Positions 1 through 64,000 of a DNA stretch of 64,000 nucleotides are shown here, one piece after another (within the stretch, counting starts at the first letter, position 1; every line of letters begins with the position of its first letter). Both the position numbers and the translations under genes were made by a program. Below the pieces are notes generated by a model that had not been told where the DNA came from, ran no database searches, and saw nothing but the letters and a program-made list of their open reading frames with translations. The stretch is from contig WVZY01000077.1 of the NCBI GenBank assembly GCA_011772205.1, forward strand, positions 1 through 64,000, written 5' to 3'. Source of the stretch: Candidatus Latescibacterota bacterium (GTDB taxonomy: Bacteria; Krumholzibacteriota; Krumholzibacteriia; WVZY01).

Positions 1-927
1 CCGACCAAAACGCTCGCCAAGGAGGTCTTGAGGATCCGAAAGGCTGAGATTGCCCAGGACCGGTTCAAGATCCCCAAGAAACGCAGGCCACCCAAATTTG
101 AAGCCGTCTGCTACCGCTACATGGAGCATGCGAAGAAGAGCAAACGCTCCTGGAAGCGTGACGAGGAAACACTGAAGCTCGCCAAGACATTTTTCAAACG
201 AAAGCGAATAGATGAAATATCCAGCTGGGATGTGGAGAGATTCAAAGCTTCCCGAGTGAAACGCGTCTCCAAATCGACCGTGAACCGTGAGCTCGCTATC
301 CTGAAACGGCTGTTCAATCTGGCCATCGACTGGAATCTTGTAGCAAAGAACCCGGTAAAAAAGGTGGCTATGTACCGCATCGAGGAGAAGGTGATGCGGG
401 TGCTTTCACAGGAAGAAGAACAGAGGCTCATTTACGCTGCGGCTCCCCACTTTAAACCGCTGATCATCGTTGCCATAAACACCGGCATGAGACGGGGGGA
501 GCTACTCGATCTGCAATGGGAGCAGCTCGATCTTCAGAGCAGTACGATTACGATCAAACAATCGAAGAACGGCAAGGTTCGCCATATCCCCATAAACAAA
601 AAAGCCCAGGAAGCTCTTGAGAGCATCCCTGAGCCACACGAGGGACATGTGTTTCTTTATCGCGGATTACCTACCAAAGCCGTCAAAACTGCCTTCGCAG
701 GAGCGGTCAGGAGAGCGGGAATCCAGTGTTGTCGCTTCCATGATCTTCGTCACACATTCGCCACCCGCTTGGTCCTCGCCGGTGTTGACCTCGCAACCGT
801 CATGCAGCTTATGGGGCATGCGAGTATTTCGACGACTATGAAGTATGCCCATCCGTCGCCGCCGCATAAGCGGGAGGCTGTTGAGAGGCTCGTACCTGGC
901 ACGAAAATCGCACTCCAGATACTCTAA
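1..927 (+). CDS. Tyrosine recombinase (phage-type integrase), 5' end outside the window
   Basis: The frame is open from base 1, so the TTG at 28 is not a convincing start and the gene begins to the left. The visible 308 residues show an N-terminal helical core-binding domain (about nt 85-365) and a complete catalytic domain. Visible active-site elements are the Arg of TGMRRGEL (nt 490-492), the Lys region KNGKVRHIPI, HDLRHTFAT (His near nt 739), GHAS and the nucleophile Tyr of MKYAH (nt 844-846). Enzymes of this family catalyse site-specific integration and excision, often at tRNA 3' ends. A duplicated tRNA-Thr 3' end lies 4-6 kb to the right, so this enzyme may serve that element, although it lies outside the repeat pair. 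Family assignment is firm; the target is inference. Confidence 0.93.
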   Translation, partial: PTKTLAKEVLRIRKAEIAQDRFKIPKKRRPPKFEAVCYRYMEHAKKSKRSWKRDEETLKLAKTFFKRKRIDEISSWDVERFKASRVKRVSKSTVNRELAILKRLFNLAIDWNLVAKNPVKKVAMYRIEEKVMRVLSQEEEQRLIYAAAPHFKPLIIVAINTGMRRGELLDLQWEQLDLQSSTITIKQSKNGKVRHIPINKKAQEALESIPEPHEGHVFLYRGLPTKAVKTAFAGAVRRAGIQCCRFHDLRHTFATRLVLAGVDLATVMQLMGHASISTTMKYAHPSPPHKREAVERLVPGTKIALQIL

Positions 928-1110
928 TAACTAAACTCTCCCGAATTACATTTTCGCTAAGGTAGAACTCGGGAGTAGTAGCATTTATTTACAAGGACTT
1001 AGTTGGATTCCGTAATGACGGGTTTTAGTCAACCTGCTCTGCAGTCCATATTTTATCGAGCATCGAACAATTAAACCGTTTTACTACGCAATTGCTCTAT
1101 GAGGTCAGAG

Positions 1111-1761
1111 ATGAAAATCAGATATCAAAAACTTAGCAGGTTCCTATCGGTTCTTTTTGTGTTAGTCCCAATGATGTTCAACGCATTACCTGCGATTGGA
1201 GCGGATCTCGGTGATCTTGTCACTGGAATTGGAATCAATGCTTATTCTAGGGAGTATAGACTGGAACTCGCGAAAATATTAGAGCTACCAATTCGCGAAA
1301 TGTATAATTCTATTCCATCAATGTCGCCGAAAGAGAATGAATGGTTAGACTCAGAGATTGCACGCATCTCCCAGCTCGACTTCTCAGATCAACTGATGCA
1401 GAGATATCATCTAAACCAGAAACCGGAAGTTATTAGGCAAAGGCTTCGTAATTTCTTATCTGAACAACTTCAGTGGCTGGAAATTATTCAAGAATCTCCT
1501 GAAACGGAGATTGCCGCATGGGCAGCATTTGCGGCAGCTCTACTTGACCAACTTCAATATGTAGATATGGTGGAACTAAACAAGACAGGTAATATCAATC
1601 TTCCAAGCAATCAGATGGCAACGGCTATAGTAGAATATGAATTTATACCTGGATTTTATCCAATTTCTATAGCACAAGATATCTTAAATCAGATCGTTGT
1701 TCCGAACCTAGCTCCTGAAATCATTCAGCAAATCCATAAGCAGTTGATCACAAGCAAGTGA
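1111..1761 (+). CDS. Exported protein of unknown function
   Basis: Encodes 216 residues. I chose the ATG at 1111 over the in-frame ATG at 1099 because GAGG at 1101-1104 is well spaced for the former. The first 30 residues (KIRYQKLSRF, a hydrophobic run, then ALPAIGA) form a signal peptide. The mature part is mostly helical, with acidic and amphipathic stretches such as EKEN-, QWLEII- and WAAFAAALLDQL-type segments. I do not recognise a family. Base composition is clearly AT-richer than the genes after 6.8 kb, which fits acquired DNA beside the recombinase. It converges on the LVIVD protein gene with about 50 bp between the stops. Confidence 0.7.
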   Translation: MKIRYQKLSRFLSVLFVLVPMMFNALPAIGADLGDLVTGIGINAYSREYRLELAKILELPIREMYNSIPSMSPKENEWLDSEIARISQLDFSDQLMQRYHLNQKPEVIRQRLRNFLSEQLQWLEIIQESPETEIAAWAAFAAALLDQLQYVDMVELNKTGNINLPSNQMATAIVEYEFIPGFYPISIAQDILNQIVVPNLAPEIIQQIHKQLITSK

Positions 1762-1811
1762 TCATGAAACAATGTTATCCCTTTATTGTCGTTGACTTGT
1801 GAAAAAGCTCT

Positions 1812-4358
1812 CTACTTCAGAAGAGCCATCTTCTTTGTTAACACCTTACCACCAGCTTTCAGGCAGTAGAAGTAGATACCTGAGCTGACGGGAACGCCCT
1901 GATGATCACTTCCATTCCAAGAATATTCCTTATACCCTGCATCAAGTATTCCATGCACAAGAGTTCGCACCAATTTTCCTTCTATGTTGTAGATCTTCAA
2001 GCTCGCGGTCCCTTTTTTAGGCAACGTAAACGAAATCGTCGTGGATGGATTAAACGGATTGGGATAGTTCTGGTACAAAGCCAGATTCCCAGTTCCAACC
2101 GTCACCGTGGCTGGAACTGAGCGGATTTCCGAGCCGTCCGCGAGGACCACCACAAGAACGTATTCGTGTTGCTCCCCCGGGGAAACCGAACGGTCCACGA
2201 ACGACCGCGCGTCCACCGGCAGTAAGGCCCGGCCGCTCACCACGGTGGTGTTGGCACCCTCGCTATCCCGCCGCAGGACCTGGAATCCTAGAACCTCATC
2301 GTCCGAAATGGTCTCCCACGACACGCGTACTGCACCGCTCTCCTCGACGGCGTCGAACCATCTGATCATCGTCGCAACCAGCGGTCCAAACTCGAAGATG
2401 TACAATCCGTCCGGCCCGTCGGCCAGAAAGACGTTATCGTAGTCCACGCACGTCCCTTCCGCGGACTGGCCGGTACTGTACGCCGTCACGTTGGTGGGTT
2501 GGGTGGGATCGCCGACATCCACGACTCGGACACCCGCCTCACCCTCGGATAGAAATGCGTACTTGCCTGCGATGGTGATCCAATTCGTCGACCCGGTGGT
2601 GCCCATCGATCCGACTTCGGTGGGTGCAGCTGGATCGGACACGTCGACGACCACTAGCCCGAGCGAGCCGTCGGCGATGTACGCGTAGCTCCCGGATACC
2701 GCGACGTCTCTCGTCCCTCCCGTGGTTGTATAGAACCCCACCTCGACCGGCTGCGCGGGTGGTAAGACCTCGATGATCTGCAGTCCCTTACTGGGAAGGG
2801 CGACGTACAAGTGGCTTCCGACCATCTGCATGCGTGCACTTGAGAAAGTGTCCCGACCGGTAAACATCCCGACGACCTGCGGCGATTGTGGATCCGAGAC
2901 GTCGAGCAGGTATATCCCGTAAGACCGTACCTTGATCGCAGCGTAGTCCCCGTCGACGGCGACGTTCAACACGTAGGGAGGCGATGCGCCCGTTTGCGGG
3001 GGGACGTAGTGACCCACTTCCACGGCACCCGTTGGGGTCACCTCCAGGATCCGCAGACCCATATGGCGGTTGGCTACATATAGCAGGTCTCCGACGGCGA
3101 GCACTTCGTGCACGTATCCCCCGTTCTGGTACGGCAAGAGTTCGACTGGATTCGAGGGGGTTGTGGCATCGATGATCCGAAGGCCAGACATCCCGCTCCC
3201 TGCGCACGCCAGCCGGGTTCCTCCGCTGTGAACCACTTGCACGTTTTGCAACGGTTCAACAGCTTCATACGTCGCGGCAATCTGCGGATCATCGAGGTTC
3301 GACACGTTCATGATCTTCGTCCACTGCCCGTGGCTGGTGTAGATTAAGTTGTCGCCGAATTCCATCTCCACGATTTCTTTGCCCGTAGGCTCCGTCCCGC
3401 GAAGTACGGGGGAGGTTCTGTCAGAAATATCGGCCAGCGTCAGCCAACCCGTATCCTTGTCGAAGGAAACCACATCACCCTTGAGGGATACGTCGGAAGG
3501 AAAAACGACGGCCCCGAGGTTGTTAGCGTTGATCTTGTTGGGATGGTCGGGGTCGGCTAGGCTAAATGTGAATAACATCCCCCAAGGTACTACGCCGTCG
3601 TCAACTCCGCCCGTTACGTACGCGTAATCGCCGTCTACGGCGACATCCTCGTACCATCCGGATGGCTGGCTCGTCGATCCCCGTTCGACCGGGTTGACAG
3701 GGTCGGTGATATCGATGACGATCAGGCGCGGCCAGCTAGTCGCACAAACGATATCACCCGAGCACGCGATGTGTCGGAGAGTTTCGGACATAGGAAACAC
3801 CCCAACCAGTACTGGTGACACAGGATTGCTGATGTCCACGACCCCAAGACCACCAGCGGCGAGGTAGATTTGGTCGCCCCGAATCGCAAGATCCGAAACA
3901 TACGGTAAGGCGAGGCTGTGGACAAAAGTGGGCAGCGACGGATCCGATATGTCGACGACTCCCATAGCTCCGGTTCGTGACCCGATGAAGTAAACATAAT
4001 CGCCTCTAAGCCCCGACAAACGTGGCACATCAGGTAGCAATTCGCGACCAATCCTCACCGGGTTGCCTTCGTCCGTGCAATCCAAGACGTCCAGGTAGGC
4101 GCCGTACCCGACATACGCGGTCCTTCCGTCCGCCGCGACGGTAATGCTCTGCCCAATTGCCAACCGGCCCAGAAGAAAGAGCTGCGGGTACGCGGCCTGA
4201 AACGAAGCAGGGGTGGCCGAAGGAACACGCACCCGACCGGCGTTTTGAAAAGCCGAACGAGTGTCGTTCCGCGCCGCTGAACGCATGGTCGTTATGATCA
4301 GCAGAACAAGGATTATTGCGGCAAGCGGCGCCGCCATCCTGCCTTGCGGAAGCGTCAC
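1812..4358 (-). CDS. LVIVD-repeat surface protein with C-terminal FlgD-like sorting domain
   Basis: Encodes 848 residues from a GTG start with GGAGG six bases upstream. Residues 8-27 form a signal or anchor helix. From about residue 60 to 650 there are many repeats of roughly 45 residues of the form 'GDYAYV..G..GL.VVDVSDP..P..VG', the LVIVD pattern thought to fold as a beta-propeller. Residues about 665-750 look like a fibronectin-type segment (VRVSWET..., YVLVVVL). The last 85 residues carry YQNYPNPFNPSTTISF, LKIYN, SSGIYFY and a terminal KKMALLK, the FlgD-like domain used as a sorting or anchoring module in FCB-group secreted proteins. It is probably exported to the surface. It lies left of the tRNA-Thr repeat pair. 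Confidence 0.88.
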   Translation of the reverse strand: MTLPQGRMAAPLAAIILVLLIITTMRSAARNDTRSAFQNAGRVRVPSATPASFQAAYPQLFLLGRLAIGQSITVAADGRTAYVGYGAYLDVLDCTDEGNPVRIGRELLPDVPRLSGLRGDYVYFIGSRTGAMGVVDISDPSLPTFVHSLALPYVSDLAIRGDQIYLAAGGLGVVDISNPVSPVLVGVFPMSETLRHIACSGDIVCATSWPRLIVIDITDPVNPVERGSTSQPSGWYEDVAVDGDYAYVTGGVDDGVVPWGMLFTFSLADPDHPNKINANNLGAVVFPSDVSLKGDVVSFDKDTGWLTLADISDRTSPVLRGTEPTGKEIVEMEFGDNLIYTSHGQWTKIMNVSNLDDPQIAATYEAVEPLQNVQVVHSGGTRLACAGSGMSGLRIIDATTPSNPVELLPYQNGGYVHEVLAVGDLLYVANRHMGLRILEVTPTGAVEVGHYVPPQTGASPPYVLNVAVDGDYAAIKVRSYGIYLLDVSDPQSPQVVGMFTGRDTFSSARMQMVGSHLYVALPSKGLQIIEVLPPAQPVEVGFYTTTGGTRDVAVSGSYAYIADGSLGLVVVDVSDPAAPTEVGSMGTTGSTNWITIAGKYAFLSEGEAGVRVVDVGDPTQPTNVTAYSTGQSAEGTCVDYDNVFLADGPDGLYIFEFGPLVATMIRWFDAVEESGAVRVSWETISDDEVLGFQVLRRDSEGANTTVVSGRALLPVDARSFVDRSVSPGEQHEYVLVVVLADGSEIRSVPATVTVGTGNLALYQNYPNPFNPSTTISFTLPKKGTASLKIYNIEGKLVRTLVHGILDAGYKEYSWNGSDHQGVPVSSGIYFYCLKAGGKVLTKKMALLK

Positions 4359-4771
4359 GGGAAACCTCCACTCTTCAGATTAATGGCATCATTAGGACTT
4401 CCACTATAGAAATAGACACTTGTCCCTTCTATTAATCTTGTCCGCATTGGTAACTTTGAACTTGCACCAGCTCATGGGATTAAAAATGGTCCAAAACCGC
4501 GCCGCAATACCTGGGGGGACGAAGGAGTGCAAGTGATGGGATAGTCGGGGCAGAGGCCCCAGCCACTAGGACTGCGACTCCACGCCCCTCGCAAAATCAT
4601 TCCGTTACATCAATCCGTTGTTGACACTCCTACTATAGCACAAAACCACGGGGGTCACAATGACAATCGTTTAACTACCGATTTACGATCAAGGGGGATC
4701 ACCGGAGAGACATTGCACGGGGCAACAAGGCTCACCTCAACACGTCCACGAATCCCTTGAGGCTACGACCA
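4359..4771. other. Gene-free stretch upstream of the LVIVD gene
   Basis: No supported coding frame. It holds the ribosome-binding site of the LVIVD gene at its left end. A small hairpin is visible near 4546-4560 (GGGGC-AGAG-GCCCC). I found no convincing -35/-10 pair. The stretch lies between the LVIVD gene and the tRNA-derived repeat, so it is probably part of the same accessory segment. Confidence 0.5.
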
Positions 4772-4877
4772 GCCAAATCCAAAGTGTAATAAAACTGTAA
4801 GGTGGGGGTTTTCGGCGGAACTGCCAGATCGCGTAAGTCTTTGAATAATTTGGAGCTGGAGAGCGGAATCGAACCGC
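4772..4877. repeat. Direct repeat copy A: tRNA-Thr 3' end plus downstream flank (att-like)
   Basis: The 106 bp align without gaps to 6445-6550 with 16 mismatches (about 85% identity). The last 28 bp are identical and correspond to the 3' part of tRNA-Thr: CCA, acceptor strand and T-arm up to AATCGAACCGC. Similarity stops abruptly at 4877, in the T-stem, so this copy has no D-arm or anticodon arm and cannot be a tRNA gene. Such a truncated 3' end facing an intact tRNA is the usual scar of tyrosine-recombinase integration. Confidence 0.8.
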
Positions 4878-4973
4878 GTCCGAACTTGCAATTTTTCTAG
4901 CGCTGACATTTCCTCCATAAATCAATTCACGAAAATCACACTAATTCACATCGACTTCACTCCGACCATTTTT

Positions 4974-5909
4974 TTAAAAGGCATCAACGTTAATTTGGGT
5001 GCCTTTTATTTTTTTGGCGTACTCGTCGATCTTGTCTTTAAAGGTCTGATCCCTTTTTTCGCCCCACTTGAGCGAGAACTCGCGGAATTGCTTTCCGTTC
5101 TCTTCGAGCTTGTTGAGTTTTATGATCTCCTCGATCATCGCCTTGATCTGCGTGCGCTCCTCCTGGGTGACCTCGGCACCCATATCTTGCTTGTCTAGCA
5201 ACTTGCTAAGCTCCTTTGAGAGCTTGCCCGCCTCCTGACGCAAGCTTGTTAACTTGCATTTGTAGACTTCAATTTGGCTATTGAGCTCGCTCACATGTTT
5301 CTTTGGATCCTTTGCCTTGGCCATCTTCTCGATAATCTTATTGACGTCTTCGCGGACTTTTTCCTCGGTTGCCAGCAGGGTCTTCACCTGCTTGGCGATC
5401 TTGCGGCAGGAATTGGCGATCTTGAAGTACTCGTCCGCCTTGGTGCCCGCACTCGCCACGAGCCCCGCAATCCCCTTGCCGATCTTGATCGTGCACCAGA
5501 TGATCTTCACCCCACCCATGATTTTAAATTTTCTAAAGGCCTCGTTTTCTTTCTGCATCATCTCCCACTTTTCGTTGACCCTCCGATCGGCTTCATTCTG
5601 GAGATTGGCGATAAGCTTCTCTAGTTCCTTGTTGAATTTAACCTCAAGACTCTTGGCCTGAGCTTCCGACGTCTCCCTGAGTTCGCCGATTTCTTCGTCA
5701 TACGCCTTGATGGATGGTTCGATCGCTATTTGTTTGTAATCCTTGAGGTAATCCAGCGTCGATTTTAGCACACGGTCGAGATCGCTCGGGTTCAGCTCTT
5801 CTTTCCCCTCTTTCCCCGAAATGTTCAGCTTGATCGTGCCCTCAGTCGGTAGCTTAATGTTCTTCGGAGTCACATCGATCAGTTTGATATTCATAACATT
5901 ATTACCCAT
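4974..5909 (-). CDS. Coiled-coil protein with a central hydrophobic segment, unknown function
   Basis: Encodes 311 residues from ATG 5909, chosen because AGGAG lies eight bases upstream; the longer frame to 5981 lacks a site. The N-terminal 60 residues are beta-like (MGNNVMNIKLIDVTPKNIKL, TIKLNISG). The remainder is highly charged and helical with long heptad-like stretches. It is broken at about residues 128-155 by a glycine-rich hydrophobic segment (GGVKIIWCTIKIGKGIAGLV). No signal peptide is visible. It is the only complete gene between the two tRNA-Thr-derived repeats, so it is the apparent cargo of that unit. A long helical bundle with one buried hydrophobic segment recalls alpha-helical pore-forming proteins, but this is only a shape resemblance and I recognise no family. 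Confidence 0.75.
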   Translation of the reverse strand: MGNNVMNIKLIDVTPKNIKLPTEGTIKLNISGKEGKEELNPSDLDRVLKSTLDYLKDYKQIAIEPSIKAYDEEIGELRETSEAQAKSLEVKFNKELEKLIANLQNEADRRVNEKWEMMQKENEAFRKFKIMGGVKIIWCTIKIGKGIAGLVASAGTKADEYFKIANSCRKIAKQVKTLLATEEKVREDVNKIIEKMAKAKDPKKHVSELNSQIEVYKCKLTSLRQEAGKLSKELSKLLDKQDMGAEVTQEERTQIKAMIEEIIKLNKLEENGKQFREFSLKWGEKRDQTFKDKIDEYAKKIKGTQINVDAF

Positions 5910-6011
5910 GATGAGTTCTCCTTTCTGGGTTCCGCCACTAAATCCACTCAGGCGGAACCGTCGGATGACTTTCGAATGCAATCGCCTGCACGCAATTGCC
6001 TTCGGATTATG

Positions 6012-6332
6012 TCAAACCGCAAGCGGTTTGAACGATAAGTGCAACAAAAGCTCCTTTTCAAGAATGGGTGCCCCGTCCACGGATTCTCCGCTGCTTCTGA
6101 TGCTTGACGTCAGCACCTTGCCACCGGCTTTCAGGCAGCCAACGAGCATGACTGAAGACGGATAGAAGAGTGTGATAGCGCTGCTGCGAACAAAATTAGA
6201 GCCGTTGCGTTGGCAGATGATATCAGATGAACTCCCCTGATTCTGTGGCTCTATATAAAATCTGGAAGGTGTGTGGCTATGGTGAATCTCCCCAGGAGGC
6301 CGGATTATACTATTAACTGATCTGTAATTCAA
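6012..6332 (-). pseudogene. Degraded remnant of a FlgD-like C-terminal sorting domain
   Basis: An open frame of 106 codons without a plausible ribosome-binding site. Its only recognisable part is CLKAGGKVLT (nt about 6109-6138), which matches the last residues of the LVIVD protein in the same relative strand; the DNA agrees at 26 of 30 positions with 1837-1866. The sequence around it does not match, and the KKMALLK tail is replaced by unrelated residues. I read it as a decayed fragment of a second surface-protein gene inside the repeat-bounded segment, not as a functional gene. Confidence 0.35.
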
Positions 6333-6444
6333 TAATTAATCCATCCCCGAAGCCATACCAGGATGCATCTTGAAACAATTCATTCTCGATAAAAGACCGC
6401 TCGCGACACACCAAGGCCCGCATACCAGCTGTTTGCGACATACT

Positions 6445-6550
6445 GGCAAATCTAAAGTGTAAGATTAGTGTAAGATGGGGGTTTTCGGCGGAACTGCCGG
6501 AAGACGTAACTCTTTAAAAATATTGGAGCTGGAGAGCGGAATCGAACCGC
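6445..6550. repeat. Direct repeat copy B, overlapping intact tRNA-Thr (att-like)
   Basis: Partner of 4772-4877. Positions 6524-6550 are the 3' end of the intact tRNA-Thr gene, and 6445-6523 are its downstream flank. The flank contains two GTGTAA motifs close together (AAAGTGTAAG and TAGTGTAAG), which could be arm-type recombinase sites; that is speculation. Because the flank as well as the tRNA end is duplicated, the unit moved or duplicated together with more than a minimal core. Confidence 0.8.
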
Positions 6551-6599
6551 TGACCTACGCATTACGAGTGCGTTGCTCTACCGGCTGAGCTACTCCAGC
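6524..6599 (-). tRNA. tRNA-Thr (anticodon CGT), CCA encoded
   Basis: The reverse strand folds as a complete cloverleaf: acceptor GCTGGAG with CTCCAGC, D-stem GCTC/GAGC, anticodon stem ACGCA/TGCGT with loop CTCGTAA (anticodon CGT, decoding ACG), T-stem AGCGG/CCGCT with loop TTCGATT, discriminator T, then CCA. The gene is intact and its 3' half is the crossover region of the neighbouring repeat pair. Confidence 0.96.
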
Positions 6600-6855
6600 T
6601 CCGAATTCGATGTATGTTGGTACAATAAAAAGTTATCTCAGGGAATATGCTCGCTCTAGCGAGCTCCCCGTCAGCGATGTGATCAGCTTTTCAAACATTC
6701 TATGTCCTGAAGCACCTAAAATCAACCTTTTTCATTCGCGCTTGAGCTGCTAACCTCTCGCTATTCGATCCAGCGCTGTCGCTGGGGAGTCCCCGCGCAA
6801 TTTTGGGTGCAGGCATAAACCCGCCGCCAGGTATTTAACGCAAGGAACACTCGCA

Positions 6856-9057
6856 ATGGCACCGAGACCAAGCTTGGTTTCGCTCATGATCCTTATTCTC
6901 TCCGCATTGCTCGGATGGGCGTCCCCAATCGACGCACAAAGGCCCAGCAGCCGCCCGAAAGTTGGCCTTGTCCTGAGCGGAGGCGGCGCGAAAGGACTGG
7001 CGCACATCGGAGTGATCAAGGTCCTCGAGGAAGCCGGAGTCCCGGTCGACGTCGTTACCGGCACCAGCATGGGAAGTATCATCGGGGCGCTTTACGCAAT
7101 CGGCTATTCGCCGGAATTCATGGAGAATTTTGCGCTCGAAACAGACTGGCTCGAGCTTTTCGACGACAGGTTGAGCCGGCGCCACCTGTCGATGCAGAAA
7201 AAGAAACGGGAGGACCGTTACCTCTTCTCCCTCCCTATCACCGGTTTGAAAGTACGACTCCCCTCGGGCCTCGTTGCGGGGCACAAGATACACAGCTTGT
7301 TTTCGAGGATGACATGGCCCGCGCTCGGCATCAGCGATTTCAAGAATCTGCCGAGACCTTTTGCCTGCGTCGCGACGGACATTGCCTCCGGTGAGGCGGT
7401 GGTCATCGACCACGGCACGCTGCCCGATGCGATGAGAAGCAGCATGGCGATTCCATCGGCGTTTACACCGATCCGCCGCGGGGAACAGCTTCTCGTTGAC
7501 GGCGGGCTCGTTCGAAACCTCCCCGCCGAGGATGCGATTGCGCTCGGTGCGGATATCATTATAGGCGTTGACGTGAGCAGCGAGCTGTTGCCAGCGGACA
7601 GCATCGGCAACTTTATCGACATCGCCGATCAGTCCGTCACCCTCCTCATGTCCCACTCGCTTTCGAAACAGCGCGCGCTCTGCGATATCCTCATCTCTCC
7701 CGACATGACCGGACTCGGGACCTTCGATTTTGACAATGCGAGCGATATCATCCAGAAAGGAGAAGAAGCAGCCAGACAGGTGTTCGACCGTTTGACAAGC
7801 CTCGCTGATACGCTCGATACAGCAAAAAACACCGTACGATCGATCGACGCCCCCCAGGATGAACCGGTCGAGATTGCGGCCATCGAAATCCGGGGACTGA
7901 GAGATGTCTCATCCAGACTCGTCCTCACAGAACTCGGTATCGCTCCCCCCGCAGAAGTCACGCCCTCGATCCTCGAGCGGGCCATCGAACGGTTGTACAG
8001 CAGCGGCTTTTTCAAGCATGTCGCTTACATGTTCGAAGCCGTCGGGGATGACACCAAATTGGTGATCGTGGTCGAGGAAGATAGAAACAACTATCTTCAC
8101 ATGGGTCTCCGGTACGATACACACTGGGGAGTGGGTCTTCTCCTCAATGCATCGTTCAATAATATCATCGGACACGGTTCCCTCCTCGGACTCGAGCTGA
8201 GTCTGGATGAGAGGAAAAGAGCAAACGCTGAATACGCACTTCATACAGGTTTGCGGAGCCGACTGGGCGTCAGGCTGGATGTGGATTACATCCATGACCA
8301 CATCGATGTCTATGACCATGCGGCAAGAACAAGCCATTGGAAAACGCAGACCGCACGTCTTGGCTTTTTCCTGGAGACGGTTCTGTCAAGGGTGTTTTAC
8401 GCCGCCGCGGGGATGAACGGTGAATGGTACAAATTATCTCCCAGCATCGGCCCCACCGATCTCGCGGAGAAGACGGGACGTCTCGTATTCGCCTCGGGTG
8501 ACCTTTGGCTCGATACACTCGATAGATCGTGGTTCCCCCGGAGCGGAACATCGCTGAAAATCAGAGGCGAGCTCGCCGGGACCAGCATCGGGAGCGAAGA
8601 ATCGTTCAACCGCACGATGCTCCAATGGTTGCTCTGCATCCCCGTCCATGGGCGCGTGACGTTGGCGGGTCGTTTCAACCTGGGGAGCACCGAAGGGGAT
8701 GCTCTGCCGCTCCACTACAACTTTTTCGCCGGAGGAATCCATTCCATCATGATCTTTCAGGACGACCGGAGCCAATCGCTCCATGGATACCATCACCAGG
8801 AACTTGCCGGACGCCACCTGTTCACCACGTCGATTGCGATTCAGGTCGAAGCGATCAGCAGCGTATTCCTCACCGCTTATGGAAATATCGGAAATGCGGT
8901 CCAGGAGAGGACCGATCTTTTCAGGGAGGAAAGGGTGTTGTCGGGCGGCGGTATCGGCGTGGGTGTTGCAACACCCGGCGGGCCGATCGAATATACGCTG
9001 TCTTTCAGCAAGAGAAACGATGCCATGTCATTCATAAGAGCCGGGTATTCTTTCTGA
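6856..9057 (+). CDS. Patatin-like phospholipase fused to an outer-membrane beta-barrel
   Basis: Encodes 733 residues; AAGGA lies nine bases before the ATG. A signal peptide covers residues 1-28. The patatin domain (about 36-300) has the oxyanion loop SGGGAKGLAH, the nucleophile elbow GTSMG and the catalytic Asp motif VDGGLVRN, so the Ser-Asp dyad is complete. A POTRA-like segment (about 340-405: VEIAAIEIRGL..., LERAIERLYSSGFFK) and a C-terminal barrel of the BamA/TamA surface-antigen type, ending in the aromatic RAGYSF, follow. The architecture matches PlpD-type autotransporters (type Vd), which place a lipase domain at the outer membrane. The gene is monocistronic, between tRNA-Thr and the dockerin gene. 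Confidence 0.92.
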   Translation: MAPRPSLVSLMILILSALLGWASPIDAQRPSSRPKVGLVLSGGGAKGLAHIGVIKVLEEAGVPVDVVTGTSMGSIIGALYAIGYSPEFMENFALETDWLELFDDRLSRRHLSMQKKKREDRYLFSLPITGLKVRLPSGLVAGHKIHSLFSRMTWPALGISDFKNLPRPFACVATDIASGEAVVIDHGTLPDAMRSSMAIPSAFTPIRRGEQLLVDGGLVRNLPAEDAIALGADIIIGVDVSSELLPADSIGNFIDIADQSVTLLMSHSLSKQRALCDILISPDMTGLGTFDFDNASDIIQKGEEAARQVFDRLTSLADTLDTAKNTVRSIDAPQDEPVEIAAIEIRGLRDVSSRLVLTELGIAPPAEVTPSILERAIERLYSSGFFKHVAYMFEAVGDDTKLVIVVEEDRNNYLHMGLRYDTHWGVGLLLNASFNNIIGHGSLLGLELSLDERKRANAEYALHTGLRSRLGVRLDVDYIHDHIDVYDHAARTSHWKTQTARLGFFLETVLSRVFYAAAGMNGEWYKLSPSIGPTDLAEKTGRLVFASGDLWLDTLDRSWFPRSGTSLKIRGELAGTSIGSEESFNRTMLQWLLCIPVHGRVTLAGRFNLGSTEGDALPLHYNFFAGGIHSIMIFQDDRSQSLHGYHHQELAGRHLFTTSIAIQVEAISSVFLTAYGNIGNAVQERTDLFREERVLSGGGIGVGVATPGGPIEYTLSFSKRNDAMSFIRAGYSF

Positions 9058-9081
9058 TTCACTTTCCGCCTGCATTATCGA

Positions 9082-9110
9082 TTGAATAACTGCCAAAACA
9101 CTGATATAAT
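9082..9110 (+). promoter_or_regulatory. Promoter of the dockerin-like gene
   Basis: TTGAAT (9082-9087), a 17-base spacer and TATAAT (9105-9110) make a good sigma-70-type promoter. The start codon at 9198 would have a leader of about 80 bases. No other gene starts nearby. Confidence 0.6.
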
Positions 9111-9197
9111 CATGAGTTGTGGCATTCCACAAGTCGTCCATTTACCATTTATTTTCAGCTTTATTATCTCTTGAAAATTCCTGGGAGGCGATGGGCA

Positions 9198-9836
9198 ATG
9201 CACAATAAAACTCTCATTTTCCTATTGCTGCCGCTTTTCTTCCTCGCACTGGGTTCAACGATAGCCATCAAATCGGGCTCTGCAGCTTACCGAAGCCAAA
9301 TCCCGGACTTATGCAATTCCTCAGCATCGAGTGCTGGAGGACACGTTCTCATCTGCCCCGAAGGCGATGGAAAGACCTTGAGCTATGCGGGAGCTACGAT
9401 TACGGTGACTCTAAAAGACTACAATGGAGATCCGATCCCGGGTGTCCCAGCCGCCGACTTTTGGCTCATTGGGTGTCTGGATGGGATCAATCTCTGTGGG
9501 GGCAGCCGTTCAATCAATGCGGATCACCCAACCGATGCCAATGGTCAAACGACGATCAGCGGAACCATCATCGGGGGAGGCTGCGATGATGGCCTGCACG
9601 TCGTCGCTTTAGGTATATTGGTCGGATGCCCCCCTACTAGTCTACAGATTAAGGTTCGGAGTCCAGATATCAATGGCGATCTCACTGTTGATTTAGTCGA
9701 TTTCGTAACTTTCGCCCTTGGCTTTCCGAATCCACCAAATAGTTACGACGAATGCTTGGACTTTAATGACGATGGCGTCATCAACCTAATCGACGTCGCA
9801 TTGTTCGCTCTGCACTTCGTACACAGCTGCTCTTAA
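9198..9836 (+). CDS. Exported protein with C-terminal dockerin-like repeats
   Basis: Encodes 212 residues from ATG 9198, preceded by GGGAGGCG; the longer frame to 9117 would put extra residues before an obvious signal peptide (KTLIFLLLPLFFLALGS). The middle (about residues 50-150) is a cysteine-containing beta-rich domain with an Ig-like look (GATITVTLKDYNGDPIPG, TDANGQTTISG). The last 55 residues hold two calcium-loop repeats, DINGDLTVDLVDFVTFALGF and DFNDDGVINLIDVALFALHF, the duplicated F-hand of type I dockerins. Dockerins bind cohesins, but no cohesin is visible in the window, so the partner is unknown. Ends just before a hairpin terminator. Confidence 0.82.
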   Translation: MHNKTLIFLLLPLFFLALGSTIAIKSGSAAYRSQIPDLCNSSASSAGGHVLICPEGDGKTLSYAGATITVTLKDYNGDPIPGVPAADFWLIGCLDGINLCGGSRSINADHPTDANGQTTISGTIIGGGCDDGLHVVALGILVGCPPTSLQIKVRSPDINGDLTVDLVDFVTFALGFPNPPNSYDECLDFNDDGVINLIDVALFALHFVHSCS

Positions 9837-9893
9837 CACGCTGGCGAGTCGACATCGGAGGATGCGTTCACCCGTAATCTCCACATACAGAAA

Positions 9894-9925
9894 GCCCTTT
9901 GACATACTCGTCAAAGGGCCCTCTT
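9894..9925 (+). terminator. Bidirectional hairpin terminator
   Basis: GCCCTTTGAC (9894-9903) pairs perfectly with GTCAAAGGGC (9910-9919) around a six-base loop, followed by CCTCTTT. It sits between the dockerin gene and the oppositely oriented tRNA-Arg and can end both transcripts. Confidence 0.75.
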
Positions 9926-9933
9926 TATAGTAC

Positions 9934-10010
9934 TGGTGCGCCCAGGAGGACTCGAACCCCCAACCTTTTGGTCCGTAGCCAAACGCTCTATCCAATTGAG
10001 CTATGGGCGC
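9934..10010 (-). tRNA. tRNA-Arg (anticodon ACG), CCA encoded
   Basis: The reverse strand gives acceptor GCGCCCA/TGGGCGC, D-arm with GCTC/GAGC, anticodon stem TTTGG/CCAAA with loop CTACGGA (anticodon ACG), T-loop TTCGAGT, discriminator A and CCA. ACG is normally deaminated to ICG by TadA. Confidence 0.96.
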
Positions 10011-10026
10011 ACCTGATCGATGGCAA

Positions 10027-10470
10027 CTATGTCGAGCCGCTCCCCTCCCCCGCCGTGGGAGGCCGATAAGGAGGAGCAGACGGCTGAGGTGGATAAGGCG
10101 TCGAAGGCCCGGGGGGAACCGGTGGCGCGTGGCCCGAGGAACCGGTATCCTTTGAACTCACCTCAAAACGCAGGCCGCCACCCACCCCGCAGATGATATT
10201 GAAGATCCATCCGCCGATCGTCATACATACGGATCCCACCACCCCGTAAAAGAACGCAAGAAATGGAATCAAAAACAATCCAAAAGCGCCGCTGAGCAAT
10301 CCGAAATGAGGGAACTCCTCACCGGATAAGGCGGAGCTGAATCCTCCCATCAACAGGGAGAAGAAGAACGTCACAAATCCGACGATCAATCCAAGAACCG
10401 CATAGATAAAGAACGAGATCTTGAACAACGACCAGAGCTCGACGCGTTTTATTTCGAAATTCGCCGGCAT
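10027..10470 (-). CDS. Small membrane protein (DUF3566-like), unknown function
   Basis: Encodes 147 residues from ATG 10470, chosen for the AGGAGG directly upstream. After the short N-terminus EIKRVELWSLFKISFF there are two strongly hydrophobic segments (about residues 15-40 and 65-100). A proline-rich cytosolic-looking tail ends in PPVPPGPSTPYPPQP and PPYRPP. The pattern 'KRVELWSLFKISFFIYAVLGLI' recalls the DUF3566 family, but the match is from memory. It lies between tRNA-Arg and two tRNA-Ser genes on the same strand. Confidence 0.75.
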   Translation of the reverse strand: MPANFEIKRVELWSLFKISFFIYAVLGLIVGFVTFFFSLLMGGFSSALSGEEFPHFGLLSGAFGLFLIPFLAFFYGVVGSVCMTIGGWIFNIICGVGGGLRFEVSSKDTGSSGHAPPVPPGPSTPYPPQPSAPPYRPPTAGEGSGST

Positions 10471-10663
10471 GCCTCCTCCTATGCAACGCACTCCATGAAT
10501 AGCACATTTCATAACGGAACGGAAGCATTTTCAAGCTCTTCGCAAGCAGTGCCCTGAGGGGAAGGGAGGATTGAAGCCCCTTCTTTTTGCCTGCGTTGAG
10601 TTGGGTAGCTGAATCTAATTGCGCACATCCATACAGCAGGGATGCTTAAGGGTGCGGATGAAA

Positions 10664-10759
<96 letters not shown>

Positions 10760-10770
10760 GTCGGCTATCC

Positions 10771-10857
10771 TGGCGGAGGGCGAGGGATTCGAACCCCCAA
10801 GGGTGTTAACCCGGCGGTTTTCAAGACCGCTGCCTTACCAGTTAGGACTAGCCCTCC
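10771..10857 (-). tRNA. tRNA-Ser (anticodon TGA), CCA encoded
   Basis: A class II tRNA. Acceptor GGAGGGC/GCCCTCC, anticodon stem GCGGT/ACCGC with loop CTTGAAA (anticodon TGA), T-loop TTCGAAT, discriminator G, CCA. It lies 11 bases upstream of tRNA-Ser(GCT), and the pair is probably one transcript, possibly read through from the peptidase gene 35 bases above. Confidence 0.95.
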
Positions 10858-10892
10858 GATAAGTCTGTAGAAAATGAATATATCACCGCGCT

Positions 10893-11870
10893 TCAACGAT
10901 CGTCAAGCGAAAGTCCGAGCTCTGACCGCTCCATCTTCTTGAGTTTTCTTCTGTTCCGAAGCTTTACCCGAATAAATATGAACAAAAACAAAACTGCGAT
11001 GATCGTGAACAGCGGCCCCGTTTGAAAGATCAAGAGACGCGAGTGATAGCGTTTCTGGACCGTCTCATGGAACCGCACATAGAATTCTATGATACTCTCG
11101 TTCCATTGAGCGACAAACGCATCGGTGAAACTCCGTGTTTCCGCAAGGAGAGACAGGAACTGCGGGAGCTCCTCCAGTCCGTTCTCGAAGCGAAACGTGA
11201 ATGCGGCGTAAGATATGCGATATGCATCTCTTGCCTGCATCTCCGCCGCCGGAAACGCTGCTGCAATTCGCCCGAGTGAAGGAGTTTTTCCGGACCAAAC
11301 AGCGTTCATCAACCGCCAATTCTCCAGAACCGACCACTGCCCGGCCTGCCATTGAGCGAGGCCCTCGACGAACCACAGCGGCATCGGCACGGGCGCAACG
11401 CGCTGGGCAAGCAAAAGATGAGACAGCTCATGAGGGATCACCTTCTCGAGCGAATTCCACGCGCTGGCCGCTCTTTTGGCATCGACCAGCATGACCTGAC
11501 TTTCCATGAACGCAAACGCGATTCCCCATGTAGGCAGGTCGTTTTGCGCTCTACGCTGGTAAGGCTTGAGGTCGGGGATCACTTGAATCTGAAAAGGCGC
11601 GACAGCATTCAAACCGAGCGCCCCGGCAAGCACGGGGATTCTCTCCTCGCATATCTCCGCGATTCGATGTGCGATTTTCTTGTTCTTCTCCGAGTAGAAC
11701 ACGCGCACCGGATAGGATCTAACGGGAATGGAGTGCTCGAGATCGAACTGGCCAGCGCCTGCGGCGGTCACGGGTGCAAGGATGGCAGCAACCAGCACTA
11801 TTGCGAGAGCCTGGCTGCAAACAACGGGACCATGACCTCGATGTTCCATATCAATCATCCGTGGATGCAT
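10893..11870 (-). CDS. Membrane-anchored peptidase MA-like metalloprotease
   Basis: Encodes 325 residues; AGGAG lies six bases before ATG 11870. A signal peptide or anchor is at residues 16-40. The central domain carries HELSH at about residue 150 (in 'EKVIPHELSHLLLAQRV'), an HExxH zinc site, followed by 'PLWFVEGLAQWQAG', where the Glu is the probable third ligand. This is the layout of the peptidase MA (gluzincin) family. Near the C-terminus (about 280-302) is a transmembrane helix (LFTIIAVLFLFIFIRV) with a basic cytoplasmic tail. The start overlaps the 3' end of mnmA by 20 bases, so the two are translationally coupled. Substrate unknown. Confidence 0.85.
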   Translation of the reverse strand: MHPRMIDMEHRGHGPVVCSQALAIVLVAAILAPVTAAGAGQFDLEHSIPVRSYPVRVFYSEKNKKIAHRIAEICEERIPVLAGALGLNAVAPFQIQVIPDLKPYQRRAQNDLPTWGIAFAFMESQVMLVDAKRAASAWNSLEKVIPHELSHLLLAQRVAPVPMPLWFVEGLAQWQAGQWSVLENWRLMNAVWSGKTPSLGRIAAAFPAAEMQARDAYRISYAAFTFRFENGLEELPQFLSLLAETRSFTDAFVAQWNESIIEFYVRFHETVQKRYHSRLLIFQTGPLFTIIAVLFLFIFIRVKLRNRRKLKKMERSELGLSLDDR

Positions 11871-12963
11871 CGATCACTCCTGATCCAACGACGACATCAT
11901 CCTTATAGAATGCAATAGTCTGGCCGGGACAGATAGCGCTCTGAGGCTTTTCGAATACCACTCCGCACAGCCGCCCGCGCCGTTCGATCTCCTTTACCTT
12001 TGCCGGCCTGTGGCGGGAGCGGATCTGAGCGCTGACGCCCCTCCCCGAACCTTCCACTACTTCATCCATCCAATCCAGCGTGCACGTGAGGTGGGAGGTA
12101 CGGAGATCTTCGGCATCGCCAATTACCAGAGCATTCCGCGAAGGATCCAACTTCACTACATACTGAGGAGTGCCCGTGGCGATTCCCAGTTTTCGCCGCT
12201 GCCCAATGGTATATAGTCCAAGCCCCTCATGCTGTCCGATCACCTCTCCAACCACGCTCTCGATGGGCCCTGGTTTGAACGGGATTTTTTTGGAGAGAAA
12301 CGATTTCAGCGATCCTCCTGTTATGAAGCACACTTCCTGGCTTTCGTCCTTTTCCGCCACGTGCAGGCCGCGCTGCACGGCTATTTCCCTCACATCCGCC
12401 TTGTCAAGTTCTCCGAGAGGAAACAGCACTCTTTCGAGGATCGCACGATCATTGATGGGCGATAGAAAATACGATTGATCCTTCGAAGCCGACAGGGCGC
12501 GAGCAATCCGAATCCGACCGTCTTCCCCTCTGTGCAAGCGTGCGTAGTGGCCGGTGGCGGCGTAGTCGAGACCGAGACGGGCGGCATGATCGATGAGCGT
12601 ACGGAATCTCACCTTGGAATTGCATCGGATGCATGGATTCGGCGTTCGTGCGTTCTCATATTCCGCTACGAAGTTATCGACGACCTCCCTTGTGAAAAGC
12701 TCTTCCACATCAATAACGCGGTGAGTCAACCCAAGCTGTTCGCACGTACGCCTGGCATCCTCCACCGCTTCCCTGGAGCAGCAACTCCGTTCCGGCAAAT
12801 CCACATTGCCGAAGCAGAAGTTCTTCATCGTCAGGCCCACCACCCGGAAACCGGCATCCCTGAGCAGCAATGCCGCCGCGGCGCTGTCCACACCACCACT
12901 CATGGAAACGACGGCGCCTCTATCCTTGGAGGCTTCCTCGATTTGGAAATAATCACCCCGCAT
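11851..12963 (-). CDS. mnmA: tRNA-specific 2-thiouridylase MnmA
   Basis: Encodes 370 residues, the usual size. GAGG lies seven bases before ATG 12963. The N-terminal PP-loop SGGVDSAAAALLL binds ATP. The catalytic cysteines are in NPCIRCNSKVRF and in SQEVCFITGG. The family transfers persulfide sulfur to U34 of tRNA-Lys, -Glu and -Gln. The gene starts after the long inverted repeat at 12982-13052 and overlaps the downstream peptidase gene. Confidence 0.97.
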   Translation of the reverse strand: MRGDYFQIEEASKDRGAVVSMSGGVDSAAAALLLRDAGFRVVGLTMKNFCFGNVDLPERSCCSREAVEDARRTCEQLGLTHRVIDVEELFTREVVDNFVAEYENARTPNPCIRCNSKVRFRTLIDHAARLGLDYAATGHYARLHRGEDGRIRIARALSASKDQSYFLSPINDRAILERVLFPLGELDKADVREIAVQRGLHVAEKDESQEVCFITGGSLKSFLSKKIPFKPGPIESVVGEVIGQHEGLGLYTIGQRRKLGIATGTPQYVVKLDPSRNALVIGDAEDLRTSHLTCTLDWMDEVVEGSGRGVSAQIRSRHRPAKVKEIERRGRLCGVVFEKPQSAICPGQTIAFYKDDVVVGSGVIDASTDD

Positions 12964-12981
12964 AAATCAACCTCAGAGAGG

Positions 12982-13052
12982 CACTTTTATATAGAATACA
13001 TGAAAACCTCCTCCCCCGAAAGCGGGAGAGAAGGTTTTGACATATAAAAGTG
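12982..13052 (-). terminator. Long two-part inverted repeat, terminator of the TPR gene
   Basis: The inner part (13003-13038) can form a 16-bp stem, AAAACC...GGTTTT with two G-U pairs and a four-base loop. An outer pair, CACTTTTATAT (12982-12992) and ATATAAAAGTG (13042-13052), is perfectly complementary. Reading on the minus strand it follows the TPR gene stop by a few bases and precedes mnmA, so it should stop transcription from the TPR gene. Confidence 0.75.
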
Positions 13053-13056
13053 TTTG

Positions 13057-14229
13057 CTAGTATTGTTCTTTGAGTTTTTCTTCTCTGATCTTGAGCTTCT
13101 TCTGCCGCTCGATTTGCTTTTTTGCATAGTCCCCGTATTGAGGGTCGTTAACGGCCAATTGCAGTATTTCGATCGCCTCGTCGAAACGCTTCATCTTTTC
13201 CAGAGACGTTGCCCACGTCACCTGAAGCGCCGCCTTGCTCTCTGCGACTTCGAGCCCCTTCTTCACGGTTTCTATCGCTTTCATGTACTGCGCGATTTCA
13301 TTGTAACAAGCAGCCAACTGCTGGTAAGCGGGCGCAAAATCCGGTTTGAGCTCGGTACACTTTGTCAACGGTGGAATAGCTTCTTTGTGCCTCTTCAGCA
13401 TGATGTAAGAGATACCCAAATTGTAATGGTGCGCCGGCTTATCCGCTTCTGTAACAACCAGTTCTTCGAATACCGCGGCTGATTTGTCGAACTGTTTGTT
13501 CGCAATATATGAAGCTCCGAGTTTAGCCTGCAGGGCGCGTTTCTGTATCTCGGGAGCTTTCTCGACGGCCTGCTCATACATTGCCGTGGCCAAATCCGTT
13601 TTGCCTTGTTTGGTGTAAATCTTGGCCATTGATCCCATTGTGGGCACATCTTCGGGATTGGCCTTGAGGGCCTTGGAATAAAAGCTGATCGCTCTATCGA
13701 GTTCCTCTCTCTTGTCGTAAATAAAGCCCAGATGAACATTGGCATCGTAGTTCAGCGAATCCAGCGCCAGCATGTTGTTATATGTGCCGATTGCATTGTC
13801 CAACTCCCCGGCCCGGAGCTCGGTATAGCCCAACAGCGAAAGGAGTGAGAGATCATCCGGACGCACCGAGACGGCTTGCCGGTATGATTCCGCTGCTTTG
13901 TCCAGGGCTTTCAATTCGATGTAGCAGTCCGCCATGTCACTCCACGCCTCGATCCGATGCTTCTCGGCGGTCACGACCCGCTCCAGCTCCACGATGGCCT
14001 TTTCCCACTGCTTTGCGGTCATGAATTGCTTTGCCGTCTGGTACATCATGTCCACTTCGGTGAGCTCTTTCTGAAAGCCTTTCTCATCCGTTGTGGTCTT
14101 GAGGACCTTCTTTTTCTGCTTTTCCTGAGCGGAAATTTTCGTAGACGCACAAGACGTTGTAAACTGCAGGGCAACAAAAGACATGCACACCAATGTCACG
14201 ATCGAGAGGGCGATAAGATTCCTTTTCAT
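13057..14229 (-). CDS. TPR-repeat exported protein
   Basis: Encodes 390 residues from ATG 14229, which has AAGGA nine bases upstream; the GTG at 14235 is too close to it. The N-terminus (KRNLIALSIVTLVCMSFVAL...TSCAS) is a signal peptide with a weak lipobox, so a lipoprotein is possible. From about residue 60 to 370 there are about nine tetratricopeptide repeats (for example 'AIGTYNNMLALDSLNYDANVHLGFIY'). The C-terminus is a charged helix rich in Lys and Glu. It probably acts as a periplasmic scaffold. It has its own promoter (14280-14308) and terminator, although it directly follows another TPR gene of the TonB array. Confidence 0.87.
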   Translation of the reverse strand: MKRNLIALSIVTLVCMSFVALQFTTSCASTKISAQEKQKKKVLKTTTDEKGFQKELTEVDMMYQTAKQFMTAKQWEKAIVELERVVTAEKHRIEAWSDMADCYIELKALDKAAESYRQAVSVRPDDLSLLSLLGYTELRAGELDNAIGTYNNMLALDSLNYDANVHLGFIYDKREELDRAISFYSKALKANPEDVPTMGSMAKIYTKQGKTDLATAMYEQAVEKAPEIQKRALQAKLGASYIANKQFDKSAAVFEELVVTEADKPAHHYNLGISYIMLKRHKEAIPPLTKCTELKPDFAPAYQQLAACYNEIAQYMKAIETVKKGLEVAESKAALQVTWATSLEKMKRFDEAIEILQLAVNDPQYGDYAKKQIERQKKLKIREEKLKEQY

Positions 14230-14279
14230 GATCACCTATCCTTCACAGGGCGAATGAGCGCGAAACACAGTACTACTTA

Positions 14280-14308
14280 AAATTAACGGGCATTCGTAAA
14301 AATGTCAA
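14280..14308 (-). promoter_or_regulatory. Promoter of the downstream TPR gene
   Basis: On the minus strand TTGACA (14303-14308), a 17-base spacer and TAATTT (14280-14285). It gives the TPR gene 13057-14229 a leader of about 45 bases and lies after the stop of the preceding TPR gene. Confidence 0.6.
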
Positions 14309-14338
14309 GCAAGGCAACCGGAGCAAAACGAACCTAAC

Positions 14339-15106
14339 TCATTCTGGTGCTTCAAGTTCCAAGTATTGTTTGATGAGTCCAACATTCTCGCCGGCTGTCT
14401 TTCCAAGCTCTCCGTCCGGATCTAATTGGATGACCAACTCCCACTCCCTGAGAGCTTCTTTGAACATCCGGGCGTCGGCAAATGCGAATCCGAGGTTATA
14501 GTGCGCTTGAGGGCTGTTTGGATCCAATTCCAGCGCCTTGAGATAATACGCCATCGCCTCTCTCATACGCCGCTTGGAATGGTAGAGAAAGCCCAGGTGA
14601 CAGTGCGCAAGCACATCGCTGGGATCGACCTCAATGGCTCGCTTATACATTAGCTCCGCCTGGCCTTTCTTCCCCTGAGAATCCAGCACGATTCCCAGAT
14701 TCACATAAGCCTTCGAGTAGGTGGAATCGATCGCTATGGCTTCCTGAAAGAAAATCGCAGCACTGTCGAGCTTGCCGGTCGAAAACATGGCAACACCTAG
14801 GAAGAAATTGATATCGGCGCTGTTTTCTCCCATCGCCTTGGCATCCAATAAATATTCGATCTGCTCACCGGGGCTCATCCCCCGCATGCGCTCGGATAAC
14901 TCCTGAGACGGCTCTTCTTGCTGCAATCCCTCGCTGCCGCTCAGAGCCGCATCAGCTGTGCTCCCATCAATCCGGGGGAATGACCCTGCCATTGCTCGGG
15001 CTGGGAGCAGGGCTGTGCAGGCAGCAAACGCCAGGAGCGCGAAACAGATGCCGCATATCTCCATGATGTGCTTCGCTAGGAGTCTTCGTGTCTTTTTCGC
15101 TTCCAT
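14339..15106 (-). CDS. TPR-repeat exported protein, second copy
   Basis: Encodes 255 residues. The N-terminus KKTRRLLAK followed by a hydrophobic stretch (GICFALLAFAAC) is a signal peptide, possibly with a lipobox at the Cys near residue 29. That favours the start at 15106 over the later ATG at 15064, which would lose the basic residues. From about residue 95 to 240 there are four to five TPR units ('AYVNLGIVLDSQGKKGQAEL', 'AHYNLGFAFADARMFKEAL'). The gene overlaps the end of the barrel gene by 31 bases, implying translational coupling and a shared role at the envelope. Confidence 0.85.
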   Translation of the reverse strand: MEAKKTRRLLAKHIMEICGICFALLAFAACTALLPARAMAGSFPRIDGSTADAALSGSEGLQQEEPSQELSERMRGMSPGEQIEYLLDAKAMGENSADINFFLGVAMFSTGKLDSAAIFFQEAIAIDSTYSKAYVNLGIVLDSQGKKGQAELMYKRAIEVDPSDVLAHCHLGFLYHSKRRMREAMAYYLKALELDPNSPQAHYNLGFAFADARMFKEALREWELVIQLDPDGELGKTAGENVGLIKQYLELEAPE

Positions 15107-16302
15107 ATCTCGCTGCCGGTGACGCTGATATAGAATCTCACCAACCGGTCCTCGATGGTATTTTTGCTCAACGACCCGGCTTTACCGATCCTCAATGCGA
15201 TGTCCATTTTCGCTTTGCCGCCCGCAAGATTCAATCCGGTGCCCAAGCCGAACAAGATCTTTCTGATACGCTGGCCGCCGGGGAAATCATAGGGGAGACG
15301 CTGGTAATTGAACGAAAACCGGATGGGAAATCGTTTTCCGAAAAGAGGAAGCCCCCGGGTGTACTCGGCTCCGAATGCATAGCTCTCTTCCTGGTACAAC
15401 CGATCCTGGCGAAAGCCTAGCCCACTGAAATCTTTGAAATCCGCCGCCGCATAACTCGCGAGAACGTGCCAAGCGGGCGTGATTCGAAACGTGCCTGCTA
15501 CACTATAACGCTGAGGGAGCTTTATGGTCGCCGTGTAGTTCGTGTCGAGCGCCGATTGTGAGAACCTCTCTTTGACCTCTGCGTCATACTCGATCTCGCT
15601 TTCATAGGCCGCACCCACCATGACCGGACCGCCGGGAAACAACACGATGCCTGCGCCAAAGCCCGATGCATCCATCTCGATACGCTTGCGGCCGGCGCTC
15701 GGAAATTTAGTCGGATCGTCAAAGAGGATCGTCCACCTATCTTCGATCGATCCCTTCTCGAGCGTATAGGTGCCCGCAATGGAGATATACCGGGTGACAC
15801 TCAGGGCCAGCGTGATCGGGACAGCATACAGCCCACCGCTTTTCTCGAAGACCTGCCTGTAAGAATCCCCGCCTTCAGCAATCCCGGGAATCGAAAAGCT
15901 CCCATCGGGATCGCTCCGGCCGCGATATCCGATCGAGAATGTGATGCGCTTATGGAGAGGAAAGGCGCCGACAAAGACCGGATAGTATACGGACACCTCC
16001 CTCTCGGAGATGGTGTTGGATCGGCCCTTGTCCACAGCGATGACCTGGGTTGCCCCTATGGTGACCTTTCGGCAGAACGTCAGCATGGCCGGATTGAACT
16101 GCAGCACACCCAGCGAATCGGGGATAATCTGAGTCGCACCGCCGAGAGCAATGACCCTTGCACCGGCCGCCTCTGCGCGTTCCCCAATGAAGTTGAGGGA
16201 AAAGAGCGATGCAGCTTGTCCGCTCTCCGCTGTAAAGGAAAGCATCGCCGCCAGGATCCATAAATGCAGGTCCAGTATGTTTCTTCTCCGTTTTAATCTC
16301 AT
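15076..16302 (-). CDS. Outer-membrane beta-barrel protein (PorV/FadL-like)
   Basis: Encodes 408 residues with an N-terminal signal peptide (residues 1-31, ending ...SGQA). The segment after it, 'ERAEAAGARVIALGGATQII' with 'FNPAMLTF', is the N-terminal signature of the FadL/PorV group of barrels. The rest alternates amphipathic strands with many aromatic residues (SIGYRGRSDPDG, IAGTYTLEKGS, ASYAAADFKDF). It is predicted to sit in the outer membrane. It lies four bases after the lipoprotein gene and overlaps the TPR gene, inside the array that also encodes TonB, ExbB and ExbD. Substrate unknown. Confidence 0.82.
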   Translation of the reverse strand: MRLKRRRNILDLHLWILAAMLSFTAESGQAASLFSLNFIGERAEAAGARVIALGGATQIIPDSLGVLQFNPAMLTFCRKVTIGATQVIAVDKGRSNTISEREVSVYYPVFVGAFPLHKRITFSIGYRGRSDPDGSFSIPGIAEGGDSYRQVFEKSGGLYAVPITLALSVTRYISIAGTYTLEKGSIEDRWTILFDDPTKFPSAGRKRIEMDASGFGAGIVLFPGGPVMVGAAYESEIEYDAEVKERFSQSALDTNYTATIKLPQRYSVAGTFRITPAWHVLASYAAADFKDFSGLGFRQDRLYQEESYAFGAEYTRGLPLFGKRFPIRFSFNYQRLPYDFPGGQRIRKILFGLGTGLNLAGGKAKMDIALRIGKAGSLSKNTIEDRLVRFYISVTGSEIWKRKRHEDS

Positions 16303-16306
16303 AATA

Positions 16307-17476
16307 TCACTTTTTGAATATAGGAGCTTCCGATGCTGTTATTATGATACGCGGCCCGAGCGTATCCGATGCGCTCGTGTAGAATTCAACCTGACGGACA
16401 GCCTGGCCTTCGCTGTAAAACCGGAGAGCAAGGCCGTTGTTCTCACGTTCTCCCCCCACAAAAAGCTGGAGAATGTTTATGTTTCTTCGGCGGTCGGTGA
16501 GGGGAAGGACGAGCTGGTTGGAAACGAAATTGACAAAACCCGTTGATACACCCGGCCCGGACCGAACCGAAGGATCAGCGGGATCATCGCTATCCGGTGC
16601 ATAGAGGAGAACGCTGAAGTCAATCCCGAGATCGGTCGTTGTGTCGGCGTTCAAGACCAGCTTCGCATCATGAATGAAATTGTCGGGATCGAATCCCGAT
16701 AGATCGACGGGGACGAGAATTCTGCGAATAAAACCATCGGATATAACCAGGTTCGTTGTTGAGGTGGTCGATTCGACGAACGTCCCGTCATCGGTGGGTG
16801 AAAACTTGGTTTCCGCTCCATCTGTGAAATTTACCGCGAGCAGGGGGCGGTCGTCTTTTTCAGAATTTTCCCTGGATCCAAACGAGAATTGTTTCCCGCT
16901 AATCGTATCTCTCACTACGACTGCAATTCCATTGTGCGGCCGATCCCCGCGGATCCAATCCTGGACGAGTGCCGTGGGAAGCAGGTAGTTCGCTGTGCCG
17001 GTAGGCATTTCCCTGTCAACATTCGTCAGCCCTTCATCCGGTATAGGTGTCGGATCGATCTGGAGTGCCTGGAGCGTGTCCCCCTCATTGTATTCTTCTA
17101 ACAGCTCATAAAACCTCGCGATCAATGAATCGCCCGGCAAAAAATTTGGATCCTTCAATCGGAGACTTGCCCGGTCCACGATGCGCAACGTATCGGGCCC
17201 CACACCGGAGAAATCGAATTTGACCACCATGGATGAGAGATAGCCGCTCTTCAGCCCAAGAGATAATGTCGGATTCTTGTCGAGTCTGGATCCAACGAAG
17301 AAACTCTGATCCCCGGAAGTGACGCGAATCGTGTCCTGAAAAACAGTACCAGGACGACCCCCGAGGGTGCCATCGTCGATGAATTCGTTGCCCAGCGGTG
17401 AATCCGGATCGGATGAGCAGGCACCTACTAGAAAAACCGCAAAGATAATGAAAACGATCTTCTTCAAGGTGGTCAA
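16307..17476 (-). CDS. Lipoprotein with DNRLRE-like domain
   Basis: Starts at TTG 17476 (or TTG 17467) just after AGAAGGAG. The frame could extend to an ATG at 17593, but only the shorter protein puts the lipoprotein signal KKIVFIIFAVFLVGACSSDP at its N-terminus (LVGAC lipobox), giving about 390 residues. The body has two similar beta-rich halves: 'MVVKFDFSGVGPDTLRIVDRASLRLK' with 'FYELLEEYNEGDT', and 'ILVPVDLSGFDPDNFIHDAKLVLN' with 'VLLYAPD'. This is the pattern of DNRLRE/carbohydrate-associated surface domains. Probably an outer-membrane lipoprotein working with the adjacent barrel. Confidence 0.78.
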   Translation of the reverse strand: MTTLKKIVFIIFAVFLVGACSSDPDSPLGNEFIDDGTLGGRPGTVFQDTIRVTSGDQSFFVGSRLDKNPTLSLGLKSGYLSSMVVKFDFSGVGPDTLRIVDRASLRLKDPNFLPGDSLIARFYELLEEYNEGDTLQALQIDPTPIPDEGLTNVDREMPTGTANYLLPTALVQDWIRGDRPHNGIAVVVRDTISGKQFSFGSRENSEKDDRPLLAVNFTDGAETKFSPTDDGTFVESTTSTTNLVISDGFIRRILVPVDLSGFDPDNFIHDAKLVLNADTTTDLGIDFSVLLYAPDSDDPADPSVRSGPGVSTGFVNFVSNQLVLPLTDRRRNINILQLFVGGERENNGLALRFYSEGQAVRQVEFYTSASDTLGPRIIITASEAPIFKK

Positions 17477-17593
17477 TGTCTCCTTCTGTTGTCGAACAGT
17501 CCGGTTGGACGATAAACAGTAGCGCAGGTTGATCTTACAGTCAAGGATGGAAGCTTCTGGGGAATCCGGTTGCTCGTATCCCTTGCCGGCCAT

Positions 17594-17995
17594 TTATTCT
17601 TTGAATCGCGTGGAAACAACGAGCTTCTGGACACCGGCACCTTTGACGATATCCAGAACTTCGACGACGCTCCCGTGTGAGACGCGGGAATCCGCCTTAA
17701 GGACGAGGGATTTATCCGTTGTGTCTTGCAGCTTCCGTCTCAGCGCCTCTTCCAGCAGCGGAATTTCCATCGGCTCATCGTTGAGAAACACTTTCCCGGA
17801 TTGATCGATATAGACAACGAGCGGTTTCTGCCGGACGACATCCGAGTGTTCAGCCTTCGGGAGTTCCATTTTGATGGCGGGCTGGCTCAGGAACGTTGTG
17901 GATATCATAAAGAAAATCAACAAAAGAAACAGAACGTCAATGAGCGACGTAACGTTCAGAATAACCGATCGCTTTTTGCTTCTTCGCATCTCCAT
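17594..17995 (-). CDS. exbD: ExbD/TolR-type biopolymer transport protein
   Basis: Encodes 133 residues. One N-terminal transmembrane helix (about residues 15-35, 'SLIDVLFLLLIFFMISTTF') carries the conserved Asp that takes part in proton flow. The periplasmic part ('LVVYIDQSGKVFLNDEPM...', 'VLKADSRVSHGSVVEVLDIVKGAG') is typical of the family. It follows exbB by 24 bases. ExbD with ExbB forms the inner-membrane motor energising TonB. TolR is the alternative, but the adjacent TonB-like gene favours ExbD. Confidence 0.93.
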   Translation of the reverse strand: MEMRRSKKRSVILNVTSLIDVLFLLLIFFMISTTFLSQPAIKMELPKAEHSDVVRQKPLVVYIDQSGKVFLNDEPMEIPLLEEALRRKLQDTTDKSLVLKADSRVSHGSVVEVLDIVKGAGVQKLVVSTRFKE

Positions 17996-18019
17996 CGTCT
18001 TTGCATACTCCCGCGGGAA

Positions 18020-18634
18020 TCAACCGCTCCTGTGCATTGTGGCTAGTTGCTTGATGAGCGTGTGGGCGTAACTTTCAATCTTCAATGTCAACGCATCCAC
18101 TCTCGAATCGAAGAAATTGTAAGCGATCAGCGCCGGAATGCCGATCGAAAGGCCGAATGCCGTCGTAATCAGCGCCTCGGCGATCCCTCCTGAAAGGAGG
18201 CCCGCCTGGCCGACACCGGCAATACTGATCACGGAGAACACCTTTATCATCCCCAGCACGGTTCCCAGAAGGCCCAGCAGCGGACTCGCCGCTGCGACGG
18301 TCTCCAGGACGACGAGATATCGCTCCAGGCGCTTCATTTCGCGGCGGCCCGTATCTTCCATCGCCTGGCGGACTTCAAAGGGCGTCGAATTGGCTTCCTC
18401 CAGCCCGGCACGGATCACATTTGCAAAGGGGCTGTCGTAGCGCTGGCAGAGCTTGATTGCCATCGGTATGTCCGATGGTTCTTTCACTGATTCGATATAA
18501 TTCACAATCTCGTTTTGAATCACACGGCGGTGCTGGAGATTGACTGCCTTCTCGATTACGACTGCCACTCCCATTATCGAGAGCAGCCCGAGGGGGATCA
18601 TCACTACCCCTCCCTTGACCAAAATCGCCCACAT
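18020..18634 (-). CDS. exbB: ExbB/TolQ-type proton channel protein
   Basis: Encodes 204 residues; AAGGAG lies nine bases before the ATG. Three transmembrane helices are visible: about 8-28 (GGVVMIPLGLLSIMGVAVVI), about 105-130 (ETVAAASPLLGLLGTVLGMI) and about 150-175 (GIAEALITTAFGLSIGIPALI). These are the MotA/TolQ/ExbB signature helices. It probably pairs with the ExbD encoded downstream and the TonB encoded six bases upstream. Confidence 0.95.
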   Translation of the reverse strand: MWAILVKGGVVMIPLGLLSIMGVAVVIEKAVNLQHRRVIQNEIVNYIESVKEPSDIPMAIKLCQRYDSPFANVIRAGLEEANSTPFEVRQAMEDTGRREMKRLERYLVVLETVAAASPLLGLLGTVLGMIKVFSVISIAGVGQAGLLSGGIAEALITTAFGLSIGIPALIAYNFFDSRVDALTLKIESYAHTLIKQLATMHRSG

Positions 18635-18640
18635 AGAATT

Positions 18641-19501
18641 CTACTCCTTTCTAAAGAACCGCTTCTCGTCCCCGGGGAGCAGATAATAAAATCCGAAGGT
18701 AATCTCGAGATATTCTTCAGGGAAATCCTCAGGGAGCGGCCGGAATGGAGCCGCTCCCTTGACGGCGCCGACACTCGACCGGTGGAGCGAATCATGCCCC
18801 TCCGTCTGCACGATCTCCAGCCCCTCCATCCTGCCGTCGGAGTAAATTCTAAAACGCACCCACGTATAGCCATGAATGGATCCAAGCGCCGTGAATGCGA
18901 GCGGCGGAATCCAATGCTGTTTGATCCGGTGCTTGAGATCGAGAAGATACGGCGCGAAGTCCCATGCCGTCGTGTTCAGCGAAATGCCGCCGATCGACGC
19001 CCTGGCCGATGCCTCGTTGTCAAAATCGAGGTTCCGCTCAGGGAGGCTGGGTTCGCGTCTTGGGCTGATTTGACTCAAGAACTTCGAACGCTCGAATGCC
19101 TCGCCGAGATCCGTCACCTCCTCCGGGAGGGGCGGCAGCTCGCTTGCTCCCCCTCCTTCCGCACCTTCCTCGGGTGACGGCGTATCGGGAAACGGAAAGA
19201 CGCCTTCGCCATGCGGCAGATCGCTTTTCTCTTCTGTATCTACGACATCGCTGGCCTGCGATGAAACAGTGGACAAATAGCGGCTGAGGCGATCCGTCGG
19301 CGTGGGGCGTTCCGGTGGGGAAACCAGCGTGAATTCCAAAGGCTCGATTGCCACCTCCACGGGCAGGCTAAAATCCCATTTCTTCAATAGAACCTCTTTT
19401 ACCGGAGGGAGGAGCAGAATGCCGTGGATCAGCACGGACACCACTATGCCCCAGAGAATCGTGCGGTCCTGGCGCGATATCGGTCGGGAGGCAACCGTCA
19501 A
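18641..19501 (-). CDS. TonB-like energy transducer
   Basis: Encodes 286 residues from TTG 19501, four bases after the methyltransferase stop. A transmembrane helix is at about 13-32 (ILWGIVVSVLIHGILLLPPV). A periplasmic linker rich in Pro, Glu and Gly follows (about 70-130). The C-terminal TonB-like domain (about 190-275) includes 'YTWVRFRIYSDGRMEGLEIV', 'SLHRSSVGAVKGAAPFRPLP' and 'YLEITFGFYYL'. Members carry energy from ExbBD to outer-membrane transporters. No classical plug-domain TonB receptor is visible in the window; the only barrel in the array lacks an obvious plug. Confidence 0.87.
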   Translation of the reverse strand: MTVASRPISRQDRTILWGIVVSVLIHGILLLPPVKEVLLKKWDFSLPVEVAIEPLEFTLVSPPERPTPTDRLSRYLSTVSSQASDVVDTEEKSDLPHGEGVFPFPDTPSPEEGAEGGGASELPPLPEEVTDLGEAFERSKFLSQISPRREPSLPERNLDFDNEASARASIGGISLNTTAWDFAPYLLDLKHRIKQHWIPPLAFTALGSIHGYTWVRFRIYSDGRMEGLEIVQTEGHDSLHRSSVGAVKGAAPFRPLPEDFPEEYLEITFGFYYLLPGDEKRFFRKE

Positions 19502-19505
19502 GGCT

Positions 19506-20336
19506 TTACTCTCTTTTTTCCAGCCTGCAGATGACGGATCCGGTGAAGAGCTCTCTCAGCACCGGCACGTAAGTGAAGAGCTTCAGAACGCCGAATTTTG
19601 CAGGCTTGAACTGTTTATACGTCAATCGAACCGATGGATGCCGTTTTACGAGCCGAAAGAAGCGCCTCACGCTCATGCGATTCAGATCTCTGTCGAACGA
19701 TCGCATGATTCTCTCTGCTTCGCGGCTGGACTCCTGCTTTGACATTCCAGGATGTCGAGAGGTCACCACATGCTCGATCGCTCCGTGCAGGTGCCGCCGC
19801 GAAAACAAGAGGTGGCACCACGGTATATAAATATAATCATAAAGATGGGACCCAAGGGGTGAAAAATATGGGGTATAAAAGACCCAGATGGCTCCTCCCT
19901 TCCTCGTGACGCGCACCATCTCGGAGAACGCTCCTTCCGGATCCTCGAAATGCTCCATAGTGTCGCTCGCAACGACGGTGTCGAAGGCTCCGCCTGTCAC
20001 GGGCAGCCTGGCGGCATCCCCAGTAAAAAAGCCCCAAACGAAGGGGCGATTGCTTTTTCCTGCGTATGAAACGCTCGCTGATGCATACTCGGCTGAAATA
20101 TCGGTCCCAAACACAGCCAAGGCACCGCCTTCCCCTAAAGCTACCGTTTTCCCGCCGAGTCCGCAGCCTATGTCTAATAGCTTTTTACCGCTAAGGTCCC
20201 CGGCTGGTTCCATATATAATCGTGCCAGCTCGCAGCCCCATCTGTACTCCCATTCGGCATAGGCATCGGTGGACTCCCGGCCTTCCACCCGGGGAGGCCG
20301 GAACCATTTGTTTATATAATTGATCAACCGTACCAA
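19506..20336 (-). CDS. Class I SAM-dependent methyltransferase
   Basis: Encodes 276 residues from TTG 20336. I rejected the longer frame to 20759 because it runs antisense-like through the ATPase gene, while AGAAGG, overlapping the ATPase stop, sits six bases before this TTG. Motif I is LLDIGCGLGGKT (about residue 65). Acidic motif II is around 'AVFGTDIS', and 'FDTVVASDTMEHFEDPEGAFSEMVRV' is the Methyltransf_11 motif. The C-terminal 90 residues are basic. The UbiE/COQ5-like fold is clear but the substrate is not; small-molecule, lipid or glycan methylation are all possible. It sits 10 bases after the ATPase and 4 before the TonB gene. Confidence 0.88.
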   Translation of the reverse strand: MVRLINYINKWFRPPRVEGRESTDAYAEWEYRWGCELARLYMEPAGDLSGKKLLDIGCGLGGKTVALGEGGALAVFGTDISAEYASASVSYAGKSNRPFVWGFFTGDAARLPVTGGAFDTVVASDTMEHFEDPEGAFSEMVRVTRKGGAIWVFYTPYFSPLGSHLYDYIYIPWCHLLFSRRHLHGAIEHVVTSRHPGMSKQESSREAERIMRSFDRDLNRMSVRRFFRLVKRHPSVRLTYKQFKPAKFGVLKLFTYVPVLRELFTGSVICRLEKRE

Positions 20337-20346
20337 TCGATCCCTT

Positions 20347-21462
20347 CTACGAATCGCTCGCAGGTTCGGTGTCGATCCGCTCCCCATTCGCTTTGGAGAA
20401 GAAATGGAGCCGGTCCGGGTCAACGAAAACCGCCGTGCGGCCCTCTTTATCCACCTGAAACCGCTCCTTTCCCCTGGCCACCAGCTCGGCGGTGCCGATC
20501 TTGAGGTGCGTGAGGGTCTCGTGTCCCAGCGGCTCGGTAAGCACGATGTCGCCTTTGAGGTCAACACCCCGAGGATCGCTATCCGAATGATATGGCCTGA
20601 CATGCTCAGGACGAACACCCACGAGGAGCTCGTCCTCCTGGCGCCGCAGCCGATCTGCCAGATCGGGCGGAATGGGCATCCGGATATCCTCGCCCAGCTG
20701 CAAGGTGCTTTGCGTCGGATCCAGCCTCCCCTTGAGAAGGCGCATTGGGGGACTCCCAAGAAACGTTGCCACGAACGTATCTCTCGGTGATTGATAGCAT
20801 GCTTCCGGGGTGCCCACCTGATGGATCTTTCCCTCGCTCATTACAACGAGCATCTCGCCGATGGTCATCGCTTCGACTTGATCGTGGGTGACGTATACGG
20901 TGGTCACCTTCAGCCGTTGGAACAGTTTCTTGATGGTATACCGCATATCCACGCGCAGCCGCGCATCGAGGTTCGAAAGCGGCTCATCGAAGAGAAACAC
21001 CTTCGGCTCCCGGATGATGGCCCGGCCGAGGGCGACGCGCTGGCGCTGTCCGCCCGAGAGTTCGCCCGGTTTCCGGTGCAGCAGCTTGTCGATCTCCAGC
21101 GTCCGCGACACCTCTTGCACGCGCCGCTGGATGCTGGCCCGGGGCATCTTGCGCAACCGCAGCCCGAACGAGAGGTTTTCCCCGACCGTCATATGGGGAT
21201 AGAGGGCATAGCTCTGGAAAACCATGGCCACGTCCCGTCTCCTCGGTTCCAACGTGTCCAGCCGCTTGCCGCCTAGATGGATCTCCCCGCGGGTTGGCTT
21301 TTCCAGGCCGGCGATGAGCCTCAGGACGGTAGTTTTGCCGCAGCCGGACGGCCCAACGATGACGGCCAGCGTGGGGCCGGGAATGCGGAGATGAAAATCG
21401 GACACCGCCACCACGCCGTTGTCATAGACCTTTTCCAAATGTGAAAAATCGAGGTCGCTCAT
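20347..21462 (-). CDS. MalK/UgpC-like ABC transporter ATPase (orphan)
   Basis: Encodes 371 residues. Walker A is GPSGCGKTT (about 38-46), the signature LSGGQRQRVALGRA is at about 136, Walker B is VFLFDEPLSNLDA, the H-loop is in 'VYVTHDQVEAMTIG', and an OB-fold/TOBE regulatory domain follows from about 240. The length and C-terminal domain are those of carbohydrate importer ATPases (MalK, UgpC, MsmK). No permease or binding protein gene is adjacent. It heads the array leading to the methyltransferase and TonB genes. It may energise permeases encoded elsewhere. Confidence 0.92.
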   Translation of the reverse strand: MSDLDFSHLEKVYDNGVVAVSDFHLRIPGPTLAVIVGPSGCGKTTVLRLIAGLEKPTRGEIHLGGKRLDTLEPRRRDVAMVFQSYALYPHMTVGENLSFGLRLRKMPRASIQRRVQEVSRTLEIDKLLHRKPGELSGGQRQRVALGRAIIREPKVFLFDEPLSNLDARLRVDMRYTIKKLFQRLKVTTVYVTHDQVEAMTIGEMLVVMSEGKIHQVGTPEACYQSPRDTFVATFLGSPPMRLLKGRLDPTQSTLQLGEDIRMPIPPDLADRLRRQEDELLVGVRPEHVRPYHSDSDPRGVDLKGDIVLTEPLGHETLTHLKIGTAELVARGKERFQVDKEGRTAVFVDPDRLHFFSKANGERIDTEPASDS

Positions 21463-21488
21463 CGTAAGGTTTTCGCCGCTGGTACGAC

Positions 21489-21517
21489 TTGATTTTGTAG
21501 GGTATTTCGCTTATTTT
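21489..21517 (+). promoter_or_regulatory. Possible promoter of the FmdB-like gene
   Basis: TTGATT (21489-21494), a 17-base spacer and TATTTT (21512-21517), about 75 bases before the start at 21594. The region lies between divergent genes, so it may also hold the promoter of the ATPase array, which I could not place. Confidence 0.35.
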
Positions 21518-21593
21518 ATGCAACAATATGCCGACAAGATAAAAATCTCAATGCCTATACGGCATCAGGATACGCGTAAGGGGGATTGGACAC

Positions 21594-21857
21594 ATGCCGA
21601 CATACGCTTACGAATGCACCAAATGTAGAAGAAAATTCGAAATTGATCAAAAGATTTCCGACCCTCCGCGCAAGCGCTGCCCGCACTGCAGGGGAAAGGT
21701 TTTCCGGGTGATCTCCGGCGGCGGGGGCGTCATACTCAGGGGAAACGGTTTCTACGCGACGGACTACCGGAGCGAGGATTACAAGAAAAAAGCGGCCGCG
21801 GATAACGGGTCCATATCGCCGGCTTCCGAGAAAGAAAAGAAGAACAAGGCCGCTTGA
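21594..21857 (+). CDS. FmdB-family zinc ribbon protein
   Basis: Encodes 87 residues. The N-terminus is the standard 'MPTYAYECTKCRRKFEIDQ' with CTKC, followed by CPHC, giving a four-cysteine zinc ribbon (residues 8-32). 'KVFRVISGGGGVILRGNGFYATDYR' and a lysine-rich tail follow. FmdB-like proteins are putative regulators of unknown mechanism. The gene is monocistronic and divergent from the ATPase array. Confidence 0.92.
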   Translation: MPTYAYECTKCRRKFEIDQKISDPPRKRCPHCRGKVFRVISGGGGVILRGNGFYATDYRSEDYKKKAAADNGSISPASEKEKKNKAA

Positions 21858-21930
21858 TCGTTGTATGAGTGCTGTGCGGTGGGGCGATCAAGGCGCCATA
21901 GCCATTAATTTACGACTTGCTAAGGCGAAA

Positions 21931-21964
21931 AAGCATCTCCACAGGGAGATGCTTTTTTGTTTTT
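21931..21964 (+). terminator. Bidirectional terminator
   Basis: AAGCATCTCC (21931-21940) pairs with GGAGATGCTT (21945-21954) around ACAG, followed by TTTTGTTTTT on the plus strand; the minus strand ends in TTTTTCGCC. It serves the FmdB-like gene and probably the convergent aminotransferase gene. Confidence 0.85.
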
Positions 21965-22003
21965 GCAACCATGATGAATAAGACAGGAGTCGGCGATTCC
22001 CTT

Positions 22004-23350
22004 CTAGGCCAGGATCTCCTTGAGCGTTTTATCAACGATCTCCATGCCCTCATCGACGTCGGCCATCGTGAGGTTCAGCGCTGGACGGAACCTGACCGTT
22101 CTCGTGCCGCAGCCGGCGGCGATCAATCCGTTGTCCCTAGCTACTGAGACAAAACTCTGCCGCTTGTCACGGTCCGGGAGATCGAACGCGACCATCAAAC
22201 CTCTTCCGCGAGTGCTGGTTACGACATCGGGATACCGCTCGGCAATTTTGCCCAGGGAAGAGAGCAAGTAGTCACCGACAATGCGGGCGTTTTCTACGAG
22301 ATTCTCTTCGTGAATAATCTGAAGATACCGCGTCGCGCGAACCATGTCGGTAAAGTTGCCGCCCCATGTCGAGTTGATCCGGCCAGGCACTTTGAAGACA
22401 CTCTCAACCTCGTTGATCTTGTCGGAAGCCATCATGCCGCAAACCTGCATTTTCTTCCCGAAAGCCAAAATATCGGGCACGACGCCCATGTGCTCGTATG
22501 CCCAGAACTTGCCCGTAAGGCCAACGCCGGTTTGCACCTCGTCAAAGACGAGGATGATCTCGTTCTCCTCCGTAATCTCACGGAGGAATTTGAAAAACTC
22601 GGGTCTGAAATGATTGTCGCCGCCCTCGCCTTGTATCGACTCGATAATGAGGGCTGCGATATCATCGCCGCGTTCACGAATGGCCGCTTTGATCTCCTCT
22701 TTCGCTTTCTCCTCAGCGGCGATCACTTCGTCCAGACGATCTTCGAGAGGAAACGTGATCTTGGGATTCGTGATGCGCGGCCAGTCGAATTTGGGGTAAT
22801 AATCGGTCTTCACCGGATTCGTATTCGTGAGAGATAACGTGTAGCCGGTCCGGCCGTGGAATGCTTCCCTGAAATGAATCACCTGCGTGCCGATTTCTTT
22901 TTTCGCTCCCCTTTCGAAGTTCTTCCTCACCTTCCAGTCGAAAGCGGCCTTCAAAGCGTTCTCGACGCCCAGTGCGCCACCTTCGATGAAAAAGATGTTC
23001 GGCAGCTCGGGCGGCATCGCCACCCGCTCGATCGTTTCGACCAGTTCAGCCATGTACGTCGAATAGAAATCAGAATTCGACGGTTTGTTTACCGCCGATG
23101 TTGTGAGCCTTTCGAGAAAATCTTTCTCGAGAAGCCGGGGATGATTGAATCCTATCGGGCAGGTTGCAAAGAACATGAAAAGGTCGAGATATGTTTTTCC
23201 CGTCGCCTCATCGACAAGCCGGGATCCCTTGCTCTTTTTCGGATCGAATACGATCGGGAAACCGTCCACGTTCATGTGCTTGCCGAGCGTCTCGAGCACC
23301 TTATCCGGATCAACCCGAAGATCCGATTGCTTATGCGCCGCCTCTCTCAT
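22004..23350 (-). CDS. lat: L-lysine 6-aminotransferase
   Basis: Encodes 448 residues from ATG 23350, which has GGGAG five bases upstream; GTG 23356 would overlap that site. It is a class III PLP-dependent aminotransferase. 'NVDGFPIVFDPKKSKGSRLVD', 'FMFFATCPIGFNHP' and 'SVNKPSN'-like segments match the lysine epsilon-aminotransferase group rather than ornithine transaminases. The PLP lysine is in 'ILAFGKKMQVCG'. The reaction moves the epsilon-amino group of lysine to 2-oxoglutarate, giving 2-aminoadipate 6-semialdehyde. No other lysine-catabolic gene is next to it. It has its own promoter. Confidence 0.9.
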   Translation of the reverse strand: MREAAHKQSDLRVDPDKVLETLGKHMNVDGFPIVFDPKKSKGSRLVDEATGKTYLDLFMFFATCPIGFNHPRLLEKDFLERLTTSAVNKPSNSDFYSTYMAELVETIERVAMPPELPNIFFIEGGALGVENALKAAFDWKVRKNFERGAKKEIGTQVIHFREAFHGRTGYTLSLTNTNPVKTDYYPKFDWPRITNPKITFPLEDRLDEVIAAEEKAKEEIKAAIRERGDDIAALIIESIQGEGGDNHFRPEFFKFLREITEENEIILVFDEVQTGVGLTGKFWAYEHMGVVPDILAFGKKMQVCGMMASDKINEVESVFKVPGRINSTWGGNFTDMVRATRYLQIIHEENLVENARIVGDYLLSSLGKIAERYPDVVTSTRGRGLMVAFDLPDRDKRQSFVSVARDNGLIAAGCGTRTVRFRPALNLTMADVDEGMEIVDKTLKEILA

Positions 23351-23409
23351 GACCACTCCCTTCGAACCACGCGTCCTCTCGTTCCAAGCAAAGACCCGTT
23401 AACTCTATA

Positions 23410-23438
23410 AAAATAGATAATTTATGTGATTACGTCAA
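23410..23438 (-). promoter_or_regulatory. Promoter of the lysine aminotransferase gene
   Basis: On the minus strand TTGACG (23433-23438), a 17-base spacer and TATTTT (23410-23415). The start codon at 23350 would have a leader of about 55 bases. Confidence 0.55.
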
Positions 23439-23515
23439 GTGTTGTCGCTTTTTGTGAAAATCCATCATTCTGGGCCTGTGAGACGCGCTCTGCCATAGCG
23501 AGAATGACTGGTGCT

Positions 23516-25030
23516 TCAATCGTTGCCTTCCGGCTTTTTGGCATCATAAACACACTCGCCGCCGACATAGGTTTTCAAAACAGAGACCGCATCTGTGTCC
23601 GTCTCCAGAGGATTGCCGGAGAGGACGACAACATCCGCCCGGCTTCCTTCTTCGAACACTCCTTGGCCCCACCGACCGTTTTGAAACGCGCGGGCTGCGA
23701 CGGTATAACGAAGCAACGCTTCCCCGGGCGGGATCCGTTCTTCGGGCGTCGGGTGGTGCGTGGCGCCCTTCATGCCATACAGGGGACCAGGCGGCATGCC
23801 ATCCGAGCTGAAGCAATAACGAACGCCCGCCTCGAGGAACGATCGGAATCGATTGCAGAGTTTTGCGCGCTCTCGGCCCAGTCGCTCTTCATAGAGACCG
23901 CCTGGCCCGCCCCAGTTCCGTATGAAATTGGGCTGCATGACCGCATAGACCGGAGCCCTTCGCAAAAGATCCAATTCTTCGGCCCCGACGATTTCTGCGT
24001 GTTCGATTCGAAACAACCGAGTATTTTTAGGATAATCAACCATCTGGCGCAGCACCGCGCGGACCGCCCGATCACCGATGGCGTGGGCTGCGCACATGTA
24101 ACCCCTGTCGCGGCATTCTCTGAGCAATCGCGCCAATCGCTCTTCCGGGACGAGCAGACTGTCCATGCGCGGCGAATCGGCATAGGGTTCGTTCAATGCG
24201 GCCGTCCAACCGCCAATCGAGCCGTCCAAAAAAACCTTGATCCCTTCAATATTGAAATAAGACCGGTCCATCGCTTTGGAATCTTCGCGATACTGGTCGA
24301 GCTTCTTTGGATCGGTGCAAACGAGCCCAGCGATTCGCAGACGGCGGCCCGATTCCGCAATCCCCTTGAGATACACGTCGAATTGATTGGGCTCGATGAT
24401 GTCGTGGATTCCCGTGATGCCAAGTCGGTGGAGTGCCGCAATGGCCCCATCAAAACTGTTCGAGATCAGTGTTTCATCGGGCGAACTCAACCGTCCGGCG
24501 ACCCAAACGTCGTGCTCTTCGATCAATCCCGTTGCGCTATCCGGTGTAACACCCTCGGCTTCGAGCAATTTTGCAAACGGTGTATTCACCACGCCGATAT
24601 GCCCGCAGATACGGCGGGCGAAGACCGGTCGTTCGCGCTCGATCGAATCCAGCATGTCACGGGTCGGGTATCGTCTCTCGGGCCAGCGGCTCTCGTCCCA
24701 ATCGACGCCGACGACGAAACGATCATCATGGCTTCCGGCCCATTCCGACATCAAGCGGAGGACATCGTCGGCGGAGCCCGCATCGCCGAGATCACATCGC
24801 AAGCTCTTCAATGCAAGAGAGCGAAGGTGGATGTGGGCGTCGATGAAGCCCGGAATGAGATAGCGATTCTTTAGATCGACAATGTTTCGAGGCTTCAGGG
24901 TGTCGGGGACCGGCGGGCTTCCATTATAAAAGGCACGTGATACGTGATCCCCCTCGATGAGAAGGTCACCCTTTTGGAACGTCCCTTTCTCCGTGAATAA
25001 AAATCCATCTTTAAATAGCGTTATCGTCAT
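23516..25030 (-). CDS. YtcJ-like metal-dependent amidohydrolase
   Basis: Encodes 504 residues from ATG 25030. The metal-site motif DAHIHLRSLAL is at about residue 64. Further motifs are 'GVDWDESRWPERR', 'KVFLDGSIGGWTAAL', 'AHAIGDRAV' and the late Asp in 'CFSSDGMPPGP'. These are the marks of the amidohydrolase_3/YtcJ group, which hydrolyse N-acyl or formyl-type substrates in the cytosol; the exact substrate cannot be told. No signal peptide. It is a single gene between the aminotransferase promoter and the terminator of the small exported protein gene. Confidence 0.88.
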   Translation of the reverse strand: MTITLFKDGFLFTEKGTFQKGDLLIEGDHVSRAFYNGSPPVPDTLKPRNIVDLKNRYLIPGFIDAHIHLRSLALKSLRCDLGDAGSADDVLRLMSEWAGSHDDRFVVGVDWDESRWPERRYPTRDMLDSIERERPVFARRICGHIGVVNTPFAKLLEAEGVTPDSATGLIEEHDVWVAGRLSSPDETLISNSFDGAIAALHRLGITGIHDIIEPNQFDVYLKGIAESGRRLRIAGLVCTDPKKLDQYREDSKAMDRSYFNIEGIKVFLDGSIGGWTAALNEPYADSPRMDSLLVPEERLARLLRECRDRGYMCAAHAIGDRAVRAVLRQMVDYPKNTRLFRIEHAEIVGAEELDLLRRAPVYAVMQPNFIRNWGGPGGLYEERLGRERAKLCNRFRSFLEAGVRYCFSSDGMPPGPLYGMKGATHHPTPEERIPPGEALLRYTVAARAFQNGRWGQGVFEEGSRADVVVLSGNPLETDTDAVSVLKTYVGGECVYDAKKPEGND

Positions 25031-25072
25031 GACTGCTCATATCATATGGATCGTATGCAGCGGAATCCACGC

Positions 25073-25107
25073 AAAAAAAGAGAGGCTCTATTTTTCAAGA
25101 GCCCCTC
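25073..25107 (-). terminator. Terminator of the small exported protein gene
   Basis: On the minus strand a 10-bp stem, GAGGGGCTCT with AGAGCCTCTC (one G-T pair), is followed by seven T residues. It lies about 80 bases after the stop at 25188. Confidence 0.8.
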
Positions 25108-25187
25108 CCCCATTCCCCAAGGAATTTGTGCTTCAGTATCGCTCAAGGACGCTTCCGTCCGTGCGGCGGTCCTCAATCGTCGAGCGC

Positions 25188-25538
25188 TTAATCTATGTGG
25201 CCGGTCTCCGGAGGAAAGTGCCTCGTCTCGAGAAGATTCCCATCATCATCGAACCAAAACTCGAGACCACGGCTGTAATATTTCCACCGCTCGGTTTTCT
25301 CGCCACAGAAACTGAATCTGAGACGATGCGGCGTGTAGCCGTATTCGTCAAATATGGCCAGCTTGTCGCCCTTTAGATTCTCTCGCAGCGAAAACCGCCG
25401 AGCGTATTTCCGGCCTTTCTTGCCCCTTAGGTAGGTTACGCCGGAACGTTTGAACTTAACGTAATCCCGTCCTAGAGCGAACGTGTCCCCCGCCAAGAAC
25501 AGAAAGACACAGGCCAGTAATAGGACCCTGATTCTCAT
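25188..25538 (-). CDS. Small exported basic protein, unknown function
   Basis: Encodes 116 residues. A signal peptide covers residues 1-22 (MRIRVLLLACVFLFLAGDTFA). The mature part is basic and aromatic ('YVKFKRSGVTYLRGKKGRKYARRF', 'WKYYSRGLEFWFDDDGNL'). The last strand resembles the repeats of MORN/YwqK-type antitoxin-like proteins ('GLEFWFDDDGNLLETRHF'), but one repeat is not enough to assign the family. It has its own terminator and no operon partner. Confidence 0.65.
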   Translation of the reverse strand: MRIRVLLLACVFLFLAGDTFALGRDYVKFKRSGVTYLRGKKGRKYARRFSLRENLKGDKLAIFDEYGYTPHRLRFSFCGEKTERWKYYSRGLEFWFDDDGNLLETRHFPPETGHID

Positions 25539-25839
25539 AGCCGTTGTCTCCTTGATGCAGTTGCCAAAGTTGCGGGCTATTTAGGGGGTGGGCCATTCCT
25601 CAAGACACCTTATTATACCATATTTGGAGCCACGGTGGCAAGGGCTTGAATGGGGCTTCCTTATGCGGAGAAACGAGGTTTGGAGGGCTCCAAAAAGGAG
25701 GATTTTTCCGGGCAGTTTCTTGCGATTGCCAGCTCCGAGGGGATCTGTTTTTGCATCTGCTTTTCTCGAAAAAATACGGACTTATCGGATATTTATCGCG
25801 TTTTCGCCAACATCACGAAATGCTTGCGAGATGGTTTGC
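25539..25839. other. Gene-free stretch between two minus-strand genes
   Basis: No supported gene. It contains a small palindrome TTTGGAG-GG-CTCCAAA near 25678-25693 followed by AAAGGAGGATTTTT. This might be a weak terminator-like structure on the plus strand, but no gene reads into it. The overlapping short frames have no start signals. Confidence 0.4.
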
Positions 25840-28800
25840 TTACTTTAGCAATATCATCTTTCTTGTTTTAACAAACTTCTTCGTTACGAGCTTGTAGAAA
25901 TACACGCCGCTCGAGACCGGCTGTCCTGCATCGTTGCGGGCGTTCCAGCCTTTGGCATATTCACCCGCGGGATTCTCCTCGTTTACCAGCGTCTTCACCA
26001 GCTGCCCGGCGACGTTGTAGATTTTCAACGTCACATGGGCCCGTTCCTTGATCGAGTATTTGATTGTTGTGCTCGGATTGAATGGGTTCGGGTAGTTCTG
26101 GGCGAGGCTGTTTGTATAGTAGGGGGTGGCGTCTGCGCCTGAAGGATCTTCGACGGGTAGGCTAAATAGATGCCGCAGGACACTGACCAGGTGATCCACA
26201 CGATCAGGCACTCCTGCAGGAACATCGTCACGGATATAATGGAAGCTAAAGCCTGAGAGGACCACGGCAACCGGGTTGCCCAGCGCGTTCAACGTGTCGT
26301 ACGCCACAACGGCACCGTCGTTCGCAGCGCCCGAGCCCCCGTACGTCATCTCCAGGGTCGTGCTCGCGACCGGCCGGATCACATCGAAGTCATTGATGCC
26401 CGGACAGCCGCCGTAGACAACGATCGTGTCTTCCTCGAGTGGAACACCGTGATCGAAGATCCCGCCATCCTCACCGATCACCAGCGGCGATATAGAGAAG
26501 CTCACCGTGTGATCATCGTCCACCAACTGGTACGGAATGTACGTGCTGATGAACTGGGACGAGGACGGATTCGTCAGCGTTTCCCATTCTGAGGCCATGT
26601 TATCGCCGGAGAAGTAGATACCGGCTCCTACTGGGTCCGGATGCTGATCCATGAAGAAATAGAGCATCGCGAAGTCATCCGTCTCGTTCGCGCTCATGTC
26701 ACCAACCGTACCTCTGTTGAGGTTACCGGAGTTCCAGATAATCTTCCGGTAGTTCGGGAATAGCTGGTTTTGAACACTCCACATACGACCTGTAAGACCA
26801 TTTCCGACCAACGAAGACGGCCCGCGCTTATCGAAGCGGTCGACCCAGTCCATGATCCCTATCATCTCGAACGCGGAATTGAAGTATGGCTCGGCACCTC
26901 TGCCGCTGAATTGATCAACATATAGGATGTTTCCGCCGTATCCACTGGGCAGGATCTGCATCTCCATCGGGGCCGCGCAAGCCTCTTCGATATCGTCCAC
27001 TGTGCCGGTGAATTGGCTCCACCACGTCGAAGTCACGTTGGCATCCGTCGCACCGAAAAAGAACCACAAGGTGTCTCCGTTGGTGAAGAAATGATCATTC
27101 ACATCGATGCAAAACCTGTCAGGCGCAGGACCGGTGCGAGGACCGCTATGCTCTGTAAAACACGTGTCGAGACGGAACTGATACCACTTCCGGCTGCCAC
27201 AGATCACCGAGTCGACAACCGGCCAGCGATAACTATCCTCCACGATCTTATCGAGCGGCATCGGCTTGCTCTGAGGATCGCGGGAGAGATAGAAATAAAC
27301 CGCAGATCCAAAACCGGTGTTCGGATCGCTCCCGAGGCCAAATGTCGGCTCGCTCACGGTAATGATTGCCGAGTCACCCGGTACATTATGTCCATCTAGA
27401 TAAGATGTGATGTCGATCGCCGCACCGATTCTGGCCGTCCCAAGGGAGTCACCCCCCTCGGGAAAGGTATCGTTGAAAAGATCGATGTCTCGAACGCTGA
27501 ATTGCGGACCCGTTACTCTGACCCGGATGAACCTCACGTTGTCGTAAAGAGGCCCATGCCTATGGCAGTCGGGTGGCTGGTAGGAATTGCAATAGAAACC
27601 GCACAGATCATAGCACCCGAGCGCGAGCTGTATCTGTTCAGCTCCCGGATCTATCAAGTCTGCATAACTTTCAATCCATCGATGCCACCTTGGACCGTAT
27701 CCGAAATTAATCCAAGCACGATCTCTCCAGTCTCCAGGGCAGCCCCCAATCCAGGTCCGGGCATGCCAGATAAAAGCGACCAATTCGGTGAAGGGATTGT
27801 CTTCGTATACGTCTATTTCGAAATACGCAGCATCTGCATCAGATGGAACGGGACTGCCGTAAATGTCCGTATCCCAATCAATGAGCGGCGACCAGATCTC
27901 ATTCGTGAGATAAAGCATTCCTCCATCCACTTCCTTCCCATATGGCACCGCTTTCTGTGCGGGATGGCCGGCACAAGCCATGTCGACCGTCGATCCCTTG
28001 AAGAATCCCCACAGAAAAGAGAGATTGTGCACGCAGGGATCTTCTTGGAGGACGGCACTTCCAGGGAACAGCCCCGCAAAATCCCCGTATGCCAGTTTGG
28101 CGTCTGCGTACCAATCTCCATCGGCTGTTGCCGTATCCCCAACCGCTTCCGATTCGAAATCCTGGTAGTCGAGCGTGCTCGCAGTATCCGACACGAGGAT
28201 GCTGTCGATGACGATCGCTCCATCGGAGTTATACATCCCATCTTGATCGGACCAGCCAGTATCGGAGTCAAAGCGGAAACGAAATATCACCGAACCATCG
28301 AGCGAGTCTGCCGGTACGGTCAGGTTTGCCGTGATGTCCCCGTCTCCATCCAAAGCGAGCAAGTCAACCCATGCACCGTCCTTATTTCTGTATTGAACAT
28401 ACGTGTAGTCGCAGTATGGCTCGGTATCATGATGTGCTTTGAAGGAGAGTGTCACATCGCCGCTGGTTGCAAATTCAACCGACTGGAACCGCTGGCCCCA
28501 TGAATTTCCATACCCGGGCAGTTTCTTGTACGAGCAGAGATAGGTATCCGAGGCATTCGGCCTGGCGCCGCACCACAGGGACTGGTTCCCTTCGATTGGC
28601 ACCAATCCGCCAAAGTCGCCACCATTCAATCCTGAAAAATCGTCCACATGGAAAAACACTCCCATAGGAGCTGTGAGATCAACGCCGAACCAGCCCTGCG
28701 GATCAGCCATGCCCGGGCCATCAAAATCAAAATCTGCCAGCACAAATGTTTCCACAACAGCTGTAGCGAAAAGCTCCCTCGCATCCAGCGGCATGTCGCT

Positions 28801-28932
28801 TCCTGTGTTGTACTCGTGAAAGATGTATCTCTTAGGGCTGCTCTTTTCAGGAGCCTTTCGCGCGAAGCTCCCCCAGGAAACCAGCATCAATGTCAACACC
28901 GCAATAAAAAGGCAAATCCATCGCCGTTTCAT
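25840..28932 (-). CDS. Giant exported surface protein, paralogue 1, with FlgD-like C-terminus
   Basis: Encodes 1,030 residues; AAGGAGG precedes the ATG. A signal peptide covers residues 1-25. Two beta-sandwich-like modules follow (about 50-260, 'FDFDGPGMADPQGWFGVDLT', 'FHVDDFSGLNGGDFGGLVP', 'SLWCGARP'; and about 260-480). Next is a domain with 'FSVRDIDLFNDTFPEGGDS' and 'FCIDVNDHFFTNGDTLWFFFGA'. About 650-900 is a Rossmann-like segment ('NILYVDQFSGRGAEPYFNSAF', 'VDRFDKRGPSS', 'KIIWNSGNL', 'AGIYFSGDNM') resembling GATase-like folds. The C-terminus has NYPNPFNPSTTIKYS and ends TRKMILLK. It is very close to the proteins at 31529 and 35068. Function unknown; secretion to the cell surface is inferred. 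Confidence 0.88.
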   Translation of the reverse strand: MKRRWICLFIAVLTLMLVSWGSFARKAPEKSSPKRYIFHEYNTGSDMPLDARELFATAVVETFVLADFDFDGPGMADPQGWFGVDLTAPMGVFFHVDDFSGLNGGDFGGLVPIEGNQSLWCGARPNASDTYLCSYKKLPGYGNSWGQRFQSVEFATSGDVTLSFKAHHDTEPYCDYTYVQYRNKDGAWVDLLALDGDGDITANLTVPADSLDGSVIFRFRFDSDTGWSDQDGMYNSDGAIVIDSILVSDTASTLDYQDFESEAVGDTATADGDWYADAKLAYGDFAGLFPGSAVLQEDPCVHNLSFLWGFFKGSTVDMACAGHPAQKAVPYGKEVDGGMLYLTNEIWSPLIDWDTDIYGSPVPSDADAAYFEIDVYEDNPFTELVAFIWHARTWIGGCPGDWRDRAWINFGYGPRWHRWIESYADLIDPGAEQIQLALGCYDLCGFYCNSYQPPDCHRHGPLYDNVRFIRVRVTGPQFSVRDIDLFNDTFPEGGDSLGTARIGAAIDITSYLDGHNVPGDSAIITVSEPTFGLGSDPNTGFGSAVYFYLSRDPQSKPMPLDKIVEDSYRWPVVDSVICGSRKWYQFRLDTCFTEHSGPRTGPAPDRFCIDVNDHFFTNGDTLWFFFGATDANVTSTWWSQFTGTVDDIEEACAAPMEMQILPSGYGGNILYVDQFSGRGAEPYFNSAFEMIGIMDWVDRFDKRGPSSLVGNGLTGRMWSVQNQLFPNYRKIIWNSGNLNRGTVGDMSANETDDFAMLYFFMDQHPDPVGAGIYFSGDNMASEWETLTNPSSSQFISTYIPYQLVDDDHTVSFSISPLVIGEDGGIFDHGVPLEEDTIVVYGGCPGINDFDVIRPVASTTLEMTYGGSGAANDGAVVAYDTLNALGNPVAVVLSGFSFHYIRDDVPAGVPDRVDHLVSVLRHLFSLPVEDPSGADATPYYTNSLAQNYPNPFNPSTTIKYSIKERAHVTLKIYNVAGQLVKTLVNEENPAGEYAKGWNARNDAGQPVSSGVYFYKLVTKKFVKTRKMILLK

Positions 28933-29469
28933 CAGCTTCCTCCTTATTGAAGAGAATCACCCATGAATTTGAAAAGCAGTAACTCCCGTATTCCCCGCCA
29001 AATGAACTTGTACTCCTTGCTGGAAATGATGGAATCAACATTTCGCGGGCTGCAGTTCAATGCGAGGCGCTGTATGAAGTCGCGGCAGTGATGTAAAGAA
29101 AAATGAGAGAAGAGATCAGTCGGTGAAGCAATCCAGGTAGTCAACGAGAATGCACCTCGCACCCTATGTTTGCAGGTGCGCGGGAGAGGTGCACGACAGA
29201 ACATCTGCCTTCCCCCCCAGGTAGTCGGCTGATTCATTATATTACCATAGATTACTTTAATTTTCAAGGAATCACTTAATTCGCAGCGCCCTCGACCTCC
29301 TGCGAAAAAATCTCCTTGTCCTGCTCCAGCGACATCCCTCAGAATCCCCACGTAAGAGCCGATCTCACAGGCGTCTGAGCCCTGACAGAGGTGCTCGACC
29401 TCCTGGCCGGCTTCTTGCAATCAGAAAAATGATAACCCATTGTGAATAAAAATCATCCAGTAGTCAGCG
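28933..29469. other. Intergenic region between paralogue 1 and the GspE/PilB gene
   Basis: It holds the promoter-like site 29239-29267 reading leftward into paralogue 1 with a leader of about 300 bases. Only unconvincing frames cross it; the minus-strand frame 28944-29420 has no ribosome-binding site and no recognisable content. No clear promoter was found for the ATPase gene on the plus strand. Confidence 0.45.
29239..29267 (-). promoter_or_regulatory. Promoter-like site upstream of paralogue 1
   Basis: On the minus strand TTGAAA (29262-29267), a 17-base spacer and TAATAT (29239-29244), with TATGG just before the -10. The spacing and the TATGG element resemble the site upstream of paralogue 3. 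Confidence 0.45.
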
Positions 29470-31281
29470 ATGCGTGAAAACCAGCATAACGCTTCCCTTG
29501 AGAGTGACTTTACGCTCGAAGCCGTGGCCGGCGCGCTCGGGCGCTCCGGTTTTCTCAGCCTCCCGCAAATCAAAGAGATATCCAAGTCTTCCGTCGTGAA
29601 GCGAGCACACCTCAGGAACAAGCTCAAAACCAAGGAGTCCGATAAGCCTTTCGTGTCACCGGTCGAGATCATTGCCGAATTTGGCTTTCCGAGCACGAAT
29701 CCCCGGCGGGATCAAATGGACGAAGCCGAGATCTGCGAGGCGCTCTCTAGAACGATGAATGTCCCGTTCGTTCGGATCGATCCTCTGAAGCTCGACGTAA
29801 AAAGTGTTTGCAGCATCGTTTCCAAACCGTTTGCCCGAAAACATCTTCTCGTCCCCATCAAGATCAAAGGCGGGGCGCTCACCGTTGCCATGGTGAATCC
29901 ATTCGACCGCGAAATGATCAACAGCCTCGAAGACGTTACCGGCTGCACGGTGGTGCCCGTACTCGGGATGAGGAGCGAGATTCTAAAAACGATCAACGAG
30001 GTCTTTGCGTTCGAGCACAGCCTGATGAAAGCAGAGAAGCTCCGGGATGCCGGCTATGACCTGGGAAATCTCGAACAGCTCGCCGAAATGATGACCGAGG
30101 AGGAAATCGACGCCTCCGATAAACACATCATCAAAGCCGTCGACCTGCTATTCCAGTATGCATATGAACAGCGGGCGAGCGACATCCATCTCGAGCCGAA
30201 GAGGGACAAAGGCGTGGTGCGCCTTCGAATCGACGGCAGGCTCCATGACACCCACTCGATTCCCAAAAAGATCTACCCTTCTTTCGTTTCTCGAATCAAG
30301 ATCATGGCACGGATGGACATCGCTGAGAAGCGCAAGCCTCAAGACGGACGCATCAAAACGAGCTCAAAAGATGCCGAGGTGGAGCTCCGTGTTTCCATTG
30401 TTCCCGTCGCATTCGGGGAAAAGATCGTCATCCGCATATTCGATCCCAGCGTTCTCATGCAGGATCTCTCCTCGCTCGGGTTTTTCCCCGATCAGCTGGA
30501 GGCGTTCCAGAGATTTTTACACCGTCCATACGGCATCATCCTCGTCACCGGACCGACGGGGAGTGGGAAAACGACGACCCTTTACTCGGCGCTTCGGTAT
30601 CTGTCGAATCCGGAAGTCAACATTACGACGATCGAGGATCCCATCGAGATGATCTATGAGCCGTTCAATCAGATCGCCGTTCAGTCCCAGATTGGCATCA
30701 CGTTCTCCACCGCTTTGAGGAACGTCCTCCGTCAGGACCCGGATATTATTATGGTCGGAGAGATTCGCGATCGAGAGACGGCCGAGTATGCGATCCAGGC
30801 GGCTCTCACGGGCCATCTGGTTCTTACGACACTCCACACGAACAACGCCGTTGGAGCCGTTACGCGGCTTACGGACTTGGGAGTGGAACCGTTTCTCATT
30901 GCATCTACGGCTCTCGGTGTGATTGCCCAGCGCCTTGTCCGGATGGTGTGCAAAGAGTGCGATGTTCCCGCCCAGATCTCTGAAGAAGAGAAACGTCTCC
31001 TTTGCCTAGAAGATGACGTTGATCTTTCTAACTTGCGCGCAGGAAAAGGATGCGAGAAGTGCCGCAATACGGGCTATAAAGGACGCACAGGGGTTTACGA
31101 AGTTTTGGAAGCAACGGAGGAAATTCGCCTGCTAGTCAGGGACTGTGCGGATGAGAAGGACATCGAAAGAGCTGCGCGGCGCTCTCAGATGAGACCGCTC
31201 CTCTCGAGCGCGATAGAGAATCTCATTGCCGGAAAAACGACGGTTGAAGAGATTTTGCGCGTCGTTCCGCTGGCCGGATAA
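29470..31281 (+). CDS. GspE/PilB-type secretion or pilus assembly ATPase
   Basis: Encodes 603 residues. An N-terminal MshE-type domain (about 85-185, 'FARKHLLVPIKIKGGALTVAMVNPFD') precedes the ATPase core. Walker A is GPTGSGKTTT (361-370). Asp-box, Walker B ('DPDIIMVGEIRD') and His-box ('LTGHLVLTTLHTNNA') follow. A four-cysteine zinc site is at 'VCKECD' and 'CEKCRNTG'. This is the full motor ATPase of type II secretion or type IV pili. No other Gsp/Pil gene is near. It lies on the opposite strand between two of the giant surface-protein genes. The start ATG lacks a strong ribosome-binding site. Confidence 0.93.
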   Translation: MRENQHNASLESDFTLEAVAGALGRSGFLSLPQIKEISKSSVVKRAHLRNKLKTKESDKPFVSPVEIIAEFGFPSTNPRRDQMDEAEICEALSRTMNVPFVRIDPLKLDVKSVCSIVSKPFARKHLLVPIKIKGGALTVAMVNPFDREMINSLEDVTGCTVVPVLGMRSEILKTINEVFAFEHSLMKAEKLRDAGYDLGNLEQLAEMMTEEEIDASDKHIIKAVDLLFQYAYEQRASDIHLEPKRDKGVVRLRIDGRLHDTHSIPKKIYPSFVSRIKIMARMDIAEKRKPQDGRIKTSSKDAEVELRVSIVPVAFGEKIVIRIFDPSVLMQDLSSLGFFPDQLEAFQRFLHRPYGIILVTGPTGSGKTTTLYSALRYLSNPEVNITTIEDPIEMIYEPFNQIAVQSQIGITFSTALRNVLRQDPDIIMVGEIRDRETAEYAIQAALTGHLVLTTLHTNNAVGAVTRLTDLGVEPFLIASTALGVIAQRLVRMVCKECDVPAQISEEEKRLLCLEDDVDLSNLRAGKGCEKCRNTGYKGRTGVYEVLEATEEIRLLVRDCADEKDIERAARRSQMRPLLSSAIENLIAGKTTVEEILRVVPLAG

Positions 31282-31528
31282 AATTCGTTCGTCCACTATC
31301 CGGATACGCACCCTACGGCCTATTGCTTGGCAAAGACGATACGACCACTGGCTGCGTAAACTTCGCACAATCGCTGGGCAGGCAAACACCATACAGCCGC
31401 TGTCCGGGCAAGCAAAACTTATAGATGCGACAATACGAAGGGGCACTCCGCGCCTCAACATCTCGCTGAAATCGCGTCGTACCCCCTCGCACGATCTTAA
31501 CCAGGCAAATCTTCCCTCTGCTCTCCCC

Positions 31529-34500
31529 CTACTTCAAAAGTATCATTTTCTTCGTCTGCGTGAAATTCTTCGTCACAATTCTGTAGAAGTACACGCCACT
31601 GGAGACCGGATTGCCCTCGTCGTTGCGGCCATTCCATCCCTTGGTGTATTCTCCCGCAGGCTTCTCCTCGTTCACCAGCCTCCTCACCAGCTGACCCGCC
31701 ACGTTGTAGACCTTCAAGGACACATGCGCACGCTCCTTGATCGAGTACTCTATGGTGGTAATCGGATTGAACGGGTTCGGGTAGTTCTGGGCGAGGCTGT
31801 TCGTGTACCGTGGCGTTTCGCCAATTCCCGTGGGATCCGAGGGAAATGATACCAGGTGCCGGATGATATCGACCAAATGATCGTCACGATCCGATAGCGG
31901 TGCAGGAACATCGTCGCGGATGTAGTGGAAGCTGAATCCAGAGAGTACTACGCTGACCCGGTTCCCCAGTGCGTTCAACGTGTCGAACGCCACAACGGCA
32001 CCGTCGGTGGCCAAACCTGTACCACCATAGGTCATCTCCAGACTCGTTCCTCCTGCCGGCTGAATCACATCGAAGTCATTGATCGTCGGACAGCCGCCGT
32101 AGACAACGATCGTATCTTCCTCGTCCGGCACACCATGGTCGAAGATTCCTCCATCCTCGCCAATCACCAGCGGCGACTTGCCGTGGCTGCCGGTATGATC
32201 GCCGCTGACCAGATTGTGCGAAATGAACTTGTTGATGAAGGCTGACGAGGAGGGATTGGTCAAGCCGGCCCATTCCTCGGCCATGTCATCACCGGAGAAG
32301 TAGATCCCTTCCATGGTCGGATTTGGATGCTGATCGAGGAAGAAGTCGAGCATCGCGAAATCATCCGCTTTAATATTGGAGCCATCCCCCACCGTCCCGC
32401 TGGAAAGATCTCCCGAATTCCATATGATCAGTTGGTAATTCGGGTGGAGCTGCTGTGCAACGTCTCGCACGTGATATCCTAAAGCATCTGCCGATAAAGG
32501 ACCCACAAATGCACCACGCTTATCGAATCGATCAACTAGATGATCGATCTCCAATATTTCAAACGCGGAATCAAAGTATGGCTGAGCTCCACCAGCGTTG
32601 AATTGATCGACATAGAGAATATCTCCCCCTCTCGCCGGACCTGCACCTGGGAGAATCTGCATCTCCATAGGCGCCGAGGCAGCCTCTGCGATATCCCATG
32701 TCGTACCGGATCCCTGACTCCAGTAGGTTTCCTCGCCCAATGTGTTCTCAGCACCAAAGAAGTAGTACAGCGTATCGCCGTTTGTAAAGAGGTGGTCGTT
32801 TACATCGATACAGAATCCGTTAACGCGGATGGATACGCACGAACCATTGGACCTGGTACAAGCCGTATCGCAACGGAATTGATACCATTTCGTGCCGCTA
32901 ATGACCGTTGAATCGACCAGAGGCCAGCGGAAGCCGTCTTCTTCCAGCATATCCCCCATTTTCCCTGGCTGGCTCGGTGGATCGATTGAAAGGTAGCAGT
33001 AGACGGCCGAGCCAAATCCGCTTTTCGGATCGGGCTCCTTGAGACCGGCGTCCGGATCGTAGCAAGTTACAACCGCTGAATCGCCAGGTATAATGTTTGG
33101 GTCACTATAGGCTATATCGTGCGCCGCATCGATACGACCTGTTCCTAAAGATGTCCCATTCTCGGGGAACGTATCCTGGAAAAGGTCTAAGTCACGGGCA
33201 CTCCACTGGGGGCCGTTCGTCGAAATACGCCGGATCTCGACATTATCGAACAGCGGCGAATGGCTGTGGCAGGGATCGAGAGAACCGTCAAAAAACCATT
33301 GCATATCCACAACGCCCAACGCAATCTGTATGTGAGAAGCGCCCGGATCGATATATTCACCTAAGGTGTAGGTGCTTCTGGACCAATCCTTGCGGGGACC
33401 ATAGTAGATTCCAGATCCCTGGTCTTTCCACTGACCGGGACATCCATCTTTCCAGGATCGAACGTCCCATGTGTAATAGACGTAGAGGCCTGGCAGATCC
33501 CGGTACACATCGAACGATAACTCGATTGTCGATCCAACTCCGGCCAGAGCAACCGGTGGTGACCAGATCGAATTAGTGATGTATTGGTCATACTCGTTCT
33601 TTTTTGGAACCGCAATCTGTTCGGGGTGGCCGCCACAAGCGTAGGTTTCAGTAGATCCCATGATAAACGCCCACATGCAGCTGTAATTCCAATGGCAGGG
33701 ATCTTCCTGCAGCAACGCTGAGCCTGGAAAGAGACCGGCAAAATCCCCGTACCCTGACTTTACGCAGCATTCCCAGTCGCCGTCCGTGGTGGCCAGATCG
33801 CCAGGGGACTCATCCTCGAAATCCTCGAAGTCATAAGTAGTGAGAGCCGTCTGTACGGTAATGCTGTCAACCAGTACGGCCCCGTCCGTGTTCAAGAAGC
33901 CGTCTTGATCTGAATACGCACCATCGGATCCGAAGTGGAAACGGATTTTTACGAAACCATCGTGTCCAGCAGGGATGGCGTCGGTCCGCAGCTGTTTGCT
34001 CCCAGTACCGTCGAATGTCGCGATGTTAACCCAATCATCACTGGCGATATCATCAATGTTTTCTATGGAGTCGCACGAGGTATTCGTCGCATATTCGAGG
34101 TATGTTTGGTCAAATCCCCCTTCAGAATCCCACGCGATGAGATAGCTGATAGCAATCGCCTCAGTATCCGGCACCTCAATACACTTGAAGCACCACCCTT
34201 GATCCCAGTCGTTTCCATACCCAGGCAGTGCGGCGTAGACACATAAGACAGGATCTGCGGTATCCGGCCGCGCGCCGCACCAGGCCGATTGGTCGCCTTC
34301 CAAAGGCACTAGGAGGCCGAAGTCCCCTCCGTCAAGACCTGTAAAATCATCGACATGGAAGTAGCAGCCAAGTGCTGCTGTCCAGTCTTGACCGGTCCAA
34401 CCTTCGTTCGTACAAAACACACCTCCCACATCAAATGTCCAGGAGCCAAGGATGACCGTGTCCGCCTGTAAGTATGACCTGAGTCCCTGCTCTTCCAAAG

Positions 34501-34651
34501 GACGATCCAAATCCAGGACGCTTAAAGGCTCTGGCTGTATTTCCCAGTTGGCTGGATTTCGCTCTTGAGAGACTTTGCGCGCAGATAGAAGCGATGCTAG
34601 CAAAGAGATCATCACCAAAGCGAACAACGTTTTTCTCGTGAAGGCGCTCAT
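31529..34651 (-). CDS. Giant exported surface protein, paralogue 2, with FlgD-like C-terminus
   Basis: Encodes 1,040 residues; AAGGAGG lies upstream of the ATG. Signal peptide residues 1-24. Same order as its paralogues: two beta-sandwich-like modules ('GCYFHVDDFTGLDGGDFGLLVP', 'DFEDFEDESPGDLATTDGDWEC'), the 'WSARDLDLFQDTFPENG' domain, a Rossmann-like domain ('DILYVDQFNAGGAQPYFDSAF', 'LIIWNSGDL', 'EGIYFSGDDM') and the FlgD-like tail ending KKMILLK. It has more cysteines than paralogue 1, in conserved pairs such as 'QGWCFKCIEV' and 'WECCVKSG', which suggests disulfides after export. Closest to paralogue 3, especially in the N-terminal half. Confidence 0.88.
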   Translation of the reverse strand: MSAFTRKTLFALVMISLLASLLSARKVSQERNPANWEIQPEPLSVLDLDRPLEEQGLRSYLQADTVILGSWTFDVGGVFCTNEGWTGQDWTAALGCYFHVDDFTGLDGGDFGLLVPLEGDQSAWCGARPDTADPVLCVYAALPGYGNDWDQGWCFKCIEVPDTEAIAISYLIAWDSEGGFDQTYLEYATNTSCDSIENIDDIASDDWVNIATFDGTGSKQLRTDAIPAGHDGFVKIRFHFGSDGAYSDQDGFLNTDGAVLVDSITVQTALTTYDFEDFEDESPGDLATTDGDWECCVKSGYGDFAGLFPGSALLQEDPCHWNYSCMWAFIMGSTETYACGGHPEQIAVPKKNEYDQYITNSIWSPPVALAGVGSTIELSFDVYRDLPGLYVYYTWDVRSWKDGCPGQWKDQGSGIYYGPRKDWSRSTYTLGEYIDPGASHIQIALGVVDMQWFFDGSLDPCHSHSPLFDNVEIRRISTNGPQWSARDLDLFQDTFPENGTSLGTGRIDAAHDIAYSDPNIIPGDSAVVTCYDPDAGLKEPDPKSGFGSAVYCYLSIDPPSQPGKMGDMLEEDGFRWPLVDSTVISGTKWYQFRCDTACTRSNGSCVSIRVNGFCIDVNDHLFTNGDTLYYFFGAENTLGEETYWSQGSGTTWDIAEAASAPMEMQILPGAGPARGGDILYVDQFNAGGAQPYFDSAFEILEIDHLVDRFDKRGAFVGPLSADALGYHVRDVAQQLHPNYQLIIWNSGDLSSGTVGDGSNIKADDFAMLDFFLDQHPNPTMEGIYFSGDDMAEEWAGLTNPSSSAFINKFISHNLVSGDHTGSHGKSPLVIGEDGGIFDHGVPDEEDTIVVYGGCPTINDFDVIQPAGGTSLEMTYGGTGLATDGAVVAFDTLNALGNRVSVVLSGFSFHYIRDDVPAPLSDRDDHLVDIIRHLVSFPSDPTGIGETPRYTNSLAQNYPNPFNPITTIEYSIKERAHVSLKVYNVAGQLVRRLVNEEKPAGEYTKGWNGRNDEGNPVSSGVYFYRIVTKNFTQTKKMILLK

Positions 34652-35067
34652 TTCCCGACCTCCTTCAAGAAATGATTGTGATGATAATGAAATAAGGGAT
34701 AGAAGAGGAAGAATTCTTGTAGCGGGCTTCTTTGAAGATTAAAGATCTCCACAAGCCGTTCCGGATCACGGGACAGGATCCAAATAGGACTGGGCTTGTG
34801 GGTCACGCAACGAAACAAGACCGCCGCCCCCGTTCAATAATTGAACTATTTTTTGTATCATATAATTCCGCAAAATTCAATCATATAAGACGCTAAATTC
34901 TTGGCTCGTCCTGCCCTGCAGTCATCTTATTAAATCAGAAACTTACTCGATCCTAACTGCTTACCACGTAGGCGATTTCCTGCATCCCATGCATTCAATC
35001 ATCAAAAAAACGTGGGCCTGTGAGTCAATCACCGGCCCTGGTTCCATCCCTCGATTCGAATCCATTC
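34652..35067. other. Intergenic region between paralogues 2 and 3
   Basis: No supported gene. It contains the ribosome-binding site of paralogue 2, an AT-rich tract near 34845-34900 and a perfect palindrome at 34832-34846. No promoter could be fixed with confidence. Confidence 0.45.
34832..34846. promoter_or_regulatory. Perfect palindrome, possible operator
   Basis: GTTCAAT-A-ATTGAAC, seven-base arms around one base, about 185 bases upstream of paralogue 2 and beside an AT-rich tract. The symmetry suits a dimeric regulator. The one-base centre makes a terminator unlikely. Confidence 0.35.
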
Positions 35068-38000
35068 TTACTTCAAAAGTATCATCTTCTTCGTCTGCGT
35101 GAAGTTCTTTGACACAATTCTGTAGAAGTACACGCCGCTGGAAACGGATTCACCCGCATCACTGCGGCCATTCCATCCCTTGGTGTATTCTCCAGCAGGC
35201 TTCTCCTCGTTCACCAGCGTCCTCACCAGCTGACCCGCCACGTTGTAGACATTCAAGGACACATGCGCGCGCTCCCTGATCGAGTACTTGATCGTCGTAC
35301 TCGGATTGAACGGGTTCGGGTAGTTCTGGGCGAGATCGTTCGTGTAGTGCGGTGTATCGCCTGCTCCAGTTACATCGGGAAGAGTATGCCTGAGAAAATG
35401 GAGAATGTCCCTCAAATGATCAATGCGATCTTTTACTCCCAAAGGAAGCCCATTATCTCGAATGCAGTGGTAGCTGAATCCGGAAAGCACCACCCCGATA
35501 GGATTCTCGAGCGCGTTCGTCGTTTCATATGACACCACGGCACCGTCGGTTGGATCATTCGTGCCGCTGTACGTCATTTCGAGATTTGCGCCGCCTAACG
35601 GCTCGATCATGTCGAAATCATTGATGATCGGGCAGCCGCCATAGGCAACGATCGAGTCGACACCCCAATAATAAGTGTCGAAGATCCCGCCAACCGTGCC
35701 CGCCACCAGCGGCGACACGTCATGGTTTACCGTATGGTCGCCCGTGACTAGGTTGTGCGGGATGAATTTGTCGATGAATTGAGTCGAAGAAATCCCCGTC
35801 AATTCCACCCACTCCTCGGCCATGTCATCACCGGAAAAGTATATTCCAGCACCTATTGTGTTTGGATGCTGATCGAGGAAGAAGTCGAGCATCGCGAAGT
35901 CGTCCGTTTCGTTCGCGCTCCCATCGCCTACCGTTCCATGGGCTAGGTCCCCCGAGTTCCAAATGATCGTTCTATAAAACGGATGCAGTTGGTTCCCGAT
36001 GTTGACGACACGGCCGGCAAGCCCGTTCCCAGCCAGCGAGGATGGTCCCCGCTTATCGAAACGGTCGACCTGCTCCCAAATCCCTGATTCCATGAGCGCC
36101 GTGTCGAAAAACGGCTGAGCTCCTCTCCCACTGAAGTTGTCGACGTAAAGGATGGTCCCGCCTCTCGCCGGACCAGCACCCGGCAGAATCTGCGTCTCCA
36201 TTGGTGCGGCGCAAGCTTCATTGATGTTGGCACCAATCCCGGAGCCCTCGCTCCAGTACGTCGTGTTCGCACCCGCATCGGTAGCACCAAAGAAGAACCA
36301 TAGAGTGTCCCCATTGGTGAAGAAGTGGTCGTTGACATCGATGCAAAACCGGTCGTAGACCGCTCCCATCCGTGGGCCGGAGCGCCCAGAAAAGACCGTA
36401 TCGCATCGGAACACATACCACTTCCGCCCATCGCAAATGACCGAATCCACTACCGGCCAGCGGAAGCCATCCTCCACTATTTTATCGAGCGGCATCGGTT
36501 TGCTACGAGGATCGCGGCAAAGATAGAAGTAGACGGCAGGTCCGAATCCGGTATAACCATCGATCCCAATGCCCAACTCTGGCTCGCTCACCATCACAAT
36601 TGCCGAGTCACCAGGAACATTGCTCCCGTCAAGATACTGTGTAATATCGATCGCCGCATCAACTCGCCCCGTTCCAACGGCCTGTCCATTTTCAGGGAAC
36701 GTGTCATTGAAAAGATCGATGTCCCGGACGCTCCACTGCGGGCCGACTGTGGAGATGCGCCGGATGATGACGTTATCAAAGAGTGGAGAATGACTGTGAC
36801 ACTCCCCTGGCGAACTAGAACTGCACCATAAAGGACACATATCGATAACACCAAGTTGGACCTGAAGGTGTGAAGCCCCGGGCGCAACCAGATCTCCCAC
36901 CCAGTTAACGGATGTCGCCCAATCCTTATGTGACCCATAATAAACGAAGCCCCGACCCTTCCAATGACTCGGACAATCATCGACGATGGACCGAATATGC
37001 CATGTATAGTAGATTAAGCTTGGAATGGGGAGATCTCGATAAACATCGAACACAAATTCAAAGTGGGATCCGGTACCAGTGATGGCCACCAATGGGGAGC
37101 GGATGGCGTTGTTTATGTACTGACCCTGTTCGTTCCCTTTCGGGACTGCCAGCTGCGCTGGAAATCCGCCGCACGCATATGATTCCGTGGAACCGTTGAC
37201 GAACGCCCACATGCACGTGAGATTCAACTTGCAGGGGTCTTCTTGGACCAGAGTAATTCCCGGGAAAAGACCGGCAAAATCGCCAAAGCCGGACATTATA
37301 CAGCATTCCCAGTCGCCATCCGTCGTGATGAGATCACCTGGAGATTCATCTTCAAAATCTTCGAAATCATAGACGGTCAGCGCAGTTCGAACGGTGATAC
37401 TGTCAACAATCACCGCACCATCTGTGTCCCACAAACCATCCTCGTCGGACCAGGCAGCATCGGACCTGAAACGGAATCGAATCTTCACATGACCCTCATG
37501 TCCTGCAGGGATGGTGCCGATCCTCAATTGTTTGCCCCCAACATCGTCGAAGGTCGCTAGGTTGACCCAATCATCGCCAAGGATATCATCTATGTTCTGC
37601 AAGGAGTCACATGTGCTCTTTGTCGCATACTCGAGGTATGTGCAGTCAAATCCCGGTTCAGAATCCCAGGCGATGAGATAGCTGATGGCAATCGCCTCGG
37701 TATCCGGAACATCGATGCACTTGAAACACCAACCCTGATCCCATGCATTTCCATATCCCGGAAGCTTGGCGTAACCACACAGGATCATGCTTGCCGTATC
37801 CGGTCGAGCTCCGCACCAGACTGATTGGTTGCCCTCAAGAGGAACTAAGTTACCGTAATCACCGCCGCCCAGACCAGCGAAGTCGTCGACATGAAAATAG
37901 CAACCGGATTGCTCCGTAAGATCATGCGTCGTCCAGCCTTGAGCATCGCACACAAGACCTGAATCGAACGTCCAATAGGCTAACACAAGCGTGTCCGCCA

Positions 38001-38181
38001 GAGCGGCAGATCGAGGAACCAGCACACCCGAGTGGTAATCCATATCGAGGGGGGTGGAATTATCGAGCCGCATTTTGGCACGCCCCGAGTTCGGACCTAC
38101 TGATGCCTCCCTCGCCATCGCCGACGCTATCGATACGGCAATGACGATCATCATCCCGAACATGAAAGCTCTTTTCTTCAT
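35068..38181 (-). CDS. Giant exported surface protein, paralogue 3, with FlgD-like C-terminus
   Basis: Encodes 1,037 residues; GGGAGGGC lies before the ATG. Signal peptide residues 1-23 (ends ASAMA). The modules match the other two: 'VLAYWTFDSG...GWTTHDL', 'GCYFHVDDFAGLGGGDYGNLVP', 'WSVRDIDLFNDTFPENG', 'FCIDVNDHFFTNGDTLWFF', 'TILYVDNFSGRGAQPFFDTAL', 'IIWNSGDLAHGTVGDG', 'AGIYFSGDDMAEEW'. The FlgD-like tail (about 955-1037) ends KKMILLK. The N-terminal half is closer to paralogue 2, while the 'RDPRSKPMPLDKIVED' part is closer to paralogue 1, a mosaic pattern. A strong promoter lies at 38403-38431. Confidence 0.88.
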   Translation of the reverse strand: MKKRAFMFGMMIVIAVSIASAMAREASVGPNSGRAKMRLDNSTPLDMDYHSGVLVPRSAALADTLVLAYWTFDSGLVCDAQGWTTHDLTEQSGCYFHVDDFAGLGGGDYGNLVPLEGNQSVWCGARPDTASMILCGYAKLPGYGNAWDQGWCFKCIDVPDTEAIAISYLIAWDSEPGFDCTYLEYATKSTCDSLQNIDDILGDDWVNLATFDDVGGKQLRIGTIPAGHEGHVKIRFRFRSDAAWSDEDGLWDTDGAVIVDSITVRTALTVYDFEDFEDESPGDLITTDGDWECCIMSGFGDFAGLFPGITLVQEDPCKLNLTCMWAFVNGSTESYACGGFPAQLAVPKGNEQGQYINNAIRSPLVAITGTGSHFEFVFDVYRDLPIPSLIYYTWHIRSIVDDCPSHWKGRGFVYYGSHKDWATSVNWVGDLVAPGASHLQVQLGVIDMCPLWCSSSSPGECHSHSPLFDNVIIRRISTVGPQWSVRDIDLFNDTFPENGQAVGTGRVDAAIDITQYLDGSNVPGDSAIVMVSEPELGIGIDGYTGFGPAVYFYLCRDPRSKPMPLDKIVEDGFRWPVVDSVICDGRKWYVFRCDTVFSGRSGPRMGAVYDRFCIDVNDHFFTNGDTLWFFFGATDAGANTTYWSEGSGIGANINEACAAPMETQILPGAGPARGGTILYVDNFSGRGAQPFFDTALMESGIWEQVDRFDKRGPSSLAGNGLAGRVVNIGNQLHPFYRTIIWNSGDLAHGTVGDGSANETDDFAMLDFFLDQHPNTIGAGIYFSGDDMAEEWVELTGISSTQFIDKFIPHNLVTGDHTVNHDVSPLVAGTVGGIFDTYYWGVDSIVAYGGCPIINDFDMIEPLGGANLEMTYSGTNDPTDGAVVSYETTNALENPIGVVLSGFSYHCIRDNGLPLGVKDRIDHLRDILHFLRHTLPDVTGAGDTPHYTNDLAQNYPNPFNPSTTIKYSIRERAHVSLNVYNVAGQLVRTLVNEEKPAGEYTKGWNGRSDAGESVSSGVYFYRIVSKNFTQTKKMILLK

Positions 38182-38402
38182 GCCATGCCCTCCCTGCTTA
38201 AGTGAGCAAAAAATGAAGATAACAATAGGTCGGCTGCGAAGGAATACCGCTTAGATAGAGCGGTCTTAGCGAGAATAAGAAAAGCGGACATAGGACCCCT
38301 ATTCGTAGGAGCAAGTGGGAATGCTCACAAATACGGACGGTAGGTTATTCGGCTTGCGCGGACGAATATGACCCTTGCCACAGCTTTCATATTGAGGTGT
38401 TT

Positions 38403-38431
38403 ATTATACCATAAATTTTAAGGACTTACAA
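38403..38431 (-). promoter_or_regulatory. Promoter of paralogue 3
   Basis: On the minus strand TTGTAA (38426-38431), a 17-base spacer ending TTATGG, and a consensus TATAAT (38403-38408). The gene starts at 38181, so the leader is unusually long for a simple transcript. Confidence 0.6.
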
Positions 38432-38510
38432 GTATAAGATCAACTCAACGGGGGGAAGCTCCAAAAGCAGAATCGATGAAAGAAGGCAGAAAAATGAAGA
38501 ATAACAACCT

Positions 38511-38540
38511 CCATAAAGAAAAGCGTTCGCAATCGAACGC
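38511..38540 (-). terminator. Terminator after the lipoprotein gene
   Basis: On the minus strand GCGTTCG-ATTG-CGAACGC is followed by TTTTCTTTATGG. It closes the conserved ribosomal-protein cluster about 75 bases after the lipoprotein stop. Confidence 0.75.
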
Positions 38541-38612
38541 CACAAGCCTTGAAAACGATTGAGGGGGGAAATATGCTGCGATTTAAATTATAATCAGCTA
38601 TGTCAGTGGATC

Positions 38613-39197
38613 TTAGTCCTCCCACCTGGTGATCTTGTCGTTTACCACATAAATATATTTGCTTCGGTTCCCTACTTTGTAGATCCATTGTTCCTCTTTA
38701 TGCCCGCCAATTTCATAGGATTTGATCTCTGTGGGGATGCCCCACGATTCCAAGGCCGCTTCGGCGTCCATGCCTATGAACACTTCGTGGTTTCGTATTG
38801 CACGTCCCGTCTTCTTCCCCCATTTCCTGATATATTCCACCTGGCGGAGCATCGGATCCTTGAACCAGAAGATATCGGCTAATCTGCTCTCAATCTTCTC
38901 GACAGTTAGCGGCCTTTCAACTTCGAGTCCGTGCACAATTTTTTTTCTCTTCGGACCCTTAACAGTAACGGATCCATTCATGTGGAAGTCCAGGTCGATG
39001 ATTTCCACTTTTGTATCCCTTTGCACGATACCGTGCTGGCTGAGATCTTCGAGTATGATGCGGGTCCAGGCCTTTTTATTTTTGTACTTCTTGATCAGTG
39101 CTTCCTGCTTCTCTATCGGAATATCCTTGATGATCGCATGCTTGACCGATGAGCAGCTGAAAAGAACCAATATGAGAGGTAGAATCAACTTCTTCAT
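38613..39197 (-). CDS. Lipoprotein with a BamE-like C-terminal fold
   Basis: Encodes 194 residues from the third possible start, ATG 39197, which sits five bases after AAGGAG. KKLILPLILVLFSCSS is a lipoprotein signal (LFSC lipobox). The middle is basic ('KRKKIVHGLEVERPLTVEKIESRLADIFWFKDP'). The C-terminal 60 residues ('EVFIGMDAEAALESWGIP', 'KEEQWIYKVGNRSKYIYVVNDKITRWED') have the order of the SmpA/BamE small domain; that resemblance is from memory. It follows the yraN gene on the same strand and ends at a terminator. Confidence 0.75.
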   Translation of the reverse strand: MKKLILPLILVLFSCSSVKHAIIKDIPIEKQEALIKKYKNKKAWTRIILEDLSQHGIVQRDTKVEIIDLDFHMNGSVTVKGPKRKKIVHGLEVERPLTVEKIESRLADIFWFKDPMLRQVEYIRKWGKKTGRAIRNHEVFIGMDAEAALESWGIPTEIKSYEIGGHKEEQWIYKVGNRSKYIYVVNDKITRWED

Positions 39198-39257
39198 CAT
39201 CACTCCTTTGACGCCGGATGGAACTTTTTGGATGAGTCTGGTGGGGTCCCGATATTT

Positions 39258-39620
39258 TCAACTCACGCCCTCGATATGCGTCACCAGCATTTCTCTCTCG
39301 TCTTCTGCAAAATCGACGACGACGAGATCGATCCTAGGTGTGAGGGCTTTGCAAGCGGCGCTCAAAAGGCCTTGTAACGCGGTTCGGATCCTCTCGAGCT
39401 TCCTCGCATCCACCGCTTCAGCCGCTGCTCCGAAACGGCTGCCTCGACGGAGCTTCACTTCCACGGCAACAAGTATACAGCCCTTCTTTACGAGCAGGTC
39501 GATTTCTCTGCCGGCATAGCGGTAGTTTCTTTTTACGAGCTGATAGCCTTTTATTTTCAAAAACGCTTCGGCGATTCGCTCACCGAGCTCGCCGATCTGT
39601 CGGGTGCTCGCCACATCCAC
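39258..39620 (-). CDS. YraN (UPF0102) endonuclease-fold protein
   Basis: Encodes 120 residues. Conserved family elements are visible: 'GELGERIAEAFLKIKGYQLVKRNYR', 'GREIDLLVKKGCILVAVEVKLRRG' (the Asp and the ExK of a restriction-endonuclease-like site) and 'AVDARKLERIRTAL'. It lies 29 bases after rnhB, the usual neighbour of this family. The function is not established experimentally in most bacteria. Confidence 0.92.
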   Translation of the reverse strand: MDVASTRQIGELGERIAEAFLKIKGYQLVKRNYRYAGREIDLLVKKGCILVAVEVKLRRGSRFGAAAEAVDARKLERIRTALQGLLSAACKALTPRIDLVVVDFAEDEREMLVTHIEGVS

Positions 39621-39649
39621 ATCCTCCCATCTTCAACCCCATTACATTT

Positions 39650-40351
39650 TTAAAACATCTTGTCTATTTTTTCAATCCCTTTCACTCGGAAGGTTTTCCT
39701 GTGCTCCGGAACGGTCCCATGTTTGGTGATGGCTTCCAGGTGCTCCTTCGTACCGTATCCCTTATTGCGAGTGAAGTTGTAGACCGGATACCGCTTGTGA
39801 AGCCTCCTCATCATCCGATCCCTGGTGACTTTCGCTACGATTGACGCTGCTGCGATCGCCATGCTCTTCCCATCCCCCCCGGGAATTGCAATTACCATGC
39901 GGGGGACATTGATTCTGTCGCGCCCATCGATCAGTATCACGTCGGGCGTGACTTCCAGCCTCTCCACGGCCTTCGCCATGGCGAACAACGTGGCGTTCAG
40001 GATGTTGTACCTATCGATCCGCCGCGGAGTTCCGATTGCAACTCCGATGGAAATTGCCCGATCGAGAATTTCGAAGTAAAGTGCTTCCCGATCTTTCTCC
40101 CCGATCTTTTTCGAATCGTTCACGCCGTCAAGCCCGGATGAGGAAGGCAACACAACAGCAGCGGCAACAACCGGTCCCGCCAGCGCTCCCCGCCCGGCCT
40201 CATCAACGCCAGCCAAATGTCTGACCCCGCGCATCATATAGCGCCTATCGAAGGCCTCGAGCCTTCGGCCGCCGACGAGCAGCGCGATCTTCCTCGCAAC
40301 GCTATTGCTTCCTCGGCGTTTTTCTTTCTGAGATTCTGGCCGCTTTTCCAA
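39650..40351 (-). CDS. rnhB: Ribonuclease HII
   Basis: Encodes 233 residues. The catalytic acidic residues are in '[19 protein letters not shown]' (Asp and Glu), '[10 protein letters not shown]' and '[11 protein letters not shown]'. It removes RNA from RNA-DNA hybrids. The N-terminal extension of about 45 basic residues comes from a TTG start at 40351 with AAGGA six bases upstream; this start lies inside rplS, so the genes overlap by 50 bases. No other ATG, GTG or TTG occurs in frame before the conserved core except the Met pair at YMMRG. Confidence 0.94.
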
Positions 40352-40658
40352 CCAGGTTCCTTAGATAGTACAGCTTGGCGCGTCGAACTCTTCCTCTCTT
40401 GACAACTTTGATTGATTTAATGTTCGGCGAATGGAGAGGGAAAATCCGTTCGACGCCGATACCGGAACTGATTTTACGGACGGTAAACGTTTCACCGGCC
40501 CCGCCACCCCGGCGCTGGATCACTACGCCCTGGAACGCTTGCTCCCTCTCTTTGTTTCCTTCGACAACGCGGACCATCACACGGACCGTGTCGCCTACAT
40601 CAAATTCAAATGGGCGGCCCTTGAGCATTTTTCTCTCGATACTTTCGATCGCGTGCAT
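40302..40658 (-). CDS. rplS: 50S ribosomal protein L19
   Basis: Encodes 118 residues, the normal size. '[26 protein letters not shown]', '[23 protein letters not shown]' and '[19 protein letters not shown]' are standard L19 blocks. It follows trmD by 13 bases in the conventional rpsP-rimM-trmD-rplS order. Confidence 0.98.
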
Positions 40659-40671
40659 TCTGTGTTCCTCC

Positions 40672-41373
40672 TCATTTTTTCTTATTCGTCTCTTCCTTCA
40701 AAAGATCGGGTCTCAAAGCTCGGGTCTTCTCGAGAGAAGAACGCTCGCGCCACTTTTCGATCTCTTTATGGTTGCCTGAAAGCAATACGTCGGGTACTTT
40801 TGATCCCCGGTACTCTGCAGGCCGGGTATAATACGCACAGTCTAACAAATGGCCCCGCTTTGTCGCAAAAGAATCCGTATCCCTGGAGTCCTCATTTCCC
40901 AAAACATTTTCGAGCAGCCGAACCATCGCCTCGATACATACGGCTGCGGCAAGTTCTCCACCGCTCAATATAAAATCCCCTATGGATACCTCTTCGGTGA
41001 CCACGAGCTCGCGTACCCGTTCATCCACTCCCTTGTACCGCCCGCATATGAACGTAATTTCGGGATGACCCGCCAAACGCTTGGCCAGATCCTGGTCGAA
41101 GCGCTTTCCGGCTGGGCTCATGAGAATTACTGGACTTCCCGGCGGAAGCGACAAGCTCTCGACTGCTTCAATGATGGGGGGCGCCATCATTACCATCCCG
41201 GCACCGCCTCCGTATGGGACGTCATCCACCGTGCGGTGCGCATCTTTGGTGAAATCCCTGGGATTGACCAGCTTGTACTGCAAGAGTCCTTTCTTCTGGG
41301 CGACTCCAAGCATCCCCATTGACAAGATCTCTTCCATTACATCAGGAAATATCGTAATGACATTAGCCTTCAT
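40672..41373 (-). CDS. trmD: tRNA (guanine-N1)-methyltransferase TrmD
   Basis: Encodes 233 residues. The knotted SPOUT methyltransferase core is seen in '[14 protein letters not shown]', '[31 protein letters not shown]' and '[15 protein letters not shown]'. It makes m1G37 in tRNAs with G36. The gene starts four bases after rimM and is part of the ribosomal-protein operon. Confidence 0.98.
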
Positions 41374-41377
41374 CCCA

Positions 41378-41911
41378 TCAATCCTCTATCAAACCCGGGA
41401 TCGGTCGAATGACGATCTCCCCTTTCTTTACATCCGTTGAGATGACGAATTCTGGGACTGCTGGAACGAGAAAAGTCCCTTTTTCTCCCGCCACTTCGTA
41501 CACATCGTGAACCGGAGTGAACATCACTGACGTTACTTCACCGAAACGCGTTCCATCCTCCCCCATGACCGTGTTCCCAACGATCTGAAAGGGTAGCGGC
41601 CTGTCCGGCAACCCGACGTCCAACTCCTCTGAATCAATAAAAATCTCGCCACCTACCAGCGCTTCTGCATCCGTGCGGTCGGAGACGTCCGCAACTTTCA
41701 AAATGTAGTGACTCTTTTGTCTCCTGAAACGCACCACTTCCAGCGGCCGGGCATCCACGCCAGTGCCGTGGAGCAGGCGGAGGAAGAGCTTCTTCGACTG
41801 GAGGACCCCCTCCCAGAAATCATGGGTCGGGATCAGCTTGAGCTCACCTTTTATCCCGAACGGCCTTGCGAAATGTCCTAGAAAAATTTCTTCCTTCTCC
41901 AAAGCGCTCAT
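41378..41911 (-). CDS. rimM: 16S rRNA processing protein RimM
   Basis: Encodes 177 residues. The N-terminal barrel 'LGHFARPFGIKGELKLIP' and the C-terminal PRC-barrel ('GTRFGEVTSVMFTPVHDVYEVAG', 'LVPAVPEFVISTDVKKGEIVIRPIPGL') are typical. It assists 30S maturation by binding S19. It overlaps the khpA-like gene by four bases. Confidence 0.97.
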   Translation of the reverse strand: MSALEKEEIFLGHFARPFGIKGELKLIPTHDFWEGVLQSKKLFLRLLHGTGVDARPLEVVRFRRQKSHYILKVADVSDRTDAEALVGGEIFIDSEELDVGLPDRPLPFQIVGNTVMGEDGTRFGEVTSVMFTPVHDVYEVAGEKGTFLVPAVPEFVISTDVKKGEIVIRPIPGLIED

Positions 41912-42162
41912 TCCTTGATTTCGAAGATAATCTTTTCCCCTGCCTTGCTGGCAGCAGCATTCACAAGGGTTCTTATGGCGCGGGCGGTTTGGCCGTTCTT
42001 GCCGATGACCTTTCCGAGATCTTCTGCGCTGACGGACAGCTCCATTACCGTGTAATTTTCTTTGTGGGATTCCCTCACTTTCACGGATTTCGGCTGCTCG
42101 ACGAGGGAAGTAGCAATGTACTCGATTAGCGTTTTGATTGTTGATTTGTTGACTTCTGCCAT
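41908..42162 (-). CDS. khpA: KH-domain RNA-binding protein (KhpA)
   Basis: Encodes 84 residues. A single KH fold includes the GxxG loop in 'LGKVIGKNGQTARAIRTLV'. Size and position between rpsP and rimM are those of KhpA (YlqC). It probably acts in RNA binding or ribosome biogenesis. Confidence 0.95.
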   Translation of the reverse strand: MAEVNKSTIKTLIEYIATSLVEQPKSVKVRESHKENYTVMELSVSAEDLGKVIGKNGQTARAIRTLVNAAASKAGEKIIFEIKE

Positions 42163-42277
42163 TTTATTACTGCACCTCTTGCTTTCTATGTTTCCATATT
42201 TCTATGTAGGTGGATCGAGAAGTTCCTTGCCTCTATCAAATCTCGAACACCTCGTCGAGCATGCGTGCTGACGCATG

Positions 42278-42727
42278 CTACGACTCGCTCTTGCCCGTCT
42301 CAGGATCCGTTGTCTCGCTCGGTTCCTCGCGAACCACAGGAGCGGCTTCAGCCTTTTCCTCCTTCTCCACCTTCGGCGCCGGAGTTACCACCGAGGGAGC
42401 GGGCGGTGCCGTCTCAATGCCCATCTCTTCGAGTTTTGCATCCAGGTCCTCTCTTTTCACACCCTGCTTGAGAAGCTGCCACTTCTGCATCGCACCAGTG
42501 CGCCTGAGGATGCTCTCGGTGTTGTCCGAAGGAACCGCCCCCCTTTCGAGCCATTTGAGAACGCCTTCCTCATCAACTTTGATCTCAGGTGGATCGGTTA
42601 GCGGATTATAATACCCCAACGTCTCGATGAACCGTCCATCGCGCGGGTTTCTCGAATCTGTTGCAACGATCCGGTAAAATGGCTTCTTCTTCGAGCCCAT
42701 CCGTTTCAATCGGATTTTTACAGCCAA
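42278..42727 (-). CDS. rpsP: 30S ribosomal protein S16 with C-terminal extension
   Basis: Encodes 149 residues, longer than the usual 80-90. The conserved core is residues 1-85 ('[25 protein letters not shown]', '[12 protein letters not shown]', '[11 protein letters not shown]'). The last 50 or so are low-complexity and acidic or proline-rich ('[27 protein letters not shown]'), a feature seen in some FCB-related S16 proteins. It follows ffh by 27 bases. Confidence 0.97.
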
Positions 42728-42754
42728 TGTTCACACCTCCAGACGAATCGGTAA

Positions 42755-44074
42755 CTACATAAAGGGAAGTTTTGCTTTGCCTTTGAATTTTCCAAACATT
42801 TTCATCATCTTTTTCATTTCTTGAAATTGCTTCAGAAGCCTGTTTACCGCCTGAACGTTGGTTCCGCTGCCTTTGGCAATTCGCTTTCTTCTGCTTCCGT
42901 CGATGATGTGTGGTTTAATCCGTTCCTCCAAGGTCATCGAGTTGATGATTGCCTCTACCTCGACGAACTGTCTTTCGTCCACCCTGAAGCCTTTCATCAT
43001 CGCCTTCGACGCCCCGGGGATCATTTTCAAAATATCCTCGATCGGGCCCATTTTCTTGAGCCGCTTGAGCTCCTCAAGAAAATCGCTCAACGTAAATGAC
43101 TGTTCGCGAAGCTTTTTTTCTAGTTTTGCCGCTTTTTCCGCATCGATCGAATCCTGGACCTTCTCTGCAAGTGACAGCACATCGCCCATTCCCAGGATTC
43201 GCCCGGCCATCCGGTCCGGGTGGAACAGCTCTAGATCACCGAGTTTTTCGCCCGTTCCCGCGAAGCGAATTCGCGTGTTTGCAACGCTTGCCACGGACAG
43301 TGCCGCTCCGCCTCTTGCGTCGCCGTCCAGTTTCGTGAGTACGACACCGCTCATACCCAAGCGCTCGTTGAATGTCTTGGCCACATTGACAGCTTCCTGG
43401 CCGGTCATGCTGTCGAGAACGAGCAGCACTTCCTCGGGTTTGGCAACGCCTTTCAGGATCTCCAGCTCTTCCATCATGCGGTCGTCGATGTGGAGCCTTC
43501 CGGCCGTATCGAGAATCATGGTGTCGCAAAGAAGCTCGCGCGCACGCTCCGCCGCGCGCTTGTACAACTCCGCGACGTCTTTAACCGCAGCATCCCCGAT
43601 CGAGACCGGAAGCCCGACTTGGCGTCCCAGGATTTCCAGCTGGTCCATTGCGGCCGGCCGGTAAACATCCAGCGCAACGAGAAGCGGTTTCCTGCCCTTC
43701 TTTTTCAGAAAGGAACCCAGCTTCGCGCAAAATGTGGTTTTACCCGACCCTTGGAGACCCACGAGCATTACGCTCGTAAAACTCCCCTTGATCACGAACG
43801 GCACGGCGCTGCCGCCGAGAAGCTCGGCCAACTCCTCGTGGACGATCTTTACGATCTGCTGCGCCGGGGTGAAGCTTTTGACGACGTTCTCGTCGCGAGC
43901 CTTCGCTTCCACTCTGGAAACGAAATCCTTTACGACGCGGTAATTTACGTCCGCCTCGAGCAGGGCCCGCCTCACCTGCCTCATCATCTCTTCGATATCT
44001 TTCTCGGAGAGCTTGCCGCGGGACCTCAGCTTGGAGAAGATCCCCTCAAGTCTCTCGGATAAGCTGCTGAACAA
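42755..44074 (-). CDS. ffh: Signal recognition particle protein Ffh
   Basis: Encodes 439 residues from TTG 44074, giving the standard start 'FSSLSERLEGIFSKLRSRG'; the longer frame to 44131 adds 19 unusual residues. N domain about 1-85, G domain with 'GLQGSGKTTFCAKL', 'DTAGRLHID' and 'TKLDGDARGGA', M domain from about 300 ('GSRRKRIAKGSGTNVQAVNRLLKQF') for signal-peptide and SRP RNA binding. First gene of the cluster. The SRP RNA gene itself was not found in the window. Confidence 0.97.
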   Translation of the reverse strand: MFSSLSERLEGIFSKLRSRGKLSEKDIEEMMRQVRRALLEADVNYRVVKDFVSRVEAKARDENVVKSFTPAQQIVKIVHEELAELLGGSAVPFVIKGSFTSVMLVGLQGSGKTTFCAKLGSFLKKKGRKPLLVALDVYRPAAMDQLEILGRQVGLPVSIGDAAVKDVAELYKRAAERARELLCDTMILDTAGRLHIDDRMMEELEILKGVAKPEEVLLVLDSMTGQEAVNVAKTFNERLGMSGVVLTKLDGDARGGAALSVASVANTRIRFAGTGEKLGDLELFHPDRMAGRILGMGDVLSLAEKVQDSIDAEKAAKLEKKLREQSFTLSDFLEELKRLKKMGPIEDILKMIPGASKAMMKGFRVDERQFVEVEAIINSMTLEERIKPHIIDGSRRKRIAKGSGTNVQAVNRLLKQFQEMKKMMKMFGKFKGKAKLPFM

Positions 44075-44343
44075 GATACACCATCCCCGGCAGATGAAAC
44101 TCCAGGAATCGACGACTGAGCCGCTGTGCAAATGAATCGTCAGAGGAGGCTTGCCGCAGAACGCACTTTGCCTATAAATACGAACAAGTTATCAGATGGC
44201 CGCGGGGTAAGCAAGCGGAAAAATCGGCCTTTGAAGCAGCACGAAAAGCGCTTGGCAGCGCCTCCAAGGCATCGGGACCGCCTTGCCAGGACAACCGATT
44301 TATGTGAGAATGGCTCCCGAAATCGCACGCTGTTCTGCGGCTA

Positions 44344-45420
44344 ATGCTCTATAGAACAAGGGAATCGTTAAGCATCTACTCAGGAGCCAATGAGGGGGCG
44401 CCATTGAATCTCGGATATGTCAAGTACGCGAGAGTCGGCTTGAGCTATCTCTTGAAAAGCACCGAGCTGCCCGCCGGAAGAACCCTGGGCATCACCGTCG
44501 AGCCCACCAACATCTGCAATCTCCGCTGCATTTACTGCCCCCAGAGCGATGAGAAAAACCATTTCATAAATGGCAGGGGCTTCATGAAGTATGAAACCTA
44601 TAAAGTGATATTGGATAACATCTTATCTGATTTTACCCCACGATTTGTTTCTCTTCATAGGGATGGCGAGCCCCTCTTGAACAAGGAATTGGATAAGTTC
44701 ATCGAATATACCGTCTTAAGAGGGATCCATACGGGAGTGTCGAGCAACTGCACAATGCTGGATCCAGAGAGAGCCCGGCGCCTACTGGATGCGGGCCTCG
44801 GTTTCATCAAAACGGACTTCTGCGCAGATGAATACTTGTTCGAAAAGCTCCGTGTTGGAGGCAACTGGAAAGCAACCTACGAAGGAATGACGACCATACT
44901 CGAGGAGGCAAAAGAAAGCGACATCCGGTTTCAAATGAACATAACGGATCTGAGCACACACGAAGTCGCTGATGAAACGGCCAGAACGAACATGGAGAAA
45001 CTCCGGGAGCTTTTCTCGAAGTTCGAGAAGTCCGTGTCCATATCGAAAGTGCATTTTCATAACGCGCTCGATGAGAGCATCGAAATAATGACCAAAGACG
45101 ATTACAAGAAGAACCACAGAACGTATACCTTGTGCCATCACCCATGGGTGCATATCGTTGTGGACTTTCGAGGCAACGTCGTTCCCTGCTGCAGAGATCT
45201 GCGCAGCGAATATATCTGCGGCAACCTGCTCAAAACCACAATGAAGGAGATTTGGAATAACGACCGTTTTATCCGTTTGAGAAGAGCTCTGGCGGAACGG
45301 AAACCGGAAGAAATCAACATATGCGCTAAGTGCGACCTGCCGTATCGAGGGAGCTACTCCGGGAAGAACGCCGTGTCGAAAATTTCGAATATATTGTTTT
45401 CGAGAACATGGAAGAGGTAA
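44344..45420 (+). CDS. Radical SAM protein with SPASM domain
   Basis: Encodes 358 residues if ATG 44344 is used. The TTG at 44404 has GAGGGGG five bases upstream and may be the true start, removing 20 residues. The radical SAM cluster is CNLRCIYC. The C-terminal SPASM-type cysteines are 'NVVPCCRD', 'YICGNLL' and 'INICAKCDLP', which bind auxiliary iron-sulfur clusters. The motif order matches radical SAM/SPASM proteins found in surface-polysaccharide or peptide-maturation loci. No RiPP precursor or partner gene is adjacent; it is isolated and divergent from ffh. Substrate unknown. Confidence 0.87.
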   Translation: MLYRTRESLSIYSGANEGAPLNLGYVKYARVGLSYLLKSTELPAGRTLGITVEPTNICNLRCIYCPQSDEKNHFINGRGFMKYETYKVILDNILSDFTPRFVSLHRDGEPLLNKELDKFIEYTVLRGIHTGVSSNCTMLDPERARRLLDAGLGFIKTDFCADEYLFEKLRVGGNWKATYEGMTTILEEAKESDIRFQMNITDLSTHEVADETARTNMEKLRELFSKFEKSVSISKVHFHNALDESIEIMTKDDYKKNHRTYTLCHHPWVHIVVDFRGNVVPCCRDLRSEYICGNLLKTTMKEIWNNDRFIRLRRALAERKPEEINICAKCDLPYRGSYSGKNAVSKISNILFSRTWKR

Positions 45421-45509
45421 TCCGAGGCCGGAAATCGTGAAGCCACGACGAAGAATAGTATAATGAAGGAAGATAAGCCGTGCCGGAATGAATGGATTTG
45501 TGCCGGTTC

Positions 45510-46202
45510 TTATTGGCCCCGGATATCGACAATCGCCCGAGCATAATCGGGAGATCTAAAAATTGCCGTCCCTGCAACGATAATATCCACTCCAGCATCC
45601 CGAACGCGTTTCGCCGTATCCGGATTGATCCCGCCGTCGACCTGGATTGCAAAGCCAAATCCCTCTTTCTCCCTGAAATCCCTTGCCGTGGATATCTTCT
45701 CGAGGACCGTGTCGACAAACTCTTGCCCGCCGAAACCGGGAAACACACTCATGAGAAGCAGCAAATCGATTTTATCGAGGAACCGTTTCGTGCGTTCCAA
45801 CGGCGTGTCGGGATTTATGGAGAGCCCGCACTTCCCACCGTGTTCTTTGATCATTTTCAGATCTCTCGTAAGATCCTCGCTCGCTTCAACGTGGATGGTA
45901 ACGATGTCCGCACCGCTGTCGATGAAGCGCGGAATGTATCTGTCCGGATGATCGATCATCAAGTGGGTATCCAACGGGAGATTGGCCAGGCGGTTAATGG
46001 CTTCTATGATGAGAGGTCCAAAGGTGAGATTCGGGACGAAATGTCCGTCCATTACATCGAGATGCAGAAGGTCGGCGCCCGCGCTCTCCACAGCGGCGAT
46101 TTCCTCTCCCAATCGCGAAAAATCCGCAGAAAGCAGGCTCGGTGCAACGGCAACATTGTACTTGGAGCGCTTTTCAATCGGAACCAGCTGCCACCAGTTC
46201 AA
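45510..46202 (-). CDS. rpe: Ribulose-phosphate 3-epimerase
   Basis: Encodes 230 residues from TTG 46202, which has AGGGAG six bases upstream and overlaps the PASTA gene by 29 bases. The TIM-barrel motifs 'VAPSLLSADFSRLGEE', 'LHLDVMDGHFVPNLTFGP', 'HLMIDHPDRYI', 'MSVFPGFGGQEF' and 'QVDGGINPDTAKRV' are complete. It interconverts ribulose 5-phosphate and xylulose 5-phosphate. Last gene of the long minus-strand housekeeping cluster. Confidence 0.96.
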   Translation of the reverse strand: MNWWQLVPIEKRSKYNVAVAPSLLSADFSRLGEEIAAVESAGADLLHLDVMDGHFVPNLTFGPLIIEAINRLANLPLDTHLMIDHPDRYIPRFIDSGADIVTIHVEASEDLTRDLKMIKEHGGKCGLSINPDTPLERTKRFLDKIDLLLLMSVFPGFGGQEFVDTVLEKISTARDFREKEGFGFAIQVDGGINPDTAKRVRDAGVDIIVAGTAIFRSPDYARAIVDIRGQ

Positions 46203-46935
46203 TCGAATCTCCCTCTCGAATCAGAGTTCCAGGCGGAGGTCGCTGGCCAATCACCGTATTGGGATAAGTGCCGGGCCGATGCTCGTACCGGATGCCTCCG
46301 ACCCTGAAACCCATGTTCTGCAGTTTCTCTTTGATGAAAAGAAGGTCCTGACCGGCAAGGTTAGGCACAATGTAGCGCGCTTTCTTGCCCCCGACGGCTA
46401 CCAGAAGATCTACGGCACCGCCTTCGGTGAGCTCGCGTCCGGGGGGCGGAAATGACGAGAGCACTGTTTCTTGGATGTCGCTCACTCGAAGCACCTTGGA
46501 AACCCGCCCCACTCGGAGATTGTGCCGGGTGAGCAAGATCCGGCTTTGACGGAGCGAGAGGCCTTTCAAATCGGGAACGCGGCGCATTTTGGGACCAAGA
46601 CTCAGGACCACCGAGACAGTGCGGCCTTCTTTGATCGAATCGTTTGGACGGGGCGTCTGCGAAATCACGTAACCTTTCGGAACCGCTCCGCTGTTGATTT
46701 CACGGGAGATGCGGAGCCTCAGCGAAATCCTTTCGGTGAATTGCCGAGCCTGCTTCTCGCTCATCCCCCGCAAGTCGGGAACGAGAACGGTGTTCCGCTG
46801 ATGCACCAACAGGGGCATCAGAACAAAATTGAACACGAGCATCCCCAGAAGGAAAGCGCCGATGCAGATGAGGCCTCCGATTCCAATCGAACGGAGTGTC
46901 ATCCGTCTGCCTGATGCTGGAACTTGCCTGTCCAT
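46174..46935 (-). CDS. Membrane-anchored stand-alone PASTA-domain protein
   Basis: Encodes 253 residues. A transmembrane helix (about 17-42) follows a short basic cytoplasmic end. Three PASTA units follow: about 50-118 ('VPDLRGMSEKQARQFTE', 'VISQTPRPNDSIKEGRTVSVVLSLG'), about 120-187 and about 190-253 ('VPNLAGQDLLFIKEKLQNMGFRVG', 'VIGQRPPPGTLIREGDSIELVAAG'). PASTA domains sense muropeptides or bind peptidoglycan enzymes. There is no kinase or transpeptidase domain. It is translationally coupled to rpe. Confidence 0.9.
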   Translation of the reverse strand: MDRQVPASGRRMTLRSIGIGGLICIGAFLLGMLVFNFVLMPLLVHQRNTVLVPDLRGMSEKQARQFTERISLRLRISREINSGAVPKGYVISQTPRPNDSIKEGRTVSVVLSLGPKMRRVPDLKGLSLRQSRILLTRHNLRVGRVSKVLRVSDIQETVLSSFPPPGRELTEGGAVDLLVAVGGKKARYIVPNLAGQDLLFIKEKLQNMGFRVGGIRYEHRPGTYPNTVIGQRPPPGTLIREGDSIELVAAGSD

Positions 46936-47129
46936 TGGCCCCTCGCTGCTGGGTATCGTTGCTCTGATGCAACACGGTTCGGGCTCGGCCTGGCCTCGAC
47001 CTGGCAGAAAAACGACCAGAGTGTATCCCAGGCCGAGAAGAGGGTCAATTGAAACCCAATCCGAGGCTTTCTACGCGCTTGGGATGGATTTGTTTCATCA
47101 TTGATGAACGGGAACGTTGACCGCCCGGT

Positions 47130-48074
47130 TCATCCAAGGATGTCGCCTGGTCGTATTTTTGATCCTGGCGCAAATGCCGGCGCATCGAGCGCCCGCTTGC
47201 CCTCCGGCTTGAGGCGCTGTATCTCTAGCGTGCCGCTGCCGCAGGCCACACGAAAAGGCACCAGCGACAGAACACTGCCCGGAGGCGCGTCAGAAGCTTC
47301 CTGCGCTAGAGGGCGGACCCCTAGCAGAATCAACCTCTTCCCCGAGTGAAACGTGTAGGCCGTTGGCCACGGGTACATTGCCCGGACCAGCCTGGAGATC
47401 TCCTCCGCCGTCTTGGTCCAGCTCACGAGCCCCTGCTCCTTGCGTATCTTTTTCGTATAAGTGCCGGCATCCGGATCCTGCTTTTGGCGGGTGATGGAAC
47501 CGCTTCTCAATTCTAGCAACGTCCGGACAATAAGACCTGCCCCCGCTCGGGAGATCCTCTCACCGAGGCTCTGCGCCGTATCCTCGGGAAGAATCTCTAT
47601 CCTTTCGGTTAACAACATATCTCCCGTGTCGATGCCCCTGTCCATCAGGATCGTCGTACACCCCGTTACCTCATCCCCGGCCAGTATCGCGGCTTGAATA
47701 GGAGACACTCCCCGGTATTTCGGGAGCAAAGATCCATGGAGGTTCACACAGCCCAGCTTCGGCAGCCCGAGAAGATCCTCTTTGAGGATCAGCCCAAACG
47801 CGACGACAACGATCACGTCGGGCTGGATAGCAGCGATTTCCCGGGCACGAGCTCCGTAACCTTCCCTGGTCATCACCATCACGGGATATCCCAGCTTTTT
47901 GGCGACGACTTTCACCGGCGTAGGAGAGACCGTCCTACCGCGCCCTTTCGCCCGGTCCGGTTGAGTGACGACCTGGACGACGTCGACATCCGGGCAGGCG
48001 GCCAGCGCTTCCAGTGTGGGAACCGCAAATTCCGGGCTACCCATGAAAACGACTCTCAGTCTCGCTTCGGGCAA
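47130..48074 (-). CDS. fmt: Methionyl-tRNA formyltransferase
   Basis: Encodes 314 residues from TTG 48074 behind GGAG. The formyltransferase core has 'VVFMGSPEFAVPTLEAL', 'GSLLPKYRGVSPIQAAILAGD' and 'TTILMDRGIDTGDMLL'. The C-terminal OB-like domain binds tRNA. It formylates initiator Met-tRNA using 10-formyl-THF. It sits 24 bases after def. Confidence 0.97.
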   Translation of the reverse strand: MPEARLRVVFMGSPEFAVPTLEALAACPDVDVVQVVTQPDRAKGRGRTVSPTPVKVVAKKLGYPVMVMTREGYGARAREIAAIQPDVIVVVAFGLILKEDLLGLPKLGCVNLHGSLLPKYRGVSPIQAAILAGDEVTGCTTILMDRGIDTGDMLLTERIEILPEDTAQSLGERISRAGAGLIVRTLLELRSGSITRQKQDPDAGTYTKKIRKEQGLVSWTKTAEEISRLVRAMYPWPTAYTFHSGKRLILLGVRPLAQEASDAPPGSVLSLVPFRVACGSGTLEIQRLKPEGKRALDAPAFAPGSKIRPGDILG

Positions 48075-48098
48075 AGCACCCGCTCCAGAGGAAAAGGG

Positions 48099-48614
48099 TT
48101 AGGTTCGTTGTTGCTTTATATTTTTTAGCTGGGATTTGATGAGGCTTTTCTGCGCGCTGGAAATGTAATCGATGCAAAGCCTGCCGTCGAGATGGTCGAT
48201 TTCATGGAGCAGGATCCGACCAAAAAGGCTTGAATCCGAAACAGTGTGGATCTGGCCATCCAGGTCCTGATATCGAACCTCGACACTCTGCGGTCTCACA
48301 ATGGGAGCGGAAATCCCCGGAAGACTGAGGCAGCCTTCCTCATAGGTCCAGGTTTCTTTGGAGACCCCGACGATCTCTGGATTCACTAGTGCCATCGGCG
48401 GAGCGTCGAAATCATCCAGGCCCCTCATTCGTCGAGCTACAATAAGCCGTTTGCCGACACCGACCTGAGGAGCGGCCAGGCCAATCCCGTTCTCCGTCAC
48501 CATGATCTCCATCATCGCTTCGGCAAGCTCCCGAAGCCCTTCATCGAAGTCTTCCACGGGAGAGGCGACTTCCCTGAGAACCGAATCACCGTAATATCTC
48601 AACGTCAACTTCAT
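48099..48614 (-). CDS. def: Peptide deformylase
   Basis: Encodes 171 residues. The three family motifs are present: 'GIGLAAPQVGV', 'EEGCLSLPG' and 'LLHEIDHLDG', providing the metal-binding Cys and two His residues and the catalytic Glu. Functionally and physically coupled to fmt. Confidence 0.98.
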   Translation of the reverse strand: MKLTLRYYGDSVLREVASPVEDFDEGLRELAEAMMEIMVTENGIGLAAPQVGVGKRLIVARRMRGLDDFDAPPMALVNPEIVGVSKETWTYEEGCLSLPGISAPIVRPQSVEVRYQDLDGQIHTVSDSSLFGRILLHEIDHLDGRLCIDYISSAQKSLIKSQLKNIKQQRT

Positions 48615-48707
48615 CTCGACTCACATTGATCAGCGAACTCCTAAGCAAAAACCGCCCATTGCGACGGCTTTGTATTAAAATAGGCTAGATCTTCGCCATC
48701 CGCCAGT

Positions 48708-49025
48708 TCAACCTTCGTTGCCCCTCTCAACAACGCTCGCCACAGCGCTCTTGACCATTTCGATTTTCACGTTCTCAGCGATCTTCAAAACGATGATGTG
48801 TTCTTTGACGCTGAGTACAGTGCCATAGATCCCCCCGGTTGTGAGAATCCGATCGCCTTTTCTGAGCGCCGAAATCATCTGTTGCAGCTCCCGTTGTTTT
48901 CTCTGCTGCGGACGTATCAACAGAAAATAGAAAATCACCAGCATTCCAAGCAGCGGTATCAATAGACCTGCTGGAGATCCTCCTTCAGAACCCGACGGAC
49001 CCATGGCAAATAGAATCCAGTTCAT
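48708..49025 (-). CDS. yajC: YajC, Sec translocon accessory protein
   Basis: Encodes 105 residues. One transmembrane helix (about 17-38, 'GLLIPLLGMLVIFYFLLIRPQQ') is followed by 'ALRKGDRILTTGGIYGTVLSVKEHIIVLKI', the standard YajC block. It follows tgt as in many genomes; secD and secF are not in the window. Confidence 0.96.
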   Translation of the reverse strand: MNWILFAMGPSGSEGGSPAGLLIPLLGMLVIFYFLLIRPQQRKQRELQQMISALRKGDRILTTGGIYGTVLSVKEHIIVLKIAENVKIEMVKSAVASVVERGNEG

Positions 49026-49065
49026 CTTACCCCCTTGTCGACAAGATCAAATTTCCGTCTCGATG

Positions 49066-50202
49066 CTATTCGCGTGTTTCTCCAGAAGAATAGCGCTCAA
49101 CAAATCCTCTACGCCACTCGACGAAACAACCGGCAAAGATCGCACCTCGCATTTCCTTCATCAGATCACAATAAAAACAAAGACTGTGATAAGTCGCCAG
49201 AATCGGACCCATGATCTCCCCGGCGAGGAATAAATGGCGGAGATAGGCACGGGAGAAATTCTGGCAAGCATAACACCTGCAATCCGAATCGAGCGGCGCG
49301 AAGTCCCGCGAATAGCCGGTGTTCTTCAAAACGAGCTTTCCATCCCTCGTGAAGACCGTGCCGTTCCGCGCGTTCCGCGTTGGCAGCACGCAGTCGAACA
49401 TATCGATGCCTCTTGCGACAGCTTCGATGATATCGATCGGCGTCCCTACCCCCATGAGGTAGCGGGGTTTCTCGAACGGCAGGCCTTCTGTGACACATTC
49501 AGTAATCTTCCAGGTTTGACTCTTCTCCTCCCCGACGGACAATCCACCTATGGCATATCCGGGAAATTCCAATTCGATGAGCTCATCACGCGAGCGTCTC
49601 CGCAAGTCCTCGTACACCGATCCTTGCACGATTCCGAAAAGCGCCTGCTCGTATCCATTGCAATTGAAAAGCGTCCCAAAAACGCCCGCCCCCCTCTCGG
49701 CCCATTTCGTAGTCAGCGCAACAGCTTTTTCCGCTTCGGTCCGGTCACAGGGAAACGGCGTGCAGTAATCAAAGCTCATAACGATGTCCGCTCCCAGCCT
49801 CGCCTGAGCATAGATGACCGTTTCCGGCGTAAACAAGTGGCGCGAGCCGTCGATGTGCGATTGAAACTCCACCCCATCATCCGTCACCTTCCCAAGATCG
49901 GCAAGACTGAATACCTGGAACCCTCCGCTATCCGTGAGAATCGGTTTCGTCCAAGACATAAAGCTATGCAGCCCCCCGGCGTCTTCCACGATCCCAATCC
50001 CCGGCCGCAGAAACAGGTGATAGGCATTCGCCAGTATGATCTGTGCGCCGATTTTGTCCAGAGTTTCCGGTGTCGCGGCCTTGACCGCCGCCTGCGTTCC
50101 CACCGGCATGAATGCCGGCGTGCAAACATCGCCATGATCGGTCGATAAAATTCCCGCTCTGGCGCTTCCCTGTGATGTTTCGAGTCGAAAACCAAACGGC
50201 AT
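49066..50202 (-). CDS. tgt: Queuine tRNA-ribosyltransferase
   Basis: Encodes 378 residues. Substrate and catalytic motifs are 'MPVGTQAAVKAATPE', 'LTDSGGFQVFSLADL' and 'MGVGTPIDIIEAVARGIDMFDCVLPTRNARNG'. The zinc site is 'CRCYACQNFSRAYLRHL' with a later His and Cys. It exchanges guanine 34 for preQ1. The pathway partner queA lies three genes upstream in the same cluster, separated by the AsmA-like gene. Confidence 0.97.
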   Translation of the reverse strand: MPFGFRLETSQGSARAGILSTDHGDVCTPAFMPVGTQAAVKAATPETLDKIGAQIILANAYHLFLRPGIGIVEDAGGLHSFMSWTKPILTDSGGFQVFSLADLGKVTDDGVEFQSHIDGSRHLFTPETVIYAQARLGADIVMSFDYCTPFPCDRTEAEKAVALTTKWAERGAGVFGTLFNCNGYEQALFGIVQGSVYEDLRRRSRDELIELEFPGYAIGGLSVGEEKSQTWKITECVTEGLPFEKPRYLMGVGTPIDIIEAVARGIDMFDCVLPTRNARNGTVFTRDGKLVLKNTGYSRDFAPLDSDCRCYACQNFSRAYLRHLFLAGEIMGPILATYHSLCFYCDLMKEMRGAIFAGCFVEWRRGFVERYSSGETRE

Positions 50203-50289
50203 GCACCTAATTTAACAGGGAAGCCTGCTCACGTCAGTACAAATTTAGCTCGAATTGGGCAATATGATCTGCTGCGCGCCGCCGGAATG

Positions 50290-52713
50290 CTAATTCTCCT
50301 TCTTGCGCTTTTTCGACGGCAAGAATTGGTCGAATAATTTTTTCTTGAGTTTGTCGATCTCCGGAGAAATGATCGACTCCTGGATTTTTCCGCTGATATC
50401 CGGTTTGAAGGCCACCTTTTGAAGCCTTCCCGTCATGGAAAACGGTATCTGCACCCGTCCCTGATCATCGGTCAAGAATGAAACGAAACCCGCTTCTTCG
50501 ATCAGGCTTTTTGACAGGCGGGGGGACAGGATGAATGCTGCTTGTGAATCGACCGTCCAATCAAGGCCAAGTGATCCCTTTCCAAGTATCGAATAATCCT
50601 CCGTTCCCAAATGGAAGCTTGGCGCGTGGATCCTTCCCCCCTTGATGAGGACATCGCCCTCGAATTCCCTGAACTCCGTCTTGGTCGCCGTGAACACGTG
50701 TGGGTAGGTCTTTCGGAGATGCTCGGAGACGATAGGTGCAGAGCCAAGCTCCCCGGCAATTGCATTCAGTAGTTCCTTCGCTATGTTCATGTCCAAGATG
50801 GCTCCTTGAAGGACAGCCAACACTCCCGCGCCGTCCAAGGTGCTCCGGACATCCGCCCATTTTTTGCCCTGGCCGCCGAGATGGATATCGAGGTTCACAT
50901 TCCCTTGGAAGCGGCTACTGGATCTGGCCAGCGTGGAGCTCACCAGGTTCACCAGATTCAGGCCGCGAGCCTTCGTATCGAAAGAGAATTGCGGAGGTGT
51001 CTTGCGCAGATCGATGTTGCCATGCCCGCGAATAGTACCGCCCAGCCCATCCAGATTCAGGCTGTCCACGAGAACTTGCTTCCCTTTCATTGAGAACACC
51101 ATGTTTCCGGCGACATCTTTGATGGGATTCCGCGCTCGAGGAACGCGGATAGACGCTTCTTTCATCGTAACCAAGCCTCGCGCATCGGGAATCACTCCCG
51201 GTTTGAAATCCCCGCTGACATTAATTTCCGCATTTATCTTCCCAGCAGGGTCATATTTTTCGAGATTTGGAATCAATCCTCTCCACCCGGCGAGATCCAT
51301 ATTTCGGGCTTTTGCATCAAACGAGAGCCGCGGCGTTTCATTGCGGAGATCAATTCTGCCGTTTCCCTTGACGGTTCCGCCCATGCCAGCGACATGCAGG
51401 CTGTCTACCAATACTTGCTTATCCCCTGTGGAGAACACGAATCTCCCTTCGATGCCGCTTACCGGTCCCGCCATTTGAGGGGTTTTTATCGAGGCTCCCT
51501 TCATGGTTGCAAATCCGCGAGCGGGGGGAAGCGCGCCGGGTTTGATCGCTCCATTCAGCTCGAGATCCACCGCTACTTTGCCTGCAACGAGATAGCGCCC
51601 GAGCGCCGGCAGCATCTCGTCCCACCCGGCGAGATCCGCCTCGTCGGAACGGAAAGAAAGGTTGACATTGGGCCGAGCACCCAGCTTCACGCCGCCTTTT
51701 CCAGAGATGCTCATGTTATTCAGCATCAAATCGGCCTGCTCGATCTCGACGTCTCTGTCGAGCATCCGTGCTTTGCTCTCCATCCAGCAGGGCACTCCAG
51801 TTGGCTTTCGAAACCGATCACCAACCCTGATGGCGCAGTCGGTAAGATCGGCCTTGCCTGCGAACATCAAAGAGGCGAGAGAACCTTCCACATGGCCTTC
51901 AGCTTTCATCGGCCCTTCGAGCGCAAGATCTGGCGGAAGCTTGCCAGAGATCTGGTTCATCTGAGCCACGGAGGCCAGATCAATTGGGCCGAGCGCGAAA
52001 TCGAAATTCACAGGAATATTCAATGCGCCCAAAGGATCACCAATTGGGCCTGCTTGGCCTTTGATCTTCACATTTGCACGTTCGGTATCGTCATCACCGG
52101 AGAAAACCGATGCTTTCAATTCGATCGAGGCTGGCCGGTCCTCCTGGACACCTTCGATGGAGAAATCGATGTTCTCGACGTGGATTACGGACGCTGCCGC
52201 CTGGTCTTCGAACCGAAGCTTTCCCTTGGAGATGTCAGCAAATGCAACCATCAATGCGAACTGTGTCCGACCGGATGCGGCAGTCGAATCTTCATCAGGG
52301 CCGGCCGCTTCCGACCGTTGTGATCGCCCTATCGTGTCAAAGTTGAACCGGCCGTCGTTATTGCGAATGACGTTTATCTTGGGCTTTTCGAGAATGACCC
52401 GTTTGACCTGCAGTTCCTTTCGCAACAGCGGAAAAAGGGCGACTCTCACCCGAAGCTCATCCGCTTCGATGAAATTATCCATTGAAAAGTCCGGATCATC
52501 GGAGACAACAACATCTCTGACACTAATTCCAATCCCCCCGCGCAGGCTCACGCCAATTTTACCGACATCCACCTGTCTGCCCGTTACTCTCTCCGCTCGT
52601 GTAATGAAAAATTCCTTCCGCGCATCGATGATTCGTCCGAGATTCAAAAGCGCCACAATGGCTATTACGACAATTATCAATAGAATTGCCAAAACGATCA
52701 GGAGTCTGCGCAT
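50290..52713 (-). CDS. AsmA-family envelope protein
   Basis: Encodes 807 residues. An N-terminal transmembrane helix (about 4-25) is followed by the AsmA start block ('ARKEFFITRAERVTGRQVDVGKIGVSLRGGIGISVRDVVV'). Repeating beta-rich segments include the tandem 'GLVTMKEASIRVPRARNPIKDVAGN' and 'GFATMKGASIKTPQMAGPVSGIEG'. The C-terminal AsmA-like domain carries 'LDMNIAKELLNAIAG'. Such proteins are long periplasmic bridges implicated in phospholipid transport to the outer membrane. It lies between queA and tgt, an unusual place. Confidence 0.88.
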   Translation of the reverse strand: MRRLLIVLAILLIIVVIAIVALLNLGRIIDARKEFFITRAERVTGRQVDVGKIGVSLRGGIGISVRDVVVSDDPDFSMDNFIEADELRVRVALFPLLRKELQVKRVILEKPKINVIRNNDGRFNFDTIGRSQRSEAAGPDEDSTAASGRTQFALMVAFADISKGKLRFEDQAAASVIHVENIDFSIEGVQEDRPASIELKASVFSGDDDTERANVKIKGQAGPIGDPLGALNIPVNFDFALGPIDLASVAQMNQISGKLPPDLALEGPMKAEGHVEGSLASLMFAGKADLTDCAIRVGDRFRKPTGVPCWMESKARMLDRDVEIEQADLMLNNMSISGKGGVKLGARPNVNLSFRSDEADLAGWDEMLPALGRYLVAGKVAVDLELNGAIKPGALPPARGFATMKGASIKTPQMAGPVSGIEGRFVFSTGDKQVLVDSLHVAGMGGTVKGNGRIDLRNETPRLSFDAKARNMDLAGWRGLIPNLEKYDPAGKINAEINVSGDFKPGVIPDARGLVTMKEASIRVPRARNPIKDVAGNMVFSMKGKQVLVDSLNLDGLGGTIRGHGNIDLRKTPPQFSFDTKARGLNLVNLVSSTLARSSSRFQGNVNLDIHLGGQGKKWADVRSTLDGAGVLAVLQGAILDMNIAKELLNAIAGELGSAPIVSEHLRKTYPHVFTATKTEFREFEGDVLIKGGRIHAPSFHLGTEDYSILGKGSLGLDWTVDSQAAFILSPRLSKSLIEEAGFVSFLTDDQGRVQIPFSMTGRLQKVAFKPDISGKIQESIISPEIDKLKKKLFDQFLPSKKRKKEN

Positions 52714-52760
52714 CTTGGAGCCTCCTTCGATTACAACCGGTATTTTTCTCGACGGCCTTT

Positions 52761-53804
52761 CTATCCGATCAGCATCGCGTCACCGTAGCTGTAAAAGCGA
52801 TAGCCTCGGGCCACTGCTTCATTGTAGCAGGCGAGAGTCTTTTCCCTGCCGAGAAATGCGCACACGAGGAGCAGCAGCGACGACTTCGGCAGGTGAAAGT
52901 TCGTGATCAATCGATCCACCACATGAAATTCGAATCCTGGGTAAATGAACAAATCCGTTTCGCCATCATAATCATCTTTCAGCGATACTTTGTCAAACAA
53001 CCCTTCTATATGTGCCGTTTCAAGAAGCCTCGTGACGGTGGTTCCGACGGCCACGATGCGTTTGCCTTCCGCTTTTCCCTTCTTTATCTTTTGCAGCACT
53101 TTCCCGCTGATGGAAAACGCTTCGCTGTCCAGCCGATTCTGCTCGACGATCTCCCGGTCGAGGGGCAGAAAGGTGCCCGGGCCTACGTGCAGGACGAGGG
53201 ACAGAACGTCAATCCCCCTCGAATGGAGCCTGTTGAGAAGCCGCGTGTCGAAATGCAATCCGGCCGTTGGCGCGGCGACAGATCCGGCTTCTTTTGCAAA
53301 TATCGTCTGATAGCGCGTTCGGTCTTCCGGCTCATCGCTCCGACGAATATAAGGAGGAAGTGGAACGTGGCCTTTCTCATCGAGAATATCATCCAGGTTC
53401 CTTTGGGCAACAACGCTCAATCGTGTTTCCCGCTCGCTCACTCTTTCTTCTACCCTCAATTCGTAACTTTGATCCTCGGGGCGGAGAATTTCTCCTATTT
53501 TCGGCTTCTTCGACGATCTCACCAAGGCTCGAAACACGTGTTTCCCCTCGCTCCGCGTAAAAAGCACTTCGACCAAGCCGCCGCTCTCGCGTCTGACGAA
53601 AAGACGCGCTGGGACCACCCGCGACCGGTTCACCACGACGATATCATTTGAGGAAAGAAAATCGGGAAGATCGCGGAAAATGGCATGCATTCTCGTGCCG
53701 CTGAGTTTTTCCACGACCATGAGACGGCTGGAGTCTCTCTCTTCGAGGGGTTTCTGGGCTATAAAAGATTCCGGCAGATCGTAGGAAAAGTCATCCAGGC
53801 GCAT
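52761..53804 (-). CDS. queA: tRNA preQ1(34) S-adenosylmethionine ribosyltransferase-isomerase
   Basis: Encodes 347 residues. 'FSYDLPESFIAQKPLEERDSSRLMV', 'NDIVVVNRSRVVPARLF', 'PTAGLHFDTRLLNRL', 'LVLHVGPGTFLPL' and 'LITNFHLPKSSLLLLVCAFLG' are diagnostic. It converts preQ1-tRNA to epoxyqueuosine-tRNA. The gene is seven bases after ruvB. Confidence 0.98.
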   Translation of the reverse strand: MRLDDFSYDLPESFIAQKPLEERDSSRLMVVEKLSGTRMHAIFRDLPDFLSSNDIVVVNRSRVVPARLFVRRESGGLVEVLFTRSEGKHVFRALVRSSKKPKIGEILRPEDQSYELRVEERVSERETRLSVVAQRNLDDILDEKGHVPLPPYIRRSDEPEDRTRYQTIFAKEAGSVAAPTAGLHFDTRLLNRLHSRGIDVLSLVLHVGPGTFLPLDREIVEQNRLDSEAFSISGKVLQKIKKGKAEGKRIVAVGTTVTRLLETAHIEGLFDKVSLKDDYDGETDLFIYPGFEFHVVDRLITNFHLPKSSLLLLVCAFLGREKTLACYNEAVARGYRFYSYGDAMLIG

Positions 53805-53810
53805 AGATAA

Positions 53811-54836
53811 TTAAAGTAGGCGTGGAGTTCCATCAGTTGAAGTGGCGGATAGGCCAAGGTGGGACAGTGCCAGCGGTGTTGCTACACGGCCCCGGGAAGT
53901 CCGCTTGATGAAGCCGCTTTGGATGAGAAATGGTTCGTACACATCCTCGATCGTCTCGGATTCTTCAGAAACGGCAATGGCAAGCGAATTGATCCCGACC
54001 GGCCCGCCCCCGAATTTCTCGATGATCGAAACGAGGATCCGCCGATCCATTTCATCCAGTCCCTTTTCATCGACTTTGAGTCTTCCCAGAGCGTAATCGG
54101 CTGCGCTCCGGTCTATTGAACCGGCTCCTTCGACCTGGGCAAAATCACGCGCTCGTTTGAGAAGGCGGTTGGCCACTCTGGGGGTCCCGCGCGAGCGCCG
54201 GGCGATTTCTTCGGCTCCATCATCGCTGATCTCGATATTGAGAAGCCTGGCAGACCTGATAACGATCGATTTAAGTTCATCCGGCGTGTAGAAATCCAGT
54301 CTGAAGACCACGCCAAACCGCTCGCGCATGGGTGCGGTGATCATGCCCGCGCGTGTGGTGGCCCCGACGAGAGTGAACGGCTCGAGATTCAGGGTGTAAT
54401 GACGGGCGTTCGGCCCTTTATCTACCACGAGATCGCATTTCAAATCATCCATCGCTTGATAGAGATGTTCTTCGAGGATGCGCGGGAGACGATGGACTTC
54501 ATCTATAAAAACCACTTGTTGGCGCTCCACATGGCTCAAAACACCGAGAAGTTCCGCCGAATTTTGGAACGCTGCACCGGACGTGACCTTGATGGGAACA
54601 TCCAACTCGTTGGCGACAATGTGCGCGAGTGTGGTCTTCCCCAGCCCGGGCGGTCCGTACAGAAGAACATGGTCGAGCGGTTCCCGCCGTTCTTTGGCCG
54701 CTTGTATGAACACTCTGAGATTCGCTTTGATCTCGGTCTGGCCGACGAATTCATCGATGCGTTTCGGCCTGAGCAAGGCCTCGCTTTTCACATCTTCCGA
54801 AGACGGCATTGGGCTGGTGATTCTCTCTCGTGTCAT
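53811..54836 (-). CDS. ruvB: Holliday junction helicase RuvB
   Basis: Encodes 341 residues. AAA+ motifs are 'LLYGPPGLGKTTLAHIVANE' (Walker A), 'VVFIDEVHRL' (Walker B) and 'GATTRAGMITAPMRERFGV' (sensor 1 and arginine finger). The C-terminal winged helix carries 'QSGFIKRTSRGRVATPLA'. It drives branch migration with RuvA. Third gene of the ruvC-ruvA-ruvB unit. Confidence 0.98.
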   Translation of the reverse strand: MTRERITSPMPSSEDVKSEALLRPKRIDEFVGQTEIKANLRVFIQAAKERREPLDHVLLYGPPGLGKTTLAHIVANELDVPIKVTSGAAFQNSAELLGVLSHVERQQVVFIDEVHRLPRILEEHLYQAMDDLKCDLVVDKGPNARHYTLNLEPFTLVGATTRAGMITAPMRERFGVVFRLDFYTPDELKSIVIRSARLLNIEISDDGAEEIARRSRGTPRVANRLLKRARDFAQVEGAGSIDRSAADYALGRLKVDEKGLDEMDRRILVSIIEKFGGGPVGINSLAIAVSEESETIEDVYEPFLIQSGFIKRTSRGRVATPLALSHLGLSATSTDGTPRLL

Positions 54837-54900
54837 TCGATCCTTTCGTTTACATCATGGGCGCACATCTGCCTCTGCTGCGCTCACCGCGGTCGAGACT

Positions 54901-55491
54901 TCACAGGCTCCCGGCATATTTCAGCGCTTCGCGGACCATTTTTTCCACATCCTGGCTGTCCTGGCTCTTCCAGTTGATCTTTTCGATCGCGCGCTCCGCG
55001 GACAAACGTGTCATACCAAGGGACGTGAGGGCAAGAATAACTTCTTCGCGCATATCATCCGAAGGCGCCGCCTCTTGGGGAGCTTCGATAAAATCCTCGA
55101 GCTTCCCACCAAGCTCCATGACCAGGCGCTCAGCCGTTTTCTTGCCAAGACCGGGCAGGCTCTTCAAAAACGCCACTTCACCTCGCTTGATCGCTGCAAC
55201 GAGCCGATCACCGGTGTGAGCCCCAAACATACCGAGAGCGATTTTGGGCCCAATGCCCGACACTTCGATCAAACGAGTGAACAGCTCCCGTTCTTCGCGC
55301 CGGAGGAAACCGAAGAGGGTGAGCCGATCTTCGCGAACGTATAGAAAGGTATGAAAAGAAACATCCGGATCCCCCACGCGAAGCTCGATGGCATCTTTCT
55401 CCGGAACGTGTAGCTCATAGCCAATGCCTCCGACATCCAGAATACAAATCGGCTCTTTGGATAACAGCTTCCCCTGGAGATGAGCGATCAT
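54901..55491 (-). CDS. ruvA: Holliday junction DNA-binding protein RuvA
   Basis: Encodes 196 residues from ATG 55491, chosen because the protein then begins with the standard 'MIAHLQGKLLSKEP' and GGGAGG lies just upstream. OB fold about 1-63, two helix-hairpin-helix motifs ('GIGPKIALGMFG', 'LPGLGKKTAERLVMELGGKL'), and a C-terminal RuvB-binding domain from about 145. It overlaps the ruvC stop by four bases. Confidence 0.97.
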   Translation of the reverse strand: MIAHLQGKLLSKEPICILDVGGIGYELHVPEKDAIELRVGDPDVSFHTFLYVREDRLTLFGFLRREERELFTRLIEVSGIGPKIALGMFGAHTGDRLVAAIKRGEVAFLKSLPGLGKKTAERLVMELGGKLEDFIEAPQEAAPSDDMREEVILALTSLGMTRLSAERAIEKINWKSQDSQDVEKMVREALKYAGSL

Positions 55492-55976
55492 TTTCCCTCC
55501 CATTCTCGCCGCCGAAAAGCGTGACAGATTGCCACCGCAAGCGCATCGGATTCATCCGTGTTCGCCGGCGGTTCGCTGAGGCCAAGCAGCTTCTTCAACA
55601 TGAAGCTCACCTGGGATTTGTGCGCGGCGCCGCTGCCGGTCACTGCCTGCTTCACCTCTCTGGGCGAGTATTCGTGTATGGGAACATTGGCAATGCTCGC
55701 AGCCAGGATGGCAGCCCCCCTCGCTTCTCCAAGAACGAGGGCGCTCTTGGGATTTTTGCTATAAAAAACATCTTCTATCGCAAAATGAGTCGGGGAAAAG
55801 CTCTCTACGATGCGGCTCAGATCGAGAAAAATCACCTTTATCCGTTCGTATCTGCATATGTTTCTCCCCATCGCTATCACGCCGGATGCGATGTATTCGA
55901 TATTATCTTCCTCTTCTTTGATAATACCGTACCCGGTGGTGGCGCTTCCAGGATCTACGCCCAATATTGTGTACAT
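55488..55976 (-). CDS. ruvC: Holliday junction resolvase RuvC
   Basis: Encodes 162 residues. The acidic catalytic residues are in 'LGVDPGSATTGYG' (Asp), 'FAIEDVFYSKNPKSAL' (Glu) and 'DESDALAVAICHA' (Asp pair). It cleaves junctions handled by RuvAB. It lies 44 bases after yebC. Confidence 0.97.
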   Translation of the reverse strand: MYTILGVDPGSATTGYGIIKEEEDNIEYIASGVIAMGRNICRYERIKVIFLDLSRIVESFSPTHFAIEDVFYSKNPKSALVLGEARGAAILAASIANVPIHEYSPREVKQAVTGSGAAHKSQVSFMLKKLLGLSEPPANTDESDALAVAICHAFRRREWEGK

Positions 55977-56020
55977 GCCAAGCCACCTTGCGGTCGAGGT
56001 GTCGGGCCAGCGGTTCGCCG

Positions 56021-56764
56021 CTAGCCCTGTTGGAGTATTTCATCAGGAATATCGAAGTTGGCGCTAACACGCTGAACGTCGTCGAGCTCTTCCAGAGATT
56101 CCATTATTTTCAATACCTGTTTGGCGGGATCGCCTTCCACCTTGATGATGGATTTCGGAATCTTCTGGATCTCCGCATTTTGATAAGGAACATGAGAATC
56201 TCTCAGTGACTTGCAGACCGCTTCGAAATTGGACTGTGAGGTCATGACCTGAAAGCCGTCTTCATCTTCCTTTACATCTTCAGCGCCCGCCTCGATTGCC
56301 ACTTCGAAAAGCGTTTCTTCATCGACTTGTTTCCTGCTCACCCAAACGACGCCTTTGGTCTCGAAAAGCCAGGCGACGCAACCACTCTCTCCGAGGTTGC
56401 CATTATGCTTCGACAGGACGTGTCTCACCTCGGATGTGGTGCGGTTCTTGTTGTCCGTGAGGGTTTCTATGAGCAACGCCACCCCTTTGGGTCCATATCC
56501 TTCATAGGTGATTTCCTCGAAATGCACGCCTTCGATCTCGCCCGTTCCTTTCTTTATCGCCCGCTGAATGTTATCCTGCGGCATGTTGTTGTCCTTGGCC
56601 GTTTGAATCGCCAACCGCAATCTCGCATTCGCCATGGGATCCCCACCACCCTGCCTCGCCGCCACAGTGATCTCACGGATCAAGCGAGTGAAGAGCTTTC
56701 CTCGTGCGATGTCCGTTTTTTGCTTTTTGCGTTTGATCTGGGCCCACTTGGAATGGCCCGCCAT
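56021..56764 (-). CDS. yebC: YebC/PmpR-family protein
   Basis: Encodes 247 residues. 'AGHSKWAQIKRKKQKTDIARGKLFTRL', 'NMPQDNIQRAIKKGTGE' and 'YEGYGPKGVALLIETLTDNKNRT' are the invariant blocks. The family is annotated as transcriptional regulators, and some members relieve ribosome stalling. The gene is placed directly before ruvCAB, as in many bacteria. Confidence 0.96.
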   Translation of the reverse strand: MAGHSKWAQIKRKKQKTDIARGKLFTRLIREITVAARQGGGDPMANARLRLAIQTAKDNNMPQDNIQRAIKKGTGEIEGVHFEEITYEGYGPKGVALLIETLTDNKNRTTSEVRHVLSKHNGNLGESGCVAWLFETKGVVWVSRKQVDEETLFEVAIEAGAEDVKEDEDGFQVMTSQSNFEAVCKSLRDSHVPYQNAEIQKIPKSIIKVEGDPAKQVLKIMESLEELDDVQRVSANFDIPDEILQQG

Positions 56765-56776
56765 GACTATGACTCC

Positions 56777-58852
56777 CTACTGCTTCTCTTCTTTTTCTTT
56801 CTTGACTTCTTCGATGATCTTCTGAGCGATATCGTGCGGCACCTCTTCGTAGTGGGAAAACTCCCTCTTGTGGGTGCCGCGGCCCTGGGTCAACGAGCGG
56901 AGGTGGGTGGAATATCGGTAGAGTTCCGAGAGAGGCACCTGGGCCTTGACCACATTGAATCTGCCCTCCGGATCCATACCCTGGATCTTTCCCCTGCGCC
57001 CGCTGAGATCGCCCATCACATCTCCCATGAAATCCTCCGGAACCTTGACTTCCACGTTCATGATCGGTTCGAGAAGAACCGGTTTGGCCTGTTGAGTAGC
57101 CTTTTTGAATGCCATGGATCCGGCCGTCTTGAACGCCTGCTCCGAGGAATCCACACTGTGGTAGCTACCGTCATAGAGCGTCGCCTTGAGGTCCACAACT
57201 GGAAATTTGGCGATTACGCCCTCGCTCATGGCGGCAACGATACCCTTTTCCACTGCGGGGATGAATTTCCCCGGAACAACGCCGCCGACGATCGCATTTA
57301 CGAATTCGAAATCACTGCCGCGCGGCAGCGGCTCGAGTTTCAGCCACACATCCCCGTACTGACCGCGTCCTCCCGTTTGCTTTTTGTACTTACCTTGGGC
57401 TTCTGCGACCGCCGTAATGGTTTCTTTATACGGCACCTTGGGCCGCTTGAGCTGCACTTCGACGCCGAACCGCTTCTTCAACCGTCCGATGATCACTTCC
57501 AGATGCAGCTCACCCTGGCCCGAAATCAATGTCTGTCTCACTTCGTTGTCCACCTTCACTTCGAAGGTCGGATCCTCCTCCTTGAGACGGCTCAATCCCA
57601 TGCTGATCTTTTCTTCGTCGCCCTTTGCCAATCCGGAGATCGCCGTGAAGATCGACGGCCTGGGAAGAACCGTTGGGGCAAACCGCACTGGAGCATTCTT
57701 AGCGCAGAGCGTATCCCCAACTTTCGTATTCTTGAGCTTGACTACCGCTCCCATATCTCCGGCCGCAAGGTGGTTCACCTCCGTCCTGTTCTTCCCCTGT
57801 ATCAGGAACAGCTGGCCCAAGCGCTCCGTCGTTTCCCGGTTGGGATTGTAGATGTCTTTGCCGCTGTCGACCGATCCACGGTACATTCGAATGTACAGCA
57901 TATCTCCCACGTGGGATTCGGAAACGTTTTTGAAAACGCTAACAGCGGCAGGGCCGTCGCTTTCTCCCTTTATTTCCATCTCGCCGTCAACTGCTTTTCT
58001 CGGTCGCTTATCGGGTGGAGGCACGAGATCAATGATTCCCTGGAGGAGCTGAGGGATACCAATGTTCTTGACGGCGGAAACGCAAAAGACCGGATACATC
58101 TCTCCGTTGGAAACCTCCGCAGACAAACCCTGGACGAGTTCTTCTTTGGTTAGAGACTCGCTCTCGAGATATTTCTCCATCAGCTCTTCGCTGGTCTCAG
58201 CGGCCGTCTCCAGGAGTTCATGTCGCCACTCGGACGCTTTATCCTTCACGTCATCCGGAATATCCACCTCATTCGACGTGCCCCTGCCGTCCGTGGAGTA
58301 CTCGAATCCTTTCCCCTGGAGAAGATCTACGACACCCTTGAAGGATTCTCCCTCGCCGATCGGAAGCTGTACAGGGAGCACCTTGTTGCCGAAGTGTTCT
58401 CTTAGCTGTGCGATGCAATTGTTGAAGTCAGCGTGTTCTTTATCCATCTTGTTGATGCAGAACAACGTGGGAAGATTTCGATCCCTAACATAGGTCCAGA
58501 TCTTTTCGGTACCGACTTCCACGCCGCCATCCGCACGTATGGGGATCAGGCATCCCTCGACTACATCGAGCGCGCACAAAACTTCACCGACAAAATCTTC
58601 GTAACCCGGCGTATCCAGGATATTGATTTTGTTCCCTTGAAATTCCCCGAAAGCCAATCCTGTCTGAATCGAGATCTGCCTTTCAACTTCATCCGGGTTG
58701 GCGTCCATTACCGTATTTCCATCCTCGACCCGCCCAATCCGGTTGATGACGCCCGTCGTGTACAGTATCGCTTCGGACAGCGCGGTTTTTCCCGTATCTT
58801 GGTGCGCGGCCAGCGCGATATTTCGAATTTTGTCCGGACTGTATTCTTTCAC
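56777..58852 (-). CDS. Elongation factor G-like GTPase (variant EF-G)
   Basis: Encodes 691 residues, full EF-G length with all five domains. G1 is AHQDTGKT (residues 16-23), where classical EF-G has AHIDAGKT or similar. G3 is DTPGYEDF and G4 NKMD. Domain IV carries '[17 protein letters not shown]', and the C-terminal domain has '[31 protein letters not shown]'. It matches the EF-G-like/EF-G2 group, whose role (ribosome recycling or translocation under stress) varies. The str operon (rpsL, rpsG) is not beside it, supporting a second EF-G. A strong promoter precedes it. Confidence 0.9.
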   Translation of the reverse strand: [691 protein letters not shown]

Positions 58853-58915
58853 AATATTCCTCCTATGAACGACTTCATTGACCCACTAAGGGCGTAGCTC
58901 ATGATTTCAGTGGGG

Positions 58916-58945
58916 ATTGTAGCACTCGGATAACCGGATTGTCAA
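58916..58945 (-). promoter_or_regulatory. Strong promoter of the EF-G-like / yebC / ruvCAB cluster
   Basis: On the minus strand a perfect TTGACA (58940-58945), an 18-base spacer and TACAAT (58916-58921), with a leader of about 55 bases before ATG 58852. It is the best -35/-10 pair seen in the window. Confidence 0.65.
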
Positions 58946-58959
58946 CGTCGCCAGAGCCG

Positions 58960-59670
58960 TCAGGCGCCACCCAAAGCCCTTCCCAGTGCGATCATTACTA
59001 CACTGATCAACCACAAGGGGACCACACACCAAATTGCCTGATTGCGAGTCATTTTGAAGACCTGCACCAAACCCATCCCAACGATAACGAGCGCCCAGAT
59101 TGCGAATAAATCGAGGCTTCTGAAGCATGCACCCAAGAATTTGTTTTCCGGAGGTGCAAGGAAGCCCAGACCAAAGGAGAACGCAGCATCTTGAGTCGTG
59201 CGGATCGTTTCTATCCCTTTGACATAAACCACGATCAAAACGGAGAGCAAGTACCCGACATTGGCCACAATTGACGAGTAAAGATAGATCGTGAAGAAAC
59301 GCTTGAAGTTCGCGTTGGTAGCGAGAATGCTAACAAGAACGTAGCCAATCAGTGCAGTGATAAGAGCCGTTACCAAGACAGCAATTGGAGCAACCACGAT
59401 TCCGAACGTCGCGAAGCGTTCAAAACTCTCTATTCCCTGTTCGAGTGTCTCCTCGGGAAGGTTTCTAGGATTGAGAAGCATAATGGCTCTTTGAACCGGA
59501 ATGGATATATAGGCAACGATGAGATTGATCACACCAAGCCAGATATAAGGCTGCCACCATCCGACCGCGCCCCTTTCGATGTCCTCAAAAACCCGGCTCG
59601 GAGAATAGAAGATCCAAGAAAATCTACTGAAGAATCCCCCAACACCTCCGCTTTCCACCTCATTGTTCAT
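58960..59670 (-). CDS. Yip1-family membrane protein
   Basis: Encodes 236 residues from ATG 59670, which has GGAGG six bases upstream; the longer frame has no site. The soluble start 'FSRFSWIFYSPSRVFEDIERG' is the usual lead-in of Yip1 proteins. Five hydrophobic segments follow: about 40-60, 95-125 (long, 'IVVAPIAVLVTALITALIGYVLV'), 135-158, 185-205 and 215-233. Function in bacteria is unknown. Confidence 0.85.
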   Translation of the reverse strand: MNNEVESGGVGGFFSRFSWIFYSPSRVFEDIERGAVGWWQPYIWLGVINLIVAYISIPVQRAIMLLNPRNLPEETLEQGIESFERFATFGIVVAPIAVLVTALITALIGYVLVSILATNANFKRFFTIYLYSSIVANVGYLLSVLIVVYVKGIETIRTTQDAAFSFGLGFLAPPENKFLGACFRSLDLFAIWALVIVGMGLVQVFKMTRNQAIWCVVPLWLISVVMIALGRALGGA

Positions 59671-59805
59671 CTCGCGCCTCCTTTTATGAAACCTGTTACG
59701 CCCGGAATCTGCCGGGAGACGGAACGGCCGGTGCTTCACTGTTTCGCCGACGATTGGACGACACATCAGCAGATCAGATCCCGGTGTCCCAAATGTACTG
59801 GCTAT

Positions 59806-60954
59806 CTAACGAGCTGTCATTAATTTGTTCACTCGCTGCCAAAATGTTTCCGCGATGTTGTCCCAGTCGTTTTGCCTGGCAATCTCTCGCGCCGGCTTGG
59901 AAATCTCGTGGTTCTCATCGCCGGCTAACGAGCGTGCCACCGCCTCACATGCCGTTACAAATGGCTCCCCTGGTTCTGCAGCCTGGACCACATCCGGATA
60001 AATCCGAACTTCTTCAGAGAATCGGGTCGTAACCACCGGAAGGCCGGCGGCGAGATATTCGTACAACTTGTTTGGATTCACTCCTTTCGTCAGATCGTTG
60101 TAGCGAAACGGGATCAACGCGATGTGGTACTGCCGAAGAAGCTGCGGGACTTCGCTATAGGCCACCGGTTCGGAGCGCGCAACATTTTGGAGTGCCGCCA
60201 GCCGGGCAACTTCCGCTTCAGCACCATGAAGTACCGGGCCAACAAGGGCTATTTCCCATTCGGGATGGCGCTCGGCAAGCAGCTGAATGCTGTCGAAGTC
60301 GACCCACGGGGCGAGTGCGCCAATGTAGATGATCCGTACCTTGGTGAGATCCGCTGGGAGAAGCGGCTCGGCTTGGCCGGTTTGAAACCGCGCAAAGTCC
60401 ACGCCATTCCCAAGATATTCGACTCCCGCATCACTGCCCCTGGCATCCGAGACGCTGGAAACCAATGCTTTCGACGATGCAAACACGGCATCAGCTTTCC
60501 TGCTCGCTTCCCTGAAGTAGATTTCGCTCCAGGATGGCATCCCGGGAAACGACGCGTGCGCATCGTTACAGTCATAGAGAAGGAAGCGTCCCCTTGTACG
60601 TGATGCCACCCGAATCGAATAAATGTTCGAAAGGATTTTTCCGAGGTTGTCCCTGTCGAATCCAAGCTTGGCGATGAGCCGCGCAACCTCAAACCGGGCA
60701 ACTCGGTCCACGGCGTACCGAAAGATCGGCTGGTCCAAAGCGATACGCCCCATGCCGCTGGGGACTGATTTGATAAACGGAACGGTGGCGCAAAAAATAT
60801 CGCCTTCCCGGCGCACAGAGAAGCGATTCCTTCTCCCTTTTACGTACGGTTCGAGATAGAGCAGGCGTATATCCCCCGGCTTCCGGTGGATGATCTGCTG
60901 CTTTCGGGTCTTGAGGTAATCCCACTTGATTTCTGCAAACCAAACGATATCCAT
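59806..60954 (-). CDS. Glycosyltransferase, GT-B fold
   Basis: Encodes 382 residues from ATG 60954, chosen for AGGAG seven bases upstream. The N-terminal half has 'MDIVWFAEIKWDYLKTRKQQI' and 'RFLLYDCNDAHASFPG'. The C-terminal half has the nucleotide-sugar region 'VRIIYIGALAPWVDFDSIQLL', 'QLLRQYHIALIPFRYND' and 'NPNKLYEYLAAGLPVVTTRF', a GT1/GT4-type pattern. It probably acts at the cytosolic membrane face in surface-glycan synthesis. It is divergent from the next glycosyltransferase, with about 110 bases between the starts. Confidence 0.9.
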   Translation of the reverse strand: MDIVWFAEIKWDYLKTRKQQIIHRKPGDIRLLYLEPYVKGRRNRFSVRREGDIFCATVPFIKSVPSGMGRIALDQPIFRYAVDRVARFEVARLIAKLGFDRDNLGKILSNIYSIRVASRTRGRFLLYDCNDAHASFPGMPSWSEIYFREASRKADAVFASSKALVSSVSDARGSDAGVEYLGNGVDFARFQTGQAEPLLPADLTKVRIIYIGALAPWVDFDSIQLLAERHPEWEIALVGPVLHGAEAEVARLAALQNVARSEPVAYSEVPQLLRQYHIALIPFRYNDLTKGVNPNKLYEYLAAGLPVVTTRFSEEVRIYPDVVQAAEPGEPFVTACEAVARSLAGDENHEISKPAREIARQNDWDNIAETFWQRVNKLMTAR

Positions 60955-61063
60955 TACGATGCTCCTGGATGTCGGCAAAATGTACCACGATATGGGATGC
61001 TCCCCAAGAGTTTTATGGAACGACAGCGGGATGATCGCTTATAGTGGACAGCGTGAATGGTCC

Positions 61064-62179
61064 ATGAAACCCGAATCTTTTAGAATAGCCTATCTGATCG
61101 ATGATCTCTCATTCGGCGGCGCACAGAAACAGCTGGCACTGATCGTCGAAGCGCTCCCCGAGCCATTCGTCCCTTTGGTATGCTGCCTCTCCGAGTCGAC
61201 AAGCCCGTTTGGAAAGATCCTGGTGAACCAGGGAGTCGAAGTTCTCTCTTTCCGGAGAAGATCACATTTCGATCTACTTCGCCTGATATCCGTAACCCGA
61301 ACCCTCGCACGCTACGATGTGGACATCATCCAAGGGTTCCTCGACGCTTCGAGCGCCTATGCGTACCTTGCAGGCTGGATGCTCCGCAAACCAACGGTGC
61401 TCACTCTCAGAAGTGATCGGATTTCACTCAAAGGCCTGCGGGGGCACCTCCTCCATGCCATGTACAAACGTGCCGCCAAGGTCATGGTCAACTCAAAGGC
61501 CGGGGAGACATACCTGCTGAACTACGCCGGGCTGGCGAGAGACAAAGTCGAATTGATACGTAATTGGTTCCCCCCAGGCGGCATTCCACCGCGCCGAGAA
61601 GTATCGGACCGGCATGAAGAAGCGGATAAGGAGGAGATAATTGGTTACGTGGGGAGGTTCTCAACACTCAAACGGCTCGATATGCTGATCCACGCCTTTC
61701 GCAAGGTCTCCCAGTCGCGGCCAGATGCAAAGCTTGTCCTCATCGGACAGGGAGAGGTGCGTGATGACCTCGAAACACTGCGCCAAGAGCTTGGGCTCAC
61801 AGAGAGCGTTGACATTCGAGAGCCGGTCATCGATGTCATCGACGCAATGAAGCGTTTTTCCTGTTTTGTCCTTTCCTCCTCTTACGAGGGCCTTCCCAAC
61901 GTGGTGATCGAAGCGCTCGCCGCCGGGATTCCCGTTGTAGCCGGTTCTATTGGGGATGTAAGGGATTTGGTGATCAATGGCCGGACGGGCGTGCTCGTCG
62001 AGGAAATCACGCCGGATACTCTAGCGGATGCCATATCAAAGGTGCTCTCCGATCCAGCACTGGCAGAATCTGCAAAACGCGAAGGGCCGCGTCTCGTCAG
62101 CGAACACTTCTCGATCGACGCCTGTGTGAAGAAGCTGCTCACAATGTATGAGGGACTTCTCGGTGCAAAGAGCCCTTGA
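61064..62179 (+). CDS. Glycosyltransferase family 4-like enzyme
   Basis: Encodes 371 residues from ATG 61064 ('MKPESFRIAYLIDDLSFGGAQKQLALIVEAL'). Upstream in-frame ATGs exist to 60926, but they lie in the promoter region shared with the divergent gene, and none has a clear ribosome-binding site. GT4 motifs: 'FGGAQKQ' in the acceptor domain, 'GYVGRFSTLKRLDMLIHAF', and 'SSSYEGLPNVVIEALAAGIPVVAG' with the conserved ExxxxE/GLP pattern. The product likely extends a lipid-linked glycan. Confidence 0.92.
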   Translation: MKPESFRIAYLIDDLSFGGAQKQLALIVEALPEPFVPLVCCLSESTSPFGKILVNQGVEVLSFRRRSHFDLLRLISVTRTLARYDVDIIQGFLDASSAYAYLAGWMLRKPTVLTLRSDRISLKGLRGHLLHAMYKRAAKVMVNSKAGETYLLNYAGLARDKVELIRNWFPPGGIPPRREVSDRHEEADKEEIIGYVGRFSTLKRLDMLIHAFRKVSQSRPDAKLVLIGQGEVRDDLETLRQELGLTESVDIREPVIDVIDAMKRFSCFVLSSSYEGLPNVVIEALAAGIPVVAGSIGDVRDLVINGRTGVLVEEITPDTLADAISKVLSDPALAESAKREGPRLVSEHFSIDACVKKLLTMYEGLLGAKSP

Positions 62180-62204
62180 CACCGATCGAGAGAATGTCTA
62201 CGAC

Positions 62205-62236
62205 TTAAAAAAACGGGGCGTCGAAGCGCCCCGTTT
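62205..62236 (-). terminator. Terminator of the PDZ protein gene
   Basis: AAACGGGGCG (62211-62220) pairs with CGCCCCGTTT (62227-62236) around six bases. The minus strand continues into a run of seven T. On the plus strand it may also stop the glycosyltransferase transcript, but the T-tract there is short. Confidence 0.85.
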
Positions 62237-62257
62237 CGTCACGGGCCTCTTTCCAGA

Positions 62258-63367
62258 TCAATCCTCCTCATCCTCGAGATCTTTCAGCTTGTCTTTGATC
62301 TCTTCCCTGAGTTCTTCTAAAGCTTTTTTGAGCTCACGAAGCTCCGCGCGGATATCATTCCGCTCCAGCCGTAGTTTTTTGCGTGATTCCCTGAGCTTAT
62401 CCCTCATCTTCGCCCAATCTTCCTTGTCAAACTCGAGGGATTTCTCCCAGCCTTTGATGAACGGTCCGGTTGTACATCGATCCATGTACCACTCGAAGTG
62501 CTCGCCTTCTTGCATTTCTCCGGTGAGCGTCATTTTTTTGCCGTGGCGGACAACCGTCAACTCGAATTCCTCTCCCCCTTCCAACTCCCCGACTGCTTCG
62601 ATGAGTTCATCGGCCGAGCGGACCTTTTGATCATCCAACTGGACAATCACGTCACCGGCTTTAACACCCGCTTCCTCCGCGGGAGAATCCTCGTTCACTC
62701 CGAGTACGAGGACGCCCTCTCCTTCCACGATATCAAAATAGGAGGCCAGGTCTTCGTTCTCGAGGTCCTCGATCCTCACTCCCAGCCGTCCTTTCGAGCT
62801 CATAATGGTGAAGATATGCCCGGGCTCCGAGATATGGAGCTTGCCGATTTTGGGGACCTTCACCTCTGGGATGTCGATTGCAAACTCCTCCGGTCTTTCT
62901 CCAATGATGACGGTGACAACCTTTGAATCATCCTCGCGTATCACCTTGATCTTGACTTTTTCACCGACCTTGGATTCGGCGACGAGCCTGGCGAGTTCCC
63001 CGGTCGAATCGACCTTTTTGCTATCGTATTCAACGATGACGTCGCCATTCTCCAGACCGGCTTCTTCCGCTGGGCTGTCATCGAACACCTCGTTTATCAG
63101 GACGCCTCTCTTGATCTTGAGATCGAGGCCTTCGATAATCTCGTCGGTCAGCTCCTGCATCGTGATGCCGAGAAAGCCCTTTCCACTTACTTTCTTCTCC
63201 TTCTTTTTCAAAGCATCCGCATCCTGCGCCGCGAGGGCCAGCATGGCCATGCTGACGACTGCGACAAGCATGAGCGCGACCGGGCTGCGGATGAGTCCTG
63301 GACGAAGGCTCCGTTTGAAGATCTTTTCCATCCTTCTTGGACTAAATCCGTCCTTCCCTCCTTTCAT
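62258..63367 (-). CDS. Exported double-PDZ protein without protease domain
   Basis: Encodes 369 residues if ATG 63367 is used; ATG 63331 is also possible, and neither has an ideal site. A signal helix is at about 27-48. PDZ 1 (about 63-160) has 'GFLGITMQEL', 'VLINEVFDDSPAEEAGLENGDVIVEY'. PDZ 2 (about 190-285) has 'GRLGVRIEDLENEDLASYF', 'SPAEEAGVKAGDVIVQLDD'. The last 60 residues form a strongly charged coiled coil (Lys, Arg, Glu). No HtrA Ser-His-Asp domain is present, so it is probably a periplasmic scaffold or chaperone-like protein. Confidence 0.88.
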   Translation of the reverse strand: MKGGKDGFSPRRMEKIFKRSLRPGLIRSPVALMLVAVVSMAMLALAAQDADALKKKEKKVSGKGFLGITMQELTDEIIEGLDLKIKRGVLINEVFDDSPAEEAGLENGDVIVEYDSKKVDSTGELARLVAESKVGEKVKIKVIREDDSKVVTVIIGERPEEFAIDIPEVKVPKIGKLHISEPGHIFTIMSSKGRLGVRIEDLENEDLASYFDIVEGEGVLVLGVNEDSPAEEAGVKAGDVIVQLDDQKVRSADELIEAVGELEGGEEFELTVVRHGKKMTLTGEMQEGEHFEWYMDRCTTGPFIKGWEKSLEFDKEDWAKMRDKLRESRKKLRLERNDIRAELRELKKALEELREEIKDKLKDLEDEED

Positions 63368-63571
63368 CGAAAGCCGCCGATCCCCCGGCGCGCTTTCGCC
63401 ATCGAGCTGCTACCCCCCTTTTCAACACTCGTCCTTCTCGACCGCCCCCGCGCGCTTCCATCTTTTGCAGGGTGTCTCTGTCCCAGGAAAGAGAGCGCAG
63501 CTTGGGGCGTCCTGGTATTTTTTACGCAGGTTGCGATAAAGAGTTCCCGATGTCTGAAGTGTGACTCCGGT

Positions 63572-64000
63572 TCAGGCTGACGATTCCGGGAGTTTCAGAG
63601 CCTGCTCGAAGTACTCGGCAAGGGGGGAGATATTGTTCCGGAGATCGAAGAACGCTTCCACGCGTTTTCGCCCATTCAATGAAAGCCTTCGTCTTAACTC
63701 ATTATCCAGCAGTAGATTAACAAGAGAGTCTGCGAGCATTATCGCATCTCCAGCCGGAACCAGGATCCCATCGACTCCATCACGGACGAGCTCGGGGATC
63801 CCCGAAAGACGCGAAGCGACGACGGTGGCTCCGCAGGCCATCGCCTCTGCGAGGACGTTCGGTAGCCCTTCCATCGACCCATTCCTGGCCCGAATCGAAG
63901 CCATGACGAATATGTCGGCCCGCTGAAACAATCGGATGATTCCCTGGTGTGGCATCGATCCAACAAAAGACACGTTCGTTCCGAGATTGAGGGATAGAGC
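63572..64000 (-). CDS. Glycosyltransferase C-terminal part, cut by the window edge
   Basis: The frame is open to base 64000, so the gene starts to the right. The visible 142 residues include 'NVSFVGSMPHQGIIRLFQRADIFVMAS', 'GSMEGLPNVLAEAMACGATVVAS' and 'ELVRDGVDGILVPAGD', the donor-binding half of a GT4 enzyme. The C-terminal helix region ends ALKLPESSA. The third glycosyltransferase within 5 kb, suggesting a glycan locus extending to the right. Confidence 0.9.
   Translation of the reverse strand, partial: ALSLNLGTNVSFVGSMPHQGIIRLFQRADIFVMASIRARNGSMEGLPNVLAEAMACGATVVASRLSGIPELVRDGVDGILVPAGDAIMLADSLVNLLLDNELRRRLSLNGRKRVEAFFDLRNNISPLAEYFEQALKLPESSA

Follow-up and report, generated by a model that had tools for sequence, protein, structure and literature searches.

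Repeated tRNA-Thr 3' ends in a Candidatus Latescibacterota genome as probable attachment-site remnants of a small integrative-unit family

In the window (the whole 64,000-nucleotide stretch of DNA), the 3' end of a tRNA-Thr(CGT) gene occurs twice, once in the intact gene and once in a truncated copy less than 2 kb away. The question raised by this locus is whether the two copies bound one small integrative unit, or whether they belong to a larger structure. In an ungapped alignment, positions 4772-4877 and 6445-6550 were identical at 90 of 106 positions, with 16 mismatches, and the final 28 bases (4850-4877 and 6523-6550) were fully identical, representing 27 tRNA bases and the one base immediately outside the tRNA. 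The best match obtained anywhere in the window with 100 shuffled queries was at most 50/106, and window segments compared without the repeat pair reached at most 49/106 matches. The repeat pair that had been described in the original prediction was therefore reproduced far above shuffled queries. The arrangement it had given was also confirmed: the intact tRNA is on the right and the truncated copy, whose similarity breaks off around the T-arm, is on the left. The recombinase open reading frame likewise ends at 927, outside the pair. The features of the two sites are as follows.

4770-4849, plus strand: P' arm of the left site, carrying a pair of TGTAA-type repeats (4785 and 4796).
4850-4877, minus strand: truncated tRNA-Thr 3' end at a putative decayed junction, with crossover core and P arm missing.
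6443-6523, plus strand: P' arm adjoining the intact tRNA, with repeats at 6458 and 6469; putative outer right boundary (attR).
6524-6599, minus strand: intact tRNA-Thr(CGT) from tRNA prediction, with its 3' end facing left, toward the truncated copy; putative integration target.
6562-6568, minus strand: TTACGAG of the anticodon loop, proposed as the crossover region between inverted core arms; the tRNA identity of the other copies ends there.

The left copy was used as a query against its own genome (G000; 81 contigs, 4.13 Mb), and eight copies or part-copies were found, the window pair included. Those outside the window were located on contigs C74 (two), C26 (one) and C34 (two, plus one armless half); all had one orientation, and the strong ones stopped at the identical base. 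The recurring unit is ~130 bp long and consists of an ~80-bp arm and the 3' half of tRNA-Thr(CGT). In the aligned copies the ~80-bp arm is followed by 46-48 nt of tRNA, through the anticodon loop, with only 27 tRNA bases in the left window copy, and the whole tRNA-Thr was present among the G000 copies only at window position 6524. The 28-bp identity, which had been called a core, is not the recombination core: elsewhere the tRNA identity continues through the anticodon stem-loop (~46-48 nt), and the inverted-repeat core lies there. The left window copy has lost this stem-loop core, and a search of 4841-4990 for TTACGAG found no occurrence.

Among 58 relatives, those with the arm all belong to this one family, and other genomes had at most the tRNA itself. 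No genome from beyond the family contains the ~78 bp that adjoin the tRNA part, which identifies this stretch as the element's P' arm and not as native flank. A model of the P' arm plus half-tRNA (R1) matched the left site at 4770-4879 with 88 bits and the right site at 6443-6572 with 116 bits. At E ≤ 1e-11 it matched 4 of 80 genomes of the phylum, all from one family: G000 (7 matches), G002 (1), G004 (12; CP070677.1, a MAG labelled Candidatus Latescibacterota) and G005 (17). At E ≤ 0.01 the respective numbers were 11, 4, 19 and 24, with intact tRNAs and weak matches included. A second model, of the core plus P arm (R2), found G000, G002, G004 and G005 among 11 genomes searched. Scanning viral contigs with exact arm patterns gave no match; the 27-base tRNA-Thr anticodon core was present in seven viral contigs (L196-L202), where it may be part of a tRNA gene or of an attP.

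In complete sites the anticodon stem-loop, as core, is flanked by a P' arm on one side and a P arm on the other, and the same paired AGTGTAAG motif is present in both. The P' arm, left of the core, carries AGTGTAAGATAACTGTAAGATG (consensus of alignment A1); the P arm, more than ~130 bp right of the core, carries AGTGTAAGAAGAAGTGTAAGA and is nearly invariant in 11 sequences (alignment A3). The core is an inverted repeat around TTACGAG. In a lambda-type attP an inverted core stands between paired arm sites, and the complete sites share this layout. The sites occur in two forms. In form A the tRNA 3' half makes up the left side; in form B, found in G004 and G005, another sequence stands in place of the tRNA half and only the anticodon-loop core is left. 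One form-B core was a perfect 15-bp inverted repeat around the seven bases, and the palindromic form-B core at 1.33 Mb in G004 reads CGCCCGACCAACGCA-TTACGAG-TGCGTTGGTCGGGCG.

Several further observations were made around these sites. The intact tRNA-Thr(CGT) of G005 (L077:7811-7891; G005:3337810) differs in its anticodon stem (TGCTCA-TTACGAG-TGAGC), as in outgroup loci L064 and L068, and has neither the element core nor an arm; this gene may be an immune or replaced target. An ATPase gene, which we take to be ABC-F-like, lies beside tRNA-Thr in G004 (L069:5602-7563) and in G005 (L077:5959-7812), in opposite orientations and with 76% identity. At L080 (~6566-6605) and L081 (~11640-11682) a half-tRNA is followed by inverted CCAGCTCCA, giving a hairpin at the 3' end of a secreted-protein gene, and such hairpins are perhaps reused as terminators. 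An end of the TCGGTGGACCA type recurs within or next to half-tRNAs and integrase fragments (L072 ~6700, L084 ~6070, L139 ~7090 and L144 ~4200) and is probably an insertion sequence that struck the site family.

The window begins within a recombinase gene and continues with the features of an integrase-bearing unit.

1-927, plus strand: tyrosine recombinase (integrase), PF00589 E 2.5e-35, over the cut-off; N-terminus cut by the contig start.
1099-1761, plus strand: open reading frame of 220 aa, cargo or accessory of the integrase unit, no family match.
1812-4358, minus strand: cargo gene of the integrase unit, encoding a secreted LVIVD repeat protein whose C-terminal tail is of FlgD/T9SS type (PF08309 E 1e-54, PF13860, PF18962).
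4418-4769, no strand: non-coding stretch that lies upstream of the cargo gene and is also conserved next to G004 and G005 sites (blastn matches in L070, L074, L075, L076, L079 and L081).

The integrase belongs to the unit left of 4877. It is 74% identical to the G004 integrase, which is itself 3.5 kb from a site. Relatives of at least 65% identity were found only in the site-bearing genomes G000, G002, G004 and G005 and in none of G001, G003 and G006; in G005 and G002 this integrase type is present only as fragments. In the G004 integrase unit an HTH_17, excisionase-type open reading frame stands in front of the integrase, with a run of N upstream of the pair, and the unit also holds a convergent secreted C11-peptidase gene with the tail, the conserved non-coding region and a site. 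The layout of a plus-strand integrase followed by a convergent secreted gene with tail is common to the window unit and those of L076 and L153. L076, from a relative, has a P' end on an integrase-bearing unit in the same layout as the window left copy. L153, a 3.5-kb contig from a MAG labelled Planctomycetota, has the same integrase and secreted-gene order with different cargo and no site on the contig; thus, the integrase and the layout are retained and the cargo is variable. Among viral contigs the window integrase found only distant relatives, at 11 loci and with no more than 32% identity, and no site accompanied any of them. Assignment as an integron integrase IntI was rejected, with 85 bits to TIGR02249 versus a cut-off of 265.

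A stacked array would be expected to have complete P'-core-P junctions inside, a P-only site at one end, and the whole tRNA joined to a P' arm at the opposite one. In G000, the site at C34:105.7k, beside glmM, has a P arm and no P' arm; complete sites are present at C34:114.4k, C74:44.0k and C74:47.6k; and window 6443-6599 has a P' arm with the whole tRNA. The sites at C34:109.1k, C26 and window 4770 have a P' arm and no P arm match, and were therefore taken as decayed junctions. In outgroup genomes G014, G023 and G030, which are from other families, glmM adjoins tRNA-Thr(CGT) (3 of 29 loci, L040-L068). Considering this adjacency together with the P-only end beside glmM, the ancestral glmM/tRNA-Thr site appears to be split in G000. 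The situation that the original prediction named as refuting, relatives with no empty-site variants, did not arise, since these three outgroup genomes have island-free tRNA-Thr genes beside glmM; within the family, no genome was found with glmM beside an uninterrupted tRNA-Thr. The half-tRNAs on C34 show 81% identity over 47 nt at 105.7k, two mismatches in 46 at 109.1k and none in 46 at 114.4k, and so the most diverged is the one farthest from the tRNA, as tRNA-proximal stacking predicts, with three points only.

Some results stand against a single island. The surroundings of glmM in G001 and G002-G006 were searched, and no tRNA half was found. Contigs C34, C26, C74 and C71 are separate, with no overlap joining them in array order, and a single island across them is therefore putative. 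The joined C34 and C71 flanks give a tRNA fold that ARAGORN calls tRNA-Ala(CGC), because the C34 half is decayed. Joining C34, C26, C74, C71 and C63 by end overlap was rejected, as a 59-bp overlap marks a common repeat and not a join: the end of C34 (last 59 bases of L010) is the reverse complement of the start of C26 (first 60 bases of L009), with 59 bp shared, as if both contigs enter one repeat.

We consider it probable that both window repeats are what is left of attachment sites used by a family of small integrative units with tRNA-Thr(CGT) as target, and that the window locus is part of a stacked island. The results support two earlier proposals for this locus, namely that tyrosine-recombinase integration left a scar at tRNA-Thr and that the elements are stacked and in part decayed. 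The lambda-type tyrosine integrase, whose C-terminal part is encoded at 1-927, would recombine the tRNA anticodon stem-loop with attP, assisted by an excisionase-like HTH protein (known from G004). The attP would carry the tRNA's own 3' half, so that each new unit would keep the tRNA intact and leave a 3'-half copy behind. Units would become stacked as further ones enter at the tRNA-proximal end, and those with no integrase of their own may be mobilised in trans. The putative island ends are 6443-6599 (outer right) and the P-arm-only half-tRNA beside glmM on C34 (outer left), and 4770-4877 would be an internal junction from which the core and P arm were lost later.

To describe the units between sites, 17 site-to-site intervals of less than 7 kb were hand-picked from same-strand neighbours, with the weak pair of L127 (22 bits each) left out. 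Exactly one open reading frame of at least 110 aa was present in nine of them, and 23 of the 29 open reading frames in the 17 intervals read from the P' side toward the P side. No integrase match was found inside any of the 17, and these units thus keep att sites with the recombinase absent, as in CIMEs. Orientation was also counted over 45 listed sites, from which four bare halves were left out and sites with no open reading frame of 150 aa within 1 kb were dropped, giving 38 and 40 sites for the two sides. The nearest arm-side open reading frame points away from the site in 30/38 (8/38 opposite; p = 5e-4, an optimistic value since clustered sites are not independent), and on the other side the nearest one has the same direction in 29/40.

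In G004 and G005, each a single contig, sites are found on both strands across the whole chromosome. Complete P'-core-P sites stand alone there, P-only and P'-only forms are also present, and many of the sites touch runs of N. This chromosome-wide scatter is not predicted by simple stacking. Little gene order is common to G004 and G005 (the part of G005 compared being 400 kb plus the site loci), and therefore the scatter would have come either from rearrangements that split arrays or from insertion of units elsewhere in the chromosome. A search for empty sites by G004/G005 synteny was abandoned, the gene order being too scrambled. Two pairs of sites have the same neighbour genes in both genomes, L074/L136 (72%) and L073/L084 (about 60%), so that some sites are probably older than the G004/G005 species split.

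The stand-alone sites of G004 and G005, the start of most neighbouring genes on the arm side, and the resemblance of some half-tRNAs to terminator hairpins at gene ends (L080, L081) would also fit a dispersed non-coding repeat (promoter, terminator or packaging) that spread by homologous recombination, the integrase being incidental. We regard this as unlikely in view of the two arms and the motif common to them, the match of the half-tRNA to the target gene, the P-only and P'-only boundary forms, and the co-occurrence of sites with the integrase.

The attachment-site reading also bears on the 1.67-kb segment between the window repeats, which contains the following.

4974-5981, minus strand: sole complete gene of the 1.67-kb unit, with a TTG start at 5981 or ATG at 5909 (335 or 311 aa).
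6012-6332, minus strand: remnant of a secreted-protein gene, with a tail motif (6109-6138) that is an 87% repeat of 1837-1866.

The tRNA-proximal unit spans 4878-6443 and holds this one gene and the remnant of the secreted-protein tail. The next unit leftward terminates in the P' arm at 4770; it contains the LVIVD protein gene, the 220-aa open reading frame and the integrase. Of the original description of an enclosed 1.67-kb unit with one complete gene, the gene was recovered; the repeat pair does not bound one intact unit, because the left copy belongs, as its P' end, to the neighbouring unit with the integrase. A self-contained 1.67-kb unit bounded by both repeats and still able to excise is very improbable: it would have the expected intact tRNA on one side, a truncated copy on the other and one gene between, but no recombinase lies inside, and the left copy lacks both the anticodon-loop core and the P arm. 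Functional attL and attR sites are consequently not present on both sides, and with no TTACGAG and no P arm in the left site, excision by this route should be impossible. On its sequence, the 4770-4877 copy is best explained as a decayed internal junction, and the 1.67-kb unit as a fossil that should no longer excise. Profile searches with the 335-aa protein gave no family above the cut-off; it is coiled-coil-like by eye, and weak matches to tape-measure, PDC and other families were rejected, as they look like coiled-coil noise. Elsewhere in the window, three large minus-strand paralogues of ~1000 aa (25840-28932, 31529-34651 and 35068-38181) match the secreted gene beside the G005 tRNA-Thr at 36-38% identity.

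A decayed tandem duplication of the tRNA-Thr gene, which would leave one intact copy and a partial remainder as seen here, is scarcely credible because the dispersed copies share a ~78-bp non-tRNA arm, with half-tRNAs at many unlinked places, every one of which breaks off within the anticodon loop, close to it or before reaching it.

The tRNA-Thr system resembles several described islands. In Dehalococcoides, islands lie in tandem at a single RNA gene, ssrA, with more than 12 direct repeats of its 3' end, and many have no integration genes; they use a serine recombinase and a 20-bp repeat, and none is farther than 100 kb from ssrA (PMC3146451). Tandem stacking, 3'-end repeats and units free of integration genes are shared with the tRNA-Thr system (PMC3146451). 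No serine recombinase at ssrA is involved here; the recombinase is of the tyrosine family and the target is tRNA-Thr, and the system further differs in its ~300-bp two-armed sites and chromosome-wide dispersal. CIMEs, in ICE/IME accretion arrays, are att-bounded, recombinase-less units stacked at a tRNA 3' end that can be mobilised by the integrase of a related element (PMC7563491). The units described here likewise have att boundaries and no recombinase genes and are stacked at a tRNA 3' end, but they are 1-6 kb long with one to few genes, unlike CIMEs and ICE accretion arrays (PMC7563491). The Methylophilaceae island has repeated 20-bp tRNA-Lys 3' ends, and with it and the tycheposons the tRNA-Thr system shares tRNA-bounded cargo, a tyrosine recombinase and recurring tRNA 3' ends (PMC10872708). 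Long arms, a tRNA-free site form and dispersed sites set it apart from both. Two hallmarks of a tRNA-targeting tyrosine-recombinase island were found at the window locus, namely a PF00589 recombinase and a direct repeat of a tRNA 3' end with the intact tRNA at one end. Given the Dehalococcoides, CIME and Methylophilaceae parallels, the array taken alone counts as a variant of an established type. Literature searches on tRNA fragments, serial integration, Latescibacterota integrons and Krumholzibacteriota found no description of such an array. The array parallels known stacked islands, and the dispersed network of two site forms with many small units may be new.

In integrons, one recombinase serves many sites, and gene cassettes, often single genes, lie in one orientation between them. 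These properties are shared by the tRNA-Thr system, unlike the recombinase itself, which is not IntI, and the site, which is a two-armed att with a tRNA core. A possible, and distinctly tentative, reading is an integron-like, separately evolved cassette system, in which the integrase would act in trans on dozens of two-armed sites derived from tRNA-Thr. Each site would deliver a single gene for a surface or secreted protein, oriented away from the P' arm, and the second site form would have swapped the tRNA half for a palindromic core, allowing units to live at many loci.

The many integrase-less units of 1-3 genes, the tRNA-free site form and the dispersal of sites over two single-contig chromosomes are unusual, and the combination of such small units with scattered complete sites blurs the distinction between a genomic island and a gene-cassette system. 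The alignments yield a concrete att anatomy of arms, core, and P-only and P'-only forms that is directly testable, in an uncultured host group for which few mobile elements have been described. Where truncated tRNAs come as a pair, they may be what remains of a larger array, and if the cassette reading is true, a tRNA island would in this family have become a chromosome-wide network.

Follow-up and report, generated by a model that had tools for sequence, protein, structure and literature searches.

The closest described counterparts of the proteins considered here are Bacteroidota proteins exported as T9SS type A cargo, such as the gingipains RgpA/Kgp and HagA of Porphyromonas gingivalis. These multi-domain exoproteins have a signal peptide, beta jelly-roll binding modules and, at the C-terminus, a type A sorting domain. 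In P. gingivalis, surface proteins have been reported to undergo domain rearrangement and gene conversion (PMC5266723). A second point of comparison is the GATase/GIFT-like alpha/beta domain of secreted FCB proteins; for GIFT domains, sugar binding has been proposed (PMC7226087). No description of the T9SS or its cargo in Krumholzibacteriota was found in the literature that we searched.

Here, we analyzed a window of 64,000 nucleotides (the whole stretch of DNA under study, from contig WVZY01000077.1) belonging to a Krumholzibacteriota genome of 4.13 Mb in 81 contigs. Three proteins encoded in this window resemble the Bacteroidota cargo in their putative signal peptide, multi-domain build, predicted beta jelly-roll modules and type A sorting tail, and differ from the P. 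gingivalis proteins in that no catalytic domain was detected and the middle modules are others. On balance, the sequences suggest that they are probably T9SS-exported, non-enzymatic surface proteins that bind glycans or matrix and have been diversified by intragenomic recombination.

Organization of the three paralogues

The positions of the three proteins and their modules are shown in Table 1, in which copy 3 serves as the reference for module numbering. Copies 1-3 have a common module order: a hydrophobic N-terminal leader (read by eye from the sequence; a putative signal peptide), two N-terminal modules (N1 and N2), the RDIDLFNDTFPE domain (C1), an alpha/beta domain (C2) and a FlgD_ig / Por_Secre_tail region. 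Both copy 2 and copy 3 could be aligned end to end with copy 1 at 56-57% identity, and the mean column identity among the three copies was 75%. The first-pass annotation of this DNA had described three large paralogues of one module order lying in tandem. The open reading frames, their lengths and the end-to-end alignment all bear out the common architecture; the tandem arrangement holds for copies 2 and 3, but not for copies 1 and 2, which are split by a gene on the opposite strand. This gene, outside the family, encodes a PilB/GspE-type ATPase with MshEN and stands alone between the two copies. The flanking genes in the window resemble housekeeping genes (putative RNase HII, TrmD, RimM and Ffh, as read from the translations), and no recurring companion gene was seen at those of the other copies whose gene contexts were inspected. 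An ORF of 848 aa at positions 1812-4358 of the window (minus strand) also carries a T9SS-type sorting tail (match at 1815-2081), and the rest of it is unrelated to the family.

Table 1. Features of the three paralogues and of the intervening gene (positions in the window)
Feature	Position	Strand	Remark
Copy 1, whole protein (1030 aa)	25840..28932	-	Chimeric
Copy 1, N module (N1 + N2)	27523..28755	-	N1 possibly InhA/MAM-like
Copy 1, C1 (RDIDLFNDTFPE) domain	26944..27513	-	
Copy 1, C2 alpha/beta domain	26167..26937	-	Predicted GATase/GIFT-like
Copy 1, FlgD_ig / T9SS type A sorting tail	25852..26094	-	Family models
GspE/PilB-type ATPase (603 aa)	29470..31281	+	MshEN + T2SSE; between copies 1 and 2, outside the family
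Copy 2, whole protein (1040 aa)	31529..34651	-	Full module set
Copy 2, C2 alpha/beta domain	31853..32629	-	
Copy 2, T9SS type A sorting tail	31541..31783	-	Family models
Copy 3, whole protein (1037 aa)	35068..38181	-	Full module set
Copy 3, predicted signal peptide (aa 1-23)	38113..38181	-	Hydrophobic leader read from sequence
Copy 3, N1 (aa 62-268), possible InhA-like MAM-type beta-sandwich	37378..37998	-	PF20773 in 4/30 homologues; low-confidence model
Copy 3, N2 (aa 269-476), second beta-rich module	36754..37377	-	
Copy 3, C1 RDIDLFNDTFPE domain (aa 478-668)	36178..36750	-	No known family
Copy 3, C2 alpha/beta domain (aa 669-932)	35386..36177	-	Predicted GATase/GIFT-like; invariant Cys in GGCP
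Copy 3, FlgD_ig / T9SS type A sorting tail (aa 942-1037)	35071..35358	-	Family models

Sorting tail and export machinery

The tails of copies 1-3 matched TIGR04183 with 43.6-44.5 bits (cut-off 23) and PF18962 with 30-34 bits (cut-off 27). Homologues of SprA (504 bits) and of the PorU sortase (553 bits; cut-off 420) could be identified in the same genome, together with PorV-family proteins, the best match of which adjoins the PorU gene on contig C8. Surface export is thus supported by the T9SS tail and by the SprA, PorU and PorV homologues, and copies 1-3 are probably T9SS type A cargo, judging from tail and machinery genes. In addition, a profile search revealed ~95 further sorting-tail matches across the genome, which points to heavy use of the T9SS route. 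It should be noted that eight PorV/PorQ-family proteins scored above the cut-off within this single genome; typical Bacteroidota have one or two, far fewer than eight.

Distribution and copy number of the family

All three paralogues of the first-pass annotation are present, but they are not the only full-length ones in the genome. A profile search found six intact full-length copies in total, and full-length architectures outside the window lie on contigs C73, C69, C11, C9 and C33, those on C9 and C33 being broken by one in-frame TAG and by a frame break, respectively. Partial architectures occur on contigs C6, C25 and C59. Further investigation of related genomes showed that all 58 relatives searched match the full profile, many of them through the common sorting tail only. 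The C module (C1 plus C2) could be identified in 75 of 80 genomes of Krumholzibacteriota, representing 41 of 43 genera, and arrays of two or three copies appear again in five relatives (G004, G002, G045, G049 and G028). Named genomes of other FCB phyla gave few and weak matches, confined to the C2 alpha/beta domain, in a thin sample (by-phylum retrieval yielded 1 and 4 genomes) that leaves absence outside the phylum unproved. No relatives were found among viral contigs. The distribution of the C module, together with the T9SS tail and machinery, is in line with the lineage-specific surface system that had been proposed from the window. The family is near phylum-wide and many-copy and has no Pfam model, and C1 and C2 are two unnamed domains. 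The broken copy on contig C33 (L230, 6568-9736) and a copy of G004 (L180, 456-3200), although from different genera, are interrupted at nearly the same place within C2 (about model residue 820), in one case through a frame break and in the other through a stop, possibly by chance.

The modules were also found in other combinations: G028 encodes a subtilase (Peptidase_S8) that carries the C module (L041), the N2-C half is fused to sialidase-type BNR repeats in the genome of the window (L013), and an N module is joined directly to the sorting tail in L059. Thus, these parts appear to behave as accessory modules, and the attachment of C modules to the subtilase and to the BNR protein argues for a binding role.

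Many similar long copies per genome, all of them with the sorting tail and under purifying selection (pairwise dN/dS 0.10-0.47 where computable), would also suit a structural role, in which the proteins would be the abundant, interchangeable building blocks of a surface layer or extracellular matrix and recombination would serve dosage or homogenisation only. We consider this unlikely, as the N modules are only 44-68% identical, unlike those of a single major lattice protein, and the copies are widely dispersed in unlike gene contexts.

Composition of the C and N modules

Neither profile searches nor PDB sequences matched the C1 RDIDLFNDTFPE domain to a known family. By contrast with C1, C2 matched an FCB GATase-like domain over 217 columns (hhalign probability 98.9, E 2.2e-17), a comparison that is partly circular because the FCB alignment was built from weak matches of the C2 alignment. 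The FCB domain matched by C2 occurs in secreted proteins from KSB1, Gemmatimonadota, Zixibacteria and Calditrichota, and in FCB phyla outside Krumholzibacteriota it is fused to M1, M6, Omp28 and others. The FCB domain is weakly near DUF4350, DUF4960, ThuA and IFT52-GIFT, and its link to GIFT is indirect (PDB 5fms, E 0.03; IFT52_GIFT, 0.16). By its whole-domain profile match, strand-helix order and near-C-terminal place, C2 is classified as a divergent member of this secreted GATase/GIFT-like alpha/beta domain. An internal Rossmann-like domain had at first been regarded as unusual in a secreted protein; the same alpha/beta domain is in fact common in secreted FCB proteins. A relationship of C2 to gingipain-type Peptidase C25 was tried and rejected (hhalign probability 0.2): C25 is likewise an alpha/beta domain in T9SS proteins and occurs elsewhere in the same genome, whereas C2 shows neither profile similarity to it nor a His-Gly / Cys dyad.

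What distinguishes C2 from the wider FCB family is an invariant cysteine in GGCP and a set of Asp residues. The cysteine is conserved in 30 of 30 homologues (C-module alignment, column 532), in which invariant Asp residues and the GG preceding the cysteine were also observed. It sits in a putatively extracellular domain without a conserved His. Such invariance could mean catalysis, against the non-enzymatic reading: C2 might be a cysteine hydrolase or amidotransferase acting on a surface substrate through the GGCP Cys and conserved Asp residues, and its fold superfamily includes enzymes with a Cys nucleophile. This seems rather improbable to us, since the Cys-His-Glu triad of class I glutamine amidotransferases could not be recognized (no His or Glu column of at least 60% in C2), the cysteine is absent at the equivalent place in the wider FCB family, and C2 has no profile relation to C25. 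Nor did the full architecture match any characterised protease or polymer-degrading family.

PF20773 (InhA-like_MAM) was detected on N1 in 4 of 30 N-module homologues (best E 3.5e-5) and also in L061; the single score seen, 21.2, lies below the gathering cut-off of 26.9, and copies 1-3 themselves have no match. N1 is thus weakly indicated to be InhA/MAM-like, and the family differs from InhA-like MAM proteins in having no M6 metalloprotease catalytic domain. An origin of N1 and N2 by duplication was rejected (hhalign probability 0.2), the two modules being not detectably homologous. AlphaFold models, built from the three window sequences only, were poor for both halves (mean pLDDT 45 for N and 37 for C). 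A Foldseek search with the low-confidence N model returned tandem CBM22, InhA (InhA2, 4yu5, prob 0.99) and the Kgp cleaved adhesin domain, all taken as weak support, and that with the low-confidence C model gave no informative match. A PDB sequence search with the N, C1 and C2 profiles yielded nothing or chance antibody matches. Because the structure models are poor, the folds named here are based on sequence and profile evidence.

Mosaicism between dispersed paralogues

Comparison of the copies within the genome revealed that similarity changes along the genes. At the DNA level, copy 1 and the copy on contig C69 are 95-97% identical over C2, 50-66% over N and most of C1, and ~75% downstream of the C2 block. 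Within this block (approximately aa 656-891; dS 0.105), 91% of polymorphic third positions agree, compared with 35% outside, and the observed value was reached in 0 of 1000 permutations. For the copies on contigs C69 and C11, identity is 93-96% over the final stretch, which begins near residue 895, and mostly ~57-69% over the rest of the gene. With the copy on contig C73, copy 1 shares its C1 at 76-81% DNA identity (83% at the amino acid level). The C2 of copy 1 is 91% identical to a copy of its own genome, whereas the best match of its N module is in other genera (47%, versus 44% in its own genome). On these comparisons, copy 1 is a chimera, with N nearer to other genera and the C modules nearer to paralogues of the same genome.

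The module trees (N, C1, C2 and tail) gave a similar picture, as the AU test rejected 11 of 12 cross-comparisons, the exception being that N tolerates the tail tree. In G028, whose genome is a single contig, the copy at 429k combines a first part like that of the 523k copy (91%) with a last part like that of the 1248k copy (89%). Dispersed paralogues thus contain blocks of 90-97% DNA identity within genes that are otherwise 50-65% identical, and some breakpoints are near module borders (~477, 653-664 and 895-909), others inside C2. Two observations speak against assembly chimeras: identity in the shared blocks is 89-97%, short of 100%, and the blocks are internal to contigs. The mosaicism is significant, given the permutation and tree tests and its recurrence in the second, single-contig genome, and modules have been exchanged between paralogues within a genome. 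It should be noted that no exchange was found in one G049 array; mosaicism is thus not universal. Mosaicism among dispersed paralogues is a new result of this analysis: the work on P. gingivalis compared strains (PMC5266723), whereas here exchange is seen among dispersed paralogues in one genome of an uncultured phylum.

With dN/dS values of 0.10-0.47, there was no sign of diversifying selection, so of the antigen-like variation suggested in the first-pass annotation the exchange between paralogues stands and the selective component does not. Antigenic variation in which silent copies would donate modules to expressed ones, evading phage, predators or hosts, would fit the module mosaicism and the broken copies on contigs C9 and C33, but we give it little credence, because most copies are intact, have their own starts and are dispersed, no positive selection was seen, and neither an expression site nor, within the window, a programmed recombination element was found.

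Proposed function and implications

If these are indeed exported binding proteins diversified by recombination, each would be made with a signal peptide and then directed by its sorting tail to SprA, through which it would cross the outer membrane, after which the PorU/PorV machinery would trim it and either anchor or release it. The mature protein would act as a binder, presumably without catalysis, whose contacts with glycans or matrix are probably made by the C1/C2 pair together with the beta-sandwich modules N1 (MAM/InhA-like) and N2. The large paralogous set, partly in arrays and partly dispersed, would be diversified by gene conversion or module exchange.

More tentatively, the family may constitute a near phylum-wide combinatorial repertoire of T9SS-exported binders in which recombination within the genome routinely reassorts the binding and C-terminal modules, with C1 as a new family and C2 as a new branch of the GIFT-like fold distinguished by its Cys; we regard this as possible rather than likely. 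In either case, C1 and C2 offer two unnamed domains for characterisation. If true, the broader proposal would mean that the uncultured phylum Krumholzibacteriota possesses a bacterial diversity-generating surface system, and that combinatorial surface diversification through T9SS cargo occurs not only in oral pathogens but also in uncultured, free-living bacteria.
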